A stretch of DNA of 64,000 nucleotides, taken from positions 62,001 to 126,000 of the forward strand of contig CANFMT010000003.1 of NCBI GenBank assembly GCA_947448415.1, read 5' to 3'. A program made the translations under genes and the position numbers. Below, one piece after another: positions 1 through 64,000 of this stretch. The notes under the pieces are model-generated. The model saw only the letters and a list, made by a program, of their open reading frames with translations. It ran no database searches and was not told the DNA's origin. The stretch's first letter is position 1. The number at the start of each line of letters is the position of its first letter. The stretch is from Burkholderiaceae bacterium (GTDB taxonomy: Bacteria > Pseudomonadota > Gammaproteobacteria > Burkholderiales > Burkholderiaceae).

Positions 1-30
1 TTATCTGGCAAGAATGTTGCTGAGATCTAA
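1..30 (+). CDS. 3' end of upstream gene, probably hscA (partial)
   Basis: Frame 1 reads LSGKNVAEI and then stops, 36 nt before the ferredoxin gene. In ISC operons the Hsp70-type chaperone HscA is normally encoded directly upstream of fdx, and such chaperones end in a similar short tail. Only nine residues are visible, so the assignment rests on context. Confidence 0.45.
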   Translation, partial: LSGKNVAEI

Positions 31-66
31 ACAAGACATATTTACAGAGAATAAGTAGAAATAACC

Positions 67-405
67 ATGACTCAAATCGTCGTACTACCGCATAGTGAAT
101 ATTGCCCTGAAGGTGCTGTTGTTGAAGCTGCGCCTGGAACTTCGATTTGCGAAGCTTTACTAGAGAATGACATTCCGATTGAGCACGCATGTGACATGGT
201 TTGTGCCTGCACCACCTGTCACGTTATTGTGAAAGAGGGCTTTCAGAGCCTAAATCCTCCTGATGAGAATGAGGAAGACATGCTTGATCGTGCTTGGGGC
301 CTCAATCCTCAGTCCCGTTTATCTTGCCAAGCCATTGTTTCTAAAGAGGATTTAGTGATTGAAATCCCCAAGTATTCAATCAATCACGCTAAAGAGAATC
401 ATTAA
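67..405 (+). CDS. fdx: ISC-type [2Fe-2S] ferredoxin
   Basis: A 112-residue cytoplasmic ferredoxin that donates electrons during iron-sulfur cluster assembly by the ISC machinery. The cysteines sit at 42, 48, 51 and 87, in the same pattern and nearly the same numbering as E. coli Fdx (motif ACTTCH), with an extra Cys46. The length equals the family norm. The downstream hairpin at 524-552 suggests it is the last gene of the isc operon. The acidic stretch around residues 66-72 is typical of the family. The assignment is secure; the only uncertainty is which of the paralogous ferredoxin names would be used. Confidence 0.93.
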   Translation: MTQIVVLPHSEYCPEGAVVEAAPGTSICEALLENDIPIEHACDMVCACTTCHVIVKEGFQSLNPPDENEEDMLDRAWGLNPQSRLSCQAIVSKEDLVIEIPKYSINHAKENH

Positions 406-523
406 TGCACTAATTTGATGCATTTTGATCATAATGATGCATCCTTAATTTGAGCGACTCCCCCAGGGGATTAATATGAACTTGTAGTTCATTCTTTAGG
501 TAGTACCTCCAAAAAATCTTTTA

Positions 524-552
524 AGCCATCCTTCGGGATGGCTTTTTCTTTT
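524..552 (+). terminator. Rho-independent terminator after fdx
   Basis: An 8-bp stem (agccatcc / ggatggct) with a ttcg tetraloop is followed by a T-rich tract. It lies between convergent fdx and cysN. The minus-strand side also has a short downstream T run, so it may serve both directions. Confidence 0.85.
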
Positions 553-583
553 GAGCGCATTGTTAATTCGTACTTCTAAAAAT

Positions 584-1927
584 TTACTGCGCTAATGCCT
601 CACGAATCATTCCCGCAGCAACCGTGTGGTTAGTGGCTTCATCGATCAAGATGAATGCGCCAGTTCTTTGGGATTGATCAAATAAGTCAGTAACGATAGG
701 TTTTTGCAAAATGAAGTTGATGCGACCTATTTCATTAGTTGAGAGCGCATGAACATCGCTTGCTTGAGATAAAGTTTGCACATCCAATACTTGCTGAATA
801 TTCTTCACCTTAGCACCAACGGTATTGGTGGTATGGCGTAAAGCGTATTTGCGACTTAATGAGAGTGGCTCGCTATCTAACCAGCATAAGTCAGCTGAGA
901 TTTGTTTGCTTAGCACTGGCGGATTAGTATCTTCAGCGCTGATAAATAAAGAGCCGCGTGATATATCAATATCTTCCGATAGCTGAATAGCAATTGCTTG
1001 GCCAGTTTGCGCAGATTCCACTGCATTATTGCCATTGATTTGTTTGCTGCTTGAGCGATTACCTAGATAGATCTCGGTGACTGTCGCCTCTGAGCCACTT
1101 GGTAATACTTTGATCTTTTGACCTTTACGAATGCTGCCAGACTCAATTTCACCAAGGTAGCCACGGAAGTCATCAGAAGCGCTGCCGTCTTGGCGGGCAA
1201 CATATTGAACTGGGAAGCGTAGAGCCAGCTTTTCAGACTCAGGACTGGTATCAAGGCCCTCTAACCATTGAAGTAGGGTAGGACCTTTATACCAAGGAGT
1301 ATTTTTACTGGGAGTTACTACGTTTTCACCTAGTAAAGCAGAAATCGGAATCAAAGTGGGTTTGGGCAAGCCAATCTTGTGGGTCAAATCTTCTATAGAA
1401 GTTTTGATGGTGTTGAAGACTTTCTCGTCAAACTCATACAAGTCCATCTTGTTGACAGCGAATACCACATGACGCAATCCTAATAAATGCACAATCGCTG
1501 CGTGACGTTTAGTTTGCGCTAATAGGGTAGCGGGGCTGGTATTGAGATCAACACGGCTTGCATCTACCAAAATTACAGCAACATCCGATTGAGAGGCGCC
1601 AGTCACTAAGTTGCGAGTGTATTGCTCATGACCTGGAGCATCAGCTACGATGAACTTACGCTTTGGAGTTGAGAAATAGCGGTAGGCTACATCAATAGTG
1701 ATGCCTTGTTCACGCTCGGCCTCTAAACCATCAGTGAGAAGCGCTAAATCAACACCGGCATCTGATGAGGTAACACGAGCATGTTTAGTTTTAGAAAGCG
1801 ACTCTAATTGATCTACCAAGATAGACTTGGTGTCATAAAGCAGGCGGCCAATCAGTGTGCTCTTGCCATCATCTACGCTACCAGCAGTGATAAAGCGCAC
1901 TACGTTTTGATTTTGATTGGTAGTCAT
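584..1927 (-). CDS. cysN: Sulfate adenylyltransferase subunit 1 (GTPase)
   Basis: The GTPase subunit of ATP sulfurylase, which drives APS formation from sulfate and ATP together with CysD. It is an EF-Tu-like GTPase of 447 residues. The P-loop GSVDDGKST is at 16-24, the switch-II motif DAPGHE at 96-101 and NKMD at 159-162, followed by beta-barrel domains. There is no C-terminal APS kinase (CysC) fusion, as the length is well short of NodQ-type proteins. Its start abuts the end of cysD (1-nt overlap), so the two are translationally coupled. It is the last gene of the minus-strand sulfur operon. Confidence 0.95.
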   Translation of the reverse strand: MTTNQNQNVVRFITAGSVDDGKSTLIGRLLYDTKSILVDQLESLSKTKHARVTSSDAGVDLALLTDGLEAEREQGITIDVAYRYFSTPKRKFIVADAPGHEQYTRNLVTGASQSDVAVILVDASRVDLNTSPATLLAQTKRHAAIVHLLGLRHVVFAVNKMDLYEFDEKVFNTIKTSIEDLTHKIGLPKPTLIPISALLGENVVTPSKNTPWYKGPTLLQWLEGLDTSPESEKLALRFPVQYVARQDGSASDDFRGYLGEIESGSIRKGQKIKVLPSGSEATVTEIYLGNRSSSKQINGNNAVESAQTGQAIAIQLSEDIDISRGSLFISAEDTNPPVLSKQISADLCWLDSEPLSLSRKYALRHTTNTVGAKVKNIQQVLDVQTLSQASDVHALSTNEIGRINFILQKPIVTDLFDQSQRTGAFILIDEATNHTVAAGMIREALAQ

Positions 1928-2850
1928 TAGAAGTAACCCTCTTTCTTGCGGCGCTCCATGGAGGCCTCATTAGTTTGATCATCCATACGAGTTGCACCAC
2001 GTTCAGTAATTTCAGTGATAGCAGTTTCGGCAATAATCTCTAATGGAGTGGCTGCAGTACTTAGTACAGGGCAGGTACAGCTAATATCACCAACAGTTCT
2101 AAAGCGAACGCTGAGTACTTCGCTCACATCGCCAGATGCCTTTGGCGTTACATCGGTTACCGGTACGAGGAGATTGTTTTTCTTTACTACTTCACGTTGG
2201 TGTGTGTAGTAGATGCTTGGGAGCTCTAATTTTTCGCGTGAAATGTACTGCCAGATATCGAGCTCAGTCCAGTTAGAAATTGGGAAAACGCGCATATTCT
2301 CACCTTTGGCGATACGGGCGTTATAAAGATTCCAGAGTTCAGGACGTTGCGCCTTAGGATCCCATTGGCCAAACTCATCACGGAAGGAGAAGATGCGCTC
2401 TTTTGCGCGAGCTTTTTCTTCGTCGCGACGTGCGCCACCCATCAGGGCATCGAATTCATGTTCAGCAATGGCTTCTAACAAAGTAACGGCCTGTGCGGCA
2501 TTACGAGAATCTGTTTCCTTGCGTAAGCGTACGGTACCTTTTTTGATGGAGTCTTCAACATGACCTACTATTAACTTCACACCAGTTTTCTCTACAACTG
2601 CATCGCGATAGGCAATGACTTCTGGGTAATTGTGGCCAGTATCAATATGCAAAATTGGAAAAGGTAGTTTTACTGGACGATCGCCAAATTGAAACGCTTT
2701 GCGTGCTAAGTGGAACATCACGATGGAGTCTTTACCACCGGAGAACAGCATGGCTGGGTTGGAGCACTGTGCCACCACTTCGCGGATGATATAGATCGAC
2801 TCAGCTTCAAGCCAATCTAGGTGATCATCAAGTAATTTTTGTTCTGACAT
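1927..2850 (-). CDS. cysD: Sulfate adenylyltransferase subunit 2
   Basis: The catalytic adenylyl-transferase subunit of ATP sulfurylase (sulfate + ATP to APS + PPi), an adenine-nucleotide alpha-hydrolase fold protein. The PP-loop SGGKDS is at residues 37-42, and the C-terminus carries the conserved Arg-rich stretch ending KKEGYF. At 307 residues it matches the family. It lies between cysH (41 nt upstream) and cysN (1-nt overlap). The route therefore runs from sulfate to APS, which the neighbouring CysH reduces. Confidence 0.95.
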   Translation of the reverse strand: MSEQKLLDDHLDWLEAESIYIIREVVAQCSNPAMLFSGGKDSIVMFHLARKAFQFGDRPVKLPFPILHIDTGHNYPEVIAYRDAVVEKTGVKLIVGHVEDSIKKGTVRLRKETDSRNAAQAVTLLEAIAEHEFDALMGGARRDEEKARAKERIFSFRDEFGQWDPKAQRPELWNLYNARIAKGENMRVFPISNWTELDIWQYISREKLELPSIYYTHQREVVKKNNLLVPVTDVTPKASGDVSEVLSVRFRTVGDISCTCPVLSTAATPLEIIAETAITEITERGATRMDDQTNEASMERRKKEGYF

Positions 2851-2891
2851 TCTGTGAGTTAATTCTACTAAGTTTTAATGATGAATTGAAT

Positions 2892-3620
2892 TTATTTATT
2901 AACGTGTAAACCACATTCTTTGCTATCGCTTTGTAGCCACCACCAGCGGCCAGCACGAATATCCTCACCCTTCTTGACCTGACGGGTGCAAGGCTCGCAG
3001 CCAATGCTGGGGTAGCCCTTAAGGTGTAATGGGTGAATCGGAACGTTTTCTTGTTTGATGAAAGCCCAGATATCAGCCTCGCTCCAATCAAACAAAGGAT
3101 TGAATTTGGCGATGCCTCTAGCATCATCTAGTTCTTCTAAATTAAGTTCGGTGCGAGTAGTTGATTGCTCACGTCTTTGGCCAGTAAGCCAAGCATCAGC
3201 ACCAAGCAGTGCCGCATTCAGTGGTTTTATCTTGCGCGCACCACAACATGCTTTTTTGGGCTCTTCACCATCGTAAAAACCATTCATGCCATATTGATCA
3301 ACAAAGGCCTGAACATCATCTTCGTTTGGATATACTTTTTCTATTGATATGCCGTAATGGTCTTCAGTAGTGTTGACCATGTCAACAGTTTCCTGATGAA
3401 GACGACCAGTGGCTAAGGTAAATAATTTAATGTTGGCGCCAGCCTTGGCGATAGCATCAGTAACCACCATGTCTTCTGCAGCCAAGCTGGTTGCAAAACG
3501 TACATCAGAAAAACGCTTGGTAATATCGATTAAGCGCTGCTTTAAAGCGGCAGACTTTTGAGCAAGCTCAGCGGGGGTAAGCGTGCTCGGCGAAATGGAC
3601 CAAAATTCTGGTGCAATCAT
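2892..3620 (-). CDS. cysH: Phosphoadenylyl/adenylyl-sulfate reductase, FeS type
   Basis: Reduces APS (or PAPS) to sulfite using thioredoxin. The 242-residue protein has the four cluster cysteines of the [4Fe-4S] class, Cys125-Cys126 (KACCGARK) and Cys208/Cys211 (GCEPC), plus the catalytic Cys236 in ECGLH near the C-terminus. The presence of the cluster and the absence of any cysC in the window favour APS as the substrate. That is inference, since some cluster-containing enzymes use both. The start codon overlaps the end of the TauE/SafE gene by 4 nt, showing tight coupling. No sulfite reductase gene is visible here. Confidence 0.93.
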   Translation of the reverse strand: MIAPEFWSISPSTLTPAELAQKSAALKQRLIDITKRFSDVRFATSLAAEDMVVTDAIAKAGANIKLFTLATGRLHQETVDMVNTTEDHYGISIEKVYPNEDDVQAFVDQYGMNGFYDGEEPKKACCGARKIKPLNAALLGADAWLTGQRREQSTTRTELNLEELDDARGIAKFNPLFDWSEADIWAFIKQENVPIHPLHLKGYPSIGCEPCTRQVKKGEDIRAGRWWWLQSDSKECGLHVNK

Positions 3621-4411
3621 GAGGTAACTAGCTTAACGCCAACTAAAAACAATGTCGCTGCAAGAGTGGTTCTAGTTGTTCGCTCAGATAGAGTGCTTGA
3701 CAGCTTTGCGCCCAACCAAATTGCCGGAACTGAGCCCAGCAAGAGGCCAAACAACAAATCGAAGTGCACGTTACCAAGCCACCAATGACCTGCTCCAGCC
3801 AGTGCCGTAAGAGGAACAGCATAAGCAATGTCAGTGCCAGCAACTTGTGCGGGTTTTAGGTATGGGTAAAGAACCAAAATCAGTGTGGCACCAATGGCAC
3901 CTGCTCCAATTGAAGATACTGTGACCAATACACCAATCACAGCACCAACAGAAATAGTTGCAATTTTTAAATTAGTGCCGCTTGGTAAAAAGTTTGGATT
4001 GTCTTGAACCCATTTCAAAATCTTTGCTCTAAATAATAGCGATGCTGCTGTTAGCAATACAGATATGCCAATTGAGATGCTAATTACGTGATTGAAATCT
4101 TTAGAAACTGGGCCAATGAACCTTAAGGCAAGAATTGAAAGAATAGCTGTAGTCAGGCTGCCGATACAAAGTAACTTCACTATATCCCAGCGAACATTGC
4201 CGTGAAGTCTATGCGCAGCAGTGCCAAAACCTTTTGTAATTGCTGCGAAGGCTAAATCGGTTCCAACTGCTGTTGTTGGAGCAACCCCAAATATGATGGT
4301 TAATAGAGGGGTCATTAATGAGCCGCCCCCCACACCGGTCATCCCTACCAATAGACCTACTAGTGCGCCGGAAATAATAAATTGTGAGGAGTCTTGAAAG
4401 AATTGCAGCAT
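3617..4411 (-). CDS. TauE/SafE-family sulfite exporter/permease
   Basis: A 264-residue integral membrane protein with about eight hydrophobic segments in two homologous halves. The first half has a glycine-rich GMTGVGGGS stretch (about 23-31), typical of TauE/SafE. Family members move sulfonates, sulfite or related anions across the inner membrane. Placed first among the recognisable sulfur genes and overlapping cysH by 4 nt, it could either import a sulfur source or vent excess sulfite. The sequence does not decide which. It begins 18 nt downstream of a 54-residue ORF on the same strand. Confidence 0.85.
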   Translation of the reverse strand: MLQFFQDSSQFIISGALVGLLVGMTGVGGGSLMTPLLTIIFGVAPTTAVGTDLAFAAITKGFGTAAHRLHGNVRWDIVKLLCIGSLTTAILSILALRFIGPVSKDFNHVISISIGISVLLTAASLLFRAKILKWVQDNPNFLPSGTNLKIATISVGAVIGVLVTVSSIGAGAIGATLILVLYPYLKPAQVAGTDIAYAVPLTALAGAGHWWLGNVHFDLLFGLLLGSVPAIWLGAKLSSTLSERTTRTTLAATLFLVGVKLVTS

Positions 4412-4429
4412 TAGATTTCTTTGGTTGAT

Positions 4430-4594
4430 TTAGATAAGAGACTGCTCAAACTCTTCAAGTTTGATAGCGTTCATTAGAAAAAGAATTTGGCGCTGAAAAC
4501 TTTTGCGCTCGACAATCTTGTCATGGGGTAGGCGGTCATGTTCACGCAATAACTTTGTAATGACTGGGTTGTAGTGTTCGCGCACTGGCGACAT
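4430..4594 (-). CDS. Small conserved-looking ORF leading the cys operon
   Basis: A 54-residue ORF (starts MSPVREHYNP, ends EEFEQSLI) that I do not recognise. Support comes from a good ribosome binding site (AAGGAA, 5 nt before the ATG), position 18 nt ahead of the TauE/SafE gene on the same strand, and a charged, helix-compatible composition with no signal peptide. It could be a small regulatory or accessory protein of sulfur metabolism, or a leader peptide. It has only a glutamate-rich C-terminus and no cysteine, so it is not a cysteine-attenuation leader. Its leader RNA can form three hairpins (see 4603-4691). Confidence 0.6.
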   Translation of the reverse strand: MSPVREHYNPVITKLLREHDRLPHDKIVERKSFQRQILFLMNAIKLEEFEQSLI

Positions 4595-4602
4595 GGCAAT
4601 TC

Positions 4603-4637
4603 CTTGGTAAATATCTCGTTATATAGAATTTACCAAG
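4603..4637 (-). promoter_or_regulatory. Hairpin covering part of the ORF54 ribosome binding site
   Basis: Perfect 10-bp inverted arms (4603-4612 and 4628-4637, CTTGGTAAAT / ATTTACCAAG) are separated by 15 nt. Read on the minus strand, the 3' arm ends in AAG, the first half of the AAGGAA ribosome binding site of the 54-aa ORF. If the RNA forms, translation initiation would be partly blocked. It could equally be a DNA operator. Confidence 0.6.
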
Positions 4638-4641
4638 CGGT

Positions 4642-4666
4642 CTATATATCCACAAGGAATATATAG
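4642..4666 (-). promoter_or_regulatory. AT-rich inverted repeat with anti-SD-like loop
   Basis: 8-bp arms CTATATAT / ATATATAG flank a 9-nt loop. Read on the minus strand, loop and arm give ATTCCTTG, perfectly complementary over 8 nt to CAAGGAAT at the ORF54 ribosome binding site (plus-strand 4599-4606). It is a candidate alternative pairing partner for that site, or a LysR-type (CysB-like) operator. Confidence 0.5.
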
Positions 4667-4668
4667 CG

Positions 4669-4691
4669 ATATCTAAATTACTTTTAGATAT
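4669..4691 (-). promoter_or_regulatory. Third inverted repeat, just after fpr
   Basis: 9-bp perfect arms ATATCTAAA / TTTAGATAT with a 5-nt loop, 16 nt past the fpr stop codon. No T tract follows, so it is a poor terminator. The heptamer TATATAG recurs at 4620, 4660 and 4689, hinting at a repeated protein-binding site. Confidence 0.45.
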
Positions 4692-4706
4692 ATAGAGTCA
4701 GATTAT

Positions 4707-5483
4707 TTACTTTTCTACGAAAGCGCGCTCAAAGACGTAATCACCCAACTGACCAAGGCTTGGAGAGACTTTGAAGCCTTTAGCATCGAGCATCTCAGAG
4801 GTTTCTTTGAGCATAGATGGGCTGCCACAGATCATGGCACGATCGACTGCTGGATCGAGTGGCGGGAGTCCAATATCTTTAAAGAGCTGACCGGTTTCGA
4901 TAGCAGTTGTGAGTCGACCAGTATGTTTGAAGGCCTCACGCGTCACCGTTGGGTAATAGATGAGCTTTTCACGAATGAGTTCGCCCAAGTATTCATCTTG
5001 AGTCAGTTCATTTTTAATATAGTCTTCGTAAGCTAATTCGCTTACCAAACGCACTCCATGAATGAGAACAACCTTCTCAAACTTCTCATAAGTTTCTGGG
5101 TCACGAATGATGCTCATAAATGGCGCAAGGCCAGTACCAGTGCTAAACAAGTAAAGATGTTTCCCTGGGTTTAAGTCATCCAGTACAAGGGTGCCAACAG
5201 ACTTTTCGCTCACGAGAATCGGGTCACCAACCTGAATTTTTTGGAGACGTGATGTAAGAGGGCCATCTTGAACTTTGATACTTAAGAACTCGAGATGCTC
5301 TTCATAGTTTGGGCTAGCAACGCTATAAGCGCGCACCAATGGTTTGCCTTCAACCTCAAGACCAATCATGAGAAAGTGTCCGCTACGAAAGCGTAGGCCT
5401 TTATTGCGAGTGGTGGTAAAGCTAAATAGGGTGTCGTTCCAGTGGTGAACGCTCAGGACTGTTTCGGTGTTGTATGCGGCCAT
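4707..5483 (-). CDS. fpr: Ferredoxin--NADP reductase
   Basis: A 258-residue FAD enzyme that moves electrons between NADPH and ferredoxin or flavodoxin, cytoplasmic. The FAD-binding RAYSVAS motif is at about 54-60, the NADP-binding STGTGLAP stretch at about 115-122, and the short C-terminal tail (FVEK) is typical of the bacterial class. It sits 112 nt upstream of the sulfur operon on the same strand. Read-through could supply reductant genes together with sulfate reduction, but a separate promoter is equally possible. The gene itself is a firm call. Confidence 0.93.
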   Translation of the reverse strand: MAAYNTETVLSVHHWNDTLFSFTTTRNKGLRFRSGHFLMIGLEVEGKPLVRAYSVASPNYEEHLEFLSIKVQDGPLTSRLQKIQVGDPILVSEKSVGTLVLDDLNPGKHLYLFSTGTGLAPFMSIIRDPETYEKFEKVVLIHGVRLVSELAYEDYIKNELTQDEYLGELIREKLIYYPTVTREAFKHTGRLTTAIETGQLFKDIGLPPLDPAVDRAMICGSPSMLKETSEMLDAKGFKVSPSLGQLGDYVFERAFVEK

Positions 5484-5651
5484 AAATGCGTATTAGTTAG
5501 AAGATAGCAAAACGTTGATTATCCCATTCTTGAGACTAGAAATTGGGCCTAAAACTGCCAAAAATAGGACTCTGTAGTGATATAAACCGGACTTTTAGTA
5601 ATAAAGAATCAATTTATAGGGCCAGTTAAGCCTATTGGCTATCATCTAGTA

Positions 5652-6134
5652 ATGAAAAGAGCCCAGTACCTATTCCTATCTATTTTTAGCTTCAGTGTGG
5701 TTATTTTTGCAGTGCTCTTGCAGCAGACTGGATACCAGGGCGTGAGCTTCTTGCCATGTCCTTTATGTATTTTGCAGAGGGTCGGCTATCTCGGGGTTGC
5801 GATTTCTTGCCTTTTGGCTGCCGGTATTACGCAATTGAAAAAGTTATTTCACGGCCTGGCAATTTTAGCTGCAGGGTATGGCGTAGCGGTTGCCGGACAT
5901 CATGTTTGGCTTTTATCTAATCCAGGTGAGTCCTGTGGAATAGATCCTTTGGAGCTCTGGATTAATCAATTTCAGGTAGTTAACCGACTACCTTGGCTAT
6001 TCAAGGCAGATGGGCTTTGCTCAGCAAACCTTCCTGCCATTTTAGGTTTGCAAGTACCGGAATGGTCCTTGTTGTGGTTTGTGACTCTCTTGCTGATTTT
6101 GCTGATTACCTTTTTTAGAAAACCTAAGGCGTAG
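5652..6134 (+). CDS. dsbB: Disulfide bond formation protein DsbB
   Basis: An inner-membrane quinone reductase that reoxidises periplasmic DsbA. The 160-residue protein has four predicted transmembrane helices. The first periplasmic cysteine pair is C36-P-L-C39, followed by the usual QR, and the second pair is Cys95 and Cys123 in the second periplasmic loop. Length and cysteine spacing fit the family. No dsbA is adjacent, so it appears to be a single-gene unit between divergent fpr and downstream cysK. Confidence 0.92.
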   Translation: MKRAQYLFLSIFSFSVVIFAVLLQQTGYQGVSFLPCPLCILQRVGYLGVAISCLLAAGITQLKKLFHGLAILAAGYGVAVAGHHVWLLSNPGESCGIDPLELWINQFQVVNRLPWLFKADGLCSANLPAILGLQVPEWSLLWFVTLLLILLITFFRKPKA

Positions 6135-6236
6135 GCTTTAGAAGATTTGATTCTTAGTTAATAACAATCTCTTCTTTTACAGGACTCGTTTTAACCCATA
6201 AGATCTTTATTTATCTTTTTGCATTAAGGAATACTC

Positions 6237-7208
6237 ATGACTTACTTTACCGATAACTCTCAAACCATTGGCAAGACACCTTTAGTGCGTCTTAACCGTG
6301 TCACTGATGGCGCTAACGCAACCGTGTTGGCTAAGATTGAAGGCCGTAATCCTGCTTATTCAGTCAAATGCCGTATTGGCGTGGCTATGATTAACGATGC
6401 TCAAGAAAAAGGCCTATTGGGCCCTGGTAAAGAGCTTGTTGAGCCGACCAGCGGCAATACAGGAATCGCGCTTGCATTTGTAGCGGCAGCTCGTGGTATC
6501 CCACTCACATTGACGATGCCTGAGACTATGAGTATTGAGCGTCGTAAATTATTAACTGCTTTGGGTGCAAAGATTGTATTGACTGAAGGCCCTAAGGGCA
6601 TGAATGGTGCAGTTGCCAAAGCGAAAGAAATTGCCCAGTCTGATTCTAAATATGTTTTGCTGCAGCAATTTAGTAATCCGTCTAATCCTGCTATTCATGA
6701 AAAAACTACTGGCCCAGAAATCTGGGAAGACACTGAGGGCAAGATCGATGTGTTTGTTGCTGGTGTAGGAACTGGCGGCACGATTTCTGGTGTTGGACGT
6801 TATATTAAAAATATTCAGAAAAAGAATATTGAAGTGGTTGCTGTAGAACCAACAACTAGTCCAGTAATCACTCAGAAATTAAATGGTGAGGAGATCAAAC
6901 CAGCCCCACATAAAATTCAGGGAATTGGTGCCGGATTTGTTCCTGATAATCTTGATTTATCGGTAGTCGATAAAGTTGAGCAAGTGAGCAATGAAGAGGC
7001 GATTGAATTTGCGCGTCGCATTGCCAAGGAAGAAGGTATCTTGGTTGGGATCTCTTGTGGCGCAGCTGCTGCGGTAGCGGTGCGCTTAGCCAAGAAGCCT
7101 GAGTATGCAGGTAAAACCATTGTTGTTGTTCTGCCTGATACTGCTGAGCGATATTTGAGTTCAGCTTTATTTGAAGGCGTATTTGACGAAAAAGGTTTAC
7201 CTGCCTAA
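6237..7208 (+). CDS. cysK: Cysteine synthase A (O-acetylserine sulfhydrylase)
   Basis: A PLP enzyme that makes L-cysteine from O-acetylserine and sulfide, completing the sulfate assimilation route encoded nearby. The 323 residues match CysK. The PLP lysine is Lys44 in YSVKCR, where CysM-type enzymes instead read SVKDR. The substrate-binding loop TSGNTG is at 71-76, and glycine-rich phosphate-binding GTGGT and the SCGAA segment follow. It has its own ATG with an aagga-type site upstream. I prefer CysK over CysM because of the Cys after Lys44 and the length. Confidence 0.9.
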
Positions 7209-7238
7209 TAGATTGTTAATAGGGGATCCTTGGTGCGA

Positions 7239-7913
7239 TTAAGAATTCTTACTAAGGACCTCTTGAAGAAAGCGTGAAATATCTGCTAGTTCTTCATGAT
7301 TCACAGAATGCTCCATGGGGTATTCATTCCAACTAACTTGATAGCCCATTTTTTCAAGTAGGTCATAAGAGGTTCGTGCGCGCTCTGGTATGACCACAGC
7401 ATCATATTCTCCATGGGCCATGAATATCGGTGTATTTTGATTGGCAGCATGCTTTTCAATATTTGCACTCATTGCTAGGGGGAGATAGCCTGATAACGCC
7501 ATAATCCCAGCCAGCTTATGCGGAAAACGTAAGCCAATATGTAGGGCCATCGCGCATCCTTGCGAAAAGCCGGCCAACACAATCTTGTCATATGCAATAC
7601 CACGACTTGCTTCATGTTCAATTACATTCACGATTGAGGCGGCGGATTTTTGAATGCCTTTTGCGTCCTCCTGGTCCATGAGATTTCTGCCGATGATGTC
7701 ATACCAAGCAGGCATGACGTATCCACCATTTACCGTTACGGGCATACTGGGCGCGCTGGGAAATACAAAACGTATGCCAGGACAACCCGCTAAGTCCAGT
7801 TCAGGGATGATAGGGGCAAAGTCATCGCCATCCGCACCTAGGCCATGCAGCCAAATAACCGATGCGCTTGGATTAGGAAAGGTCTCAAATTCAATGCAAG
7901 GCAAAAGATCCAT
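7239..7913 (-). CDS. Carboxylesterase/phospholipase-family alpha/beta hydrolase
   Basis: A 224-residue cytoplasmic esterase of the carboxylesterase/acyl-protein-thioesterase-like family. The catalytic triad is visible: Ser117 in GFSQG, Asp171 (GEYD) and His202 (MEHSV). The oxyanion-hole HGLGADG lies at 23-29. It has no signal peptide. The gene converges with cysK and is divergent from the dicarboxylate symporter gene. The physiological substrate cannot be told from sequence; short-chain acyl esters are usual for the family. Confidence 0.88.
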   Translation of the reverse strand: MDLLPCIEFETFPNPSASVIWLHGLGADGDDFAPIIPELDLAGCPGIRFVFPSAPSMPVTVNGGYVMPAWYDIIGRNLMDQEDAKGIQKSAASIVNVIEHEASRGIAYDKIVLAGFSQGCAMALHIGLRFPHKLAGIMALSGYLPLAMSANIEKHAANQNTPIFMAHGEYDAVVIPERARTSYDLLEKMGYQVSWNEYPMEHSVNHEELADISRFLQEVLSKNS

Positions 7914-8039
7914 ATGAAGTCCATGTTTTTAATGATTCTGTTGAATGAACATATGGTAAAGCCTATCCACGCTTTCGATAGAAAGTGGCTATATCTGGGT
8001 AAAATCTGCCAATACTTCCCCTTAAGAGACTGGACCCAT

Positions 8040-9293
8040 ATGAATTCGAAAAAGTTAACAAGCTTCATTCTTGGCGCCATGGTCTTGGGGGTTGTTTGTG
8101 GGTATCTAGTCCATTCCTATGGGGCAGGTACCAGCTTCCCTGATCAGTACGTTGTTTACGTTTCCATATTGACCGATGTCTTTTTGCGCCTGATCAAGAT
8201 GATTATTGCGCCATTGGTGTTCTCAACCCTAGTGGTTGGAATTGCAAAAATGGGAGATGCCTCTACGATTGGTCGCGTAGGCCTAAAAACTTTTGCCTGG
8301 TTTATATCTATGACTTTTGTATCCCTACTTTTGGGATTAGTGATGGTTAATCTATTGCAACCAGGAGTCGGTGTGGATCTGGTATTGCCAGAAGTTGCTG
8401 CCAGTACCGGCTTAAATAAAAGTGGATTAAATTTGCCTGAGTTTGTGAGGCATATTTTCCCAGTTAGCATCTTTGATGCCATGGCCAAAAATGAAATTCT
8501 TCAAATCGTAGTGTTTGCTGTTTTCTTTGGCGTAGGTGCAGCGGGCATGGGTAGTAGGGCAGATGAGTTCATTCGCAACCTCGATATGTTGTCTCATATC
8601 ATGCTTAAAATTACTACTGCAGTCATGAAGATGGCTCCTGTCGCAGTATTTGCTGCAGTGTCTTGTGTGATTGCAGAGAATGGCGTTGCAATCTTAATGA
8701 CGTACGGCAAATTTATGTTGAGCTTTTATGCTTCGATTTTTGCCCTCTGGATAGTCATTACATTGATTAGCTCCTTAGTTCTCAAAAAACGTACTTGGCA
8801 TTTGGTATCCTTATTACGTGAGCCAGCGCTTCTGGCATTTACGACCGCTAGCTCTGAAGCCGCTTATCCAATGACGCTAGAGCGTGTAGAGCGTTTTGGC
8901 TGTAAAAACAAAATTGCCTCATTTGTTTTGCCGGTAGGTTATTCATTTAACTTAGATGGATCTATGATGTACTGCACATTTGCTGCGGTATTTATCGCTC
9001 AGGTGTATGGAATTCAGATGGAGTTAACTCAACAACTGTTGATGTTGCTAGTGTTAATGATTACCTCCAAAGGGATTGCGGGCGTCCCACGTGCATCATT
9101 GGTTGTCATAGCCGCAACCCTATCTCAATTTAATCTGCCAGAAGCCGGTGTATTGCTTATTTTGGGAGTTGACCACTTTTTAGATATGGCTCGTTCAGCG
9201 ACCAATGTTCTTGGTAATGGTTTAGCTACTGCAGTGATCTCCAAGTGGGAGGGTGCGCTAGATGGCGAAGGTGAGAATAAGTCGAGCGCTTGA
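8040..9293 (+). CDS. Dicarboxylate/amino acid:cation symporter (DctA/GltP family)
   Basis: A 417-residue membrane symporter that takes up dicarboxylates or acidic amino acids with protons or sodium. The family signatures are visible: a serine-rich SSEAAYPM re-entrant loop, the FNLDGS motif and the DHFLDMARSATN segment, whose Asp and Arg line the substrate site in DctA-type carriers. An earlier in-frame start exists at 7845, but it would add 65 residues overlapping the divergent esterase gene. The ATG at 8040 starts just before the first transmembrane helix and is preferred. The substrate is not certain. Confidence 0.9.
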   Translation: MNSKKLTSFILGAMVLGVVCGYLVHSYGAGTSFPDQYVVYVSILTDVFLRLIKMIIAPLVFSTLVVGIAKMGDASTIGRVGLKTFAWFISMTFVSLLLGLVMVNLLQPGVGVDLVLPEVAASTGLNKSGLNLPEFVRHIFPVSIFDAMAKNEILQIVVFAVFFGVGAAGMGSRADEFIRNLDMLSHIMLKITTAVMKMAPVAVFAAVSCVIAENGVAILMTYGKFMLSFYASIFALWIVITLISSLVLKKRTWHLVSLLREPALLAFTTASSEAAYPMTLERVERFGCKNKIASFVLPVGYSFNLDGSMMYCTFAAVFIAQVYGIQMELTQQLLMLLVLMITSKGIAGVPRASLVVIAATLSQFNLPEAGVLLILGVDHFLDMARSATNVLGNGLATAVISKWEGALDGEGENKSSA

Positions 9294-9422
9294 TCTATTC
9301 CTGTAATAGTGCTTTGCTATTGAATAGGTTGATCACTGCAGCGCACAAAAAATAGCTGCGAAAAAAGGTTTATTGCGGTGTAGTATGTTTTAAATAAAGC
9401 CCAATGAATTAGGAAATTGCAG

Positions 9423-9650
9423 ATGAAGCCTTTCTACATTGATTACCCGCAAGAGAAGATTGAAGAGCATCAGCACGCATATCGATGCCAATATTGCAAA
9501 ATTCCCACTACGGTCATTTTTGGTTTACTAGAAAATCACGCTCCAGATTGCCAATACAGGCAGCAGCAGAGTAAGTGGGCGCAGATGGAAGCAAGGCTAA
9601 AGCCCCATAAAGAACACTTTGACGAACCACATGCCGATGAGGTGGATTAA
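9423..9650 (+). CDS. Small zinc-ribbon-like protein, hypothetical
   Basis: A 75-residue protein with Cys22-x2-Cys25 and, 13 residues on, His39-x3-Cys43, which together look like a small zinc-binding site. The rest is charged and Gln-rich. I do not recognise a named family. The start is ATG 9423, with AGGAA seven nt upstream. A TTG at 9417 is in frame but too close to that site. Its stop overlaps the next start by one base (TAATG), so the two are coupled. Confidence 0.75.
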   Translation: MKPFYIDYPQEKIEEHQHAYRCQYCKIPTTVIFGLLENHAPDCQYRQQQSKWAQMEARLKPHKEHFDEPHADEVD

Positions 9651-10027
9651 TGAAAACTTACCCAATCGCACTTGAGTTAACCGTCTGGTTTGATTTAGGT
9701 CTTAATCAATATGAGGTTGCCATTGATGAGAATCCCAGAATCTCGATTAAGAGGACGGATGACGTGCTCCATACAAGAGAGCTCTCAGTGGCAGAGGTTG
9801 GATTAATTATTGAGGCCATCGAAGTTCTGAAAGTTCCGGTGGTCGATGAAATTACTGCCGATCCAGCAAATAAAGCCTCTTCGAGCTATGAATTAATTAT
9901 TGAGTCAGCCCATTTCTCCCTAGAGTTTAATTGGGAGAATCTAGATGTTGAAGCTAGCAAGTCAAACGCATTTGACTCTGTTGTGAAGCTTGCCAGTCTA
10001 GTGCAGGGATTAGATTTAGATCACTAA
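9650..10027 (+). CDS. Hypothetical protein, coupled to the zinc-ribbon ORF
   Basis: A 125-residue soluble, acidic protein of mixed alpha/beta character with no cysteine, signal peptide or membrane segment. No family is recognised. It is translationally coupled to the small zinc-ribbon protein by a one-base overlap. Its 3' end overlaps the convergent CitE-like gene by 4 nt. The pair may act together, but nothing in the sequence shows how. Confidence 0.75.
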   Translation: MKTYPIALELTVWFDLGLNQYEVAIDENPRISIKRTDDVLHTRELSVAEVGLIIEAIEVLKVPVVDEITADPANKASSSYELIIESAHFSLEFNWENLDVEASKSNAFDSVVKLASLVQGLDLDH

Positions 10028-10899
10028 CTTGTAGTTGTCTTTGCAATGGCGCTAGCAAGCGCCAGAATTCTTTTGGCATCTTGAATATGTAGCTCTTCAA
10101 CCAGTTTGCCATTAAGCACTGCTATACCTGCGCCGGATTGAATTGCGGACTCATAGGCTGCAATCCGATCTTGGGCTTCTTTGATTTCATCAGCTGAAGG
10201 CCCAAAAGTGGCATTCGCTATTGCAATTTGATTTGGGTGAATAAGCGTCTTGCCATCAAAACCCATATCTCGCCCCTGGATGCAGGATTGCTCTAATCCC
10301 ACTTCATCATCCAATGAAAGATGTACGCCATCTAATACACATAAACCATAGGCTCTTGCTGCCAATACAGAGAGTGATAGGGCCGTATGGGTTTCTACTC
10401 GACTAGATGTGTGGCGAGCATGTAAGTCTTTGACTAAATCAGAGGTTCCCAAGACCAGTGCCTCTAGTAATGGATGGGATTGAGCAATTTCTTGTAATTG
10501 GAAGATGGCTTTTGGTGTTTCGATCATTGCCCAAATAGTCATAGTTGCAGGTGCATTGAATTTTCTAAGTAGGGATGCTACTTCTTGAATCTGGATAGCA
10601 GATTCTACTTTTGGCAAAACAATAGCATCCGCTTTGCTATTGGCAAAAGTCTTGAGATCATCAGCGCCCCAAGGAGTATTTAAACCATTGATTCGAACCA
10701 CTGCCTCACGATAACCAAATCCATACTCTAGTGCCTTAAGGATATTGTCTCTGGCTGCTACCTTTGCGTCTGGCGCAACAGCGTCTTCTAAATCAAGAAT
10801 CAGTGAATCTGCAGCTAATGTCTTTGCTTTTTCTAGCGCCCTAGTATTGGCGCCAGGCATATAAAGAACAGAGCGACGAGGGTGATTGGTATTGATCAT
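10024..10899 (-). CDS. CitE/HpcH-type (citramalyl/malyl-CoA lyase-like) aldolase
   Basis: A 291-residue TIM-barrel lyase of the HpcH/HpaI family, CitE branch. Members cleave or condense CoA thioesters of citrate, malate or citramalate using Mg2+. The features are RRSVLYMPG near the N-terminus, DLEDAV (36-41), the metal-ligand Glu127 in MIETPKA, and the DGKTLIHPNQ stretch. No citD or citF genes are adjacent, so it is not part of a citrate lyase complex. A stand-alone citramalyl-CoA or malyl-CoA lyase role is more likely. Confidence 0.85.
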   Translation of the reverse strand: MINTNHPRRSVLYMPGANTRALEKAKTLAADSLILDLEDAVAPDAKVAARDNILKALEYGFGYREAVVRINGLNTPWGADDLKTFANSKADAIVLPKVESAIQIQEVASLLRKFNAPATMTIWAMIETPKAIFQLQEIAQSHPLLEALVLGTSDLVKDLHARHTSSRVETHTALSLSVLAARAYGLCVLDGVHLSLDDEVGLEQSCIQGRDMGFDGKTLIHPNQIAIANATFGPSADEIKEAQDRIAAYESAIQSGAGIAVLNGKLVEELHIQDAKRILALASAIAKTTTS

Positions 10900-10918
10900 A
10901 AGGCAGGCAAAAAAAGCG

Positions 10919-11713
10919 TTAATACTTCCAAGAGAGATTAATGAGGTTTGAAAATGAATCGGGTGGAATAGCCATAGGCCCTAAAAATGGATGGATAAAT
11001 ATGACCATAAAGTAGAGGACACCTACAATCGTCAGCCCTAAGAACACGATTAAAATTAAATGGGTGCGATATGCTTTCATCTTAAAGAGACAAGAAAAAA
11101 TCAAAAAAATGTATGCGCTGCTCACAAGGCCAACCCACGCAGGTGGAGACAAAGCAAAGCGGGCGTTATAGATACGACCTCTTCGTAATTCGGCAGATTC
11201 GGCAATCAATCTAAGCATCTGTTGATGGGCGTTGCTTTGACCGACATCCTGAGGTTTAAAGAGAATGATGTGGTCTTCAATTTTGAGTAACTTTTTGTAA
11301 GCGTTAATGCTAAATTGATCTTTGCTTAAGAGCGGCCACTCCTCATCAATGACTGTCTGCACATAGTCCCTTAAAGACTCTTTTCCGGATTTTTCGACTT
11401 CTGCGGGAAAGGCAGCATAAAGGCGATAAATATTGTTTAAGTTATTCGTCTCCCTTGTTACCGCGTCATTAACGCCGTTGTAGTTTTGCCAGACGAGGAC
11501 GGTAATAAAGGCAAATACCAAGCTAAATACAACCCCCATTGCGTTATAGATATAACCAGCATATTCAGAGTCTTCACCAAACAGAAGCGATGGAAAAAAT
11601 TTTTGTACGAAAAAAAATACCGCAAAACAAAAAGATAGAACGATGAAAATGAGTTCGATGCGAAGCCCAATATCGGATGCTTCAAGCGCAAATCTAAGTA
11701 ATGGAAGATTCAT
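10919..11713 (-). CDS. DUF4239-like membrane protein
   Basis: A 264-residue inner-membrane protein. Hydrophobic segments lie at about 20-40 and 55-80, a long hydrophilic helical region follows, and two more segments lie at about 190-215 and 218-245. The arrangement and the ETNNL and YVQTV patterns resemble DUF4239 (bestrophin-like) proteins, but I could not run a profile search. It is 19 nt upstream of the CitE-like gene on the same strand; function is unknown. Confidence 0.7.
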   Translation of the reverse strand: MNLPLLRFALEASDIGLRIELIFIVLSFCFAVFFFVQKFFPSLLFGEDSEYAGYIYNAMGVVFSLVFAFITVLVWQNYNGVNDAVTRETNNLNNIYRLYAAFPAEVEKSGKESLRDYVQTVIDEEWPLLSKDQFSINAYKKLLKIEDHIILFKPQDVGQSNAHQQMLRLIAESAELRRGRIYNARFALSPPAWVGLVSSAYIFLIFSCLFKMKAYRTHLILIVFLGLTIVGVLYFMVIFIHPFLGPMAIPPDSFSNLINLSWKY

Positions 11714-11763
11714 GGGTAAGGATCTTTGGGGTGATTAAGTAAGTATTGATAGATTATGGCGCA

Positions 11764-12111
11764 TTACTTGGGTTTTAAGCGCCCGCTTTTGCGAGTTTTT
11801 TCATAGAAATCATCGGGCTTACTTTTCACCCAGGTAATAAATTTTTGTAACTCAGGATCTGCTCTTAATGCTTCCGCACTATTTAGATTGAAAGCTAATT
11901 CTGTTTCAGTGAATAAGGCATGAACTTGTTTGTGGCAAATGCGATGCATAAACTCAGTTTCTTTCCCGCCCTTTGACTTTGGCACCAGGTGATGAGCATC
12001 TTTTTGTGAGTCTGGGATTTCCCTATCGCAAAGCGGGCAAATATGAACCTTATATTTTGATACTAGGGGAGGGGTGGCAGAAATTAATTTCTGGCGGATT
12101 TTCCCGATCAT
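11764..12111 (-). CDS. HNH endonuclease-family protein
   Basis: A 115-residue protein with a zinc-coordinating CPLC motif, AHHLVPKSKGG (the first H of the HNH fold) and HRICHKQVH, which together make a standard HNH nuclease core. The C-terminal part is lysine-rich. I start it at ATG 12111. A TTG at 12144 in frame would add 11 residues and cannot be excluded. It is a stand-alone gene with no methylase or toxin partner, so a general nuclease or DNA-repair role is as likely as a selfish one. Confidence 0.8.
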   Translation of the reverse strand: MIGKIRQKLISATPPLVSKYKVHICPLCDREIPDSQKDAHHLVPKSKGGKETEFMHRICHKQVHALFTETELAFNLNSAEALRADPELQKFITWVKSKPDDFYEKTRKSGRLKPK

Positions 12112-12176
12112 AGGGGCATTTACTCTAGTTTGATTGTGGTGCAACTAGTTTAGTAAATAAGTCTTAAACTTGCACG

Positions 12177-12446
12177 ATGCCTAAATTACCCAAAGTCCAG
12201 CTTTTAGAGTCCGATATCTCACGTGTGATTGAAATGGCTTGGGAGGATAGAACTCCATTTGATGCTATTGAGAAAACCTTTGGCCTATCTGAGTCAATGG
12301 TGATTGAGTTGATGCGTAAGGAACTCAAAAGAAGTTCATTTGAGCTATGGCGCAAACGTGTCACAGGCAGAGCCACAAAGCATATGGCATTACGTAGTGA
12401 TGATGTGACTCGTGCCTATTGCCCTACGCAATATAAAAACAAATGA
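12177..12446 (+). CDS. TIGR03643/DUF2805-family protein
   Basis: An 89-residue protein with a helix-turn-helix-like segment (about 20-50; FDAIEKTFGLSES) and a conserved RKELKRSSFELWRKRV stretch, followed by GRATKH. It matches my knowledge of the TIGR03643 family, which is often encoded beside photolyase-related genes. Here it overlaps the photolyase start by 4 nt (ATGA). A DNA-binding or repair-accessory role is an inference from the fold and neighbour. Confidence 0.85.
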   Translation: MPKLPKVQLLESDISRVIEMAWEDRTPFDAIEKTFGLSESMVIELMRKELKRSSFELWRKRVTGRATKHMALRSDDVTRAYCPTQYKNK

Positions 12447-13978
12447 GTCAAATCAAAAAACTTTTTTTAATTCTTGGGGATCAGCTTGATCTTCAAGGTG
12501 TAGGGCTCAAGGGTTTTAATCCTCAGTTAGATGAAATTATCATGGTTGAGTCTGCACATGAGGCCAGCTATGTTTGGACTCATAAGACTAAGATCGCTTT
12601 ATTTTTATCTGCTATGCGCCATTTTGCGCAGTCACTAAAAGATCTCAAGTACCCCCTTACCTATATCAAAGAATCTCCTTTAGCAATCACTGAAGTTTTA
12701 AAAGAGCATCTCCTTAAAAATAAGATTCAGCATTTGGTCTGTGTAGAGCCAGGTGAATGGCGGCTAAAGATTGCGATCGAAGAACTTGGTAAGGAGCTTG
12801 GTTTGCAGTTAGATATGCGGGAAGATGATCATTTCTATTGCACGCATCAGGAATTTAGCACCTGGGTTAGCAGTAAAAAGGAGTTAAGACTCGAGTATTT
12901 TTACCGTCTCATGCGTAAGACTCATAAGATCCTTGTGGACTCAGATGGTAATCCTGAAGGCGGGCAGTGGAACTTTGATCAAGACAATCGCAAGCCTTAT
13001 CCTAAAAAGGGCCCCGGCATGATTGATGGGCCTGTCGCATTTTCGCCAGATGAAATCACGCAAGAGGTAATGCAATTTGTTGAGCGTAACTACCCAAATC
13101 ACCCGGGCTCTTTAAAGAATTTTCAGTGGCCTGTTTGTAGAGGGCAGGCCTTAGAAGCGCTGCAGTATTTTGTAGAGTATCGCCTCAGAAATTTTGGGGC
13201 TTACCAGGATGCAATGTGGGTTGACACTGCATTTGGTTGGCACTCTATTTTATCTAGCTCGCTGAATCTGAAGTTACTAAATCCTCGTGAAGTCATTAGC
13301 GCCGTATTGACTGCTTGGAAAAAACATGACATTGAATTGTCAACGATAGAAGGATTTATTCGGCAGATACTAGGTTGGCGTGAGTTTGTTCGCGGGATGT
13401 ATTACCTCGATATGCCTCAGATGGCTCAAGATAATTACTACCAACATCAGCGAGAGTTACCAGACTGGTATTGGACAGGTAAAACCAATATGGGCTGTAT
13501 GCAAGACGCTATTGGTCAAACGCTTCAATATGGATATGCTCATCATATTCAACGTTTAATGGTGACCGGTAACTTTGCCTTGTTAGCGGAAATCTTGCCG
13601 GCACAAGTATGCGAATGGTATCTAGCGGTTTATGTAGATGCGATTGAATGGGTCGAGCTTCCTAATACGGCAGGTATGGCTTTATTTGCCAATGGCGGGC
13701 GTTTTACTAGCAAGCCCTATATCGCCAGTGGTGCTTATATAAAGCGAATGAGTAACTATTGCGACTCATGCGGATACAAGCCTGATGTTCGTTTCGGTGA
13801 GCAGGCATGCCCAATGACTAATTTGTATTGGAACTTTTTGATCAAGCATCGCAAGCAATTTGAATCTAGCCCCAGAACACGATTGATGACAGCAAACCTA
13901 AAGCGCATTAGTGATGAAGATCAAGTAAAAATTCAGGAGCATGCTAATAAGTTACTTGATAACTTAAATGAGCTATAG
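12443..13978 (+). CDS. FeS-type cryptochrome/photolyase-related protein
   Basis: A 511-residue flavoprotein of the deoxyribodipyrimidine-photolyase-related (FeS-BCP, PhrB/CryB-like) group, known members of which repair (6-4) photoproducts with light. The N-terminal Rossmann-like domain (MSQIKKLFLILGDQLD) and the C-terminal FAD domain are both present. Four cysteines in the C-terminal half fit the FeS cluster: one in NMGCMQD, two in NYCDSCG and one in QACPMT. It is coupled to the TIGR03643 gene and followed by a DUF2256 gene. Photolyase activity itself is inferred. Confidence 0.93.
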   Translation: MSQIKKLFLILGDQLDLQGVGLKGFNPQLDEIIMVESAHEASYVWTHKTKIALFLSAMRHFAQSLKDLKYPLTYIKESPLAITEVLKEHLLKNKIQHLVCVEPGEWRLKIAIEELGKELGLQLDMREDDHFYCTHQEFSTWVSSKKELRLEYFYRLMRKTHKILVDSDGNPEGGQWNFDQDNRKPYPKKGPGMIDGPVAFSPDEITQEVMQFVERNYPNHPGSLKNFQWPVCRGQALEALQYFVEYRLRNFGAYQDAMWVDTAFGWHSILSSSLNLKLLNPREVISAVLTAWKKHDIELSTIEGFIRQILGWREFVRGMYYLDMPQMAQDNYYQHQRELPDWYWTGKTNMGCMQDAIGQTLQYGYAHHIQRLMVTGNFALLAEILPAQVCEWYLAVYVDAIEWVELPNTAGMALFANGGRFTSKPYIASGAYIKRMSNYCDSCGYKPDVRFGEQACPMTNLYWNFLIKHRKQFESSPRTRLMTANLKRISDEDQVKIQEHANKLLDNLNEL

Positions 13979-13987
13979 ATTAATAGG

Positions 13988-14146
13988 ATGAAATCGACTT
14001 TTAAGGGTAATAAAAGCTCTTTGCCAAGCAAGCTTTGTGTTGCATGCAATAAAGAGATGACTTGGAGAAAGTCTTGGGCTAAAAATTGGGAGTCAGTTAA
14101 ATACTGTTCCGATGCCTGCAGGAAGAAAAAGGCGCTGCCAAAATAA
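13988..14146 (+). CDS. DUF2256 small zinc-binding protein
   Basis: A 52-residue protein with CVAC (17-20) and CSDAC (40-44) cysteine pairs around a TWRKSWAKNW core, the hallmark of DUF2256. These proteins are very often encoded next to FeS photolyases. It begins 9 nt after the photolyase stop and has the weak site AGG just ahead of its ATG. Function is unknown; a role in photolyase assembly or DNA binding is inferred from conserved neighbourhood only. Confidence 0.85.
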   Translation: MKSTFKGNKSSLPSKLCVACNKEMTWRKSWAKNWESVKYCSDACRKKKALPK

Positions 14147-14283
14147 GCCACAGTAGGCTGAAAGGGCTTCACTGATCGTAATCGGCTAACCATTTGAGAT
14201 CCTATACGGACAACTGAGATTCTTATGAACACCGGGCTTTAAATTCAGTTATCCTATTTTTTGGTGATGATTGGAGCATAGAC

Positions 14284-15249
14284 ATGAAACGTCGAAATTT
14301 CTTATTGGCCTCGGCCTCTGTATTTCTCCCTGAATTGGGCTTTGCAGATACTTTTCCTAGTAAGCCTATCCGTTACATCGTGCCTGTAGCAGCTGGTGGT
14401 GGAAATGACATGATTGCTCGTGTTTTTACCGAGAGATGGGGGCGAATGATTGGTCAAACATTCGTGGTGGAAAATCAAAGTGGCGGAGGAGGGGTAATCG
14501 CCTCGCAAACCACTATGCGTGCTGCACCTGATGGCTATACCTTAATGCAAGGTTATGTTGCCACACATGGAACCACTCCTGCTACGAGAAAAGTTTCTTA
14601 TGACCCTATTAAAGACTTCACGCCAATCGGCATGATTGGTGCAACACCGAATGTTTTAGTAGTAAATAGTCAGGTGCCGGTAAAAAATATGAAGGAATTC
14701 ATTGAGTATGCCCGCAAGAATCCAGGCAAACTCAGTTACGGTACTGCCGGTCAAGGCTCTTTGACGCATATGACGATGGAATTGTTTAAGCAAGAAACCG
14801 GACTCTTTATTCTGCATGTTCCTTACCGCGGAATTGCACCAGCCTTTAATGATTTATTAGGCGGTCAAACCCAGACTATGTTTCCTGGTCTCGCAGCAGC
14901 TTTGCAATATATACAGTCAGGGAAAGTGCGTGCATTGGCAGTGACTGGACCAAAGCGTAGTGCAGTGCTTAAAGATGTCCCAACCATGGAGGAGTTGGGC
15001 TTTAAGGGCTTTGATGCCATGCAGTGGTACGGGACAGTTGGGCCAGCGGGAATTCCGGCGGATATTGTTAAGCGCTTAAATGAAACACAGGTTGCAACAT
15101 TGAAGCTCCCAGAGATGCGAGAGAAGTTGGCAATTGAGGCAGTGGAGCCAATGCCTATGTCACCTGAGCAATTTGGGCAATTTATTAGAAACGAAAACAA
15201 GCGATGGACTGCATTAGCAAAAGCTCGCAATATACAGCTGGAAGAATAG
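14284..15249 (+). CDS. Bug/TctC-family binding protein with Tat-like signal
   Basis: A 321-residue periplasmic solute-binding protein of the Bug (tripartite tricarboxylate transporter, TctC) family, usually a carboxylate binder. The N-terminus MKRRNFLLAS has a twin-arginine-like motif and ends in a hydrophobic stretch cleaved near FADTF. Bug landmarks are VAAGGGND (ligand Asp), VVENQSGG, PDGYTL and HVPYRG. It lies 3 nt upstream of the dehydrogenase gene, so it probably binds that enzyme's substrate or a precursor. No tctA or tctB is near. Confidence 0.92.
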   Translation: MKRRNFLLASASVFLPELGFADTFPSKPIRYIVPVAAGGGNDMIARVFTERWGRMIGQTFVVENQSGGGGVIASQTTMRAAPDGYTLMQGYVATHGTTPATRKVSYDPIKDFTPIGMIGATPNVLVVNSQVPVKNMKEFIEYARKNPGKLSYGTAGQGSLTHMTMELFKQETGLFILHVPYRGIAPAFNDLLGGQTQTMFPGLAAALQYIQSGKVRALAVTGPKRSAVLKDVPTMEELGFKGFDAMQWYGTVGPAGIPADIVKRLNETQVATLKLPEMREKLAIEAVEPMPMSPEQFGQFIRNENKRWTALAKARNIQLEE

Positions 15250-15252
15250 ACC

Positions 15253-16323
15253 ATGTCAAAAAAATTACGTGTCGGAATTTTAGAGGGTGACGACATCGGT
15301 CATGAAATTGTTCCGGTTGCCGTAGAGATCGCTAAGGCAGCCGCCGCTCTGCATCACGTGGATATTGAATGGATACCACTCCCAATTGGGCGTCGTGCAC
15401 TAGATACCCATGGGCACACCCTCCCACCCGAGACATTAGAAACTTTATATACCTTAGATGGTTGGATTTTGGGTCCTATTGGCCATCGTGCCTATCCAAA
15501 ACAAGTGAATGCCATCAACCCCCATCCTATATTGCGCAAGCAATTTAATTTATTTGCTAACGTGAGACCTACTCGCTCATATCCTGATATTGGGTGCCTT
15601 CGAAACGATATTGACTTAATTATTGTGCGTGAAAATAATGAAGGCTTTCAGCCAGACCGCAATATGCTTGTTGGAAATGCAGAGTTCCGTCCTAGCGATG
15701 AGATGACGCTTTCAATGCGCGTAATTACCAGGACTGGAAGTAATCGGGTAGCAAGAGCGGCCTTTGAATTAGCTCGCCAAAGAAAAAAGCATTTGACCTA
15801 TGTTCATAAAGATACTGTATTCAAGTTAGGTTGCGGTATGTTTGTTGAAGAGTGTAAAAAACTTGCTGCAGAGTACCCAGATGTTCATGTTGATGATGTC
15901 ATCGTAGATACTATGGCAATGCGCTTAGTGAGAGATCCGCAAAACTTTGATGTCGTAGTGACAACCAATATGTTTGGGGATATTTTGTCAGATGAGGCTG
16001 CGGGTCTTGTTGGCGGCTTGGGTATGGCGCCAGGCCTATGTATTGGGGATGGAGATGTCGTGATGGCACAGGCTACTCATGGCTCAGCCCCTGATATCGC
16101 TGGTAAAGGTATAGCTAATCCATACTCGATGATTGAGTCGACTCGTATGTTGTTTGACTGGCTTGGCCATAGTCGTAATGTTCCCGAAGCGGTCAAGATG
16201 GCTAAAGCCATGTCTGATGCCACTACGATTGCTCTTGCAAATCCTGATGCCAGAACTGGTGATGTAAATGGCAAAGGCAATACTGCATCGATGGCAAAGG
16301 CTGTGCTGGAGGCTTTGAAATAG
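15253..16323 (+). CDS. Isocitrate/isopropylmalate-type decarboxylating dehydrogenase
   Basis: A 356-residue NAD(P)-dependent beta-decarboxylating dehydrogenase. Substrate residues are visible: Arg95 (LRKQ), Arg105, Arg126 (VRENNEG), Lys186 (YVHKDT) and the metal aspartates Asp243 and Asp247 (FGDILSDEAAG). The HGSAPDIAGKG loop binds the cofactor. The gene sits between two Bug-protein genes and an LVIVD gene, away from any leu cluster. Tartrate, homoisocitrate or a related malate-like acid is thus more likely than isopropylmalate. The exact substrate is open. Confidence 0.88.
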   Translation: MSKKLRVGILEGDDIGHEIVPVAVEIAKAAAALHHVDIEWIPLPIGRRALDTHGHTLPPETLETLYTLDGWILGPIGHRAYPKQVNAINPHPILRKQFNLFANVRPTRSYPDIGCLRNDIDLIIVRENNEGFQPDRNMLVGNAEFRPSDEMTLSMRVITRTGSNRVARAAFELARQRKKHLTYVHKDTVFKLGCGMFVEECKKLAAEYPDVHVDDVIVDTMAMRLVRDPQNFDVVVTTNMFGDILSDEAAGLVGGLGMAPGLCIGDGDVVMAQATHGSAPDIAGKGIANPYSMIESTRMLFDWLGHSRNVPEAVKMAKAMSDATTIALANPDARTGDVNGKGNTASMAKAVLEALK

Positions 16324-16390
16324 AAAAGACCTGAAGAATCCCTTACTGGGATTAACCGATTAATAAAAAATGCTTATACAAGGAGCAGAC

Positions 16391-17506
16391 ATGGGTAGCG
16401 GTATTGGAATCAAAGAAGTTTCTTACGTAGATTGCCAGGGTGGCGGTCAGGTCGTTGTTCAAAATAACGTTGCCTATGTAGGTAATATGAGTAACCCAGA
16501 TGGCACTACTATTGTTGACGTAAAGGATCCCAAAAATCCAAAAATTGTTTCCCATTTAGGAATGCTTCCCGGCACACATTCGCACAAGGTGCGTGTTAAG
16601 GGGGATTTAATGCTCGTTAATCGCGAAGGCTTGCGTGGACAAATGGCCCCTGAAGGATTTAAGGGTGGCTTAGGAATTTACGATATTTCAAAACCTCTAG
16701 AGCCCAAGTTGATCACAGAGTGGCAAACCGAAGGTAGAGGCGTACATCGGTTTGATTTTGATGGGGAGTTTGCATATATATCGTCTACTGATAAAGGGTA
16801 TGTAGGCCACATCATGAAAATTATTGACCTGCGTAACCCCTCAAAACCGGAGGAAGTTGGTCGGTGGTGGATGCCTGGTCAATGGACTGATGGTGGAGAA
16901 GAAAAAACCTGGGAAGGCGCGGATCATCGCTGTCATCATCCTTTAAGGGTGGGTAATCGACTCTATACAAGCTACTGGTATGGGGGCACTGTAATTTTGG
17001 ATATTGAGGATATGGCCAGACCAAAGGTTGTATCTAAATTACGGTGGCAGCCTACATATCCATGGCCTACCCATACCGCTCTTCGTGTTCCATTTAAGGT
17101 TTACGGAAGAGACTTGATGATCGTAGCCGATGAAGATGTGTTTCGTAGTGATGATCATCCACCAGCTTTTTTATGGATGGTAGATATTAATGATGAAACT
17201 CAACCAGTACCATTTGCTAGCTTTCAAGTGGAAGGTGAAGATGGTACTAATCGTCCAATTTATACAGGCTGTCATCAGCCTTGTGAAATTATTACCGGTA
17301 CCGAGTTACCAGTAGCTTGGTTTGCGCATGGCCTACGTATTTTGGATTACTCCAATCCTCATTCAATAAAAGAAATTGCTTCTTACCTGCCTATCCCAAC
17401 GGGCCACTTACCAAGGCCCCAGAGTAATGATGTCACCATTGATGACCGTGGACTGATGTATTTATTGGATCGAGTGCGTGGGTTAAATATTCTGGAGCGC
17501 ACATAG
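16391..17506 (+). CDS. LVIVD-repeat beta-propeller protein
   Basis: A 371-residue protein made of repeats such as TTIVDVKDPKNPK and GTVILDIEDMARPK, the LVIVD pattern that forms propeller blades. It has no signal peptide, so it is probably cytoplasmic. Histidines recur at blade starts: 63/65, 119 (GVHRF), 182/183 (CHHPL), 228 (THTAL) and 295 (CHQPC). This suggests a metal site on the axis (inference). The start is ATG 16391, with AGGAG six nt upstream. An in-frame ATG at 16370 lies ahead of that site. The gene overlaps the next Bug gene by one base. Confidence 0.85.
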   Translation: MGSGIGIKEVSYVDCQGGGQVVVQNNVAYVGNMSNPDGTTIVDVKDPKNPKIVSHLGMLPGTHSHKVRVKGDLMLVNREGLRGQMAPEGFKGGLGIYDISKPLEPKLITEWQTEGRGVHRFDFDGEFAYISSTDKGYVGHIMKIIDLRNPSKPEEVGRWWMPGQWTDGGEEKTWEGADHRCHHPLRVGNRLYTSYWYGGTVILDIEDMARPKVVSKLRWQPTYPWPTHTALRVPFKVYGRDLMIVADEDVFRSDDHPPAFLWMVDINDETQPVPFASFQVEGEDGTNRPIYTGCHQPCEIITGTELPVAWFAHGLRILDYSNPHSIKEIASYLPIPTGHLPRPQSNDVTIDDRGLMYLLDRVRGLNILERT

Positions 17507-18489
17507 TGAACTTTATTAGGGGGCTAATTCTAGGTTGCTGCGTTAGTATTTTTGCAGTATGCGGATCGGTAGCTAATGCTCAGTCTGACCCATACCCCAA
17601 CAAGCCTATCAAGTTTATCGTTGGATTTGTTGCTGGTAGCGCAACAGACACCGCTGCTCGGATTGTTGCAGAGCGTTTGCGGCCCCAGCTTGGACAGCAG
17701 ATATTGGTAGAGAATCGCCCTGGTGCATCAAGCTCAATTGCAACTGAATTAGTTGCGGGCTCACCAGGAGATGGGTATACACTTTTATTTAGCTCTTCTT
17801 CGGCAACGGTTAATGCAGCGGCCCACAGCAATAGCCCTAGTGCACTTGCTTATAAAAGTTTAGTCCCGATTGCCTTGGTGGCAAGCATTCCTAATATCTT
17901 GGTGGTTAATTCAAGTTTGGGAGTGAAGTCTGTTCAAGAGTTCATCGCTCTTGCCAAATCAAAGCCTGGCGAAATTTCCTATGCATCATCAGGTTCCGGT
18001 AGTTCTCCGCATATGTCTGCGGAGCTTTTTGAGTCTCGTACCGGAATTCAAATGCAGCATGTGCCATATAAGGGTAGTACTCAGGCTATGAATGACGTAC
18101 TGTCTGGACTAGTGCCAGTAATGTTTTCGCCGGCTTCCAGTGTTTTGCCCCACATTAATAGTGGAAAATTAATTGCCTTAGCAACCACTAGTAATCGCCG
18201 CACTCCTTTAATATCAGTCCCTACTTTAGAGGAGGCTGGTGTTGCAAATTTTAATGTCTCTCTTTGGTTTGGCATTCTTGCGCCTAAGAGTACTGATGCG
18301 CAAGTAATCAATAAATTATCGATCGCTATTTCAAAAGCATTAGATGATCCAGAAACTAAAAAATTATTAGCTGCTCAAACAATGGACATTATTAAAGCGG
18401 ATCCTGCTGAATTCAAAGTGTTTATTAATAGTGAAATCGTCAAGTGGGGCGGCTTGATTAAATCTAACAAAATAGACCTTAATCAGTAA
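17506..18489 (+). CDS. Bug/TctC-family binding protein
   Basis: A 327-residue Sec-exported Bug protein that starts with GTG overlapping the last base of the LVIVD stop codon. The signal peptide is cleaved near NAQSD. Landmarks are FVAGSATD, where one Gly of the usual GG is replaced by Ser, ENRPGAS, GDGYTL and HVPYKG. It is coupled to the LVIVD and dehydrogenase genes and followed by a NIPSNAP gene. The ligand is unknown. It is distinct in sequence from the Bug gene at the head of the same run. Confidence 0.92.
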   Translation: MNFIRGLILGCCVSIFAVCGSVANAQSDPYPNKPIKFIVGFVAGSATDTAARIVAERLRPQLGQQILVENRPGASSSIATELVAGSPGDGYTLLFSSSSATVNAAAHSNSPSALAYKSLVPIALVASIPNILVVNSSLGVKSVQEFIALAKSKPGEISYASSGSGSSPHMSAELFESRTGIQMQHVPYKGSTQAMNDVLSGLVPVMFSPASSVLPHINSGKLIALATTSNRRTPLISVPTLEEAGVANFNVSLWFGILAPKSTDAQVINKLSIAISKALDDPETKKLLAAQTMDIIKADPAEFKVFINSEIVKWGGLIKSNKIDLNQ

Positions 18490-18525
18490 TCAATAATAAA
18501 GACTACATTTTTTGAAAGGCATGAA

Positions 18526-18849
18526 ATGATTTACGAGTTTAAAACCTATAAAGCTACCGATGGAAATTTTGAAGCCCTGAAGAAAAGGTTTCAGGAAAAA
18601 ACGATGCCAATCTTTAGTCGCCTAGGTATTGAGGTAACTCATTGCTGGGATAGCTTGGATGACCCTAATAGCTTTAGTTATTTGGTGCGCTTTACCAATA
18701 AAGAGGCTGAAAAAGCCGCTTGGGATGCTTTTGCCAAGGATGAAGAATGGAAGACAGTTAAGGCTGAGAGTGAAAAAGCTAATGGTCCCCTTTTAGGTTC
18801 TCAAAGTACTGCATATTTGTCTGCAACGGATTTTTCTCCAAATGCCTAA
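18526..18849 (+). CDS. NIPSNAP-family protein
   Basis: A 107-residue ferredoxin-like (dimeric alpha/beta barrel) protein. MIYEFKTYKA at the start and the CWDSLDDPNSFSYLVRF core are characteristic of NIPSNAP. Such small proteins often sit in catabolic operons with unknown roles, possibly as isomerases or monooxygenase-like folds. Its start has GAAAGG six nt upstream. It is last in the Bug/dehydrogenase/LVIVD run and converges with the following hypothetical gene, with 4 nt shared. Confidence 0.88.
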   Translation: MIYEFKTYKATDGNFEALKKRFQEKTMPIFSRLGIEVTHCWDSLDDPNSFSYLVRFTNKEAEKAAWDAFAKDEEWKTVKAESEKANGPLLGSQSTAYLSATDFSPNA

Positions 18850-19226
18850 ATATTTGTGATGAATTTAGGATTTAACTCTCTGATTCTTTCATCTAAATAG
18901 TAGCCGCCATATTCTGTATAACGCAGAAATTTTCGCTTACAAGATGCGCATTCAAAAACATCTGAGCGGTTGTATGGATAGTGTTTTGGAGAGATGGGAG
19001 CATCGCTAGACCATTGATTGGTGCCGTTGGGGTGATGCTCATCCCAGCACTCCTCTGCACGCTCAATCCTCAGTGTGCCCAAAAGCCTTAACTTTTCCGC
19101 ATCAAATCCACTAGGAAGTGATTCCCATCCTTGACAGCTTAATGACGCGCATTGTTCGCAGTCATTCTTCGTAATAGGCGAATGCGCAATATCAAGTAGC
19201 TGATTTGTATTTAGTTCTTTGAGCAT
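18846..19226 (-). CDS. Hypothetical Cys-rich protein
   Basis: A 126-residue soluble protein with two cysteine clusters, Cys23-x2-Cys26 with Cys31 and Cys93-x2-Cys96, which look like zinc ligands. YTEYGGYYLDERIR is a distinctive aromatic stretch. I do not recognise a family. It is transcribed against the NIPSNAP gene, and its promoter region is shared with the RraA run that starts at 19394 in the other direction. Confidence 0.65.
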   Translation of the reverse strand: MLKELNTNQLLDIAHSPITKNDCEQCASLSCQGWESLPSGFDAEKLRLLGTLRIERAEECWDEHHPNGTNQWSSDAPISPKHYPYNRSDVFECASCKRKFLRYTEYGGYYLDERIRELNPKFITNI

Positions 19227-19393
19227 GCTTGCGTAATTCCTAGGGAGTGGGGGATGGATAAAAAATCTTTTACCAAGGGACTTTCTTCATTTTTATTGTC
19301 TTATGTCCATAAAAATTGAACTGATATGCGATATATTGATAAAAGTAAAACTTTACATGAAACTAATAATTAATTTAATAATACGGAGACATC

Positions 19394-20062
19394 ATGAATT
19401 CTTCTGGAATTGAAATTCACCCTAGAAAAGAAGCCTTCAAAGAGGGTATTGAGGCCTTGACCGGACTAGCAACTTCTGTTGTCAGTGATGCTTTGGGAAG
19501 GGGTATTGGCGCGGTAGGTATTTTGCCAGTGAATAAATCTTCTGTATCGGTCTGCGGCAATGCAGTTACTGTTAGTGTTCGTGCTGGCGATAATTTACTG
19601 ATTCATAAGGCTTTGCAAATCCTGCAACCAGGCGATGTTTTAGTGGTTGACGGCGGCGGAGATATTACCCGTGCACTTTTTGGTGAGATCATGATGACTA
19701 TAGCCAAATGTAATGGAGCTGTAGGCGCCGTTCTGGATGGAGCAATACGTGATGTGGAGTCTTTTGAAGAACATCGATTCCCTTGTTGGGCGCGTGGCGT
19801 CAATATGCGCGGCCCCTACAAGGATGGTCCAGGAACGATTAACACCTCTGTTGTTATTGGGGGTATGGTAATTAATCCAGGAGATGTTATTTTGGGTGAT
19901 TGTGACGGCATCATTGCCTTGTCACCAGCAGATGCTTTATTGGGAGCTAAGCTCGGCAGAGAAAAAGAGGCTCACGAGCGCAAATCAATTCAGTCGATTT
20001 TGGATGGTAAATATGATGCCTCATGGGTAGACGCAGCCCTCAAGCAAAAAGGTGCGCTATGA
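19394..20062 (+). CDS. RraA-family aldolase (LigK-like CHA aldolase candidate)
   Basis: A 222-residue RraA-fold protein. Class II aldolases of this family (LigK/ProA/HMG aldolase) cleave 4-carboxy-4-hydroxy-2-oxoadipate to pyruvate and oxaloacetate. The catalytic-site GAIRD (Arg119, Asp120) and the GDCDGI metal-site stretch are present. A LigJ-like hydratase, which makes that very substrate, lies at the end of the same run, so the aldolase role is favoured over RNase-E inhibition. The stop overlaps the next start (ATGA). GGAGAC precedes its ATG. Confidence 0.82.
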   Translation: MNSSGIEIHPRKEAFKEGIEALTGLATSVVSDALGRGIGAVGILPVNKSSVSVCGNAVTVSVRAGDNLLIHKALQILQPGDVLVVDGGGDITRALFGEIMMTIAKCNGAVGAVLDGAIRDVESFEEHRFPCWARGVNMRGPYKDGPGTINTSVVIGGMVINPGDVILGDCDGIIALSPADALLGAKLGREKEAHERKSIQSILDGKYDASWVDAALKQKGAL

Positions 20063-21009
20063 ACTTAAAGCATTTTGTTGTGGCAGCGCTCAGTATTGTT
20101 GCAATGAATTCGTATGCTGCCTATCCAGATAAATCGATTAAGTTTTTAGTTCCATGGCCTCCAGGTGGTGCAACAGATCAGGTAGCGCGTTTATTAGTGC
20201 AGCCCCTTACTAAGGAGTTGGGTGTTTCCGTATTTGTCGAGAATAAGGGTGGTGCCGGAGGTAATATCGGTACCCAGGCTTTTGTTCAAGACAAGCCCGA
20301 TGGATATTCAATCTTGATGGCGACGAGCTCGACTAATGCTGCTGGACCACATCTATTCTCTAATCAAGGATTTGATGCGACAAAAGATTTCACGCCTGTA
20401 ATTTTAGTATGTACTATTCCTAATATTATGGTGGTGCCCGCTTCTTCGCCATGGAATAGTCTCAAAGATTTAATGAGTGATGCAAAACAAAATCCCGGCA
20501 AGTTTACGTATGGATCTGCTGGTATCGGTGCTTCACAGCATTTAGCAGGAGCTCAATTTAAAACGGATACTGGTCTAGATATTCGACATGTGCCTTATAA
20601 GGGTAGTGGTCCAGCTGCACTAGATTTAATGGCGGGCCATATTGACATGATGTTGGATACCGGTTCACTCAACAATATCAAGGCTGGCAAGCTAAAAGCT
20701 TTGGCTGTAGCTTCTGATAAGAGAATTCCTGAGTTACCAAATGTACCCACCCTCAAAGAGTCAGGTGTTCCCATGGTGGCGAATGCTTGGTATGGGGTAA
20801 TGCTTCCTGCTAATGCACCTAAAGATATTACTGATAAATTGAATGCCGCCTTTAATAAGGTTCTTAAAGATCCTGAAGTGCGTAAAAGTTTGCAGGCTAT
20901 CGGTGCGCAGGTTGATGGTGGGACAGTAGCGGAGTTTACAAAATTCTCACAATCTGAGATTAAGCGCTATGAAGGAATTGTGAAGATGTCCGGGGCGCCT
21001 AAGGAGTGA
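20059..21009 (+). CDS. Bug/TctC-family binding protein
   Basis: A 316-residue Sec-exported Bug protein, coupled by a 4-nt overlap to the RraA-type aldolase. I start it at ATG 20059 (MNLKHFVVAA). An upstream in-frame ATG at 20023 would add 12 charged residues before the signal. The signal is cleaved near SYAAY. Landmarks are WPPGGATD, ENKGGAGG, KPDGYS and HVPYKG. Context suggests it captures an aromatic-acid breakdown product or other carboxylate for the LigK/LigJ route. Confidence 0.92.
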   Translation: MNLKHFVVAALSIVAMNSYAAYPDKSIKFLVPWPPGGATDQVARLLVQPLTKELGVSVFVENKGGAGGNIGTQAFVQDKPDGYSILMATSSTNAAGPHLFSNQGFDATKDFTPVILVCTIPNIMVVPASSPWNSLKDLMSDAKQNPGKFTYGSAGIGASQHLAGAQFKTDTGLDIRHVPYKGSGPAALDLMAGHIDMMLDTGSLNNIKAGKLKALAVASDKRIPELPNVPTLKESGVPMVANAWYGVMLPANAPKDITDKLNAAFNKVLKDPEVRKSLQAIGAQVDGGTVAEFTKFSQSEIKRYEGIVKMSGAPKE

Positions 21010-21084
21010 TGGAATACTCTTTATGTTGGATTCGATAGCAAGCTTACCTTACTAAATTTCCTATCAAATTTTTAGGATTAAAAA

Positions 21085-22050
21085 ATGACTAGAATCAAAA
21101 AAGTTCTGATGTTGGTAATGGGTGTCATGCTAAGTTACAGCTTGCATGCCCAAGAGTATCCCAATAAACCAATAAAAATTATTGTTGGATATGCTGCTGG
21201 AGGTGCGGTTGATTTAATCGCTAGATCATTAGCCAAGGGCATGTCTGAAACACTTGGTCAACCTATTGTTGTTGATAATAAGCCGGGCGGCGGAACTAAT
21301 ATCGCCACAAAATTATTGATTGATAGCCCTTCAGATGGATATACCTTAATGTTGGCTGCTAATGCTTTGGCAGCTAATAAGTCACTTTACAAACCGCAAC
21401 CGTTTGATCCTGAGCTAGACGTCACGCCAATTGCATTGATTGGCAACGTGCCAGTAGTTCTAGCGACATCTGCAAATAGCAAATACACCAATCTAGCCGA
21501 TGTTATTAAGGCGGCCAAATTAAAGCCAGACGATATTACCTTTGGATCCCCAGGTAATGGTGCAACTCCTCATATGGCCGTTAAATTTTTTGAGCAAGCT
21601 GCAGGTATTTCCTTAAAGCATGTTCCTTATAAAGGTGGTACGGCTGCAATTACCGATTTGATTGGCGGCCAGATTGATCTTGTTGCAACTAATATGCTTG
21701 AAATTGCTCCTCAAGCAAAAGCAGGCAAAGTCAAAATCTTAGCGGTCATGACTCCTAAGCGTTCACCATTGTTTCCAGAAGTGCCCACCATTTCTGAAAG
21801 TGGTTACCCAGGATTTGAGGCTTTCGTTTGGTACGGTTTGATAGCACCTGCTAAGTTGCCAAGTGCTATTGCTAATAAACTTTATGCGGCAGCAGAGAAA
21901 TCGCTTGCATCCAAAGAAATGGCCGACAGATTAAGTTCGGCCGGTGGCGAGGTAACGCCTGGTCCAAGATCTCAACTGGTGAACTTGGTGAAATCAGAAA
22001 CTAGGCGCTATGAAAAAATGGTTCGCGAAGCCAATATTCAGCCAGATTAA
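21085..22050 (+). CDS. Bug/TctC-family binding protein
   Basis: A 321-residue Sec-exported Bug protein; signal cleavage is near HAQEY. Landmarks are YAAGGAVD, DNKPGGG, SDGYTL and HVPYKG. It is the second Bug in the aldolase/hydratase run, 75 nt after the first, and the two are clearly different in sequence. Two binding proteins in one run suggest either two ligands or one transporter and one sensor. The sequence cannot decide. Confidence 0.92.
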   Translation: MTRIKKVLMLVMGVMLSYSLHAQEYPNKPIKIIVGYAAGGAVDLIARSLAKGMSETLGQPIVVDNKPGGGTNIATKLLIDSPSDGYTLMLAANALAANKSLYKPQPFDPELDVTPIALIGNVPVVLATSANSKYTNLADVIKAAKLKPDDITFGSPGNGATPHMAVKFFEQAAGISLKHVPYKGGTAAITDLIGGQIDLVATNMLEIAPQAKAGKVKILAVMTPKRSPLFPEVPTISESGYPGFEAFVWYGLIAPAKLPSAIANKLYAAAEKSLASKEMADRLSSAGGEVTPGPRSQLVNLVKSETRRYEKMVREANIQPD

Positions 22051-22069
22051 TCTATAGACGAGAGTGCTG

Positions 22070-22867
22070 ATGTCAAATCCATCAAACTATTTACTTCAGC
22101 GTGTTGGGCAATACGTTGTTGTGACTATTGCGGCAACATTCTTGCTTGCTTGCGCTAGTGGCCCTAAAAATGATATTGCGCCTACAGGAAATCTACGGGT
22201 TGGTTTGTATCAGGGATCGCCAACATCCTATTTGGGTGATGGCAACTTAACAGACAACAGGGGTATTGGATTTGCGCTCGGTAAGCAGCTTGCTAAAACA
22301 ATAGATATGCCATTTGTCCCAGTTGTTTATCCCAAGAATGCGGATGCCTTGGATGCCGTCAAAGAGAGTAAGGTGGATTTAGTATTTACCAATGCCACTC
22401 CTGCAAGAGCAAAGTTTATTCAATTCTCTGATGCGGTCATTAAGCTTGAGAAAGGGTTCCTGCTCGCTCCGAAAAGCAGGATACGCAGTATTGAGGATTT
22501 AAATAATCCCAATATCAAAATCGGCGTCAGTGTAGGTAGCAGTTCTGAAAAAGAAGTCTCAGAATTATTAAGCAAGGCCAAGCTGGTCAAAATGAACTCT
22601 ACTCAAGATACTATTGCTCAGCTAGCAGTAGGAAAGATTGATGCTTTTTCGAGTAATAAAGGCATTCTTTTTGAGTTATCCGATCAGGTTCCTGGGTCTA
22701 GCGTGATGCCCGAAATCATTGGTTATGAAAGCATGGCGCTGGGCGTACCGATTGATCGCCCTAATGTGAAACCTTTTTTAAATGAGTTTATTCAGTCCCT
22801 GAAAAATTCTGGCCAATTAACTACTATTATTAATCGATCCGGTTTGCGTGGTGTAGCGACTAAGTAA
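22070..22867 (+). CDS. Family 3 extracellular solute-binding lipoprotein
   Basis: A 265-residue protein of the SBP_bac_3/PBP2 fold, the amino-acid-type ABC binding class, unrelated to Bug. A lipobox LLAC puts the acylated Cys at 28. Substrate-domain phrases such as DLVFTNATPAR and IKIGVSVGSSSEKE fit. No ABC permease or ATPase is encoded nearby, so it is an orphan. The start is ATG 22070, with a GAGAG site ahead; an in-frame GTG lies at 22064. The C-terminus runs into a 12-bp tandem repeat containing stops. Confidence 0.82.
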   Translation: MSNPSNYLLQRVGQYVVVTIAATFLLACASGPKNDIAPTGNLRVGLYQGSPTSYLGDGNLTDNRGIGFALGKQLAKTIDMPFVPVVYPKNADALDAVKESKVDLVFTNATPARAKFIQFSDAVIKLEKGFLLAPKSRIRSIEDLNNPNIKIGVSVGSSSEKEVSELLSKAKLVKMNSTQDTIAQLAVGKIDAFSSNKGILFELSDQVPGSSVMPEIIGYESMALGVPIDRPNVKPFLNEFIQSLKNSGQLTTIINRSGLRGVATK

Positions 22868-22903
22868 GTAGCTAAGTAAGCGACTAAGTAAGCGACTAAG
22901 TAA
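22856..22903 (+). repeat. Four 12-bp tandem repeats with in-frame stops
   Basis: Four units of about gcgactaagtaa; units 1, 3 and 4 are identical and unit 2 has two changes. Each is 12 bp, so every copy presents a TAA in the frame of the gene that ends in the first unit. The copies extend past that gene's stop (22865-22867) toward the next start. Confidence 0.9.
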
Positions 22904-22933
22904 GATATAAAATTTTTAAAGCGAAAAACAAGA

Positions 22934-23962
22934 ATGATTATTGATTGTCACGGGCACTATACGACAGCTCCGAAGGCCCTAGAGGATTGGCGTAATAAGC
23001 AAATTGATAACCTCAATACGCCTCATCTAGGTCCAAAGGTAGCCGACTTAAAAATTAGTGATGATGAGCTAAGAGAATCCATTGAAGTAAATCAACTTGC
23101 AAAAATGAAGGAGCGGGGAATTGATTTAACCATTTTTTCTCCACGCGCTAGCTTCATGGCGCATCACATTGGTGATTTCAATACGTCAGCTACCTGGGCT
23201 AGTATTTGTAATGAACTTTGCTACCGCATTTCTCAGTTATTTCCTGGTGAGTTTATTGGAGCGGCCATGCTTCCCCAGTCGCAGGGCGTTGATCCTAAGT
23301 CCTCAATTCCAGAGTTAGAGAGGTGCATCAAAGAGTATGGGTTTGTTGGGATTAATCTCAATCCAGATCCTTCTGGTGGACATTGGAAGGAGCCTCCCTT
23401 ATCTGACCCTTATTGGTATCCCATCTACGAGAAGATGGTGGAGTATCGAGTGCCCGCAATGATTCATGTGAGTACTAGCTGCAATAACTGCTTTCATACG
23501 ACTGGCGCCCACTATTTAAATGCTGATACCACTGCATTCATGCAATGCCTTACCTCTGATTTATTTAGAGTCTTCCCCGAGTTGAAGTTTTTAATTCCTC
23601 ACGGCGGTGGAGCAGTTCCTTATCATTGGGGGCGTTTTCGTGGTCTTGCACAAGAAATGAAAAAGCCCTTGCTCAGTGAGCACCTCTTGAAGAATATTTA
23701 TTTTGACACTTGTGTTTATCACCAGCCTGGAATTGATTTGTTAACTAAGGTAATTCCTGTTGACAATATCCTGTTCGCCTCCGAAATGATTGGTGCTGTA
23801 AGGGGTATTGATCCAGAAACGGGTTATTACTACGATGACACAAAGAGATATATCGAGAACTCATCTATTCTTTCCGATGAAGATCGTCTTAAGATATATG
23901 AGGGGAATGCCAGAAAGATTTATCCACTCTTAAATCAATTTCTGGAGTCGCGCGCTACTTAA
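22934..23962 (+). CDS. 4-oxalomesaconate hydratase-like amidohydrolase (LigJ)
   Basis: A 342-residue metal-dependent amidohydrolase. The opening DCHGHYTTAPKALEDWR and the length match LigJ of the protocatechuate 4,5-cleavage pathway, which hydrates 4-oxalomesaconate to 4-carboxy-4-hydroxy-2-oxoadipate. Ligands fit: His6, His8, His178, His223 (HGGG) and Glu284 (FASEM). The partner aldolase is at 19394 in the same run. The ring-cleavage dioxygenase, dehydrogenase and lactone hydrolase are not in the window. The gene ends just before a strong hairpin. Confidence 0.85.
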   Translation: MIIDCHGHYTTAPKALEDWRNKQIDNLNTPHLGPKVADLKISDDELRESIEVNQLAKMKERGIDLTIFSPRASFMAHHIGDFNTSATWASICNELCYRISQLFPGEFIGAAMLPQSQGVDPKSSIPELERCIKEYGFVGINLNPDPSGGHWKEPPLSDPYWYPIYEKMVEYRVPAMIHVSTSCNNCFHTTGAHYLNADTTAFMQCLTSDLFRVFPELKFLIPHGGGAVPYHWGRFRGLAQEMKKPLLSEHLLKNIYFDTCVYHQPGIDLLTKVIPVDNILFASEMIGAVRGIDPETGYYYDDTKRYIENSSILSDEDRLKIYEGNARKIYPLLNQFLESRAT

Positions 23963-23990
23963 AAAGTGGTAACGGGTGGCAATAAATAGA

Positions 23991-24016
23991 AAAAGGGGCA
24001 GAAATCTGCCCCTTTT
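23991..24016. terminator. Bidirectional terminator hairpin
   Basis: A 12-bp near-perfect stem aaaaggggcaga / tctgcccctttt with a 2-nt loop lies between the LigJ-like gene and the convergent amidohydrolase gene. The T-rich ends on both strands suit termination both ways. Confidence 0.85.
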
Positions 24017-24047
24017 GATTTGGTTAAACTGGATTAGCTGTACTGAG

Positions 24048-25133
24048 TTAGCTTAACTTTAGATTGAGTAGACGTGCAGCATTGCCTCCAAGAATGCCAA
24101 TACGTTCTGCATTACTCAAGCCCTTGGTTGCCATGACGCGCTCAACTGGGAACTCTTCCCATGGAATAGGGTGATCAGTTCCAATCATTACCTGACTAGC
24201 GCCAACTTGTGAAACTAAGTAAGCCAGGGCTTCAGGCGTGAATACCAAAGAATCAAAGTACATCTGCCTTAAGTACTCACTAGGTTTCTTTTTGAGGACG
24301 ATATTAGGATCGCAGTTTTGCGGTGAAACAAAGCAGCTGTGATCCATACGCGGTGCATAAGAACCTAAGAAGCCACCACCATGGGCCGCCAATATCTTCA
24401 GTTGTGGATATTTATCAAGCACACCTTCGTAGATCAAATGCTCCAGTGCGATGGTTGTATCCAAGGGGTTGCCCACCACATTGGACATCCAGCCATTTCC
24501 CTTGAAGCGTTGAGCTAGTTGCGGGGTGCTTTGTGGGTGAATAAAGAGAGTGACGTTCAGCTCCTGCGCTTTTGCAAGCACGGGATGATATTTTGGATCT
24601 GAAAAGTCTTGGCCTAAAACGCTGCCTCCAATTGCTGCTCCGCGTAATCCTTGTTTTTTGACCGCATAATCCAGTTGCTCAACGGCTAGTTCTGGAAATT
24701 GCATTGCCAATGATGCAAAGGCTGCAAATTTATCTGGTCTTGAGGCGCAGAGTTCAGCTAGATGCGCATTGTTTAGGCGGCAGATTTCTGCAGCGGTATC
24801 TTTATCTTTGCGATACCAAAAAGGATTAATACTCAAGACTTGCATATCAATGCCTTGAGCCTCCATGGCCTTGATACGCTCATTAATGACGATGAAATGC
24901 TCAGCAACACCTTTAGTTGGAGGAGGGACGGATTTTGCATCTTCTCCCATTAGGTCAATTGCATCTTGGAACATGCAGTGTGCATGCACATCAACGGTCT
25001 TAACGCGCTTACCGTTGATAAATACAGGAGTGACTCGCTTGGGGTCGGCAGAGTGGGCTAAGCCGCACCCACAAAAAAATAAACCACCAAGGGCTTTACC
25101 AGATGTTTTAAGAAATGATCGACGGTTGTTCAT
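24048..25133 (-). CDS. Tat-exported amidohydrolase (ACMSD-like)
   Basis: A 361-residue amidohydrolase-2 family enzyme. The N-terminus MNNRRSFLKT has a twin-arginine motif, and the hydrophobic core is followed by FFCGCGLAHSA. It is thus probably exported folded, possibly lipid-anchored at Cys21 or Cys23. Metal ligands fit the ACMSD pattern: His50 and His52 (DVHAHC), His199 (FIHPQ), His251 (HGGG) and Asp320 (GTDHP). Decarboxylase or hydrolase activity on an aromatic-ring product is likely. It follows a ModA-like gene by 23 nt. Confidence 0.85.
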   Translation of the reverse strand: MNNRRSFLKTSGKALGGLFFCGCGLAHSADPKRVTPVFINGKRVKTVDVHAHCMFQDAIDLMGEDAKSVPPPTKGVAEHFIVINERIKAMEAQGIDMQVLSINPFWYRKDKDTAAEICRLNNAHLAELCASRPDKFAAFASLAMQFPELAVEQLDYAVKKQGLRGAAIGGSVLGQDFSDPKYHPVLAKAQELNVTLFIHPQSTPQLAQRFKGNGWMSNVVGNPLDTTIALEHLIYEGVLDKYPQLKILAAHGGGFLGSYAPRMDHSCFVSPQNCDPNIVLKKKPSEYLRQMYFDSLVFTPEALAYLVSQVGASQVMIGTDHPIPWEEFPVERVMATKGLSNAERIGILGGNAARLLNLKLS

Positions 25134-25156
25134 AAAGAGCTTTCTATAAGTGAAGG

Positions 25157-25909
25157 TTATCTAACTACGTTCATGCCGCTATTTTGGATGGGACCAACTG
25201 CATTGGGAGAGCTTAAAAATTCAATCAACTGCTGTGCTAGTTTCTGGTTCGGTGAATTGATAACAATGGCCGCAGCAAAAGTTTGAATGAGCTGAATATC
25301 GCTGGGAAGTGCACCTACATAATCTATGCCAGGAACATTGACTAACTCACTACTGGGCTGCACTGCAACATTGGCTTCCTTGGCCGCCAAGATCGTTGTA
25401 GCTTGAGATCCGCGTTCAGTAACCTGAACAGAGATTTGATCGCTAATACCAAGCTTAGGAAACAACTCTTTGGTTAAGTAAATGCCACTCGTGCTGCCTG
25501 GCACTACAACTTTTTTAGCTTTTACTAATGCGCTTGAAAAAGCTTTGGTAGTAGAAATGTTCGGTTTGGGGCTGCCTGCTGGAACAGCGAGTCCTAGTGG
25601 GGCTTGAGCCAAATCAATATCAGAATTGGGAATAATTTTGTTTTGTGCAATGAGTTCAGCCAAGCCTTCGCGTGACAGGATCACTACGTCAGCTTTTGTC
25701 CCTGCATCAAGTTGTGCTTTGATGGTTTTGGGTCCAGTACCTTGTGATGCTCCAGATTTTGTGATGACTTTGGCGCCGGTCATCTTTTCAAATGCAGGCA
25801 GCATTTGATTGTAGGGGCCCTGAAAGCCACCTGAAATAATGACTTCAAGTTGTGCCATCACAGCGTTACTAAACAGCAGGGAAATGACACATGCAAAAAC
25901 ATATTTCAT
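25157..25909 (-). CDS. ModA-like periplasmic binding protein
   Basis: A 250-residue protein with a signal peptide (cleavage near VMAQL) and a periplasmic-binding fold like molybdate-binding ModA: ISGGFQ near the start, GTGPKT and SREGLAEL further on. No modB or modC is in the window, and it is coupled to an amidohydrolase. It may therefore bind an organic anion instead of molybdate. The start is ATG 25909, where a small ORF also begins on the other strand. Confidence 0.82.
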   Translation of the reverse strand: MKYVFACVISLLFSNAVMAQLEVIISGGFQGPYNQMLPAFEKMTGAKVITKSGASQGTGPKTIKAQLDAGTKADVVILSREGLAELIAQNKIIPNSDIDLAQAPLGLAVPAGSPKPNISTTKAFSSALVKAKKVVVPGSTSGIYLTKELFPKLGISDQISVQVTERGSQATTILAAKEANVAVQPSSELVNVPGIDYVGALPSDIQLIQTFAAAIVINSPNQKLAQQLIEFLSSPNAVGPIQNSGMNVVR

Positions 25910-25932
25910 CCAGTCTCCAACTTTTTTCTTTT

Positions 25933-26103
25933 ATGGCAAAAGCTTACTCTGAAATCCTGGGTATTGGACTGCTTATCTGGGTTATCCCTTATGCGCTTTT
26001 TAATGCAAGACCATGCTGTACGGATAAGTCTGGATTTTTATTTTTTACTGGAGCCATTGATGGCATTTACAGGTCAACCTGGGGGTTAATTCATTCGTTA
26101 TAG
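25933..26103 (+). CDS. Possible small membrane protein
   Basis: A 56-residue ORF with one clear hydrophobic segment (ILGIGLLIWVIPYALF) and a short polar tail with a Cys-Cys pair. It is divergent from the ModA-like gene. No good ribosome binding site is visible, and an in-frame ATG at 25891 would overlap the neighbour's start. It may be real or chance, so confidence is low. Confidence 0.3.
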   Translation: MAKAYSEILGIGLLIWVIPYALFNARPCCTDKSGFLFFTGAIDGIYRSTWGLIHSL

Positions 26104-26140
26104 GGGTATGGCTATCAAAGCCCGACGAATGGAGGTCTAT

Positions 26141-26458
26141 ATGAATAAGATCCTAGTTTCTCTAATAGCAGCTGCAATGCTACTGGGCGTTACTTCATCA
26201 GCAAGCGCTCATGGTGGCAGGGGTGGTTACTACTACAGCGGTCATGGCGGTGGTTGGCGTGGTGCTTGGGCACCTTTTGCGGCCGGAGCGGTTGCGGGAG
26301 TTGTTGTTGCGAACGCTTATCATAGGCCAGCACCTGTTTATTACGCGCCGCAATATTACCCTCCTCAACCTCAAACAGCAGCGTATTGCCCAGAAAATGG
26401 CTTGTACTACCCCCAGACTCAAGCTTGTCCTAGCGGTTGGCAAAGGGTGATGTATTAA
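26141..26458 (+). CDS. Gly/Tyr-rich secreted protein
   Basis: A 105-residue protein with a classic signal peptide (MNKILVSLIAAAML, cleaved near SASAHGG). A Gly/Tyr/His-rich region and a Tyr/Pro-rich stretch (PQYYPPQP) follow, with two late cysteines (YCPENG, ACPSGW). It is probably an envelope or surface protein; no family is certain. The start is ATG 26141, with TGGAGG eight nt upstream. In-frame ATGs at 26108 and 26129 lie before or within that site. Confidence 0.75.
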   Translation: MNKILVSLIAAAMLLGVTSSASAHGGRGGYYYSGHGGGWRGAWAPFAAGAVAGVVVANAYHRPAPVYYAPQYYPPQPQTAAYCPENGLYYPQTQACPSGWQRVMY

Positions 26459-26471
26459 TTAATTGACTAAA

Positions 26472-26501
26472 AAATAAGGCCACTTTGAGGTGGCCTTATT
26501 T
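26472..26501. terminator. Bidirectional terminator
   Basis: A 12-bp perfect stem aaataaggccac / gtggccttattt with a 6-nt loop lies between convergent genes. It carries an A-rich side and a T-rich side, which suits both directions. Confidence 0.88.
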
Positions 26502-26524
26502 GCGTTTGTTTATTTGCTCGTCTG

Positions 26525-26887
26525 TTATTTAGCAGCTTTATCACAGGGAAATCTACCAGCAAGGAAGCGCAAAATCGTATCTGCAGCTGGCTCGGTCGCG
26601 TATTTAGAATTTGCATCTGCCCATTTGACATATTCTTGAATGACTTCTTTGCGCGTTGGTGCGGGTTGCTTAACGCAAATAAAGTCAGGGCCAGATTTAG
26701 GGTGACGGGTTACAAGGTAAGTGTCATAAACAGCTTGACCATAAATCTCGCAAGTAATAAAAGTCCCGTTAGCACCCTTGCAGTCTTGCAAAAGTTCTTG
26801 GGTGCTAATCATATTAGCTGCTTGAGGCCCGGTTGAGAATCCCAAAGCTAAGCTAGTCAATGCCATTAATAAAATCTGCTTTTTCAT
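26525..26887 (-). CDS. Rap1a/Tai-like secreted protein
   Basis: A 120-residue protein with a signal peptide (cleaved near PQAAN) and the cysteine pattern of the Rap1a/Tai immunity family: LLQDC near the N-terminus, FITCEIYGQAVYDTY, FICVKQP and a terminal GRFPC. Rap1a/Tai proteins neutralise type VI amidase effectors, but many homologues are orphans. No effector or T6SS gene is in the window, so an immunity role here is unsupported. It lies 48 nt downstream of the DUF3300 gene on the same strand. Confidence 0.75.
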   Translation of the reverse strand: MKKQILLMALTSLALGFSTGPQAANMISTQELLQDCKGANGTFITCEIYGQAVYDTYLVTRHPKSGPDFICVKQPAPTRKEVIQEYVKWADANSKYATEPAADTILRFLAGRFPCDKAAK

Positions 26888-26935
26888 AATTTTTCTTTCG
26901 TATTAGTCTTAATCATTTCATTGAAATAGGTGCGT

Positions 26936-28129
26936 TTAGCGTCTGCCGCCTCTAAAGCCGCCGCCACCACCAAAGTGTTCACCGCCTGCGCGGGCACCAC
27001 CGCCACCGAAGCGATCGCCACCGCCATTAAATCTTGCGCCTCGTGCATCACCAAAGCCATTGGAGTCATTTCTGAAATTACTTTGTCTATCATCGCGATT
27101 GCTGAGATTGCGATCGCCTGAACGATCGTTTTGGCCTGCATTACGATTTCCATCTCTGCTGGCATCGCGGTTTGTAGGGTTGCTGCGATCATCGCCGCTG
27201 ATTCCATTGCGCTGTAAGTTTTGTCGTAACTGATCACGCTCTGCATCGCGATTAGCTCCACCACCGCCAATGTTGGCATTGCGTCTTTGGGTGTCTGGCT
27301 TCCAATCGCTGGTTCCGCGTGAATTACCTGACCAATTACGATTGGTATTGTTATTAAAGCTGTTGTAATTATTGTTGTTAATGGTGAGTGAGTTTCCACC
27401 GCCCCAATGACAACCGCCCCAAAGGGCTGTGCCTACTACCATACCGACGCCAAATGAAAGTAAGGCTGTACTTGCTACATAACCCGGTGGGTAATAAGCA
27501 GCTGGTGGGTAAGCTGGGTATGGCCAAGGCCCATAAACAATGGTTGGGTTATATGAAGGCACATACACCACTTGTGGGTTAGCAGGTTGTATCACAATCG
27601 CTTCAGAGGAGCCGCTACCTTGTGTACTAACAGTTTGTTGTGAGTTTGATTGCAGCGCGCCAGATTTCTTTGCTTTAGCTCGTAGGGCTTGAATAGCACT
27701 CATGGTGTCTGATTGCTGAGCTAGTACTGCATTACCTAAATTTTGAGTCCAGCTTAATTGTGAACCCATCATTTCTAAAACAGGCGGGAATGACACAAGT
27801 GACTTCACGCTAGGATCCCAATTTTGTTGTTGCAATGCGTTATTCAGCGCATTGCCTTTTAGCTGGCCATTAGAACGTAACCAGTTGGTTGCCTCTGACA
27901 CCTCGAGTGGGTAGGTAGATGCCATAAGTATTTGCGAGACCAAAGGATCTGGATATAAGGCAATCGGCGCAACAAGAGCCTCTAGTTGCGCTTGCGATTG
28001 TTTGATTGCCTGCTGTTGACCGCTTCCTTGGGCATAAGAAACTGGCACGACAGCTGGAAAGGTAAGGGCGGTCACTAATAGACCCGCCAGCAATCTTGAT
28101 GGGATTGCCTGCTTTTTTGTTGCCAACAT
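26936..28129 (-). CDS. DUF3300 protein with low-complexity tail
   Basis: A 397-residue secreted or membrane protein. A signal peptide (MLATKKQAIP..., cleaved near SYAQG) is followed by the DUF3300 core (IALYPDPLVSQILMAST, then NWDPSVKSLVSFP). Next come a hydrophobic Gly-rich segment (SFGVGMVVGTALWGG) and about 130 residues rich in Asn, Arg, Gly and Asp. I start at ATG 28129, which has AGAAGGAAG upstream. An in-frame ATG at 28219 would place 30 residues before the signal. Function is unknown. Confidence 0.85.
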   Translation of the reverse strand: MLATKKQAIPSRLLAGLLVTALTFPAVVPVSYAQGSGQQQAIKQSQAQLEALVAPIALYPDPLVSQILMASTYPLEVSEATNWLRSNGQLKGNALNNALQQQNWDPSVKSLVSFPPVLEMMGSQLSWTQNLGNAVLAQQSDTMSAIQALRAKAKKSGALQSNSQQTVSTQGSGSSEAIVIQPANPQVVYVPSYNPTIVYGPWPYPAYPPAAYYPPGYVASTALLSFGVGMVVGTALWGGCHWGGGNSLTINNNNYNSFNNNTNRNWSGNSRGTSDWKPDTQRRNANIGGGGANRDAERDQLRQNLQRNGISGDDRSNPTNRDASRDGNRNAGQNDRSGDRNLSNRDDRQSNFRNDSNGFGDARGARFNGGGDRFGGGGARAGGEHFGGGGGFRGGRR

Positions 28130-28345
28130 TAGGGCTTCCTTCTGTATTGGTGGAATAAATATTCTACTCAATATGCTAGCCGCTTTAATAGCCGACTGTT
28201 TGATAGCCCTATAGTCCATTACCGCTCTGTTTATATTGTTTTGGTGTTATCGGGTGCGTATATTATGTGGGCTGGCGAGAATTGAATGAATTACTCCATT
28301 CCGATAATCCCGAACTTACCCAATCATTTTTATAGAATAAATCAT

Positions 28346-28756
28346 ATGAAATTTAAACTTTTAAGCTTTTTTGCTGTGTTTGCTTTAGCTGCTTGTTCAA
28401 CCCCTGTAACGCAACAAGAAGTGCAGCAAGCACAATTTCCGGCTCAACCAAACAAGGCAGAGATCGATAAAGAAGTAAATGCCTATCTAAAAGCAAATAT
28501 AAATAATCCTACAGCGGCTCAAAAGGAGTGTGCGCCTCCACGTAAAGCGTGGGCTCGTCAAAACAGCGATAAGCCTGCTAACTTTGGATGGATGGTGGTG
28601 TGCGATGTGAATGCTAAGGATAATGCTGGTAACTTTACCGGCGTGAAGGCTTACATGTTCTTGTTTGCTAAGAATGGCAACATGGTGTTCGATCCAACTA
28701 CATTCTTTACAAACATCAATAACCACGTACAGTTCTTAGATTTGATTGGTAAATAA
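28346..28756 (+). CDS. Small lipoprotein, hypothetical
   Basis: A 136-residue lipoprotein: MKFKLLSFFAVFALAAC gives a lipobox with Cys17. The mature part is soluble, mostly polar, with two more cysteines (KECAPP and VVCDVN). I recognise no family. The start is ATG 28346 at the signal peptide; an in-frame ATG at 28286 would put 20 residues before it. It is divergent from the DUF3300 gene and ends at a clear terminator. Confidence 0.75.
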   Translation: MKFKLLSFFAVFALAACSTPVTQQEVQQAQFPAQPNKAEIDKEVNAYLKANINNPTAAQKECAPPRKAWARQNSDKPANFGWMVVCDVNAKDNAGNFTGVKAYMFLFAKNGNMVFDPTTFFTNINNHVQFLDLIGK

Positions 28757-28786
28757 TTTATTACTTCAGTTTTACTAAAGTAATAA

Positions 28787-28808
28787 AGCCACCTTCGGGT
28801 GGCTTTTT
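28787..28808 (+). terminator. Rho-independent terminator after lipoprotein gene
   Basis: A 7-bp stem agccacc / ggtggct with a ttcg tetraloop and T5 tail, 30 nt after the stop codon. Confidence 0.88.
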
Positions 28809-28881
28809 AATACCCCAATAATTTTGCGCTCTTATTGATAAGTATTGTTAGCTAGTCTAAGTTGGTAAGGTTAAGAATAAA

Positions 28882-28904
28882 AAAGCCCCGCAAAAGCGAG
28901 GCTT
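28882..28904 (-). terminator. Terminator for the minus-strand Bug gene
   Basis: Read on the minus strand, a 9-bp stem (one G-T pair) with a 4-nt loop is followed by a TTTTTT run, 30 nt past the Bug stop. Confidence 0.82.
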
Positions 28905-28933
28905 AGTAATACGCGTTTACTAGGTTGTGAGGC

Positions 28934-29965
28934 TCACTGATCTGCCTTAACGTTTAAGTTGGCTAATATTCCTGCCCAACGATTAACCTCTTGCTGTACA
29001 AAGCGATTAAATTCCTCTGGTGACTTGCTGTATGAGGGGGTAATCAATTGTTTTTTGAATGCTTCCTTTAGTTCTTCGCTGTTTAGAGCATCGACACTTG
29101 CATTGAATAGTTTATCGATAATCGGTTTTGGTGTGCCAATCGGTACAAATATTGCTTGCCATGCATTTGTACCGATTCCTGGAAAGCCCACTTCGCCCAT
29201 TGTGGGTGTGTTGGGAAGTTCAGGTAAGCGCTTTTCAGTGGTTACCGCTAAAGCGCGTAATTTTTGTACGCGAATCATTTCAATAACAGACGATGCGTTG
29301 ATGAAAGCAATTTGTACTTCATTGCTCACCATTGGAACGATATATTGTCCAGCGCCACCATTGTAGGGGACGTGAGTCATCTTCAGTCCTGCAGCTTTTT
29401 CGAAATTCAGCATGTCTAGCATGGAGTAGGTGCCAACACCTGGCGAAGCATGATTGATGGCGTCAGGATTTCGTTTGGCATAAGCGATTAGTTCTGGAAT
29501 CGTGTTGATACCAAGCTGGGCGGAAGCAACAAAAATATGCGGAATTGTTGCCAGTGTTGTAATGCCGGTTAAGTACTCGGATGGTTTGCGCTTAATTTTT
29601 TGCGCAAATACCGTTTCATTTAATGCGTTGGTACTCAAGTTACCGACAAAAATGGTATACCCATCCGCAGGAGCTTTGGACATAGACTCTAGGGCGATCA
29701 TTCCTCCGGCACCTACGCGATTTTCTACGACAACTGCTGTATTAAGTTGGAGTGAAAGTTGTTTTGCATAAATACGGGCGACTGTATCTGTTGCTCCTCC
29801 GGGAGCCAATGGAACAACTAATTTAATCGGTCTATTTGGGAAGCTGGCGTCTTGTGCAAAAGCAGTTTGCAGAAACACTATTCCTAGTAAAGGCGTGATG
29901 ATGCTCTGTAAGAAAAATCGAAGTATTGCAATGCCCGAAGTCTGTGAATATTTTTTCATCTTCAT
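28934..29965 (-). CDS. Bug/TctC-family binding protein
   Basis: A 343-residue Sec-exported Bug protein; signal cleavage is near AFAQD. Landmarks are LAPGGATD, ENRVGAGG, ADGYTI and HVPYNGG. It is closest in the window to the Bug at 33448: both carry GNxSTxxxNET and DML segments by eye. The start is ATG 29965, with AAAGGAT just ahead; a second ATG six nt downstream could also serve. It is divergent from the hydrolase gene at 30141. Confidence 0.9.
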   Translation of the reverse strand: MKMKKYSQTSGIAILRFFLQSIITPLLGIVFLQTAFAQDASFPNRPIKLVVPLAPGGATDTVARIYAKQLSLQLNTAVVVENRVGAGGMIALESMSKAPADGYTIFVGNLSTNALNETVFAQKIKRKPSEYLTGITTLATIPHIFVASAQLGINTIPELIAYAKRNPDAINHASPGVGTYSMLDMLNFEKAAGLKMTHVPYNGGAGQYIVPMVSNEVQIAFINASSVIEMIRVQKLRALAVTTEKRLPELPNTPTMGEVGFPGIGTNAWQAIFVPIGTPKPIIDKLFNASVDALNSEELKEAFKKQLITPSYSKSPEEFNRFVQQEVNRWAGILANLNVKADQ

Positions 29966-30140
29966 TAATCCTTTTAGCAATGATCCTACACGGATATTAA
30001 TGCTGAAGTAAATGTTGCATTGCAATGCATCGCTTATAGGGACAAGTTAGAATTTATTTTTTGCCACGAATTTTAGTGTGTATGATAAATATCAATAAAT
30101 AAGACCGACATTAATTAACATAATTTTTTATGGAGACAGT

Positions 30141-31370
30141 ATGTTAAAGAAACTTAGAACAGAACGTGATAACCAGCAGTGGATGTTAGATCTCGCGCTG
30201 AATATGCGTGGACGTGTGCAGAATTTTGAGCGCGATGATATTGAAGTCCCCACTGGTAAGCGTGCCAGAAATTATCGAATGCTACCGAAGGTATGGCTGG
30301 AAGCTGCCGAGAGACATGAGCGGCTAGCAAAGGCTGCTATGGCGAGAGGCGCTAACTCTTCAGCCACTTATCATTTTGATCATGCAATTGAGTCATATCG
30401 TCATGCACAACACCCCATTTATTTTGATGATCATCCGGTTAAAAAAAGACTATATGTGAAGTTGTCAGAGATGGTGGATTTACGAAATCAGACAGCAGAC
30501 TATCCGATTGAGCGTGTTGAGGTGGAATTTGATGATGGCAAAACAATTTCCTGCCTTTTGCATCTTCTGCCTGATCGTCGTAAGGCGCCTGTAGTAATTT
30601 ATGTGCCAGGTATGGATCAAACGAAAGAAGTGTTTCCTAAGGCATATCACAACATTGGCTTAGCCCGTGGATTCCATGTTTTGGCAATGGATGGCCCTGG
30701 ACAAGGTAACTCGAATATTCAAAAAATTAGAGCTGTAGGTGATAACTATGAGCGTGCAGGTGCGGCAGTTATTAGTTATTTAATGACTCGTCCGGAGGTA
30801 GATAAAGATAAGATTGCTATCTATGGTATTAGCATGGGTAGTTATTGGTCATTGAGGCTGTCAAGCTACGACCATCGTGCAGCAGTCGTTGTCTCTTCGG
30901 TGGCTTGCTTTAATCCGAACAACACTATCTTTACTCAATCTTCTCCACGCTTTAAGCAAATGTTTATGTATATGGCAGGCTATGAGGACGAGGATCGTTT
31001 TGATGAAGAGGTGGCAAAAAATATGACCGTAAGAGGTCATCTCGATAAAATTAAATGCCCTACCTTATTGGTTACCGGAGAGTTTGATCCCTTATGTCCT
31101 TTGGAGGATGCAATTGAAGCGTATGACGATTTAAAAGTTCCTAAGGAGATGTGGGTTTTTGAGAATCAATACCACCCCCTGTGGAGTATTGCTAACTTGG
31201 GAGGTATGGATTGCCACGATTATGTATTTGATTGGCTTCAAAATTTCTTTGACGGAACCCATAAGCCAACGAAAGAAGGAAGCATTTCTTATATTAAAGA
31301 GAATGGCAATGGTCCATGGTCTGATTGCGAGTGGGAGCCTCCAGTAGAACGTGGCCAAGCTTACTTTTAG
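30141..31370 (+). CDS. Alpha/beta hydrolase (FrsA/DUF1100-like)
   Basis: A 409-residue cytoplasmic hydrolase with an N-terminal helical cap (about 1-120) and an alpha/beta core. The triad reads Ser231 (GISMGS), Asp316 (GEFDPLCP) and His345 (NQYHPL). The cap-plus-core layout resembles FrsA-like esterases and C-C bond hydrolases such as 2,6-dihydroxypseudooxynicotine hydrolase. A ring-derived or acyl substrate is plausible. A diverged paralogue lies at 38259. The Bug gene follows at 31406; GGAGAC precedes the start. Confidence 0.85.
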   Translation: MLKKLRTERDNQQWMLDLALNMRGRVQNFERDDIEVPTGKRARNYRMLPKVWLEAAERHERLAKAAMARGANSSATYHFDHAIESYRHAQHPIYFDDHPVKKRLYVKLSEMVDLRNQTADYPIERVEVEFDDGKTISCLLHLLPDRRKAPVVIYVPGMDQTKEVFPKAYHNIGLARGFHVLAMDGPGQGNSNIQKIRAVGDNYERAGAAVISYLMTRPEVDKDKIAIYGISMGSYWSLRLSSYDHRAAVVVSSVACFNPNNTIFTQSSPRFKQMFMYMAGYEDEDRFDEEVAKNMTVRGHLDKIKCPTLLVTGEFDPLCPLEDAIEAYDDLKVPKEMWVFENQYHPLWSIANLGGMDCHDYVFDWLQNFFDGTHKPTKEGSISYIKENGNGPWSDCEWEPPVERGQAYF

Positions 31371-31405
31371 TGTATTTCAATTCCCCTTGAAGGAGTGCTC
31401 TGATC

Positions 31406-32401
31406 ATGGGTAATGCAAAAAACATAAATCGTCGCAAGCTGTTGAAGATGGTCGTGGCATCTGGCCTCGCACCATTTTCACAGATCAGCTTTGCACAGAC
31501 AGTGTGGCCTAAGGCTAAACCCATCAGGATTATTGTTCCATTTCCACCGGGAAATACAATTGATACCTTGGCAAGATTAGTGCAAAACAAGGTGAGTGAT
31601 GTCTTAGACCAATCTGTCATTATTGACAATGTTGGCGGGGCTTATGGCCGGATTGGAATGTCTGCCATTGCTCGCGCTAACCCTGATGGCTACACATTGG
31701 GTGCCGTACAAGGCGGCCCCATGATTGTTCAGCCCCATACAGTCAAAGGTTTGCCTTACAACACTATTACAGACTTCGCACCTGTTGCGGTTTCTGCTTG
31801 GAATTACAATGCACTAGCGGGCTCAAATACTGCACCATTTAAAACATTACAACAGATGGTTACTTGGGCTAAGGCGAATCCAAACAAGCTAACGGTTGGC
31901 AGCACAGGAGAGGGTGGCTTTTCGCATCTTTGGTTTGAGGATTTTAGGCGTCAGCTTGGAATTACTTATACCCACATACCCTATAAAGGGACTTCTGGTC
32001 TTGCGACTGATTTGGGCGCTGGTGAAATCATGGCGGCAGTAGATGGTATTTCTGGATTTGCGCCCTTTATTAAGGGAGGCAACATCCGTTTGCTCGCCAC
32101 TACTAATGCTACTCCACCAGCAGAGTGGCCAGGCGTGCCAACATTAAGTGAGGTCATTCCGGGTTTCGTAGTTAATGGATGGTTCGGTTTTGTTTTTCCA
32201 GCCAAGACCCCGGCTGACATAGTCAATCGTATGAATCAGGCAATTAATATGGCGATTCAATCACCAGGGGCTTCCGAAAAGCTCGCATCTTATGGCCTGT
32301 TAGGAGTATCACAGTCTGCAGAATATTTTGATGCCCTTATCAAAAAAGATCATCAAAGATATGGCGATATAGTAAAGGCGGTTGGCATTATTCCGCAGTA
32401 A
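31406..32401 (+). CDS. Bug/TctC-family binding protein with Tat-like signal
   Basis: A 331-residue Bug protein. The N-terminus contains NRRKLLKMVVA, a twin-arginine-like signal, cleaved near SFAQT. The ligand loop is unusual: FPPGNTID, where the family has GG before the Asp region. DNVGGAYG and HIPYKG also appear. It follows the hydrolase gene at 30141 by 35 nt and is convergent with the LysR gene that follows. It probably serves the same substrate as that hydrolase (inference). Confidence 0.9.
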   Translation: MGNAKNINRRKLLKMVVASGLAPFSQISFAQTVWPKAKPIRIIVPFPPGNTIDTLARLVQNKVSDVLDQSVIIDNVGGAYGRIGMSAIARANPDGYTLGAVQGGPMIVQPHTVKGLPYNTITDFAPVAVSAWNYNALAGSNTAPFKTLQQMVTWAKANPNKLTVGSTGEGGFSHLWFEDFRRQLGITYTHIPYKGTSGLATDLGAGEIMAAVDGISGFAPFIKGGNIRLLATTNATPPAEWPGVPTLSEVIPGFVVNGWFGFVFPAKTPADIVNRMNQAINMAIQSPGASEKLASYGLLGVSQSAEYFDALIKKDHQRYGDIVKAVGIIPQ

Positions 32402-32420
32402 TTTTTTTTGAAAACGAACC

Positions 32421-33332
32421 CTATTGGCTGATTGCTTGCATTTCTGTCTCGATGACATTCTTAAGCCAAACATGTGAAGATTGGCGATGGGTTCTTTCAT
32501 GCCAATACAGCGCTATTCTGACTTCGGGAATATTAAGGGGAATGGGCCGAATTTCCACTGGAAATTGTTGCTGCATTTCTTGTGCCACCTTTTTTCCTAT
32601 ACACGCTAGAAAGCCTGTTACCGATACTATCTTTGCAAGATTAAAGATGGTCTGAGCCTCTAAGGCGATATTAATTTTTTCACCTATTTTTAATGCAGCT
32701 TGATCAATCACCATCGTAGAAACCCCATTACGCGGGGCTTCTAGGCGAACATGTCGTGTGTTAATGAACTCGCTGACGGAAAGTTTTTGGGGGATATCAC
32801 TATTTTTTCTAGAGAGGCAAATAAGCTCATCTCTAAATAAAATTTTGGTGCGCAACATCAAGTTTGGCTTAGGCCACCAGCCAAGACGAAAATCTAACAC
32901 TCCTTTATCCAGCATATCGAATGCTTCGCTCGGGTTAGAGGTTTTAAACTCCACCTTAATGTTAGGTGCATCCTTTTCCAGTCGCGCTGCAATTCGTGGT
33001 GCTAGGTAATATTCGACAAACTCAGGACACATGATTGAAAATTTTGCCTCTGAGGTTGAGGGGTCAAACGAGGCCTCTGATTTATTCAGTGCATCCACTT
33101 TGTGCAAGATTTCCTGAATTTCAACTTCCAATGCAAGTGCTCGGCTAGTGGGCGTCATGCGCCCATTGGAGCGAATGAGTAATGGATCTTTAAACGCTTC
33201 CCTCAGCTTTTTTAACGACAAGCTCACCGTAGGTTGACTTAGTCCTAGGGCGTTTGCGGCCTTTGAGACATTTTGATGTTTCATGAGCGCCACATAACAA
33301 GCTAGCTGCTGCAAATCAATCTTATTATTCAT
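32421..33332 (-). CDS. LysR-family regulator
   Basis: A 303-residue LysR-type regulator. The N-terminal helix-turn-helix reads SKAANALGLSQPTVSLSLKKLREAF, followed by the usual RSNGRMTPT wing and a periplasmic-binding-like inducer domain. It is divergent from the Bug/CocE run that starts at 33448. A perfect AAATAGT-A-ACTATTT inverted repeat lies just ahead of its start. It most likely controls that run in response to the bound metabolite (inference from divergence). Confidence 0.92.
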   Translation of the reverse strand: MNNKIDLQQLACYVALMKHQNVSKAANALGLSQPTVSLSLKKLREAFKDPLLIRSNGRMTPTSRALALEVEIQEILHKVDALNKSEASFDPSTSEAKFSIMCPEFVEYYLAPRIAARLEKDAPNIKVEFKTSNPSEAFDMLDKGVLDFRLGWWPKPNLMLRTKILFRDELICLSRKNSDIPQKLSVSEFINTRHVRLEAPRNGVSTMVIDQAALKIGEKINIALEAQTIFNLAKIVSVTGFLACIGKKVAQEMQQQFPVEIRPIPLNIPEVRIALYWHERTHRQSSHVWLKNVIETEMQAISQ

Positions 33333-33337
33333 TTATT

Positions 33338-33352
33338 AAATAGTAACTATTT
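33338..33352. promoter_or_regulatory. Candidate LysR operator
   Basis: A 15-nt perfect inverted repeat, AAATAGT and ACTATTT around one base, in the 115-nt gap between the LysR gene and the divergent Bug gene. Its length and position fit a LysR recognition site. Confidence 0.5.
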
Positions 33353-33447
33353 ATATTATTGGTATACATATTACCGTATCGGCCCTAAGCTTGGGTCCTT
33401 GACCTAAAAACTGTTTCTTTACCCATGAAGTGCGCGGAGGTGGTTCG

Positions 33448-34437
33448 GTGCTTAATTTTCGAATGAAGTGTTTGTTAGCAAGCTTATGGTGCTTTGGGAT
33501 GATTCCGTTGGCTGCAATGGCTCAGGCCAATCCATGGCCTACCCATCCAGTCAAGATGGTGGTTCCTTTTGCGGTTGGCGGCGCTACTGATATTGCGGCA
33601 CGCATTCTTGCGCCGGCCTTAGGGGAAATTTTGGGTCAGCAATTTATTGTTGAGATTAAGTCTGGTGCAGCAGGAAATATTGCTATAGAAGCGGTTGCTT
33701 TAGCTCCCGCAGATGGCTACACACTGTTGGTTGGCAATGTGTCAACCGGTTCTATTAACGAGACCTTGTATGCCTCTAAGCTCAAAGTCAAACCTTCTGT
33801 TGCTCTAAGACCAGTCTCTCTTATTGCTTCCATTCCAAACTTACTAGTCTCAGGAATGGACTTTCCGCCAAATAATATGAAAGAGCTTATTGCTTATGCA
33901 AAGGCTCGTCCTGGAGAATTGAACTATTCCTCTCCATTGGGCGGCTACTCTCATTTAGATATGTTGGACTTTACGAAAAAGGCTGGACTTACTCTCGTCA
34001 ATATTCCTTCTAAGGGTGCAGGCTCATCGCAGGTTGGCTTGGTTGCTGGCGATATTCACTTCACTATTTTGAATGCAGCCTCTACGCTAACTTTAATTAA
34101 AGCTAAGAAATTAAAAGCGTTTGCCACCACTTCTACTACCCGCTTGCCATATTTGCCGGACGTACCCACTTTCGCTGAAAGTGGCTTTCCAGGGGTTGGT
34201 ACAGATCAGTGGAACGGTATTTTCGTACCTGCGAAGACGCCTCAGCCAATAGTAGATAAGTTATTCAATGCCATTATTCAAGCCCTACAAAAACCTCAGG
34301 TAAAAGAGGCGTTTGTTACAGCGGGAATGACTGTCATCCCTAGTAAATCTCCTGAAGATGCAGCTGCGTTTATTGCTACAGAAACACAGCGTTGGCCAAG
34401 AATTATTAAAGAAAACAATGTAACTGTTGATTATTAA
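33448..34437 (+). CDS. Bug/TctC-family binding protein
   Basis: A 329-residue Bug protein with a Sec signal cleaved near AMAQA. The start is GTG 33448, with GGAGGT six nt upstream; GTG at 33430 is in frame but lies ahead of that site. The usual HVPYKG motif is VNIPSKG here, lacking the Tyr, so ligand contacts may differ. FAVGGATD and ADGYTL are intact. It heads the run Bug, CocE, Bug, Bug, hydrolase, CocE. The next start follows its stop directly. Confidence 0.9.
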   Translation: MLNFRMKCLLASLWCFGMIPLAAMAQANPWPTHPVKMVVPFAVGGATDIAARILAPALGEILGQQFIVEIKSGAAGNIAIEAVALAPADGYTLLVGNVSTGSINETLYASKLKVKPSVALRPVSLIASIPNLLVSGMDFPPNNMKELIAYAKARPGELNYSSPLGGYSHLDMLDFTKKAGLTLVNIPSKGAGSSQVGLVAGDIHFTILNAASTLTLIKAKKLKAFATTSTTRLPYLPDVPTFAESGFPGVGTDQWNGIFVPAKTPQPIVDKLFNAIIQALQKPQVKEAFVTAGMTVIPSKSPEDAAAFIATETQRWPRIIKENNVTVDY

Positions 34438-34449
34438 ATGGAAAGACTT

Positions 34450-36183
34450 ATGACAAATATTACAAAAGCAGTCTCAGCTGATACTTATGAAGGACCAATT
34501 TCTAAGCCCCAAGACTGGGGAATGATTATTGAGCGCGATGTGGCAATCCCATTGCGCGATGGCGGTGTTTTGTATGCCGATATATTCCGTCCGGATACTA
34601 CTGCAGAAAAATTTCCAGCATTGATGAACATGAGCGTTTATCAAAAAGACAAGCTATGGATTCCGCCTGAAGATTTAGAGGAAGAAGCTAATCCTTATAT
34701 GAATTGGGAGACTGTTAACCCATTATGGTGGGTGCCTAGAGGTTATATCTGTGTTCGCGTAGATTCTCGTGGTACCGGAAAATCTCCTGGTAGATGTGAG
34801 CCAAGCTCCTATCAAGAAGCTGTAGATTTCTATGACTGCATTGAGTGGGTCGCTAAACAAAATTGGTGCTCAGGAAATGTAGGCACTATGGGTATTTCAT
34901 ATCACGCTAGTAGTCAATGGCGAGTGGCCAATTTGCAACCACCATCACTCAAAGCCATTATTCCTTGGGAAGGAAGGGCCGATCAGTATCGCGATCAAGC
35001 TTATCATGGCGGCATATTCTCAAGTGGCTTCATGGTGAATTGGATTGCTACGCATACTGCTCACCACCTTTTAGGTAGGGCTAGAAAACACAATCCAGAT
35101 GCATTCTCACAAGATATGCTGTGGCAATATCTCAGTCACGATTTGGATTCAGAGTGGTGGCGAATAAGTAGTGCCCGCTGGGATCAAATAACTGTTCCTC
35201 TTTACAGCGTCGGCAATTGGGGCGGATGGGCTCTTCATCTTCGCGGTAATACGGAAGGTTATTCGAATGCAGCATCTAAGAATAAAAAATTGCGCATTCA
35301 CACGGGCACCCACTTTCATCCGTTTCACTCAGAAGAAGGAAGGCTTGATCAACTTCGTTTCTTAGATCATTGGCTCAAGGGCATTGATAACGGAATTATG
35401 GAAGAGCCACCGATTAAGTTAGAAATCCGAACTGGTGGTAGCACCAAGCCTTATCCCTTCCGCTATGAGCAAGAGTGGCCTTTGGCAAGAACTCAGTGGA
35501 CGAAGATGTATCTACAGATTGAGCGAGAGCCTTCAGAAGTAGAGGCTAATGTTGAGGGTTCTTTAGTAGTGACGCCTCCGGCAAAGGTAAGTAAATTAAG
35601 TTACTCAACCAGTGGCGCCACAAAAGCTGGCGTTGCCTCTAGTTCATCTCTTGCTACTACTCACGGTAGTAGTGCAAGAACGGGCGTCTCTTTTAAAACC
35701 GCTCCAATGACCGAGGATTTTGAAATTACAGGTCCTTTAATGTGCAATCTGTGGGTATCTAGCACCTCGGAAGATATGGATATCATGATTACTTTGCGCA
35801 ACATTGGCCCTGACGGCAAAGATGTCAATGAAGTAGGGCAGCATGGTCAGCCCATTCCGTTGACTAAAGGATGGTTGCGTGCTTCACATCGCAAGTTAGA
35901 TCCAAAAAAATCACTCCCGTATCGCCCTTACCATGCTCACAATGAAAGATTGTGGCTTGAGCCCGACGTTCCAGTGGAATGCCAGATTGAAATTTGGCCA
36001 ACCTGTATTGTTCTTCAAAAAGGCCATTCCTTGAGGGTTGATATTCAGCCACGTGATGGGGTTGGTAGCGCGCCATATACCCACTTCCATTGTGATTACA
36101 ACGCCGGTGCGGTAAATACTATTTATTCAGGTGGTGATATGGAGTCTTATTTGCTACTCCCAGTCATTCCGCAAAAAGCTTAA
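34450..36183 (+). CDS. CocE/NonD-family hydrolase
   Basis: A 577-residue X-Pro dipeptidyl-peptidase-like hydrolase of the CocE/NonD family. The alpha/beta core (DSRGTGKSPG, nucleophile Ser150 in GISYH) is followed by the C-terminal jelly-roll domain (TGPLMCNLWVSST). No signal peptide is present. Members cleave acyl esters and amides, including cephalosporin and cocaine esters. The start is ATG 34450, with GGAAAG ahead; an earlier ATG at 34438 follows the previous stop directly. A near twin lies at 39509. Confidence 0.88.
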   Translation: MTNITKAVSADTYEGPISKPQDWGMIIERDVAIPLRDGGVLYADIFRPDTTAEKFPALMNMSVYQKDKLWIPPEDLEEEANPYMNWETVNPLWWVPRGYICVRVDSRGTGKSPGRCEPSSYQEAVDFYDCIEWVAKQNWCSGNVGTMGISYHASSQWRVANLQPPSLKAIIPWEGRADQYRDQAYHGGIFSSGFMVNWIATHTAHHLLGRARKHNPDAFSQDMLWQYLSHDLDSEWWRISSARWDQITVPLYSVGNWGGWALHLRGNTEGYSNAASKNKKLRIHTGTHFHPFHSEEGRLDQLRFLDHWLKGIDNGIMEEPPIKLEIRTGGSTKPYPFRYEQEWPLARTQWTKMYLQIEREPSEVEANVEGSLVVTPPAKVSKLSYSTSGATKAGVASSSSLATTHGSSARTGVSFKTAPMTEDFEITGPLMCNLWVSSTSEDMDIMITLRNIGPDGKDVNEVGQHGQPIPLTKGWLRASHRKLDPKKSLPYRPYHAHNERLWLEPDVPVECQIEIWPTCIVLQKGHSLRVDIQPRDGVGSAPYTHFHCDYNAGAVNTIYSGGDMESYLLLPVIPQKA

Positions 36184-36199
36184 CTTGGTGGTGAGCTAA

Positions 36200-37201
36200 A
36201 TGCATTCACTTTTTAGGCGCATAGCTTTTAAAAAAGCTTTGCTCATTCTGGGTGCGCTACTAATAACTCAGGCCGCCTATGCTCAAAATAAGCAGGGCCA
36301 ATGGCCAGATCGTCCGATTCGGATGATCGTTCCATTCTCTGCTGGCGGCCCCATAGATATTGTTGCCCGGCGAGTTGGGCAAAAACTGAGTGATGTACTA
36401 AAAACCCCAGTAATTATTGATTACAAGGCTGGTGCAAATGGCTTGATTGGTGCGGATTATGTTGCTAAGTCAGCTCCAGATGGATACACCATGTTAATCA
36501 TGACGGGATCCTTCTCCGCTAATGCGGCGCTTTACAAAAAAATACCTTTTGATCCAATTAAAGATTTTTCGCCTATTAGTCAGGTATACCGCAGTTATGG
36601 AATGGTACTTGTTGTCAATAATGATCTACCGGTAAATTCTCTAAAGGAGTTAATTGCCTATGCGCATGCCAATCCCGGAAAGCTGAGTTATGGCTCGGGT
36701 GGTTACGGTAATGCCTCGCATTTGGTTGGCGAGCTTCTGAACGTACAAACCGGAGCTTCTATTTTGCATGTGCCTTATAAAGGGCTGGGGCCAGCGTTTA
36801 ATGAGGTTGTTGCCCATCAGGTCGATATGACATACATCTCTACGGCTACTGCCGCCAATGGGATTAAAGAAAATGTTGTGAAAGGAATTGCTATTAGTGG
36901 CTCCGCTAGATCTCCAGCAATTCCGAATGTCCCGACCTTTACCGAAGGTGGCGTTAAAGGAGTTGATCAAGTCTATGGTTGGTCTGGATTATTTTATCCA
37001 GCAGGTACCCCTAAGCCGATTGTGAATAAAGTCCAGCAAGCTTTAGCAAAGGTTCTCAGTCAACCCGAGATGAAAAAACAATTTGATGAATTGGGTATTG
37101 TGCCGGTTGGATCAACTTCGTCAGAATTTTCAAAGTTTGTATCCCAAGATATAGAACTGCAAACTCAATTATTCAAAACAGCCAATATTGCTCAACAGTA
37201 A
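36200..37201 (+). CDS. Bug/TctC-family binding protein
   Basis: A 333-residue Sec-exported Bug protein, cleaved near AYAQN. Landmarks are FSAGGPID, DYKAGANG, PDGYTM and HVPYKG, so all ligand-loop residues are present. It starts 16 nt after the CocE stop and is followed 24 nt later by another Bug. Two adjacent Bugs between two hydrolases suggest related ligands. Confidence 0.92.
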   Translation: MHSLFRRIAFKKALLILGALLITQAAYAQNKQGQWPDRPIRMIVPFSAGGPIDIVARRVGQKLSDVLKTPVIIDYKAGANGLIGADYVAKSAPDGYTMLIMTGSFSANAALYKKIPFDPIKDFSPISQVYRSYGMVLVVNNDLPVNSLKELIAYAHANPGKLSYGSGGYGNASHLVGELLNVQTGASILHVPYKGLGPAFNEVVAHQVDMTYISTATAANGIKENVVKGIAISGSARSPAIPNVPTFTEGGVKGVDQVYGWSGLFYPAGTPKPIVNKVQQALAKVLSQPEMKKQFDELGIVPVGSTSSEFSKFVSQDIELQTQLFKTANIAQQ

Positions 37202-37224
37202 TGAATGAAAAATAAGGCAAGAAT

Positions 37225-38199
37225 ATGAACTTGAAAAATAGATTCCTAGCACTCAATCTTTTTATTGTTCTTTTCGCATCGAGTGCGGCATGTATTGCAC
37301 AAAATTATCCAAATCGCGCTACCAAAATCATTGTGCCCTTTGTGGCTGGTGGCCCAACTGATGTGCAGGCAAGGTGGGCTGCTCAGCAATTAAATACTGT
37401 ACTAGGACAGCCTTTCATTGTTGAGAATCGAGTAGGCGGCGGTGGAGTACCTGGCGTTGAAGCAGTGGTTAAGAGTCCAGCGGATGGCTACGTATTGCTT
37501 GCGGGCAATCCTGGACCGCTTACAGTTGCACCGGCAGTGAAAACTAATATGCCCTATCAAACTAGTAAAGATCTTGCCCCAATCATGTTGATTGCACGTA
37601 CTGCAAGTTGCCTCAGCATTCATCCGAGTATTCCTGCGAACAACGTTAAAGAATTCGTTGCCTATGTAAAAGCCAACCCTGACAAAGTCAATTACGGCTC
37701 TCCTGGTGTGGGAACTGTTGGGCATCTATCAATTGAATTATTTGCCACCCAAGCGGGGATTAAGATTAATCACATTCCCTACAAAGGGGCATCGCAATAC
37801 CAAAATGATTTAATTGCTGGGCACATTCAATTGGCTCAAATACAGCTTGCAAATTGCCTCCCATTATTAAAGCAAGGCAAGATTAAGACAATTGGCATAA
37901 CAGCAGAAAAGCGCAATGCTCTTGCACCAGATGTTCCAACCATTGCAGAGCAGGGAATGCCGGGATATCAGAGCTATAACTGGAATGGACTGCTTGCACC
38001 TGCAGCTACGCCCCATGCCATTATCAACAAACTACATGCAATTCTGAGTAAGCAGTTAGCAACCAAAGAGAATCAAGAGCTTTTCACATCGCAAGGATTC
38101 GAACCAAGCAATTTCACACCAGAAGAATTTGCAAACTTTATTCAGCTTGAAACAGAAAAGTGGGCAAAAGTTGCTAAGGTCGCCGACATTAAAGAATAA
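37225..38199 (+). CDS. Bug/TctC-family binding protein
   Basis: A 324-residue Sec-exported Bug protein; cleavage is near CIAQN. Landmarks are FVAGGPTD, ENRVGGG, ADGYVL and HIPYKG. It is the second of an adjacent Bug pair, preceding the alpha/beta hydrolase at 38259 by 60 nt. It is not a close copy of the Bug at 36200, which argues for different ligands rather than recent duplication. Confidence 0.92.
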   Translation: MNLKNRFLALNLFIVLFASSAACIAQNYPNRATKIIVPFVAGGPTDVQARWAAQQLNTVLGQPFIVENRVGGGGVPGVEAVVKSPADGYVLLAGNPGPLTVAPAVKTNMPYQTSKDLAPIMLIARTASCLSIHPSIPANNVKEFVAYVKANPDKVNYGSPGVGTVGHLSIELFATQAGIKINHIPYKGASQYQNDLIAGHIQLAQIQLANCLPLLKQGKIKTIGITAEKRNALAPDVPTIAEQGMPGYQSYNWNGLLAPAATPHAIINKLHAILSKQLATKENQELFTSQGFEPSNFTPEEFANFIQLETEKWAKVAKVADIKE

Positions 38200-38258
38200 A
38201 TAAAGAATTAAAGAGAGTCATTTACTGATAGTCAAAATCAAACCATAAGGAAAGCATC

Positions 38259-39437
38259 ATGGCAGAAAAAAAAGATCCCCCATATTTTATGTACTTCCCA
38301 GATAACTATCGCTGGTCAGCGGCATTTATCAATATGCTGAGCGCTGCCCCTTATGGTGGATCAGAAATTGGAGAATTGCATAAGATTGGTGTAAAGCTCA
38401 AGGGTAAAGCTGGGGATGATGATGAGGCCTGGTTTAATGCCTGCACTGAAGTGGCGGATGGCGTTTGTGAATATGCTGATCGCTGGGCCAAAGAGGGTAA
38501 TAATCATTCAGCGGCACACGCATATCAGCGCGCAGCTAATTACTATCATATGGCGGAACGCTTTCGTACCCCAAAAGATAAAAAAGCACTTGATGTATTT
38601 CAGCGAGGTATTGATGCATTCCACAAATTTATCAAGTTAAGTGATTACGAAATTGAGATCGTAGAGATACCATTTGCAGATGGAAGTCTGCCTGGTTACT
38701 TTGTGCACCCACAAAAGAAGATTGCAGAAAGATCTCCTTGCGTGGTTTACTTTGATGGCCTAGATGTCACAAAAGAAATCCAGTTCATGCGTGGTATTCC
38801 AGATTTAATCAAGCGTGGATTTTCAGTACTGATTATGGATGGCCCAGGAACAGGTGAAGCCATTCGCTTCCGTAATCATTATTTGCGTTATGACTATGAA
38901 GTTGCTGGAAGTGCTTGTCTAGATTATTTAGAGACTCGCAAAGACGTCGATCCTAAGAGGATTGGCATCGTAGCTATTAGCTTGGGCGGTTACTATGCGC
39001 CACGTTGTGCTGCAATGGATCATCGCTGGGCCGCTTGTATTGCTTGGGGTGCGCAATGGGATTATCACGAAACATGGAAGAAGCGTATTGACGCTCAGTT
39101 TAAGCTTTCATTATCTGTTCCAGGTCATCACATTAATTGGATTTTAGGAGTTGATACCCTAGACCAAGCGCTTGAAACTTTAAAGCCATTCAAGCTTGAT
39201 GGCGTGATGCAAAAAATGGAATGCCCATTCCTTTTGGTGCATGGTGCTGAAGATGAGCAAATTCCGTTAAGTGATGCTCAAAAACAATATGATGCCTGTG
39301 GCTCAAAAGATAAAACTCTCAGAGTCTATACCGCAGAAGAGGGTGGATCACAGCATTGCCAACGCGACTACCTCACCTTAGTTGTAGCTGACATGTGGAA
39401 TTGGTTCGAGGATCGACTTATTAAAAATCCAAAGTAG
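38259..39437 (+). CDS. Alpha/beta hydrolase, paralogue of 30141
   Basis: A 392-residue hydrolase with the same plan as the gene at 30141: a helical cap (1-130), then a core with Ser241 (AISLGG), Asp332 (GAEDEQIP) and His366 (SQHCQ). DGPGTG corresponds to DGPGQG in the other copy. It lies between the Bug pair and the second CocE gene. The duplication of hydrolase plus CocE suggests two arms of one degradation scheme. GGAAAG ribosome site upstream. Confidence 0.85.
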   Translation: MAEKKDPPYFMYFPDNYRWSAAFINMLSAAPYGGSEIGELHKIGVKLKGKAGDDDEAWFNACTEVADGVCEYADRWAKEGNNHSAAHAYQRAANYYHMAERFRTPKDKKALDVFQRGIDAFHKFIKLSDYEIEIVEIPFADGSLPGYFVHPQKKIAERSPCVVYFDGLDVTKEIQFMRGIPDLIKRGFSVLIMDGPGTGEAIRFRNHYLRYDYEVAGSACLDYLETRKDVDPKRIGIVAISLGGYYAPRCAAMDHRWAACIAWGAQWDYHETWKKRIDAQFKLSLSVPGHHINWILGVDTLDQALETLKPFKLDGVMQKMECPFLLVHGAEDEQIPLSDAQKQYDACGSKDKTLRVYTAEEGGSQHCQRDYLTLVVADMWNWFEDRLIKNPK

Positions 39438-39508
39438 AGCTAATTTGGCAGTACTACTCTATTGATTTAAATAATAGATAACAAAAAAAGAAAAGCCTAG
39501 GAGGCAAT

Positions 39509-41194
39509 ATGAGTACAACTACATCTGTGATGTCCCAACCCAAAGATCATGGCATGATTGTTGAGAAAGACGTCAAAATCCCATTGCGCGATGGCGGCTA
39601 TTTGTGCGCAGATATTTTTCGCCCTGATTCAGCAGAAAAATTCCCAGCAATTGCAAATATCACTGTCTATAACAAGGATAAGCTGTGGATACCTCCAAGT
39701 GATTTAGAGGAAGAGGCAAATCCCTATATGAATTGGGAGGCTGCCAATCCTATGTGGTGGGTACCACGTGGCTATGTATGTGTCCGCATTGATTCTCGTG
39801 GCACCGGGAAATCTCCAGGGCGATGTGAGCCTAGTTCGTATCAAGAAAGTGTCGATTTTTATGATTGCATTGAGTGGCTAGCAAAGCAAGAGTGGTGCTC
39901 GGGTAATTTGGGCACCTTAGGAATTTCTTATCATGCAGCCTGTCAATGGCGCTTAGCGAACCTTAATCCACCATCACTAAAAGCCATTATTCCTTGGGAG
40001 GGTCGCGCAGATCAATATCGTGACCAAGCCTATCATGGCGGTATTTTTTCAATGGGATTTTTGGGCAACTGGATTAATCAGCACATGGCGCGCCATTTGC
40101 TTGGACGCACTAGAAAGTACAACCCGGATTCTTTCTCCCCAGATATGCTTTGGCAATATTTGAGTCATGATTTAGATTCTGAATGGTGGCGTATGTGTAG
40201 CGCCCGCTGGGATCAAATTAAGGTGCCCGTCTATACGGTAGGAAATTGGGGCGGATGGGGATTGCATTTACGGGGCAATACTGAGGCTTATCTTTGTGCA
40301 GCATCTAAGCAGAAAAAGTTACGCATTCATACTGGAGATCATTTCCGTCCGTTCCATTCAAATGAGGGCAAAGTAGATCAATTGCGATTCTTTGATTATT
40401 GGCTCAAGGGAATGCAGAACGGCATTATGGATGAACCGCCGATCAAATTAGAGATTCGAACTGGGGGTAGCAAAAAGCCTTATGCATTTCGTTATGAGAA
40501 TGAATGGCCTTTGGCTAGAACGCAATGGACGAAGATGTATTTCAGTATAGAGAAAGAGCGCTCTCCTGATGAAACTCATGCAGAAGGCCGCTTAGTCCCA
40601 GAGGAAGTTGCTACCACTCGTCAAATTAGTTACAGCGGTAGTAACCCGAATAAAGCTGGCATTGGCTCTGGTTCTTCTGCGCCTGGTATTGGTAGGTCTG
40701 GAATTTCTTTTGTTACGGATCCCATGACACAAGATACTGAAATAACAGGACCGCTCATGGCTAACCTGTGGGTTTCGAGTACTGCCGAAGATATGGACGT
40801 GATGGTTACTTTGCGTAATATTGATCCCGAAGGTAAAGAAGTGTTTGAGTTGGGTCAACAGGGGCAACCAGTTGTTCTTACCAAAGGATGGTTGCGTGCT
40901 TCACATCGTAAGTTGGATCCCCAAAAATCATTACCTTATCGCCCTTACCACGCACACAATGAAAGATTGTGGCTAGAACCCAATGTTCCAGTGGAGTGTC
41001 AGATTGAAATTATCTCCACTTGCATTGTTTTGAAAAAGGGCCATCAATTGCGTGTGGATATTCATGCGCAAGATAGTGCTGGTAGTGGAAACTTCACTCA
41101 CTTTCATGCCGACTATAACGAAGAGGCTACGCACACCTTTTATGCCGGTGGAGCCATGAACTCTTACATTCTTTTGCCGATTATTCCGTCTTAA
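39509..41194 (+). CDS. CocE/NonD-family hydrolase, twin of 34450
   Basis: A 561-residue CocE/NonD hydrolase sharing long identical stretches with the gene at 34450, for example DSRGTGKSPGRCEPSSYQE and the region around the nucleophile Ser140 (GISYH). Most differences fall near residues 350-400 in the C-terminal domain. The similarity is high enough to imply duplication within this lineage. It closes the hydrolase/Bug run, with a strong TAGGAGG ribosome site ahead. Confidence 0.88.
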   Translation: MSTTTSVMSQPKDHGMIVEKDVKIPLRDGGYLCADIFRPDSAEKFPAIANITVYNKDKLWIPPSDLEEEANPYMNWEAANPMWWVPRGYVCVRIDSRGTGKSPGRCEPSSYQESVDFYDCIEWLAKQEWCSGNLGTLGISYHAACQWRLANLNPPSLKAIIPWEGRADQYRDQAYHGGIFSMGFLGNWINQHMARHLLGRTRKYNPDSFSPDMLWQYLSHDLDSEWWRMCSARWDQIKVPVYTVGNWGGWGLHLRGNTEAYLCAASKQKKLRIHTGDHFRPFHSNEGKVDQLRFFDYWLKGMQNGIMDEPPIKLEIRTGGSKKPYAFRYENEWPLARTQWTKMYFSIEKERSPDETHAEGRLVPEEVATTRQISYSGSNPNKAGIGSGSSAPGIGRSGISFVTDPMTQDTEITGPLMANLWVSSTAEDMDVMVTLRNIDPEGKEVFELGQQGQPVVLTKGWLRASHRKLDPQKSLPYRPYHAHNERLWLEPNVPVECQIEIISTCIVLKKGHQLRVDIHAQDSAGSGNFTHFHADYNEEATHTFYAGGAMNSYILLPIIPS

Positions 41195-41262
41195 GAATTT
41201 GCACTGAGTCACCTGTTGATGCCCGGCCTATGGCGCTGGGTAGCAACATTTCCTGCTATATT

Positions 41263-41280
41263 AATGATCAATTGATCATT
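41263..41280. promoter_or_regulatory. Candidate TetR operator ahead of pcaD-like gene
   Basis: An 18-bp perfect palindrome, AATGATCAATTGATCATT, 86 nt before the lactonase start. It contains two TGATCA half-sites that also appear downstream of the TetR gene at 43934-43962. Confidence 0.6.
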
Positions 41281-41365
41281 TTCATGGAATAATTACACGC
41301 TATAGCAGTTGTGATTGTTTCATTTTTAGCCGTACAAAACAGAAACCCATTTATTAAAGATCGAT

Positions 41366-42136
41366 ATGTCATCTATTCCAAATGCTTCATTCATATTTGA
41401 GGGTAAGGCCAATGCTCCAGTATTGGTTTTAGCTAACTCACTAGCCGCCGCACCCGAGATGTGGGATGCCCAAGCGAAGATCCTGACTGAGAACTTTCGT
41501 GTTTTGCGATACAGCTATCGGGGGCATGGGAAGACACCTGCAATTGGCGATGAGGCAAACATCGAGACATTACGACAAGACCTCTTAGCACTCTTAGATC
41601 AATTGAACATTCAGAAATTTACTTTTGTAGGCTTGTCCTTGGGCGCCATGTTGGGTGTATACCTGGCTGCCAAAAATCCTGAGCGTGTAAATGCATTGGT
41701 TGCAGCAAATTTTCGACCATTTCAGGTGGATGCTACTAAGGAGCAATGGGATCAACGTATTGAGGCGGTTCGTGCAAATGGCATTGAGGCTATTGTGAAT
41801 GGTACGGCTGATAGATGGCTTTCTGAGGACTTTCGAAAAGCGAATCCAACCATTGATCAGCAAGTGCGTCAAATGATTAGCAGAACTTCCTCTGATGGTT
41901 TTATGGCTTGCGCAAAAGCCGTTCGTGATTACGACGCACGACCCTTTCTAAAGGAGGTGCATTGTCCAGTGCTATTGATTGCTGGGTCTGGGGACATGGC
42001 TGCACCAACTTCTGAGTACCCGCTGATGCAGTCATCTATTCCTAAGAACGAATATCTACTATTGCAAGCTGCACATATTTCAAATATTGAATGTGAAAAA
42101 GAGTTCACGGCTGCAGTGCTGAAATTTTTAAAATAG
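41366..42136 (+). CDS. 3-oxoadipate enol-lactonase-like hydrolase
   Basis: A 256-residue alpha/beta hydrolase most like PcaD, which opens 3-oxoadipate enol-lactone in the beta-ketoadipate pathway. The triad reads Ser91 (GLSLGA), Asp210 and His237. The YRGHGKTP segment is also typical. No other pca genes are nearby, so the name is a family call; other lactones are possible. It probably forms an operon with the Gfo and TetR genes that follow. Confidence 0.82.
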   Translation: MSSIPNASFIFEGKANAPVLVLANSLAAAPEMWDAQAKILTENFRVLRYSYRGHGKTPAIGDEANIETLRQDLLALLDQLNIQKFTFVGLSLGAMLGVYLAAKNPERVNALVAANFRPFQVDATKEQWDQRIEAVRANGIEAIVNGTADRWLSEDFRKANPTIDQQVRQMISRTSSDGFMACAKAVRDYDARPFLKEVHCPVLLIAGSGDMAAPTSEYPLMQSSIPKNEYLLLQAAHISNIECEKEFTAAVLKFLK

Positions 42137-42173
42137 ACAAATCCATACATTAGATTAATAGGAGACAGACAAT

Positions 42174-43199
42174 ATGACCCAAAAAATACTTCGTGTAGCT
42201 GTGATTGGTTATGGTTGGTGGGGCAAGACGATTGTTGCCACATTGCAGTCCAGCCCCCTAGTTAAGGTAGAAATGGTAGTTGAGCAAGAGCCAGCGGTTC
42301 GTGAAGCAGCTAAAGCCCTCGGTGATAAATCAGGATTTACTGTTTCGGATTCGTATGAAGATGCGATTCGTAATCCTAATGTAGACGCCGTAATTTTATG
42401 TACGCCACATAAATTACATTCTGCTCAGATTACTGCTGCTGCTAAAGCGAAAAAACATGTATTTTGCGAGAAGCCTCTTTGTCTTACTCTCGATGATGCT
42501 ATTGCCGCTGTCGCTGCTTGTAAGGCAGCCGGTGTCTTATTGGGTATTGGCCATGAAAGACGATTTGAGCCTGCGATCATGGATCTGCGCAAACGTATTG
42601 CAAATGGCGAGTTGGGCACTATTTTGCAGATCGAAGGCAATTTCAGTCAGGATAAATTTTTCGCATTGCCGCCTGATAATTGGCGCCTTTCTAAAGAGTT
42701 AGCCCCCTGTGGCCCACTGTCAGCAACTGGTATTCATTTGGTTGACTTGGCTATTGCAATCTTAGGCCCAGCCGAATCCGTCTTAGCTAGGCTCAATACC
42801 TTGGCAAGTAATTTTGCTAACGGAGATTCATTGGCAATCATGCTTGGCTTTAAAGGTGGACCTACAGCGCTAATTAGTGCCATTCTCGCTACGCCATTTG
42901 ATGGTCGTTTTACGGTATATGGCTCCAAGGGATGGATCGAGATTCGAGACAGAACGCATCCAGAAAATCCAACGGGATGGGATATTAGTATGGTGTTCAG
43001 TGGGAAAGAAAAAGCCATCTCCTTTAATGACCCTCATCCTACTGTTCGAGCTAATCTTGAAGCCTTCGCAAGTGGCGCGCTTGGCCTGAGCACTTACCCG
43101 GTCGGCACAGATGAGATGCTTGCGAATGTGGCTGCATTAGAATCGATTATGAAATCAGCAGAAAGTGGCTCGATTGAAAAAATACCTGCCATTCATTAA
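42174..43199 (+). CDS. Gfo/Idh/MocA-family oxidoreductase
   Basis: A 341-residue NAD(P)-dependent dehydrogenase. The Rossmann motif VIGYGWWGKT is at the N-terminus, and the catalytic-lysine segment CEKPL at about 98-102. The second domain, with a DLAIAILGP stretch, binds substrate. Members act mainly on sugars, inositols and their acids. It carries EKP and not the EIP seen in LigC, so it is not the carboxy-hydroxymuconate semialdehyde dehydrogenase. Located between lactonase and TetR genes, GGAGAC ahead. Confidence 0.88.
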   Translation: MTQKILRVAVIGYGWWGKTIVATLQSSPLVKVEMVVEQEPAVREAAKALGDKSGFTVSDSYEDAIRNPNVDAVILCTPHKLHSAQITAAAKAKKHVFCEKPLCLTLDDAIAAVAACKAAGVLLGIGHERRFEPAIMDLRKRIANGELGTILQIEGNFSQDKFFALPPDNWRLSKELAPCGPLSATGIHLVDLAIAILGPAESVLARLNTLASNFANGDSLAIMLGFKGGPTALISAILATPFDGRFTVYGSKGWIEIRDRTHPENPTGWDISMVFSGKEKAISFNDPHPTVRANLEAFASGALGLSTYPVGTDEMLANVAALESIMKSAESGSIEKIPAIH

Positions 43200-43214
43200 A
43201 TATCCTCAAGAGTA

Positions 43215-43889
43215 ATGACTAAAAAGATTGCATCATCAGTACCTAGCGCCCCAAGGCGTAGATTAAAGAGGGAGGATCGCGAGCGGGAGATTGCACAAGC
43301 GGCCGTTGCCTTTTTTGCCGAGGTAGGTTTTGATGGAGATACCCGTGAGTTAGCGCGACGCATGGGCGTCACTCAGTCCCTTATTTTTCGTTACTTTCCC
43401 TCTAAGGCCGCTTTAATCGAGCGCGTTTACCAAGAAGTTTATGTGGGGCGTTGGAATACTTATTGGGAATCAATCATCACCGATCGCAGTATGCCTCTTC
43501 AAGAGAGGCTCTTGCGTTTTTATAAAGATTACGCCCGCGTTGCATTGACTTACGACTGGGTCCGTATTTTTATGTTTTCGGGCTTAAGGGGTGAAAACAT
43601 CAACACGCGATATTTGGAATTTTTGCGTAGTCGAGTGCTAGAACCCATCGCAAAAGAGTTGCGGATAGAGTTAGGTTTGCCAGGATTCGATGTGGTGCCC
43701 TTGTCTGAGGAAGAGGTGGAGCTGATCTGGGGTATTAATGCTCGAGTTTTTTACCTAGGGCAGCGTCTTTGGATCTTTAATGCCCCCTTAACTTTGGATA
43801 TTGATCAAATAATTGATCAAACGATTACCTCATATTTAGCTGGTGCTAAGCTCACCATTCCTGATCTCATCAAGGCTTCAGCCCAATAA
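43215..43889 (+). CDS. TetR-family regulator
   Basis: A 224-residue TetR regulator. The N-terminal helix-turn-helix runs from about residue 20 to 65 (AAVAFFAEVGF, then RRMGVTQSLIFRYFPSK). The ligand-binding domain is larger than average. TGATCA-based palindromes flank its operon, one before the lactonase gene (41263) and two after its own gene (43934-43962). The regulator thus probably controls both its operon and the flavin monooxygenase genes (inference). Confidence 0.9.
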   Translation: MTKKIASSVPSAPRRRLKREDREREIAQAAVAFFAEVGFDGDTRELARRMGVTQSLIFRYFPSKAALIERVYQEVYVGRWNTYWESIITDRSMPLQERLLRFYKDYARVALTYDWVRIFMFSGLRGENINTRYLEFLRSRVLEPIAKELRIELGLPGFDVVPLSEEEVELIWGINARVFYLGQRLWIFNAPLTLDIDQIIDQTITSYLAGAKLTIPDLIKASAQ

Positions 43890-43933
43890 TTCAGCGCCCA
43901 AAGAGCTCAACTAGGGTTAACCCTTATTGATAT

Positions 43934-43962
43934 AGATCAAATGATCACTTATAAAGTGATCA
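43934..43962. promoter_or_regulatory. Candidate TetR operator pair ahead of flavin genes
   Basis: A perfect 21-bp palindrome TGATCACTT-ATA-AAGTGATCA (43942-43962) is overlapped on its left by AGATCAAATGATCA (43934-43947), which matches the core of the 41263 site at 12 of 14 positions. It lies 47 nt before the flavin reductase start. Confidence 0.6.
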
Positions 43963-44008
43963 AGTGATTACTTAATTTGCAGCAACTAGCTATCAATGGG
44001 GTGTACTA

Positions 44009-44509
44009 ATGAATATTGAAGCAACTGGCAATCAATTTGATACAAGAGAGCTTCGCAATGTCTTGGGATCCTTTGGCACAGGTGTGACGGTAGTAACGAC
44101 CGTAGGCGCATCTGGCGAGCGGATTGGACTAACGGCAAATTCATTTAGTTCGGTATCACTAGATCCACCAATTGTTTTGTGGAGTCTGGGCAAAAAATCT
44201 AGCAATCTCCCAGTGTTCCATGAGTCAGGACGTTTTGTTATAAATGTTCTTGGCGTGGATCAACTTCACTTATCCAATCAATTCGCAAAGCCTGCAGACG
44301 ATCGCTTTGCTGGCGTTGAGTGCAAGACCGGACTCGGGGGCTTGCCAGTAATACATGGATGCGCGGCCAATATCGAATGTGAAACTATCAGCGCACAAGA
44401 AGTTGGTGATCACATTTTGTTTCTTGGAAAAATTGTGGGCTACACCCACGCGAAGAAAGACACATTACTTTTTTGTAACGGCGCATATGCACGTGCTGCC
44501 GAAGTATAA
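44009..44509 (+). CDS. Flavin reductase-family protein
   Basis: A 166-residue flavin reductase-like (FMN-binding split-barrel) protein such as HpaC. It supplies reduced flavin to a partner monooxygenase. The core GSFGTGVTVVTT and LTANSFSSVSLDPP stretch is characteristic. The partner is almost certainly the LLM-type enzyme 54 nt downstream. The start follows a possible operator region controlled by the TetR gene just upstream. Confidence 0.9.
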   Translation: MNIEATGNQFDTRELRNVLGSFGTGVTVVTTVGASGERIGLTANSFSSVSLDPPIVLWSLGKKSSNLPVFHESGRFVINVLGVDQLHLSNQFAKPADDRFAGVECKTGLGGLPVIHGCAANIECETISAQEVGDHILFLGKIVGYTHAKKDTLLFCNGAYARAAEV

Positions 44510-44563
44510 ATACTCACTATCTTGATTAAAACAATCTTCTATATATATTAAAAAAGGGATGCA

Positions 44564-45655
44564 ATGAAATACAGTACCTTTATGATGCCTTTGCATCCAC
44601 CAGGACGCAACATAGTAGAGACTCTTAAAGAGGATCAAGACGCCATTATTTTGGCTGATCAGCTAGGGTTCTCTGAAGCTTATGTTGGCGAGCACGTAAC
44701 TGATGCTGCTGAAACAGTGACATCATCGATGGTTTTCTTGGCTACGTTAATTCATCAAACCAAAAATATTAAATTAGGTACTGGCACGATCAACGTACCT
44801 AATTCTCACCCCGCCAATGTGGCAGCACAGGCTGCCATGATGGATCATCTACTTCAAGGAAGATTCATTATGGGCATTAGTCCTGGTGGATTGATGTCTG
44901 ATGCTGAAGTATTTGGAAATCTTGATAAAGATCGCAATGCCATGTTTGTTGAAGGCATTAATACAGTCTTAAAAATATGGGAATCTGAGCCACCGTACAA
45001 CATCAAAGGTGATTACTGGGATATCTCAGTTCAGAAAACCATGGCCCCAGAAATTGGACAGGGCTTCATCATGAAGCCATTTCAAAAGCCTCATCCATTA
45101 ATTGTCGGTACAGCGGTTGCCCCATTTTCAAAAGGGGTAACAGAAATGGCAAAGCGTGGCTGGCAGCCAATTTCTGCACCATTTTTACTACCTGAGTGGG
45201 TTAAAACACATTGGCCTAAATATGTAGAAGGTCGTGAGGCAGTTGGAGCAGTCGCTCATCCTGATGAGTGGCGCATTGCTAAGAGTATTTTTGTAGCTGA
45301 CGATGAAGCCACGGCAACACGCTATGCTCTTCAGGAAGGCGGCCCTTACCATTTTTACTTCAAGCAATTAGTGCGCAAGCTTGTAGGCGGTGGTGGGCGC
45401 GGAAATTTATTTAAGCTAGATCAAAGCATTCCCGATTCTGAAGTGACTGCAGACTCTGTCACTAAGAAGCTTGTTATCGCTGGTACGGTTAATTCAGTAG
45501 TAGATCAAATATTAGCCTTTAGGGATGTAGTCGGTGATTTTGGGCAATTGCTCTATGCATGTCATGACTGGATGGATCCTAAGTTAGCAAGACGATCAAT
45601 GGAATTATTTGCTACTGAAGTGATGCCACGGGTGAATGCAGCAATTAAGGCGTAA
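44564..45655 (+). CDS. LLM-class flavin-dependent monooxygenase
   Basis: A 363-residue bacterial-luciferase-like monooxygenase that uses reduced flavin and O2. The characteristic luciferase-like TIM-barrel segments are there (GFSEAYVGEHV, LGTGTINVPNSHPA, GRFIMGISPGG). It has no flavin-reducing domain, so it depends on the reductase encoded 54 nt upstream. Substrate cannot be named; alkanes, terpenes, phenols or sulfonates are all used within the family. AAAGGGA ribosome site. Confidence 0.88.
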   Translation: MKYSTFMMPLHPPGRNIVETLKEDQDAIILADQLGFSEAYVGEHVTDAAETVTSSMVFLATLIHQTKNIKLGTGTINVPNSHPANVAAQAAMMDHLLQGRFIMGISPGGLMSDAEVFGNLDKDRNAMFVEGINTVLKIWESEPPYNIKGDYWDISVQKTMAPEIGQGFIMKPFQKPHPLIVGTAVAPFSKGVTEMAKRGWQPISAPFLLPEWVKTHWPKYVEGREAVGAVAHPDEWRIAKSIFVADDEATATRYALQEGGPYHFYFKQLVRKLVGGGGRGNLFKLDQSIPDSEVTADSVTKKLVIAGTVNSVVDQILAFRDVVGDFGQLLYACHDWMDPKLARRSMELFATEVMPRVNAAIKA

Positions 45656-45684
45656 TTGAATTGGTCTTTAATAATGGGGGCATT

Positions 45685-46707
45685 ATGAATTTAAAGCGCT
45701 TGCTAGTGAATCTGGGATTGCTCTGCTATGGGGCGGTATCTTTGCAATCTTCATTTGCTGCAAGCGACCCTCAATTAGATCCTGACAATACCGTATACAA
45801 ACGAATGGTGACTCAGGGGCCGGCAACACCTTTTATTGAAACGCTCTACAAGTGTCCTGTCACAGTTGCAAATCATCGCTTAAGTTCAGTCGGAAAAATT
45901 ACCGCGACCGATGGAACGGTCATCATAGTACCTGCCGAAACTGCTTTGCAAAAAGGGTTAGGTCCTAAAAGTGCAGATCTTTATAGTGAATGCGCTCAAA
46001 TTACTCCTAAAAATGCATCAGAGGTTTCTGCTAAAGATGTACCCGTAGTTGTTGTAGATCCCGATGGAGAAGTGATCACTGGTTATATCGTTGCAGATAA
46101 CTACTATGAGATGTGGGTTAATGGTAAATTAGTTTCTGTAGACAACACTCCCTACACTCCATTTAATTCAGCAATCGTTAAATTTAAAGTGAAGCGCCCT
46201 TATACGATTGCGTTTCTCTTGGTGGATTGGGATGAGCACTTAGGCTTGGGTATGGAGCAGTTTCCTGTTCCAGTAACCGATAAAACAAGCCAATGGTACC
46301 CAGGCGATGGCGGTTTGATTGCTAAGTTTAGTGATGGTACGGTGACCGATAGTTCATGGAAGGCGCAAACTTTTTATATTGCCCCATTAAATGATCCTGC
46401 TGAAGTTGTTGAAAAAGGTAATGTGCACGATACGCCGCTAAAAGGGCGCGTCCATCCTTTTGCTAAAAAACCTGATTGCAAAGATCAATGCTTTGCCATT
46501 CATTACCCAATTCCTGCAAATTGGCAAACCAAGCGGTTTAATGATCTTAATTGGCCAAGGGCATGGGAGTATACCGATGAAGATATTGGCGTAAATAGCT
46601 TGCCTGCCTATACACGGTATCCAGAGTTATTCTCAGGTGCACGTTGGATATGGACTCAGAATTTAGTGTTAGATAACGTAGTGATCGCACGAAAAACTGT
46701 GCGATAA
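45685..46707 (+). CDS. Secreted protein of unknown family
   Basis: A 340-residue protein with a signal peptide (MNLKRLLVNLGLLCYG, cleaved near SFAAS). The mature part is beta-rich with four cysteines (57, 103, 265, 269), and segments such as NYYEMWVNGK and SGARWIW suggest galactose-binding-like domains. I do not recognise a named family. The start is ATG 45685, with GGGGG ahead; an in-frame ATG at 45661 would add eight residues. It sits between the monooxygenase pair and two oxidoreductase genes, so it may touch the same substrate outside the inner membrane. Confidence 0.75.
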   Translation: MNLKRLLVNLGLLCYGAVSLQSSFAASDPQLDPDNTVYKRMVTQGPATPFIETLYKCPVTVANHRLSSVGKITATDGTVIIVPAETALQKGLGPKSADLYSECAQITPKNASEVSAKDVPVVVVDPDGEVITGYIVADNYYEMWVNGKLVSVDNTPYTPFNSAIVKFKVKRPYTIAFLLVDWDEHLGLGMEQFPVPVTDKTSQWYPGDGGLIAKFSDGTVTDSSWKAQTFYIAPLNDPAEVVEKGNVHDTPLKGRVHPFAKKPDCKDQCFAIHYPIPANWQTKRFNDLNWPRAWEYTDEDIGVNSLPAYTRYPELFSGARWIWTQNLVLDNVVIARKTVR

Positions 46708-46772
46708 AAATTGATTGAATTGGTAGTAGTAGAGGCAATGTTACTTATATTTCTTATAAATGAGGTGGAGAC

Positions 46773-47837
46773 ATGAAACAAATTAATCTTGGAATTATTG
46801 GAACAGGTTGGTGCGGTGGTATTCGTGCGGAGACAGCCCGTGGTAGTGCGTTGATTAAAGATATTCATATTGCTGAGACAAATGAATTGCGTCTAAAAGA
46901 GATGGCTGATCTAGTGGATGCTAAAACTGCCACAACGGACTACCGTGAATTATTGAAAATTAAAGATATCGACGCTGTCATGATCTCGGCAACTCCAGAA
47001 ACAACACACTATCCTATGGCGCGCGATGCGCTTTTGGCTGGTAAGCATGTTTTCATGGAAAAGCCTATAGCGCTTGAGTTGGCTGAGGCAGATGAACTCA
47101 TTGCTTTAGCTAAAAAGTCGAATCTCAAGTTCAGCATTGGTTACTCACAGCGTTTTAACCCTAAATTTGCTTACGTCAAAAAATCGATTGCAAATGGAAC
47201 GATTGGCAAACCAGTTAGCGTATTGGTTAGCCGCCACATTACTCGTAGTTTGGGTAAAAAAATTAGTGGTCGTGTGAAGTTATCTCCAGCTGCAATGGAG
47301 TCAACACATGATCTAGATTTTGTGTTCTGGTGTCTTGAGCCAGCTAAACCAGTTAAGGTCTATTCGCAACTCAACTTTGGTGCAATGCGTGAAGCTACTG
47401 GCGCAGAAATTCCGGACTCACAATGGATTACCGTCACAATGGACAACGGCTTGTCATTCGTTGTGGGTGGTGGTTGGAGTTTGCCGCTGGGCTACCCGAA
47501 TTTTTCTACAACTTGGATTGAGTTCATTGGTACTGAAGGTGCTGTGATGGTTGATGACAGTCACAAAGATGTAGTTATCAATACTATGGAAAAGGGCATG
47601 CAGTTGCCAATGTCTACCATGCCTGGTGAAAAAGTCGATCACGTATTTGCGGGCCCAATGGCGGCAGAAACAATTTACTTTATTGAGGCGGTTGTATTTG
47701 ATAGACCGGTATTGGTAACTGGGGAGCAAGCTCGTACTGTCATGGAGGTATACATGGCAGCCGATCTTTCTGCAGAAACTGGAGACCCAGTTTATTTACC
47801 CCTTCCAGAGGCAAAACTTAAAGCAGTTGCGGGGTAA
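46773..47837 (+). CDS. Gfo/Idh/MocA-family oxidoreductase
   Basis: A 354-residue dehydrogenase with the Rossmann motif IIGTGWCGG, catalytic-lysine segment MEKPI (about 94-98) and HDLDF, the usual HxxD in the substrate domain. It is followed 3 nt later by a paralogue. Sugar-acid or inositol-type polyols are the likely substrates, and the exact one is not known. GGTGGAGAC precedes its ATG. Confidence 0.88.
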   Translation: MKQINLGIIGTGWCGGIRAETARGSALIKDIHIAETNELRLKEMADLVDAKTATTDYRELLKIKDIDAVMISATPETTHYPMARDALLAGKHVFMEKPIALELAEADELIALAKKSNLKFSIGYSQRFNPKFAYVKKSIANGTIGKPVSVLVSRHITRSLGKKISGRVKLSPAAMESTHDLDFVFWCLEPAKPVKVYSQLNFGAMREATGAEIPDSQWITVTMDNGLSFVVGGGWSLPLGYPNFSTTWIEFIGTEGAVMVDDSHKDVVINTMEKGMQLPMSTMPGEKVDHVFAGPMAAETIYFIEAVVFDRPVLVTGEQARTVMEVYMAADLSAETGDPVYLPLPEAKLKAVAG

Positions 47838-47840
47838 TTG

Positions 47841-48953
47841 ATGAGAGATCGCCAAGCAAAAAATATTGGGTTAGCAATTGTTGGTGCCGGCCGGGTAGGC
47901 TTGTTTCGTGGAGAAGTTGCAGCACGCCACGCCCAGGTAGGTTGGATTGGTATTGCAGAAAAGAATCCAGAGCGCGCTAAGTTTGTGGCTGAAAAGCTGA
48001 AAGCTGATTTTGTAACGTCTGACTATGAAGAGTTATTAAATAGACCTGAGGTCAACGCTACGATTATTTCAACGGATGAGCATTTACACGTTGATCCTAT
48101 CTTGCTTGCAGCGGAGCGTAAGCATTCTTTGATGATTGAAAAGCCTTTGGCAACAGACCTTGGGGATTCTGCAAGAGTTCTGGCTGCCATAAAGGCCGCG
48201 GGCGTCGATGCAGTGGTTGGTTATACCCAGCGCTTTCGTCGTCGTTGGTTGGCTGCAAAAGAAAAAGTTAGCACAGGTCAACTTGGAGATGTCACCTTAG
48301 TGTCTTCACGTGCGTTTATGAATCGCCTCGTAGCGATTGATAACTATAAGCGCACCGACCATCCTGAAAAAATTTCTCCCATGGTGATCTCCGGCACACA
48401 TGCCTTAGATATTGTTATGTGGATGATGGCAGGTAAGACTCCAGTGGAAATCTATGCTCGTTCAATCGATAAGGCTTTAGGGCCTGAATGGAAGGGAATT
48501 GACGCGACTTCCGGTGTGATTACGTTTTCAGATGGCACCATCTATCAGTCTACGATTTCTTGGGCGCTTCCAGTAGTTTGGCCAGGAGCTGTATACAGCC
48601 TAGATGTTGGAATTGTTGGGACTGAAGGTGTGCTCACTATTGATGATACGCATCGCGATATAGTTTTGGCGACCAGCAAGTCTCAGGGCGAAGGTTATGC
48701 GCCTGATTCAGCTCGCCGTGTAGATTTTATGGGTAGCTATCCTCCAGGGGATATGGCATTAGGGGAGTTGCGTGGCCCCATGCGTGAAGAAACAGAGTCT
48801 TGGTTAAACCGCGTTGCTTTAGGTTTGCCCACTCCAGCAGCAACTGCTGAAGAAGCCCATAAAAATCTGATGTTAACTAAAGCATTCGATTTATCTGCAA
48901 GACTTAAAAAACCAATCTCTCTGCCAATTGAGCCGAGTGATGATATCTATTGA
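47841..48953 (+). CDS. Gfo/Idh/MocA-family oxidoreductase, tandem paralogue
   Basis: A 370-residue dehydrogenase: AIVGAGRVGLFRGE near the N-terminus, IEKPL for the catalytic lysine, GTHALDIV for the substrate-domain His and Asp. I start at ATG 47841; a TTG at 47838 directly follows the previous stop. A tandem pair of Gfo genes may act as successive oxidoreductases, or as a heteromer. Its C-terminus overlaps the region ahead of the next Bug gene. Confidence 0.88.
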   Translation: MRDRQAKNIGLAIVGAGRVGLFRGEVAARHAQVGWIGIAEKNPERAKFVAEKLKADFVTSDYEELLNRPEVNATIISTDEHLHVDPILLAAERKHSLMIEKPLATDLGDSARVLAAIKAAGVDAVVGYTQRFRRRWLAAKEKVSTGQLGDVTLVSSRAFMNRLVAIDNYKRTDHPEKISPMVISGTHALDIVMWMMAGKTPVEIYARSIDKALGPEWKGIDATSGVITFSDGTIYQSTISWALPVVWPGAVYSLDVGIVGTEGVLTIDDTHRDIVLATSKSQGEGYAPDSARRVDFMGSYPPGDMALGELRGPMREETESWLNRVALGLPTPAATAEEAHKNLMLTKAFDLSARLKKPISLPIEPSDDIY

Positions 48954-48982
48954 TAGTGTCATTCATTAAAGGGGAATTACAC

Positions 48983-49981
48983 ATGCTCAAAAATATTTTT
49001 TCTCGATCTGTTGCAATTTTTGCAGCATTAATACTCGGTGTTTTCTCGAGTATTTCAGTGCATGCCCAGTCGGCTGGTTATCCCAATAAGCCCATTAAGA
49101 TGATTATTCCGTTTGCGCCTGGCGGCGCATCAGACTTTATCGGAAGAATCTTAAGTGTGAAGATGAGTGAAGTCTTGGGCCAGCAAGTGATTGTTGATAA
49201 TCGCACGGGCGCTGCTGGCAATATTGGTATGGAAGCTGCAGCGAAGTCTGCCCCGGATGGTTACACCATCTATTTAGGTAATATTGGGACAATTGCTATT
49301 AACCCAGCATTATTCCCGAATCTTAATATTAATCCGCTGCGAGATTTCATTCCCGTCACTCAAGTAGCCGATGTGCCGAGCGCTTTGGTAGGCAATAATG
49401 ACTTCCCACCCAATAATGTTTCACAATTGGTTGTGTATTTGCGAGCCAATCCTGACAAATTCAATTTTGCAACTCCAGGCGGTGGCAGTGCGAATCGTCT
49501 AGAGATGGAAGTCTTTATGAAGCTGACTGGAACTAAGATGATGCATATTCCTTACAAGGGCGGTGGCGGGCCTGCAGCAGTGGGCTTGGTTGGCGGCGAG
49601 ACTCAGGTGATGTTTAATACTTTGCCGTCTGTTAAGCAATTTATGATCGCCAATAAGATGAAAAGTTATGCTGTTACAGGCATGACTAGACAGCCTGGCT
49701 TGCCAAATGTGCCGACTCTTGTTGAGCTGGGATATCCTGAGTTTAAAACTGGGTCTTGGCAAATGATTATGGTACCTGCAGGTACACCATCTGATATTAC
49801 TAATAAGCTTTTTGATGCCATTACAAAGGTTTTAGCAATGCCTGATGTGGTTGAACGAGTAGTGAATGGCGGAGCTAGTATCACCACAAGTAAATCACCG
49901 ACAGAAGCTAAAGCATTTGTATCGAGTGAGATTAAGAAGTGGGCTGTAGTCGTGAAAGATTCTGGGGCATCGCCCGACTAA
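48983..49981 (+). CDS. Bug/TctC-family binding protein
   Basis: A 332-residue Sec-exported Bug protein; cleavage is near VHAQS. It has FAPGGASD, DNRTGAAG, PDGYTI and HIPYKGGGG. By eye it groups with the Bugs at 28934 and 33448 (shared GNxxT and NDFPPNN-like stretches). The start is ATG 48983, with AAGGGG ahead; an earlier in-frame ATG at 48950 overlaps the dehydrogenase. It closes the plus-strand run. Confidence 0.92.
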   Translation: MLKNIFSRSVAIFAALILGVFSSISVHAQSAGYPNKPIKMIIPFAPGGASDFIGRILSVKMSEVLGQQVIVDNRTGAAGNIGMEAAAKSAPDGYTIYLGNIGTIAINPALFPNLNINPLRDFIPVTQVADVPSALVGNNDFPPNNVSQLVVYLRANPDKFNFATPGGGSANRLEMEVFMKLTGTKMMHIPYKGGGGPAAVGLVGGETQVMFNTLPSVKQFMIANKMKSYAVTGMTRQPGLPNVPTLVELGYPEFKTGSWQMIMVPAGTPSDITNKLFDAITKVLAMPDVVERVVNGGASITTSKSPTEAKAFVSSEIKKWAVVVKDSGASPD

Positions 49982-49987
49982 TAAAAG

Positions 49988-50011
49988 CCCCTCTTACGTG
50001 AGTAAGAGGGG
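49988..50011 (-). terminator. Terminator between convergent Bug genes
   Basis: A 10-bp perfect stem cccctcttac / gtaagagggg with a 4-nt loop. On the minus strand it is followed by CTTTTATT, so it mainly ends the 50020-56079 run; it may serve both directions. Confidence 0.8.
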
Positions 50012-50019
50012 AATTAGCT

Positions 50020-50985
50020 TTAATCTATTTTTCCGATAGCTCGAATGATTTTGAGCATTCTTTGACCGTCTTCATCGGCAAACTTTTTAAATTCTGGGGC
50101 ATCACGATAGTCTTGTAGGATGCCTGCTTTTTTCATAGATTCAATGTATTGAGGGCTTGATGTAGCCTTCTGGACTGCTGCGCGTAATGTGCGCTGTACG
50201 TTCTGAGGAAGAGGTGCGGGTGCATACAATCCAGCCCAAATGTAGTATTCAGTGTTGTATCCCAAATCTTTATAGGTTGGTATGTCGGGGAAGGCTGCCA
50301 ATCTCTTGGCGCTAGAAACCGCCAGAGGGCGAACTTTACCAGCAGCAATTTGTTGGGCTGCAACAGAAGGTGCGGCAGTTGTGAAATCCACTTGGCCACC
50401 CAGTAGGGCAATCATAGATGGGCCACCACCTCCAAATGGAATTTGTGCAAACTTCACGCCTGCTTGATAAGCTAACATCTCAACTGACAAATGAATGGGA
50501 CCAAAATTACCGGATGAAGAGTAGGTAATGGTATTAGGTTTCTCTTTTGCTGCCTTGATGAGGTCGTCCAATGTTTTATATGGGGAATCGGCGCGCACAA
50601 TGATGATCATTGGATCGCTGCTTACTAAAGCAATAGGCTCTAATTGATTAAGTTCATACAGCGATTTTCTACCGCTAACGAGTTCTGCTTCAGGCGAAAC
50701 AATAACGGAGGATAAGGCGAGTAATAGATTGTAGCCATCAGGCTTGGAATTGGCCACTTGTGCAGATCCAATTGCCCCGCCTGCGCCAGGACGATTAATG
50801 GCCACTACTGGTTGCTTTAATATTGTTGATAAAGGCTCGATCAGAATGCGAGCATTGATATCCGAAGCTCCTCCAGGCGGATTGGCAATAATCATATTGA
50901 TAGGCTTATTGGGATATGGGTCATCGGCCATTACTGGCAGCGATAGCAGGGATAGAAGTGCAAGGACATAGTGCGCTAGTTTCAT
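50020..50985 (-). CDS. Bug/TctC-family binding protein
   Basis: A 321-residue Sec-exported Bug protein; cleavage is near VMADD. The ligand loop reads NPPGGASD, as in the Bug at 58407. The conserved HVPYKG is replaced by QIPFGGGG, so the second ligand loop is atypical. It is last in the minus-strand sugar-acid-like operon, overlapping the Gfo gene by 4 nt. Confidence 0.92.
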   Translation of the reverse strand: MKLAHYVLALLSLLSLPVMADDPYPNKPINMIIANPPGGASDINARILIEPLSTILKQPVVAINRPGAGGAIGSAQVANSKPDGYNLLLALSSVIVSPEAELVSGRKSLYELNQLEPIALVSSDPMIIIVRADSPYKTLDDLIKAAKEKPNTITYSSSGNFGPIHLSVEMLAYQAGVKFAQIPFGGGGPSMIALLGGQVDFTTAAPSVAAQQIAAGKVRPLAVSSAKRLAAFPDIPTYKDLGYNTEYYIWAGLYAPAPLPQNVQRTLRAAVQKATSSPQYIESMKKAGILQDYRDAPEFKKFADEDGQRMLKIIRAIGKID

Positions 50986-51962
50986 ATCATTACCTTTACT
51001 GTTGATTGCGTGTTAACCGATTTCACAATAGCTTCAAAGAGGCCAATTGTTTGACTCATTTCTAAAGTACTAATAGGGTATGGTGTTTTGCCTTGTGAAT
51101 CAATAGCCGTGGCAAATGCTTCTAGCTCTGCCTTGATCGAATCAATTGGGTCAAAAGAAAAGCGCTCAACCTGACCACCATTTTTTCTCACGATACATTC
51201 GGTCTCACCAATCGCCTCAACAGATCCTGCGTCGCCAAAGGCATGGACACGCCAAAAAATCGGGGTTGCCCTAACCATTGCAAAGTAGGCGCTCACGCCA
51301 TTGTCAAACTGCACATTGACAGAAGTGGCATCACGCGGATCCTTGCCGGATCTAAAGCTGGCAATATGGGCGGAAACCTGAGTTGCCTTGCCTGCTAGAT
51401 TTACCATTGCATCAATAATATGAATGCCCGTTCCAGTTAGCCCTCCTGCAGGAGACTCTGAGGGCTTATCCCGCCAATCAGAGAAAAATTTTGTAGAGTG
51501 CTCATTACTATAGTGACCTTCAATATGCATCAGTGTCCCTAGAGTGTTGTTAGCAACCACTTCCCGCAGTTTGGCCATTGAGGGCCAAAACCGTTTATTT
51601 TGGCCAACCGCCAGAATGACATGGTTCTCTTCACAGGCTTTAATAGCAGCTACTGCATCTTGATAGGTGAGGGCCAGAGGCTTCTCGCAAAATACATGTT
51701 TGCCAGATTTTGCAGCAGCAATAATTTGCTCAGCATGTAGTGAGTGCGGTGTAGCCAAGACAATTGCAGCAATCTTGGGATCAGCTAGCGCATCTTCATA
51801 CTCATCACTGAGCTCAATGTTTTTAGTTTTGCAATAATCTGAAGCATCCTCAAGGTCTTTGGAGACTATTCTTGAGAAGTGAATCAGAGAGTCATCCCCT
51901 TCTACAGCTTTCGCTAAATTTTTACCCCACCAACCAAATCCAATTAATGCAGCGTTAACCAT
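50982..51962 (-). CDS. Gfo/Idh/MocA-family oxidoreductase
   Basis: A 326-residue dehydrogenase: LIGFGWWGKN at the N-terminus (nearly the same as the gene at 42174, VIGYGWWGKT), FCEKPLAL for the catalytic lysine, and GIHIIDAM in the second domain. It is coupled to a Bug gene downstream (4-nt overlap) and follows an enolase-superfamily gene by 19 nt. It probably oxidises or reduces the same sugar-acid-like compound. Confidence 0.88.
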   Translation of the reverse strand: MVNAALIGFGWWGKNLAKAVEGDDSLIHFSRIVSKDLEDASDYCKTKNIELSDEYEDALADPKIAAIVLATPHSLHAEQIIAAAKSGKHVFCEKPLALTYQDAVAAIKACEENHVILAVGQNKRFWPSMAKLREVVANNTLGTLMHIEGHYSNEHSTKFFSDWRDKPSESPAGGLTGTGIHIIDAMVNLAGKATQVSAHIASFRSGKDPRDATSVNVQFDNGVSAYFAMVRATPIFWRVHAFGDAGSVEAIGETECIVRKNGGQVERFSFDPIDSIKAELEAFATAIDSQGKTPYPISTLEMSQTIGLFEAIVKSVNTQSTVKVMI

Positions 51963-51981
51963 TGTCTATCCCGGGAAATAT

Positions 51982-53088
51982 TTATACTTCAAAACGTTTC
52001 AGTTTTTCTTCATTGACTTCAACACCAAGCCCAGATTGATTGGGTATGACATAAACGCCCTGAATTGGTGTAATGGGTTTATCAACAATATCTTCTGCCA
52101 AATAAAGATGGCTAGGGCTAATGCCCCAGTTCACTTCATTTAAAGCAGCGCTCAGCTGTAGAACTGCAGCTGAAGCAACTGAGCTTTCAGCAATTTTCCC
52201 GGCTAGATTAATCTGCAAACCAAGGGCATCACATACTGTGGCACTTCGTAGTACGCCCGAAATGCCGCCTAGCTTTAAGGTTTTTAGTGAAACCCCAGAA
52301 ACACCATATTTTTTAGACTCAATCATGTCGGTGATGCTAGTAATCGATTCATCTAGGCCGATTGGAGCAATGTTGAGATCACAGATACGCTTTAAGCCTG
52401 CTAAGTTATCTTTGGCTAAAGGCTGCTCTAAGAAGGCAAGTTTGGCCTCTCGCGTCCCCTCTAAAAATTCAACGGCATCTTCAGTTGAATACCCCATATT
52501 TGCATCGGCGCAAATTTGAATTTCTTTTCCTAATGCTTTTCTGATGCCCAATGCTGACTCAATATCCTCTTTGACGGACTTCACACCTAGCTTGAGTTTG
52601 AAGAATTGATATCCCAGGCCCTGGCATTTTTTGGCTTCCGTGATATCCGTCTCAACAGACTTTGTACCAATCAACCAGAGGGGTGGGACGCTATCCCGCC
52701 TCTTACCACCCATGAGAGTGTAGGCGGGAACATTCAAATGCTTTCCAACAAGGTCGTATAGGGCCATATCAATAGCCGCTATCGCACCACCTCCCTTAGG
52801 AAATTTCTGCTTGAGAAGAGCTCCAATCGCTGATAAATTCTGTGCATCAATACCAATGAGACTTTCTTGTATGCCATGATTAAATGCCTCACTCATGTCA
52901 TCTAAGGTTTGACCGCCATGACTGGGCGCAGCAGTATTTTCACCCCAGCCAACATGCCCAGCATGGCTTTCAATTCTGACAATTAATGTTTCTGCATGGG
53001 TGATGTGGGTACCTGCCATTAACATCGGTTTAATTAATGGTATTTTTAAAGCGAATGCGCTGGCATAGCGAATACTGCTGGGGTTCAT
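51982..53088 (-). CDS. Mandelate racemase/muconate lactonizing-type enzyme
   Basis: A 368-residue enolase-superfamily enzyme that abstracts a proton alpha to a carboxylate. The acid/base and metal residues are visible: KLK with Lys164 and Lys166, metal ligands Asp195 (ADANMGY), Glu221 (LEQPL) and Asp246 or Glu247 (GLDES), and Lys269 (SLKT). This lysine pair fits the muconate lactonizing enzyme subgroup rather than mandelate racemase. Epimerase, cycloisomerase or dehydratase activity is possible. It overlaps the upstream dehydrogenase gene by 4 nt. Confidence 0.88.
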   Translation of the reverse strand: MNPSSIRYASAFALKIPLIKPMLMAGTHITHAETLIVRIESHAGHVGWGENTAAPSHGGQTLDDMSEAFNHGIQESLIGIDAQNLSAIGALLKQKFPKGGGAIAAIDMALYDLVGKHLNVPAYTLMGGKRRDSVPPLWLIGTKSVETDITEAKKCQGLGYQFFKLKLGVKSVKEDIESALGIRKALGKEIQICADANMGYSTEDAVEFLEGTREAKLAFLEQPLAKDNLAGLKRICDLNIAPIGLDESITSITDMIESKKYGVSGVSLKTLKLGGISGVLRSATVCDALGLQINLAGKIAESSVASAAVLQLSAALNEVNWGISPSHLYLAEDIVDKPITPIQGVYVIPNQSGLGVEVNEEKLKRFEV

Positions 53089-53969
53089 GATGATTCTCCG
53101 CGACGTCGAATTGCCTCAAGGATGATGGCGTTATCTTGTTTTCCTTCGCCTTGATCAAGGCAGGATTCTAGTAATTCAATATATTGCGTTGCTAAGGGTA
53201 GGGGCTGTTTTTTTTCATCCGCTAATTTCCGAATAAGTCCAAAATCTTTTAAGCTTTGATCTACTCTACTTTGCGGGTGATCAAACTCACGTTTGACCAT
53301 CATGGGGCCCTTTACTTTCATTACGCTAGAGGCTGCTGCAGAATTTTTAAGTAGGTCGAGCAATATATTGGGATCTAAACCAATGCGACTGCCAAATACT
53401 AGGCCCTCTGCCAATGCTGCCCGATGTAAACCAAGTACCAAGTTGATGGCTAGTTTCGCTTTGCTGGCACTGCCTATTTCACCTACATACATTCTTTTGG
53501 TGCACATAGCATTCAGGACAGATGCTAGATCTTCGATCAAGCCTTGGTCTCCACCCATTAAGCCCAATCCATCTCCATCTGCAACTTGTTTGCTGGTTCC
53601 GGAAATGGGCATTTCTAAAAATCGAACGGGATGGGCGCCGCATTGCATTGCAATCTCAGCGATTTCATCTGGCTCGCAGGTGCTTGTACAGATGATATTT
53701 AATGCTTGATGATATTGCGCTGTTAGTAGCCCGTGAGGTCCGAGCAATGTATCTCGAATTTGATGGCTATCAAATAGGCATAAGACTAGCGTTTGGCATT
53801 GCTTGGCCAACTTAATTACTGAGGAAGTGGTTTGAGCTTCGCCAAATTCCTTGCAGCGCTCTGGGTTGATGTCAAAACCTAGTGTAGAAAATCCATTTAC
53901 ATTAAATCGTTTCCCAAACGCTTGACCCATTAACCCAAGTCCGATAATGCCGATTACTTGCTTATCCAT
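53085..53969 (-). CDS. HIBADH-like NAD(P)-dependent dehydrogenase
   Basis: A 294-residue beta-hydroxyacid dehydrogenase. The Rossmann motif GIIGLGLMGQ is at residues 7-16, the substrate loop PISGTSKQVADG at about 121-132, and the catalytic Lys172 in KLAINLVLG. Members include 3-hydroxyisobutyrate, tartronate semialdehyde and 2-hydroxy-3-oxopropionate dehydrogenases. Its neighbours (enolase-superfamily, Gfo, DctP-like, Bug) fit a sugar-acid or dicarboxylate pathway. Confidence 0.88.
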   Translation of the reverse strand: MDKQVIGIIGLGLMGQAFGKRFNVNGFSTLGFDINPERCKEFGEAQTTSSVIKLAKQCQTLVLCLFDSHQIRDTLLGPHGLLTAQYHQALNIICTSTCEPDEIAEIAMQCGAHPVRFLEMPISGTSKQVADGDGLGLMGGDQGLIEDLASVLNAMCTKRMYVGEIGSASKAKLAINLVLGLHRAALAEGLVFGSRIGLDPNILLDLLKNSAAASSVMKVKGPMMVKREFDHPQSRVDQSLKDFGLIRKLADEKKQPLPLATQYIELLESCLDQGEGKQDNAIILEAIRRRGESS

Positions 53970-53976
53970 CTGACGA

Positions 53977-55101
53977 CTAATTTAAAGGGGTGATATTGGT
54001 AAATGGATGATGAAGAGCGTCATCAAATAACTGATCAGCCGAATATTCGCTATAGTGTTTGGTCGAATCATGGATTGCCTGGATCATCTCTTTTGCGGGA
54101 TATCCCAAAGCCTGTATCTTTTGTGAGAACTGCGTTTCGACCCCAGTTAATTTAGCTTGCCAGTGCTTGAGTTCATCAGCTGAAATATCGATAAACTGAA
54201 TTCCTGCTTTCTGAAATCCTACACGCGCTTCTGCTCCAGCAAGACCATAAAATAATTGCGCACCTGCTTGCGCAAGAGCTCTAAGCCATTGATTAAAAAT
54301 GACTTTGAGCTCAGGACTCAATTTATTCCAAAAGTGATGCGAGAGCCCATACTCAAGATTGACTCGAACCAAATTGGCAGAAGTGCGATAAAGCGCATCT
54401 TTATAAATGCCGGCAGTATATGCGGCGCTATCAGAGATGGATACCGCAGCCACTTCATGATTTGCAAAGCGCTTCTTGGCTTCGGGAGTACTGCAACCGA
54501 CTGGTACAGCACCTAATGCCTGGTAAATATCGAGCTCCATGCCATCGCTGCAGGCAATCTTCTTGCCAGATAAATCCTGTAAGCAAGTAATGGGTTCGCG
54601 ACTGAAAAGGTTGTATTCGCTAGTAGCCACTAAGCGCCCCATCAGAATTTTGTTTGCTTCAAAATCTTTTTTAAAGTATTCGTGATAGAGCGCCTCTGAA
54701 ACTGCCGTGGCCACTTCTGCACTAGGAAAAATAAACGGGAGACTGAGGCTTTGAGCGGCCGGAAAAGCATTAGCATCCCATGCGGAATACACTGGGCACA
54801 TGTCTGTGAGATTGTTAACCAAGGCATCAATCCCATCACGCTCCTTATGCAGGCTACCACCCCAAAAACCCTCAACACCAATTGCGCCATTCGTCATGAC
54901 AGTCAGTCTTTTGAAGGCGGGCTCGAATACATCCTTAACCGCGGGCGAGTCCCCTGGGATATGGGCGCTGATTCTTAATGTAATAGCATCGGGCTTAAGG
55001 CTGACATCTTCTCCATCGGTGTTGAGCCATGCTCTTGCAGAGCTTGTTTTGGCAAGTACATTCTCAACAGAGTCGTTTGCGCTAATTTGTAATGAGTTCA
55101 T
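53977..55101 (-). CDS. DctP-like binding protein without signal peptide
   Basis: A 374-residue protein resembling TRAP-type DctP solute-binding proteins in its whole length (SVENVLAK near the start, then KKIACSDGMELDIYQALGAVPV and the WLRALAQAGAQ-like C-terminal helix). Its N-terminus MNSLQISAND is hydrophilic and has no signal peptide or lipobox. It should therefore stay in the cytoplasm unless the true start is elsewhere. The start follows the upstream Bug stop directly (TAAATG), so no longer form is available. No dctQ or dctM is in the window. Confidence 0.8.
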   Translation of the reverse strand: MNSLQISANDSVENVLAKTSSARAWLNTDGEDVSLKPDAITLRISAHIPGDSPAVKDVFEPAFKRLTVMTNGAIGVEGFWGGSLHKERDGIDALVNNLTDMCPVYSAWDANAFPAAQSLSLPFIFPSAEVATAVSEALYHEYFKKDFEANKILMGRLVATSEYNLFSREPITCLQDLSGKKIACSDGMELDIYQALGAVPVGCSTPEAKKRFANHEVAAVSISDSAAYTAGIYKDALYRTSANLVRVNLEYGLSHHFWNKLSPELKVIFNQWLRALAQAGAQLFYGLAGAEARVGFQKAGIQFIDISADELKHWQAKLTGVETQFSQKIQALGYPAKEMIQAIHDSTKHYSEYSADQLFDDALHHPFTNITPLN

Positions 55102-56079
55102 TTAATCGCTTGATTTAAGGTTTGCTTCTTTAACAATGCGGCCATAGCGTGAAATTTCAGACAAGTAATATTTACTAAAATCTGCTCTGCTGCCACCAAT
55201 CAATCTAAAGCCTTGTTTTTCCAGTTGAGCTTTTACGCTGGGCGTATTGATGATGCTCTGAGTGGTTTGATTGATCTTATTGACGATGCTATCTGGAGTA
55301 CCTGCAGGCAGAAAAATGCCAAACCAAGTTTCCACTTCAACGCCTGGTACACCGACTTCTGCCATGGTTGGAATATCGGGAGCGAGAGGTGATCGAACTG
55401 GAGAGGCAAGTGCTAATGCCCGAATTTTTCCAGCCCCCAATTGCTGCAGTACTAATGGCAACGTGGGAAACATGGCATCTACTTGGCCTGCAAGCGTATC
55501 GCTTAAAGCTTGTGCTGTTGACTTATAAGGCACATGAGCAATATCTGTTTTTGTAGAAATTTTAAAAATTTCTCCTGCGAATTGGCCAATACTGCCATTT
55601 CCCCAGGAGGCATAATTTATTTTTCCTGGACTGGCTTTCGCTAGAGCGATAAATTCTTTTGCATTTTGCGCATTGACATTGTTGTTAACTACCAAGACCA
55701 GGGGAACTGCGGCAATCAGAATAGCCGGAGTGAATGCAGTTCTGGGGTCGTAACTTAAATTATTCATCCAAGGGTTGGTTGCTATGGAGGTTGACTCTAG
55801 CATTAAGGTGTAACCATCGGGCTTTGCCCGAGAAAAAATTTCTTCTCCAATAGCGCCATTGGCACCAACACGATTATCAACAACAACACTTTGCCCAAGT
55901 TTTTCAGTAAGCAGTGGTGCCAAATTGCGCGCAAGTAAATCTGCGGTACCACCGGCAGACATTGGAACAATGATGGAAATGGACCTTGTGGGATAGTTAT
56001 TGCTACCTTGGGCAAAAACAGGTGCCTGGCTTGTTGCTAAGGCGGTCATTAATACCAAAAGCTGGCGTAGCTTATGCAT
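55102..56079 (-). CDS. Bug/TctC-family binding protein
   Basis: A 325-residue Sec-exported Bug protein; cleavage is near VFAQG. Landmarks are MSAGGTAD, DNRVGANG, PDGYTL and HVPYKS. It heads the minus-strand operon, divergent from the LysR gene at 56215. Its start is 7 nt after GGAGG on the minus strand. The operon it heads probably feeds an imported acid to the dehydrogenases that follow. Confidence 0.92.
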   Translation of the reverse strand: MHKLRQLLVLMTALATSQAPVFAQGSNNYPTRSISIIVPMSAGGTADLLARNLAPLLTEKLGQSVVVDNRVGANGAIGEEIFSRAKPDGYTLMLESTSIATNPWMNNLSYDPRTAFTPAILIAAVPLVLVVNNNVNAQNAKEFIALAKASPGKINYASWGNGSIGQFAGEIFKISTKTDIAHVPYKSTAQALSDTLAGQVDAMFPTLPLVLQQLGAGKIRALALASPVRSPLAPDIPTMAEVGVPGVEVETWFGIFLPAGTPDSIVNKINQTTQSIINTPSVKAQLEKQGFRLIGGSRADFSKYYLSEISRYGRIVKEANLKSSD

Positions 56080-56107
56080 GTGTCTCCTCCTACCTTTTTT
56101 ATCTCTT

Positions 56108-56191
56108 TTGTTATGGATCTATTAAATACTGAATAAAGAGTGAATACAAATACCTTTTTTATGGCTTAAGATATAACAAATTGTTATGGAT
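56108..56191. promoter_or_regulatory. LysR operator candidates
   Basis: The 11-mer TTGTTATGGAT occurs twice (56108-56118 and 56181-56191), and a perfect 15-nt inverted repeat ATAACAA-A-TTGTTAT lies at 56173-56187. All are in the 135-nt gap between the Bug operon and the divergent LysR gene, as expected for an auto-regulated LysR pair. Confidence 0.6.
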
Positions 56192-56214
56192 GATGGTAAT
56201 GAGGGGTAGAAAAC

Positions 56215-57111
56215 ATGGAATTAAGGAGTATTCATTACTTCGTCGCGATTGCTGAGGCCGGGAATATCTCTGCGGCGGCGGTAAAGCTTGGAATTGCCCA
56301 GCCTGCGCTTACTCGCCATATCAAGCAGCTTGAGAGCGAGTTAAATACGATTTTGTTCAATCGCTTTTCAAGGGGGGTGCAACTCACTGCTTCTGGGAGG
56401 GAGTTATTGGAGTTTGCAAATCGAATTGTGGGTGAAATTGCCCAGGCGAAGCAGGAAATAACTGGGTTAGGTTTAAAGCCTAAGGGCACCATTGTTTTTG
56501 GAGCCAGTCCGACGATATCTTCCATATTGATACCCAGAATAGTGACGGATTCCTTAAAGGAATTTCCTGGGATTAACTTAAAGTTAATGGAGGGACGCAG
56601 CATTCGATTAAACGACTTCTTGTTAACCGGAGTCTTGGATATGGCTATTCTTACAAATCCATTGCCATCGTATAAGTTGCACCTTACCCCTTTGATCTCT
56701 GAGCCACTTTGCCTGGTTGGATTTGCTGGTCAACTGCCCAAACATGCACCCAACTCATTAGAAGATTTAAATGGATTGCCACTCATACTGACTCCTGGAA
56801 TGTTAGCCCTTACAACCAAATTGGAAGGTGGCAAAAAGTTCAAACTAAAAGTTATTGCAGAAATTGAATCAATAGAGACCATTCGAACATTGGTGAAGAG
56901 TGGCGAGGGCATCACCATCACACCAGCTAGTGCTTTTTATCAAGAGCTAGAGCGCGATGAGCTCAAGGCTTTAACTATTGACATTAAAGGCTTAAGACGA
57001 GATCTTGTTTTGGCATCGAGAACGGATAATGCTCACCTGCCAACGGTAAGGGAGCTTTCTAGGATAGTGAAGGCTGCCATTAATAGCGAAATGGGTAAGT
57101 ACGCTATTTGA
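56215..57111 (+). CDS. LysR-family regulator
   Basis: A 298-residue LysR-type regulator: the helix-turn-helix at about 16-45 (NISAAAVKLGIAQPALTRHIKQLE), the SRGVQLTASG linker and the inducer-binding domain. It is divergent from the Bug/DctP/dehydrogenase operon and probably controls it. Its 3' end overlaps the convergent PanE-like gene by 8 nt. Confidence 0.92.
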   Translation: MELRSIHYFVAIAEAGNISAAAVKLGIAQPALTRHIKQLESELNTILFNRFSRGVQLTASGRELLEFANRIVGEIAQAKQEITGLGLKPKGTIVFGASPTISSILIPRIVTDSLKEFPGINLKLMEGRSIRLNDFLLTGVLDMAILTNPLPSYKLHLTPLISEPLCLVGFAGQLPKHAPNSLEDLNGLPLILTPGMLALTTKLEGGKKFKLKVIAEIESIETIRTLVKSGEGITITPASAFYQELERDELKALTIDIKGLRRDLVLASRTDNAHLPTVRELSRIVKAAINSEMGKYAI

Positions 57112-58117
57112 TTTCTATTGGGCCAATCGCCTTTTGTTCTCGAACTAGCGTTTGATTAATGACTTCTAATATTCCGGCTACTGACCTGAGAGTAGGGACT
57201 TGCACACCTGTGATGCCGGCGATCTCAATCACTGAGTTCACGATCGCATCACATTCAATTGATCGGCCTGCACGAACATCCTGAAGCATTGATGGTTGTT
57301 GCGTAAAACTAGTTCTCACTCGCTCCAACTCTTTGTCTGGGTCAACTTTAAGGTCGATCTCAAGACTCTCTAAAACTGCGTTACCTTCCGCAATCAACTT
57401 ACGCACCATGTCCGCAGCGAATGGGCTGGCTGCGATATGCCCTGGGGCTGATTGGGTGATGGCGCATAAGGGATTCCAGACGAGATTAATCATTAACTTG
57501 CGCCATTTATCCAGGCGAATATCGGTAGAGGCAAAAGCTGGTAGTCCTGCCTTATTCACCATGGCGACTATTTGCTCAATACGTGGCGTTAAGAGATTAT
57601 TAACCTCACCAATTATTAGTTTTGGCGGTACTGCATTGCTGACTAGGATTCGGCCAGGGGCTGACTGTATGACGGGCTTAAATATGACTGCTCCGATAAT
57701 GCGCTCAAGCGGAATCAGTTTCTTGAGCTTTCCGAGTTGATCAAGGCAGGAGAGGGGTGTACCTGCATGTTTTGAAGGGACGCCATCAAAATACCACCAG
57801 GGCAAACCATTTTGTACCATGACTAATGCGCCATCAGGAGTGAGACGTGCCATGATGTCTTCAGCTGCAGCTTCAATTTGCATTGACTTTAGAGTGACGA
57901 AAATGATGTCAAATTGACCTTTGATTTCATTGCCGGGAAGTGCGTTCACGGGAATCGTTTGAGATGGCTGATCGGCCATTTCGATCACCAATCCATGGCT
58001 ACGTAATGCTTCCAATTGAGGGCCACGGGCTAACATGGTGACATCTTCACCAGATTGGGTTAGGAGACCCCCTAAATTGCTGCCAATTGCTCCGGAACCA
58101 TAGATCAAAATTCTCAT
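57104..58117 (-). CDS. Ketopantoate reductase-like (PanE/ApbA) oxidoreductase
   Basis: A 337-residue protein of the PanE/ApbA family: the Rossmann motif IYGSGAIGSNLGG at the N-terminus and RLDKWRKLMINLVWNP, with the catalytic Lys in the second domain. The length is longer than typical PanE. Genuine PanE makes pantoate from ketopantoate, but paralogues in catabolic clusters reduce other 2-oxo acids, and the context here favours a catabolic role. Confidence 0.85.
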   Translation of the reverse strand: MRILIYGSGAIGSNLGGLLTQSGEDVTMLARGPQLEALRSHGLVIEMADQPSQTIPVNALPGNEIKGQFDIIFVTLKSMQIEAAAEDIMARLTPDGALVMVQNGLPWWYFDGVPSKHAGTPLSCLDQLGKLKKLIPLERIIGAVIFKPVIQSAPGRILVSNAVPPKLIIGEVNNLLTPRIEQIVAMVNKAGLPAFASTDIRLDKWRKLMINLVWNPLCAITQSAPGHIAASPFAADMVRKLIAEGNAVLESLEIDLKVDPDKELERVRTSFTQQPSMLQDVRAGRSIECDAIVNSVIEIAGITGVQVPTLRSVAGILEVINQTLVREQKAIGPIEIK

Positions 58118-58406
58118 GACGTCTCTCGTGTTGTTGGTGATACGTGATTGTGAATATTAGTGCTTAATCTAAATCATGCATAGCTCATGATTGGTCTTGC
58201 CCCGGAAGGTCGGTGCAATTACTTGTGCGCACAAGTTATTGGATCTAGTTCTAATTTAGTCCTTTGCTAAATCCCTATTGTGGGTAAGCCTTCTTGAGAT
58301 GCTCTCAATCTTCATTGTCTAGACTGAAATCCTTGACCTGATGAGAGTCTTCAACTATTGTTTTTAAAAAGACCGCAATAGCGGAAAAAATCATGGAGAC
58401 AACAAT
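58118..58406. promoter_or_regulatory. 289-nt gap with two inverted repeats
   Basis: The gap upstream of the Bug gene at 58407 holds AATCATG / CATGATT (58172-58192, 7-nt spacer) and a perfect 16-bp palindrome ACTTGTGC-GCACAAGT (58221-58236). I see no ORF or RNA gene in it. They are probable operators for the divergent promoters, but no regulator gene is adjacent. Confidence 0.45.
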
Positions 58407-59372
58407 TTGAAGCGGCTAATACCTGCGGTAACGCTCTTGGTTTGCCTATGGCTTACAGGGCCCGCTTTGGCCGAAAACTTTCCGACTAAGCCTGTAAAAA
58501 TTCTTGTTACCAACCCTCCGGGTGGTAGCTCTGACTTAATGGCTCGCATCTTGGGTCAAAAACTGGGCGATATTTGGAAGCAAAGTGTTGTCATTGAAAA
58601 TCGCGCAGGTGCTGCTGGCTTAATTGGAATGACTTATGTAGCCAGCCAGCCACCAGATGGATACACCTTGCTATTTGGTGCACAAGGATCCACGATTGTT
58701 ACTCCATTGCTCTCCAAGGTGCCCTATGACATGGAGAAGGATTTCACGCCGCTCTCCTTAGTTGCAACGGGCCCTAGTATTTTGATGGTGAATGCCAACT
58801 CCCCATACAAAACAGTGCAAGATTTAATTAATGCAGCAAAGGCTAAACCCAATAGTATTAATTATGGAAGTGGCGGCGTAGGTACAGCTGCTCATCTGGG
58901 TGCAGAAATGTTTAATAGCTATGCCAATATTAAGACGGTGCACGTTCCTTACAAGGGAGGCATATCAGCAATCAATGATTTGGCTGCTGATCAAATACAG
59001 TTTCAGTTTACCGATGCCGCTCCGGTGATTCCATTTATTAAGTCTGGGAAACTACGTCCTCTAGCAGTGACCACGCCCAAGCGCTTCTCATCTATGCCTG
59101 ATGTACCGACATTTATTGAAAGTGGTTTGCCGATGTTTATAGCGGTGAACTCTTGGGGCGTATTCATGCCCGCGGGCGCACCACCAGCTTTAATTACACA
59201 ACTGCAGGCAGATATTCGTAAGGCATTAAGTAGTCCTGACCTCATTAAGCGTTATGCTGAACTAGGATTTGATGCGCAGAACACTTCCCCTGAAGAATTC
59301 AAGGCATTCTTGGCGAGTGAGAATGCTCGCTATGCAAAATTAATTCGTGATGCAAAAATCAAAGGCGAATAA
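58407..59372 (+). CDS. Bug/TctC-family binding protein
   Basis: A 321-residue Sec-exported Bug protein; cleavage is near ALAEN. It starts at TTG 58407, seven nt after GGAGA; no ATG is nearby in frame. Landmarks are NPPGGSSD, ENRAGAAG, PDGYTL and HVPYKGG. It heads the second LVIVD run, so both LVIVD genes in the window lie beside a Bug gene. A high share of the loop matches the Bug at 50020. Confidence 0.92.
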   Translation: MKRLIPAVTLLVCLWLTGPALAENFPTKPVKILVTNPPGGSSDLMARILGQKLGDIWKQSVVIENRAGAAGLIGMTYVASQPPDGYTLLFGAQGSTIVTPLLSKVPYDMEKDFTPLSLVATGPSILMVNANSPYKTVQDLINAAKAKPNSINYGSGGVGTAAHLGAEMFNSYANIKTVHVPYKGGISAINDLAADQIQFQFTDAAPVIPFIKSGKLRPLAVTTPKRFSSMPDVPTFIESGLPMFIAVNSWGVFMPAGAPPALITQLQADIRKALSSPDLIKRYAELGFDAQNTSPEEFKAFLASENARYAKLIRDAKIKGE

Positions 59373-59422
59373 GCTTTTTTAATACACCAACCCTTTAACT
59401 TTATTTTTAATAGGCTATTACT

Positions 59423-60670
59423 ATGCTGAACACACCAACCCAGAACTCACGTCCTGATCAAACCCTGTCTCGCAACATGACTCTCTTGGCTCATCACGAG
59501 TTAGGGGGATTTGGAGGGATGGGCGAGGGTATTGGTATGCAAAAAACGGCTGATGGTCGACGCATTCTCTGGCTTGCTCATGAGTCAGGCCCTAAAAACT
59601 TTACGGTAGTGGATGTAACCGATCCGAAGAGCCCGCAAATGATTTTGCAAACGGACTTGCAAAATACGCAGCTGCGTTCAAATTCTTTGGATGTGTGCGG
59701 CAATTTGATGGTGGTTGCTTATCAAAGTAAAGTCCTGGGTGATAAAGATGTGGGCTTTGATATTTTTGATATCACTGTTCCTGAGCAGCCAAAACTGTTA
59801 TCTCACTTTGATTGCTCCGGACCTTACTCGCGTGGTGTTCACGCTGTATGGTTTGTGGATGGTAAATACGTTCACATGTCTTCTGGCGCTGGAGATTTCC
59901 AGCCGAAGAATCCGAAAGATGATCAGTTCTATCGCATCATCGATGTTTCTGACCCAACTAAGCCTGTAGAGGCTGGCAGATGGTGGTATCCCGGAACTCG
60001 TGTTGGTGATTCAGAGCCAGAGCCAAAGCGTTTGCCCGGGATCTTTGATACCGGCTTTAGAGCTCACAATACCAATGTATTCCCTAGTCATCCTGACCGC
60101 GCATACATTGGATACATTGATGGCGGCGCTTTTGTATTGGATATCTCCGACAAGAGCAATATCAAAGTTGTTTCTAAGTGGAATCATTCGCCACCGCTAA
60201 ATGGATTCATTCACACTGTCCTGCCTTTGTTTGATCGTGGCCTCTGGGTGGTAAGTGATGAGTGTGTAAAAGATGATGGAGCAGACTGGCCAAAACTGAT
60301 TTGGATGCTTGACTCTCGAGATGAAAGTAATCCTGTCCCAATTGGCACTTTCCCAATGCCCTCCATCGAAGCATTTGGTAAGCGAGGGGGGCGTTATGGC
60401 GCTCATAACTTGCATGAAAACTATCCAAGCCCAGTGTCTTTCCAATCAGATACGATCATTATTGGAACATTCTTTAATGGCGGTGTACGCGTCTTCGACA
60501 TCAACAATCCTTATCGAGTAGAAGAGATTGCGTATTACGTTCCTGGCGCGCCAAGACTCTGTCCTGCTGGGGCGATTCAGTTAAATGAAGTATTTGTGGA
60601 TGATCGAAATATCGTTTATACAACTGACCGCTTTGGTGGTGGCTTATATATCCTAGAAATGAACATTTAA
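59423..60670 (+). CDS. LVIVD-repeat beta-propeller protein
   Basis: A 415-residue protein with repeats such as FTVVDVTDPKSPQ, YRIIDVSDPTKPV and AFVLDISDKSNIK, the LVIVD blade pattern; no signal peptide. It aligns with the 371-residue protein at 16391 over the middle blades (RGVH, then GRWWxPG). Histidines recur at comparable blade positions: 140 (RGVHAVW), 215 (RAHNTN), 264 (FIHTVL) and 328 (GAHNLHE). A CobW-type GTPase gene follows 9 nt later. A metal-binding enzyme role is inferred, not known. Confidence 0.85.
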   Translation: MLNTPTQNSRPDQTLSRNMTLLAHHELGGFGGMGEGIGMQKTADGRRILWLAHESGPKNFTVVDVTDPKSPQMILQTDLQNTQLRSNSLDVCGNLMVVAYQSKVLGDKDVGFDIFDITVPEQPKLLSHFDCSGPYSRGVHAVWFVDGKYVHMSSGAGDFQPKNPKDDQFYRIIDVSDPTKPVEAGRWWYPGTRVGDSEPEPKRLPGIFDTGFRAHNTNVFPSHPDRAYIGYIDGGAFVLDISDKSNIKVVSKWNHSPPLNGFIHTVLPLFDRGLWVVSDECVKDDGADWPKLIWMLDSRDESNPVPIGTFPMPSIEAFGKRGGRYGAHNLHENYPSPVSFQSDTIIIGTFFNGGVRVFDINNPYRVEEIAYYVPGAPRLCPAGAIQLNEVFVDDRNIVYTTDRFGGGLYILEMNI

Positions 60671-60679
60671 GCAGCGCAA

Positions 60680-61747
60680 GTGACTTTTAAAAGAGATGTA
60701 CTCGCTTCCAAGATTCCAGTAACAATCATTACTGGATTTTTGGGTGCGGGTAAAACAACTTTAGTCTCTAAATTAATTAAGCATCCCGACATGAATCGGG
60801 TTGCGGTAGTAATTAATGAGCTAGGCGAGATTGGAATTGACAATGATTTAGTAACCATGTCTTCCGAGAACATCTCCTTGTTATCTAATGGCTGCATCTG
60901 TTGTTCAGTGCGTACTGATATGCAAGAAACAATGCGCGAACTATTTGCCAAGCGCATGGTTGGGGAAATCCCAGAGTTTGATCGAATCATTATCGAGACC
61001 ACTGGTCTAGCTGATCCGGCGCCCATATTGCAAACATTATTAAGCGACGCCTTATTCGAAGCGCAATTTCGACTGGATGGTTTAGTTACTTTGGTTGATG
61101 GCTTTAATGGCATCCACCAGATAGAGCAGCAGATGGAAACTTGCAAACAAATCGCTGTTGCAGATCTGATACTGATTACCAAAAGCGATCTCTTAGATGC
61201 TGCTGCTAAGGAGGCTCTTCAAGTTGCGATTCGTGATTTAAATCCCAAAGCACCACTACTCTTTGTAGTAAATGGCGAGATTGAACCCAAACATTTAATG
61301 AATTTAGGGCTCGCATCTTCTAAGTCAGTAGAAAAAACTTTAGGTTTTTTAGGATCCTTGCTGGAAAGTAAAGAGGAGGCGAGCGAAAGCTATTTAGGCG
61401 ACTTCGCAAAACGTCATAACCAAGGCATCAAGACTGTCTCTTTGCGTTTTCAGAATCCTTTTACCTGGGAGGCTGCTTCAGCAGCTCTCGAGCTGTTAAC
61501 CAATTTGCGCGGTCCCGATATGCTTCGCGTCAAAGGAATCGTGAATATTGACGGTAAGCCAGTGGTGATTCAGGGTGTGCAACATATTTTTCACCCACCT
61601 GTAACCTTAGATGCTTGGCCAACAGAGGATCACGACACGCGCATGGTTTTTATTACCAAAAACATGGAAGCAGAGCTTATTAAATCTCTTTTTAATGCTG
61701 TTGGCGCCATTACTCAAACCGCAAAATCTACTAATCTATCGAGTTAA
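60680..61747 (+). CDS. CobW/COG0523-family GTPase
   Basis: A 355-residue G3E-family GTPase. The P-loop GFLGAGKTT is at 19-27 and the metal-binding CICC motif at 72-75; ETTGLADPAP and the late CobW_C domain complete the family pattern. COG0523 proteins act as metallochaperones for zinc, cobalt or iron enzymes. It starts at GTG 60680, 9 nt after the LVIVD stop, so it may load metal onto that protein (inference). Confidence 0.92.
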   Translation: MTFKRDVLASKIPVTIITGFLGAGKTTLVSKLIKHPDMNRVAVVINELGEIGIDNDLVTMSSENISLLSNGCICCSVRTDMQETMRELFAKRMVGEIPEFDRIIIETTGLADPAPILQTLLSDALFEAQFRLDGLVTLVDGFNGIHQIEQQMETCKQIAVADLILITKSDLLDAAAKEALQVAIRDLNPKAPLLFVVNGEIEPKHLMNLGLASSKSVEKTLGFLGSLLESKEEASESYLGDFAKRHNQGIKTVSLRFQNPFTWEAASAALELLTNLRGPDMLRVKGIVNIDGKPVVIQGVQHIFHPPVTLDAWPTEDHDTRMVFITKNMEAELIKSLFNAVGAITQTAKSTNLSS

Positions 61748-61753
61748 GTACAG

Positions 61754-62749
61754 ATGAATAAACAATCTCAACCCCTTATTAGATATATTTTTACCTGCAG
61801 TATATTTATTAGTGCTGCTTTTGGCTTAAACCTATCTGCAATGGCTCAGAATTATCCTAACAAGCCAATCAAAATTATTGTTCCAGCTACCGCTGGGGGT
61901 GGCGCTGATTTTATTGCGCGCACGCTGAGCGTTCAGTTGGGTGAGTATTTGGGCGAAAGTATTGTGATTGAGAATAAGTCAGGTGCATCGGGTACGATTG
62001 CCGCCGAATATGTCGCAAAATCTCAACCAAATGGTTACTTGGTGCTCATGGCCCAATCAACAAGCATGGTCATCGCTCCGCATCTATATAAAAGTTTAAA
62101 TTACGACACGATTAAAGATTTGGTGCCAGTCACCCAAGTAGCACAAATGCCTTTTGTATTGGCGGTCAATGCAAAATTACCAGTTAATAGCGTTAAAGAG
62201 TTCATTGCTTACGCCAAGGCTAATCCAGGTAAGTTAAATTACTCTACCTCTGGGAATGGCGCAGGAAGTCACTTGGCTGGAGAGATGTTTAATTCAGCGA
62301 CAGGCGCAAAGATGGTTCATGTTCCCTACAAAGGAGCGGGCCCCGCTTTAAATGCGGTAGTCGCGGGTGAAGTACAGGTTGCGTTTATACCCATCGTTGC
62401 TGCTCTCCCTCTAGTAAAGGATGGTCGTCTTAAGGCTTTGGCTGTGACTACAGCAGCACGATCTTTAGCGGCAAAGGATCTTCCAACATTGGCTGAGGCA
62501 GGTTTGACTGGATACGATATCAATACATGGTTTGGTATGTTTGTTGCAGCAAATACACCTACTGCAATAGTTGACTTACTCTATAAAGAAACGGCACGAG
62601 CACTAAAGCAGCCGGAGATTCGGGAGCGCTTCATTAAGGAAGGTGCCGACCCTATTGGCAGTACTCCTGCCGAATTTAGTGCGCTCGTCAAAGCAGAGTT
62701 TGTTAAGTTTGCAAAGGTTGTTAAAGATTCTGGCGCCAAACTTGAGTAA
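61754..62749 (+). CDS. Bug/TctC-family binding protein
   Basis: A 331-residue Sec-exported Bug protein; cleavage is near AMAQN. PATAGGGAD, ENKSGASG and HVPYKG are normal, but the PDGY motif is QPNGYL, with Asn for Asp. It starts 6 nt after the CobW stop and belongs to the same run. The Asp-to-Asn change may alter ligand contacts. Confidence 0.92.
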   Translation: MNKQSQPLIRYIFTCSIFISAAFGLNLSAMAQNYPNKPIKIIVPATAGGGADFIARTLSVQLGEYLGESIVIENKSGASGTIAAEYVAKSQPNGYLVLMAQSTSMVIAPHLYKSLNYDTIKDLVPVTQVAQMPFVLAVNAKLPVNSVKEFIAYAKANPGKLNYSTSGNGAGSHLAGEMFNSATGAKMVHVPYKGAGPALNAVVAGEVQVAFIPIVAALPLVKDGRLKALAVTTAARSLAAKDLPTLAEAGLTGYDINTWFGMFVAANTPTAIVDLLYKETARALKQPEIRERFIKEGADPIGSTPAEFSALVKAEFVKFAKVVKDSGAKLE

Positions 62750-62805
62750 TTCAGTAATTGAGCAATTTAACTTTTTATATTTCATTGATGTTTTCGGAGA
62801 CTGTT

Positions 62806-63792
62806 ATGCGACTTAAGCTTGTTATCAACACTTTAAGGGGCGCAATCGCTGTACTTTTATTTGCGCCACTGATTGTGGTCGCGCAAAATTACCCAAATCA
62901 TGCAATGAAAATTATTGCGCCATTCCCACCAGGTGGGACAAGTGATTTAATTAGTCGACTGGTTGCCCAAAAGTTAGGTGATGCCTTGGGTCAAAGCATC
63001 ATCGTTGAAAATAAACCAGGTGCAAATGGCACGATTGGCTTTGATGCTGCTGCAAAGGCACCAGCGGATGGGTATACCCTGCTTCTTGCAACTAGCAGCA
63101 TTGTATTGAACAATCAATTTCTGTATAAAAGCTTGCCCTACAATTGGTTTAAAGATTTTGCGCCAATCTCAATGCTCGGTATTGCTGGCCAAGTGTTGGT
63201 GATAAATCCCAATGCGGCCATTCCAATTAAAAACATCAAAGACCTAGTTGCGTTTGCAAAAGCAAATCCGGGTCAAATTAATTATGGGGCAGGCGCTAAA
63301 GGCAATACTGCACACTTAACTGCTGAGAAATTTAAGTCTGCTGCTGGAATTAATATCGTACATATTCCTTACAAGGGTAATGGTCAGGCTACAGCAGCGC
63401 TTGTTTCTGGCGAGGTGCAATTTGTTTTTTCAGACATGGCGCCAGCAATTCCGTTTATTCAAGCTAAAAAATTGACTCCATTAGCCGTAACCTCATTACA
63501 GCGCTCCATTTCTTTGCCTGATGTGCCTACGATGGTTGAGTTGGGCTATCCAGGATTTGAGTCTTCAGTTTGGTGGGCATTAATTGCACAAAAAGGTGTA
63601 CCAGAGCCCATTATTCAAAAACTCAATGCAACCCTTGAGAAGGTAATGGCCTCACCCGAGGTACAAGAGAGTTATTTAAAGCTTGGCGTTACACCACTCT
63701 ATAGCTCTCCTGCTAAGGTAAATGAAATCGTTCGTAAAGAAATAAAAGCTGCAGGCGATCAAATTAACAAACTTAATATTCCAAAAGAATAG
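62806..63792 (+). CDS. Bug/TctC-family binding protein
   Basis: A 328-residue Sec-exported Bug protein; cleavage is near VVAQN. Landmarks are FPPGGTSD, ENKPGANG, ADGYTL and HIPYKG. The start is ATG 62806, with GGAGA ahead. Earlier in-frame ATGs at 62758 and 62788 would put extra residues before the signal. It precedes the hydrolase gene at the right edge. Confidence 0.92.
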   Translation: MRLKLVINTLRGAIAVLLFAPLIVVAQNYPNHAMKIIAPFPPGGTSDLISRLVAQKLGDALGQSIIVENKPGANGTIGFDAAAKAPADGYTLLLATSSIVLNNQFLYKSLPYNWFKDFAPISMLGIAGQVLVINPNAAIPIKNIKDLVAFAKANPGQINYGAGAKGNTAHLTAEKFKSAAGINIVHIPYKGNGQATAALVSGEVQFVFSDMAPAIPFIQAKKLTPLAVTSLQRSISLPDVPTMVELGYPGFESSVWWALIAQKGVPEPIIQKLNATLEKVMASPEVQESYLKLGVTPLYSSPAKVNEIVRKEIKAAGDQINKLNIPKE

Positions 63793-63872
63793 AGTGCTAT
63801 TTGTATCAGATAGATTGTGAAGGCGAATTGCTAGTATTTTTATAGAGACAGATAATTAATTAGGAGATTTTG

Positions 63873-64000
63873 ATGGCTGATGTAACTTGGACTGGCGGTA
63901 TTGAGCATTGGATCAAGCGCGATGATATTAATTTATTTATGTGGCAAAAGAAGGCTAATCCAAACAAGCCATTTCTAGGCACCATCTTTTTTGTGCATGG
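63873..64000 (+). CDS. 5' end of an alpha/beta hydrolase gene (partial)
   Basis: The first 42 codons of a gene cut by the window edge, with TAGGAG 6 nt before the ATG. The residues MADVTWTGG and GTIFFVHG near the end fit the start of an alpha/beta hydrolase, where HG forms the oxyanion hole. The enzyme type cannot be told from so little. It follows two Bug genes, repeating the Bug-plus-hydrolase pattern of the window. Confidence 0.65.
   Translation, partial: MADVTWTGGIEHWIKRDDINLFMWQKKANPNKPFLGTIFFVH

What the first reader, a model, noticed from the sequence alone, without database searches (positions are those of the whole stretch)
4595..4706. Sulfur-operon leader with three hairpins and a possible RNA switch over the ribosome binding site
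Between fpr and the 54-aa ORF lie three perfect inverted repeats (arms 10, 8 and 9 bp) in under 90 nt. The one next to the start includes half of the AAGGAA ribosome site in its 3' arm. The middle hairpin carries ATTCCTTG, which can pair over 8 nt with the same site. TATATAG occurs three times. This looks like a translational or attenuation switch on sulfate assimilation. Alternatively it is a dense operator region for a CysB-type regulator.
Basis: partly seen in the sequence, partly recalled or inferred. Interest (0 to 1): 0.75.

Follow-up and report, generated by a model that had tools for sequence, protein, structure and literature searches.

The report
Promoter hidden inside ribosome-blocking hairpin
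In freshwater Polynucleobacter bacteria, the short gap between a ferredoxin-reductase gene and a tiny uncharacterised gene holds a conserved, predicted promoter whose core is complementary to the tiny gene's ribosome-binding site, so RNA running in from the first gene would likely keep the tiny gene silent while RNA started at this promoter would likely leave it readable.

Summary
The three inverted repeats are real (0 of 1000 shuffles) and lie in a leader conserved across Polynucleobacter (93 distinct copies), but they are not one RNA switch. Repeats 1 and 2 look like two halves of a DNA operator for a LysR/CysB-type activator: conserved sequence, fixed spacing, overlap of a predicted -35 box. 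Repeat 3 is different. Its 5' arm is a predicted extended -10 box (TGnTAnAnT in 88 of 93), its 3' arm covers half of the Shine-Dalgarno, and the predicted start of transcription lies between them. The arms change together: Shine-Dalgarno occlusion exceeds all 60 tree-simulated nulls and falls when 5' halves are swapped between species. Best reading: RNA reading through from fpr hides the ribosome site; RNA from the internal promoter lacks the 5' arm and is translated. This is the known T4 gene e / B. subtilis sigG principle, here at a chromosomal sulfur-linked locus. The constant target is the 54-aa ORF: in 50 of 93 copies no tauE or cysH follows it. No transcript data were available; start site, regulator and read-through are inferred.

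The parts
4707..5483 (-). fpr, ferredoxin/flavodoxin-NADP reductase-like gene; likely source of read-through RNA
   Evidence: found in 165 of 186 genus genomes
4669..4695 (-). Repeat 1 (arms 4683-4691 / 4669-4677) with its 5' flank: predicted upstream half of a LysR-type operator, centre 4680, about -60
   Evidence: no RNA covariation; similar half upstream of cysI
4642..4666 (-). Repeat 2: predicted operator half overlapping the -35, centre 4654, about -34
4650..4655 (-). Predicted -35 box TTGTGG (TTG near-invariant)
   Evidence: 17-nt spacer in 92 of 93
4627..4635 (-). Predicted extended -10 box TGGTAAATT (TGnTAnAnT)
   Evidence: strict pattern in 88 of 93
4628..4637 (-). 5' arm of hairpin 3, overlapping the extended -10
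4620..4620 (-). Predicted transcription start (A), centre of hairpin 3; 26-nt 5' leader
   Evidence: inferred from the -10 position
4603..4612 (-). 3' arm of hairpin 3
4601..4605 (-). Shine-Dalgarno AAGGA, its first three bases in the 3' arm
   Evidence: 4604, 4603, 4601 invariant; 4602 in 92 of 93
4430..4594 (-). 54-aa ORF, the gene whose translation is likely gated
3617..4411 (-). tauE/safE-type gene, followed by cysH (2892-3620), cysD and cysN; behind the ORF in 43 of 93 copies only

Best explanation
A predicted internal promoter with a likely CysB-type operator sits between fpr and the 54-aa gene, and its predicted extended -10 box is complementary to the region of that gene's ribosome-binding site, so read-through RNA from fpr would fold a hairpin that hides the site while RNA started at the internal promoter would lack the 5' arm and be translated. 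Shown directly: the inverted repeats, the near-invariant promoter-like columns with fixed spacing, the overlap of the 5' arm with TGnTAnAnT and of the 3' arm with the Shine-Dalgarno, and the linked change of the arms across the genus. Inferred: that the promoter works, that it starts near 4620, that CysB or another LysR-type activator drives it, and that fpr RNA reads through. The expected effect is that the 54-aa protein, and in this genome perhaps the closely following tauE-cysH-cysD-cysN genes, is made mainly when the internal promoter fires, likely under sulfur limitation.
For: Promoter: TTG at 4655-4653 (1.91/1.91/1.83 bits), TG at 4635-4634 (2.00/1.79), and 4632, 4631, 4629, 4627 (1.91/1.91/2.00/1.83), against 0.15-0.78 bits at 4641-4638 and 4633, and 1.09 and 1.28 at 4630 and 4628. 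TGnTAnAnT in 88 of 93. -35 to -10 spacing constant in 92 of 93, while the distance between hairpin arms varies from 30 to 33. Hairpin: the cost of freeing the Shine-Dalgarno at 25 C is 8.10 (sd 2.30) kcal/mol in read-through RNA, 1.55 (sd 1.13) in RNA from the predicted start, 2.75 with the 5' segment shuffled; 89 of 93 reach 4 kcal/mol in read-through RNA, 1 of 93 in start-site RNA, and 82 of 93 differ by 3 or more. Simulation of the 3' arm along a coding-sequence tree gives 6.79 (sd 0.33, maximum 7.40), 0 of 60 reaching 8.10. Swapped 5' halves give 4.36; native is higher in 84 of 93 leaders and 11 of 16 arm types. G-C to A-U at 4633-4607 in four places of the tree, C-G in L085, A-U at 4634-4606 in L133. 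A sub-clade (L019, L136, L137) lacks the common stem and has another, CCUCU/AGAGG, over the same site. No terminator-like site on the minus strand between the genes. Regulator: the genome has a CysB homologue, 43% identical to E. coli CysB, E 8.7e-87; 30 cysI upstream regions match the upstream operator half (mean best score 12.30 vs 2.22, sd 0.62, shuffled, 0 of 60; relatedness not removed).
Against: No transcript data. The simple sigma-70 scan finds no promoter in 4400-5700; the -35 is weak, and L092 has lost its TTG. Pair-by-pair covariation is modest (hairpin 3: 918 paired cells vs 889, sd 15, P 0.013; same-branch double changes 3 vs 1.0, P 0.09), and part of it comes from one clade. Only 55 of 93 leaders beat all 40 of their own 5'-segment shuffles. 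Linked changes could be mutational: repeat 2 also has excess double changes (4 vs 0.76, P 0.003), and in L092 its centre reads inverted, both expected of template switching at palindromes. Four of 93 leaders stay below 4 kcal/mol (L080, L112, L127, L125), and 5 of 16 arm types do not beat foreign arms. The 14 loci without fpr directly upstream are mixed: L017, behind an opposite ORF, still shows occlusion (5.31 vs 1.34), and L030 and L111 keep a cost of 5.4-5.7 in start-site RNA. Apart from the resemblance at cysI no second operator was found; the own-genome pattern searches gave only this site or control-level hits and did not return the cysI region.
Confidence: 0.6

Rival explanations
1. The main transcript starts upstream of hairpin 3, so every mRNA carries it, and the hairpin is a conventional leader brake or sensor (thermometer, ligand or small-RNA target).
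For: The hairpin is stable (-17.3 kcal/mol for the 73-nt piece) and covers the Shine-Dalgarno; the sequence between the arms (TAACGAG) is fairly conserved.
Against: The 5' arm carries the pattern of an extended -10 with variable n positions and fixed spacing to TTG, which an RNA stem would not need; no Rfam family matches.
Confidence: 0.15
2. Repeat 3 is a DNA operator centred on the start of transcription, for example a repressing site of CysB or another dimeric regulator, and its pairing as RNA is incidental.
For: The palindrome is centred on the predicted start; E. coli CysB is proposed to repress its own promoter from sites spanning the start (PMC11329422, passages).
Against: Arm spacing varies (31-33 in 92 of 93, 30 in one) although operator spacing does not; half-site letters change in a matched way; one clade replaced the stem by a different one.
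Confidence: 0.12
3. The matched arm changes are mutational: template switching at a palindrome keeps copying one arm onto the other, without selection on RNA.
For: Excess double changes in repeat 2 and an inverted centre in L092.
Against: The -10 letter T at 4632 stays (92 of 93) where its partner has changed to T (12 cells); a different stem in L019, L136 and L137 is not explained by copying the old arms.
Confidence: 0.08
4. One reading: ATTCCTTG of the middle hairpin pairs with the ribosome site as an alternative fold.
For: 8-nt complementarity; most cells stay paired.
Against: Both partners are near-invariant for other reasons (-35/operator and Shine-Dalgarno); the predicted fold uses hairpin 3 instead.
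Confidence: 0.03

Closest known systems
Phage T4 gene e (also soc, 49, I-TevI) read-through hairpins (PMC3014915, PMC2988022; passages seen)
   Same: Ribosome site hidden in longer, upstream-initiated RNA; a promoter in the 5' strand makes shorter RNA that lacks the 5' portion of the structure.
   Different: There a phage late promoter times expression and the effect is measured; here a bacterial chromosome, a sigma-70-like extended -10 with a predicted LysR-type operator, and no experiment.
Bacillus subtilis sigG read-through hairpin (PMC5942855; passages seen)
   Same: Chromosomal gene; a large hairpin is proposed to block translation of read-through RNA from spoIIG and cannot form in RNA from the sigG promoter.
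   Different: sigG encodes a sporulation sigma factor and its stem has over 20 pairs; here about 10 pairs and a 54-aa gene of unknown function next to fpr.
IS10-type protection of transposase from outside transcription (recalled, not read here)
   Same: A fold-back structure in outside-initiated RNA hides the start of translation.
   Different: Mobile element; no operator of this kind.
CysB-activated cys promoters of enterics (PMC11329422; passages seen)
   Same: Activating site centred 50-60 bp upstream of the start; a CysB homologue is present here.
   Different: Here long, conserved palindromic halves at about -60 and -34; the CysB consensus is described as very weak, so the regulator cannot be named by sequence alone.

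Membership tests
Read-through occluding hairpin with internal promoter (T4 e / sigG kind) | Hairpin that hides the Shine-Dalgarno in RNA from an upstream promoter | tested here: met
   By prediction only: 8.10 kcal/mol mean occlusion, above 60 of 60 tree-simulated nulls
Read-through occluding hairpin with internal promoter (T4 e / sigG kind) | Promoter placed so that its transcript lacks the 5' arm | tested here: inconclusive
   Conserved extended -10 and TTG predict a start between the arms; consensus scan negative; no 5'-end data
Read-through occluding hairpin with internal promoter (T4 e / sigG kind) | Read-through RNA exists and is poorly translated | not testable with these tools
   fpr is co-directional and no terminator-like site was found on the minus strand; needs RNA and protein assays
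LysR-type (CysB) activated promoter | Two palindromic sites, near -65 and overlapping -35, at fixed spacing | tested here: met
   the defining positions are recalled LysR knowledge and the start is predicted
LysR-type (CysB) activated promoter | Same site in front of other cys genes | tested here: inconclusive
   Upstream half resembles cysI upstream regions; downstream half not consistent in place; no other site by pattern in own genome
LysR-type (CysB) activated promoter | CysB binds and activates | not testable with these tools
   CysB homologue present
Known riboswitch or leader family (Rfam 15) | Match to a covariance model | tested here: not met
   No match at E up to 1 in 4300-5000

The most novel reading that the evidence does not exclude
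A genus-wide origin filter on mRNA: in Polynucleobacter the core -10 box of a sulfur-regulated promoter is itself the anti-Shine-Dalgarno, so translation of a new 54-aa sulfite-reduction-linked protein depends on which promoter made the RNA, and promoter and ribosome site have co-evolved base by base, including one clade that rebuilt the block with a new stem.
Probability: 0.5. Interest if true: 0.6.

Novelty: new member of a known kind. Interest (0 to 1): 0.45.

Why it matters
It would carry a principle documented in phage T4 and proposed for a sporulation gene to an ordinary chromosomal locus of freshwater bacteria, with 93 natural variants that show how a promoter and a ribosome site can be constrained as one object. 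It also points to a conserved, unnamed 54-aa protein as a candidate sulfite-reduction gene: 102 of 105 genomes with it have a cysI match, against 45 of 81 without it.

Tried and rejected
Known RNA family: no Rfam match. Simple promoter scan: nothing, so the promoter rests on conservation. Middle-hairpin anti-Shine-Dalgarno: rejected as primary, see rivals. Repeat 1 as an RNA hairpin: rejected, pair 4688-4672 is formed in 47 of 92 and there is no covariation. Second operator: pattern searches in the own genome gave only this site or hits at control level; a matrix scan found none in four cysH loci away from ORF54 (L158, L159, L161, L162) nor in 13 fpr loci of genomes without an ORF54 match (L140-L152). 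Bidirectional promoter from the palindrome: the mirrored -10 would need A at 4613, which is A in 12 of 93. G-U bias as proof of the transcribed strand: looked at and judged ambiguous. The 14 loci without fpr directly upstream as a natural experiment: mixed, not used as support. Literature: searches with Polynucleobacter plus sulfate-reduction terms or plus CysB and hairpin terms listed nothing on this leader (listings only); CysB with Burkholderia gave nothing usable; a search for IS transposase protection gave no paper that I opened.

Rows dropped before counts: identical copies were merged to 107 distinct ORF54 loci; 93 with fpr directly upstream were analysed, 14 are told apart. The start position for the 93 used a pattern list that includes the exceptions; the strict TGnTAnAnT count is 88. 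Of 147 cysI genomes only the 30 best-scoring loci were aligned. Of the 50 fpr-type loci without tauE the first 45 were printed; in 44 the longest frame behind the ORF is on the other strand, and L087 ends 37 nt behind the ORF, so it cannot be judged. cysH was searched in 20 chosen genomes and matched in 6. Of 175 protein hits the best 120 were listed; the names shown are Polynucleobacter, most hits have none.

Full report
Observation. Three non-overlapping inverted repeats of this size in 112 nt occur in none of 1000 dinucleotide shuffles. The genes on the minus strand run fpr (5483-4707), the 54-aa ORF (4594-4430), tauE (4411-3617), cysH, cysD, cysN (cysD and cysN named from their sequences and order, not scanned). 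The genus is Polynucleobacter, from names carried by protein hits.

Conservation. fpr was found in 165 of 186 genomes of the genus and the 54-aa ORF in 105 of 186; all 105 are among the 165. In 24 genomes of other families of the order there was no ORF54 match. Merging identical copies left 107 ORF54 loci, 93 with fpr directly upstream. In those 93, 37 of the 53 columns from 4694 to 4642 carry over 1.5 bits.

What the leader is attached to. 43 of the 93 have tauE and cysH behind the 54-aa ORF and 50 show neither in the stretch held; in 44 of the 45 printed, the longest frame behind it lies on the other strand. Of 20 chosen genomes 6 had a cysH match; 12 that keep leader plus ORF54 had none. 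In G002, which has two ORF54 copies, the copy in front of tauE and cysH carries the operator without fpr next to it. So the constant target is ORF54, not sulfate assimilation. The link to sulfur remains: 102 of 105 ORF54 genomes have a cysI match against 45 of 81 others (Fisher P 1.2e-12, not corrected for relatedness), and by their coordinates cysI lies about 600 nt from fpr on the other strand in G126, G096, G124, G087 and G138.

Promoter. The conservation profile has a clear shape: TTG at 4655-4653, operator, four variable positions (4641-4638), then C-TTG-n-TA-n-A-n-T at 4637-4627. TG and the first, second, fourth and sixth -10 positions are near-invariant and the n positions vary. TGnTAnAnT is exact in 88 of 93. 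The spacer is 17 nt in 92 of 93. That is the form of an extended -10 promoter with a weak -35, as expected when an activator overlaps the -35 (general knowledge). The start would be the A at 4620, leaving a 26-nt leader. A consensus scan that needs a better -35 does not call it.

Operator. Repeat 2 (centre 4654) overlaps the -35; repeat 1 (centre 4680) lies 26 bp upstream; the distance between them is constant in 92 of 93. Repeat 1 shows no covariation as RNA (713 paired cells against a null of 705, P 0.27; one pair formed in 47 of 92). Repeat 2 is nearly fixed, with a few matched changes of both arms and, in L092, a centre that reads inverted, which also removes TTG. This is the geometry of LysR-type activators (recalled). 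The genome has a CysB homologue (43% identity, E 8.7e-87). Upstream of cysI in the 30 relatives aligned there is a CTATATATCTA-TAAGTTATATAG-like element and, in many, a box containing the complement of ATATTCCTT; the upstream half of the ORF54 operator scores far above shuffles there, the downstream half less and not at one place. CysB as the regulator is therefore an inference. The CysB consensus is described as very weak (PMC11329422, passages), so sequence alone cannot settle it.

Repeat 3. Its 5' arm (4637-4628) overlaps the extended -10 and its 3' arm (4612-4603) runs into the Shine-Dalgarno. 79 of 93 leaders form at least 8 of the 10 pairs, 4 form 6 or fewer. The cost of freeing the Shine-Dalgarno at 25 C is 8.10 kcal/mol on average in RNA that reads through, 1.55 in RNA from the predicted start, and 2.75 when the 5' segment is shuffled. 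Three tests ask whether the arms are linked. Pair counts on a tree built from coding sequences exceed the null modestly in total (918 vs 889, sd 15, P 0.013) and clearly at 4633-4607 (0 of 300 simulations); same-branch double changes do not reach significance (3 vs 1.0, P 0.09). Simulating the 3' arm along the tree and folding each leader gives 6.79 (sd 0.33) against 8.10 observed, 0 of 60. Swapping 5' halves between species lowers the occlusion to 4.36, native being higher in 84 of 93 leaders and 11 of 16 arm types. Matched changes are visible at 4633-4607 in four places of the tree, with single cases in L085 and L133. In one small clade (L019, L136, L137) the common stem is gone and CCUCU, just upstream of the predicted start, faces AGAGG at the Shine-Dalgarno, with 5.7-7.9 against 2.9-3.5 kcal/mol.

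Mechanism. RNA from the internal promoter would start between the arms and have a free ribosome site; RNA from upstream would carry both arms. This makes translation conditional on the promoter of origin. Phage T4 gene e, soc, 49 and I-TevI work this way (PMC3014915 and PMC2988022, passages), and the same is proposed for sigG read-through RNA in B. subtilis (PMC5942855, passages). The T4 text also places the late promoter in the region that encodes the 5' strand, as here. So the kind is known and this is a new member.

Limits. No transcript evidence was available. The linked changes could partly come from template-switch mutation, for which repeat 2 offers hints. The 14 loci without fpr directly upstream do not give a clean contrast. 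AlphaFold2 predicts a confident two-helix hairpin for the 54-aa protein (mean pLDDT 95.5, 31-sequence alignment), which does not name its function; no fold search was run.

Noticed in passing
L092, operator centre (alignment): In one genome (G085) the centre of repeat 2 reads CACAAGG instead of CCTTGTG, an inversion between the palindrome arms that suggests template-switch mutation and removes the -35 TTG.
   Followed up: no
window 4430-4594: 54-aa protein family without Pfam or NCBIfam match, 175 hits in the protein search, named hits all Polynucleobacter, predicted two-helix hairpin; co-occurs with cysI.
   Followed up: partly
L134, L139, L021: Second ORF54 copies in G141, G186 and G002; those in L134 and L139 carry stop codons, and L139 still has the operator and hairpin while L134 shows none.
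   Followed up: no
G126, G096, G124, G087, G138 (coordinates): cysI lies about 600 nt from fpr on the other strand, which links this Fpr to sulfite reduction.
   Followed up: no
L074 (G195): Behind ORF54 a ferredoxin frame like that at window 67-405 lies close by, as if the tauE-cysH-cysD-cysN block were missing there.
   Followed up: no
L025, L030, L111: Where tauE precedes ORF54, another short stem (CCTAAA/TTTAGG) covers the Shine-Dalgarno; only L025 shows a clean difference between read-through and start-site RNA.
   Followed up: partly
upstream of cysI, L171-L200: Conserved operator-like and promoter-like sequence in front of sulfite reductase, a good second site to test CysB binding.
   Followed up: partly
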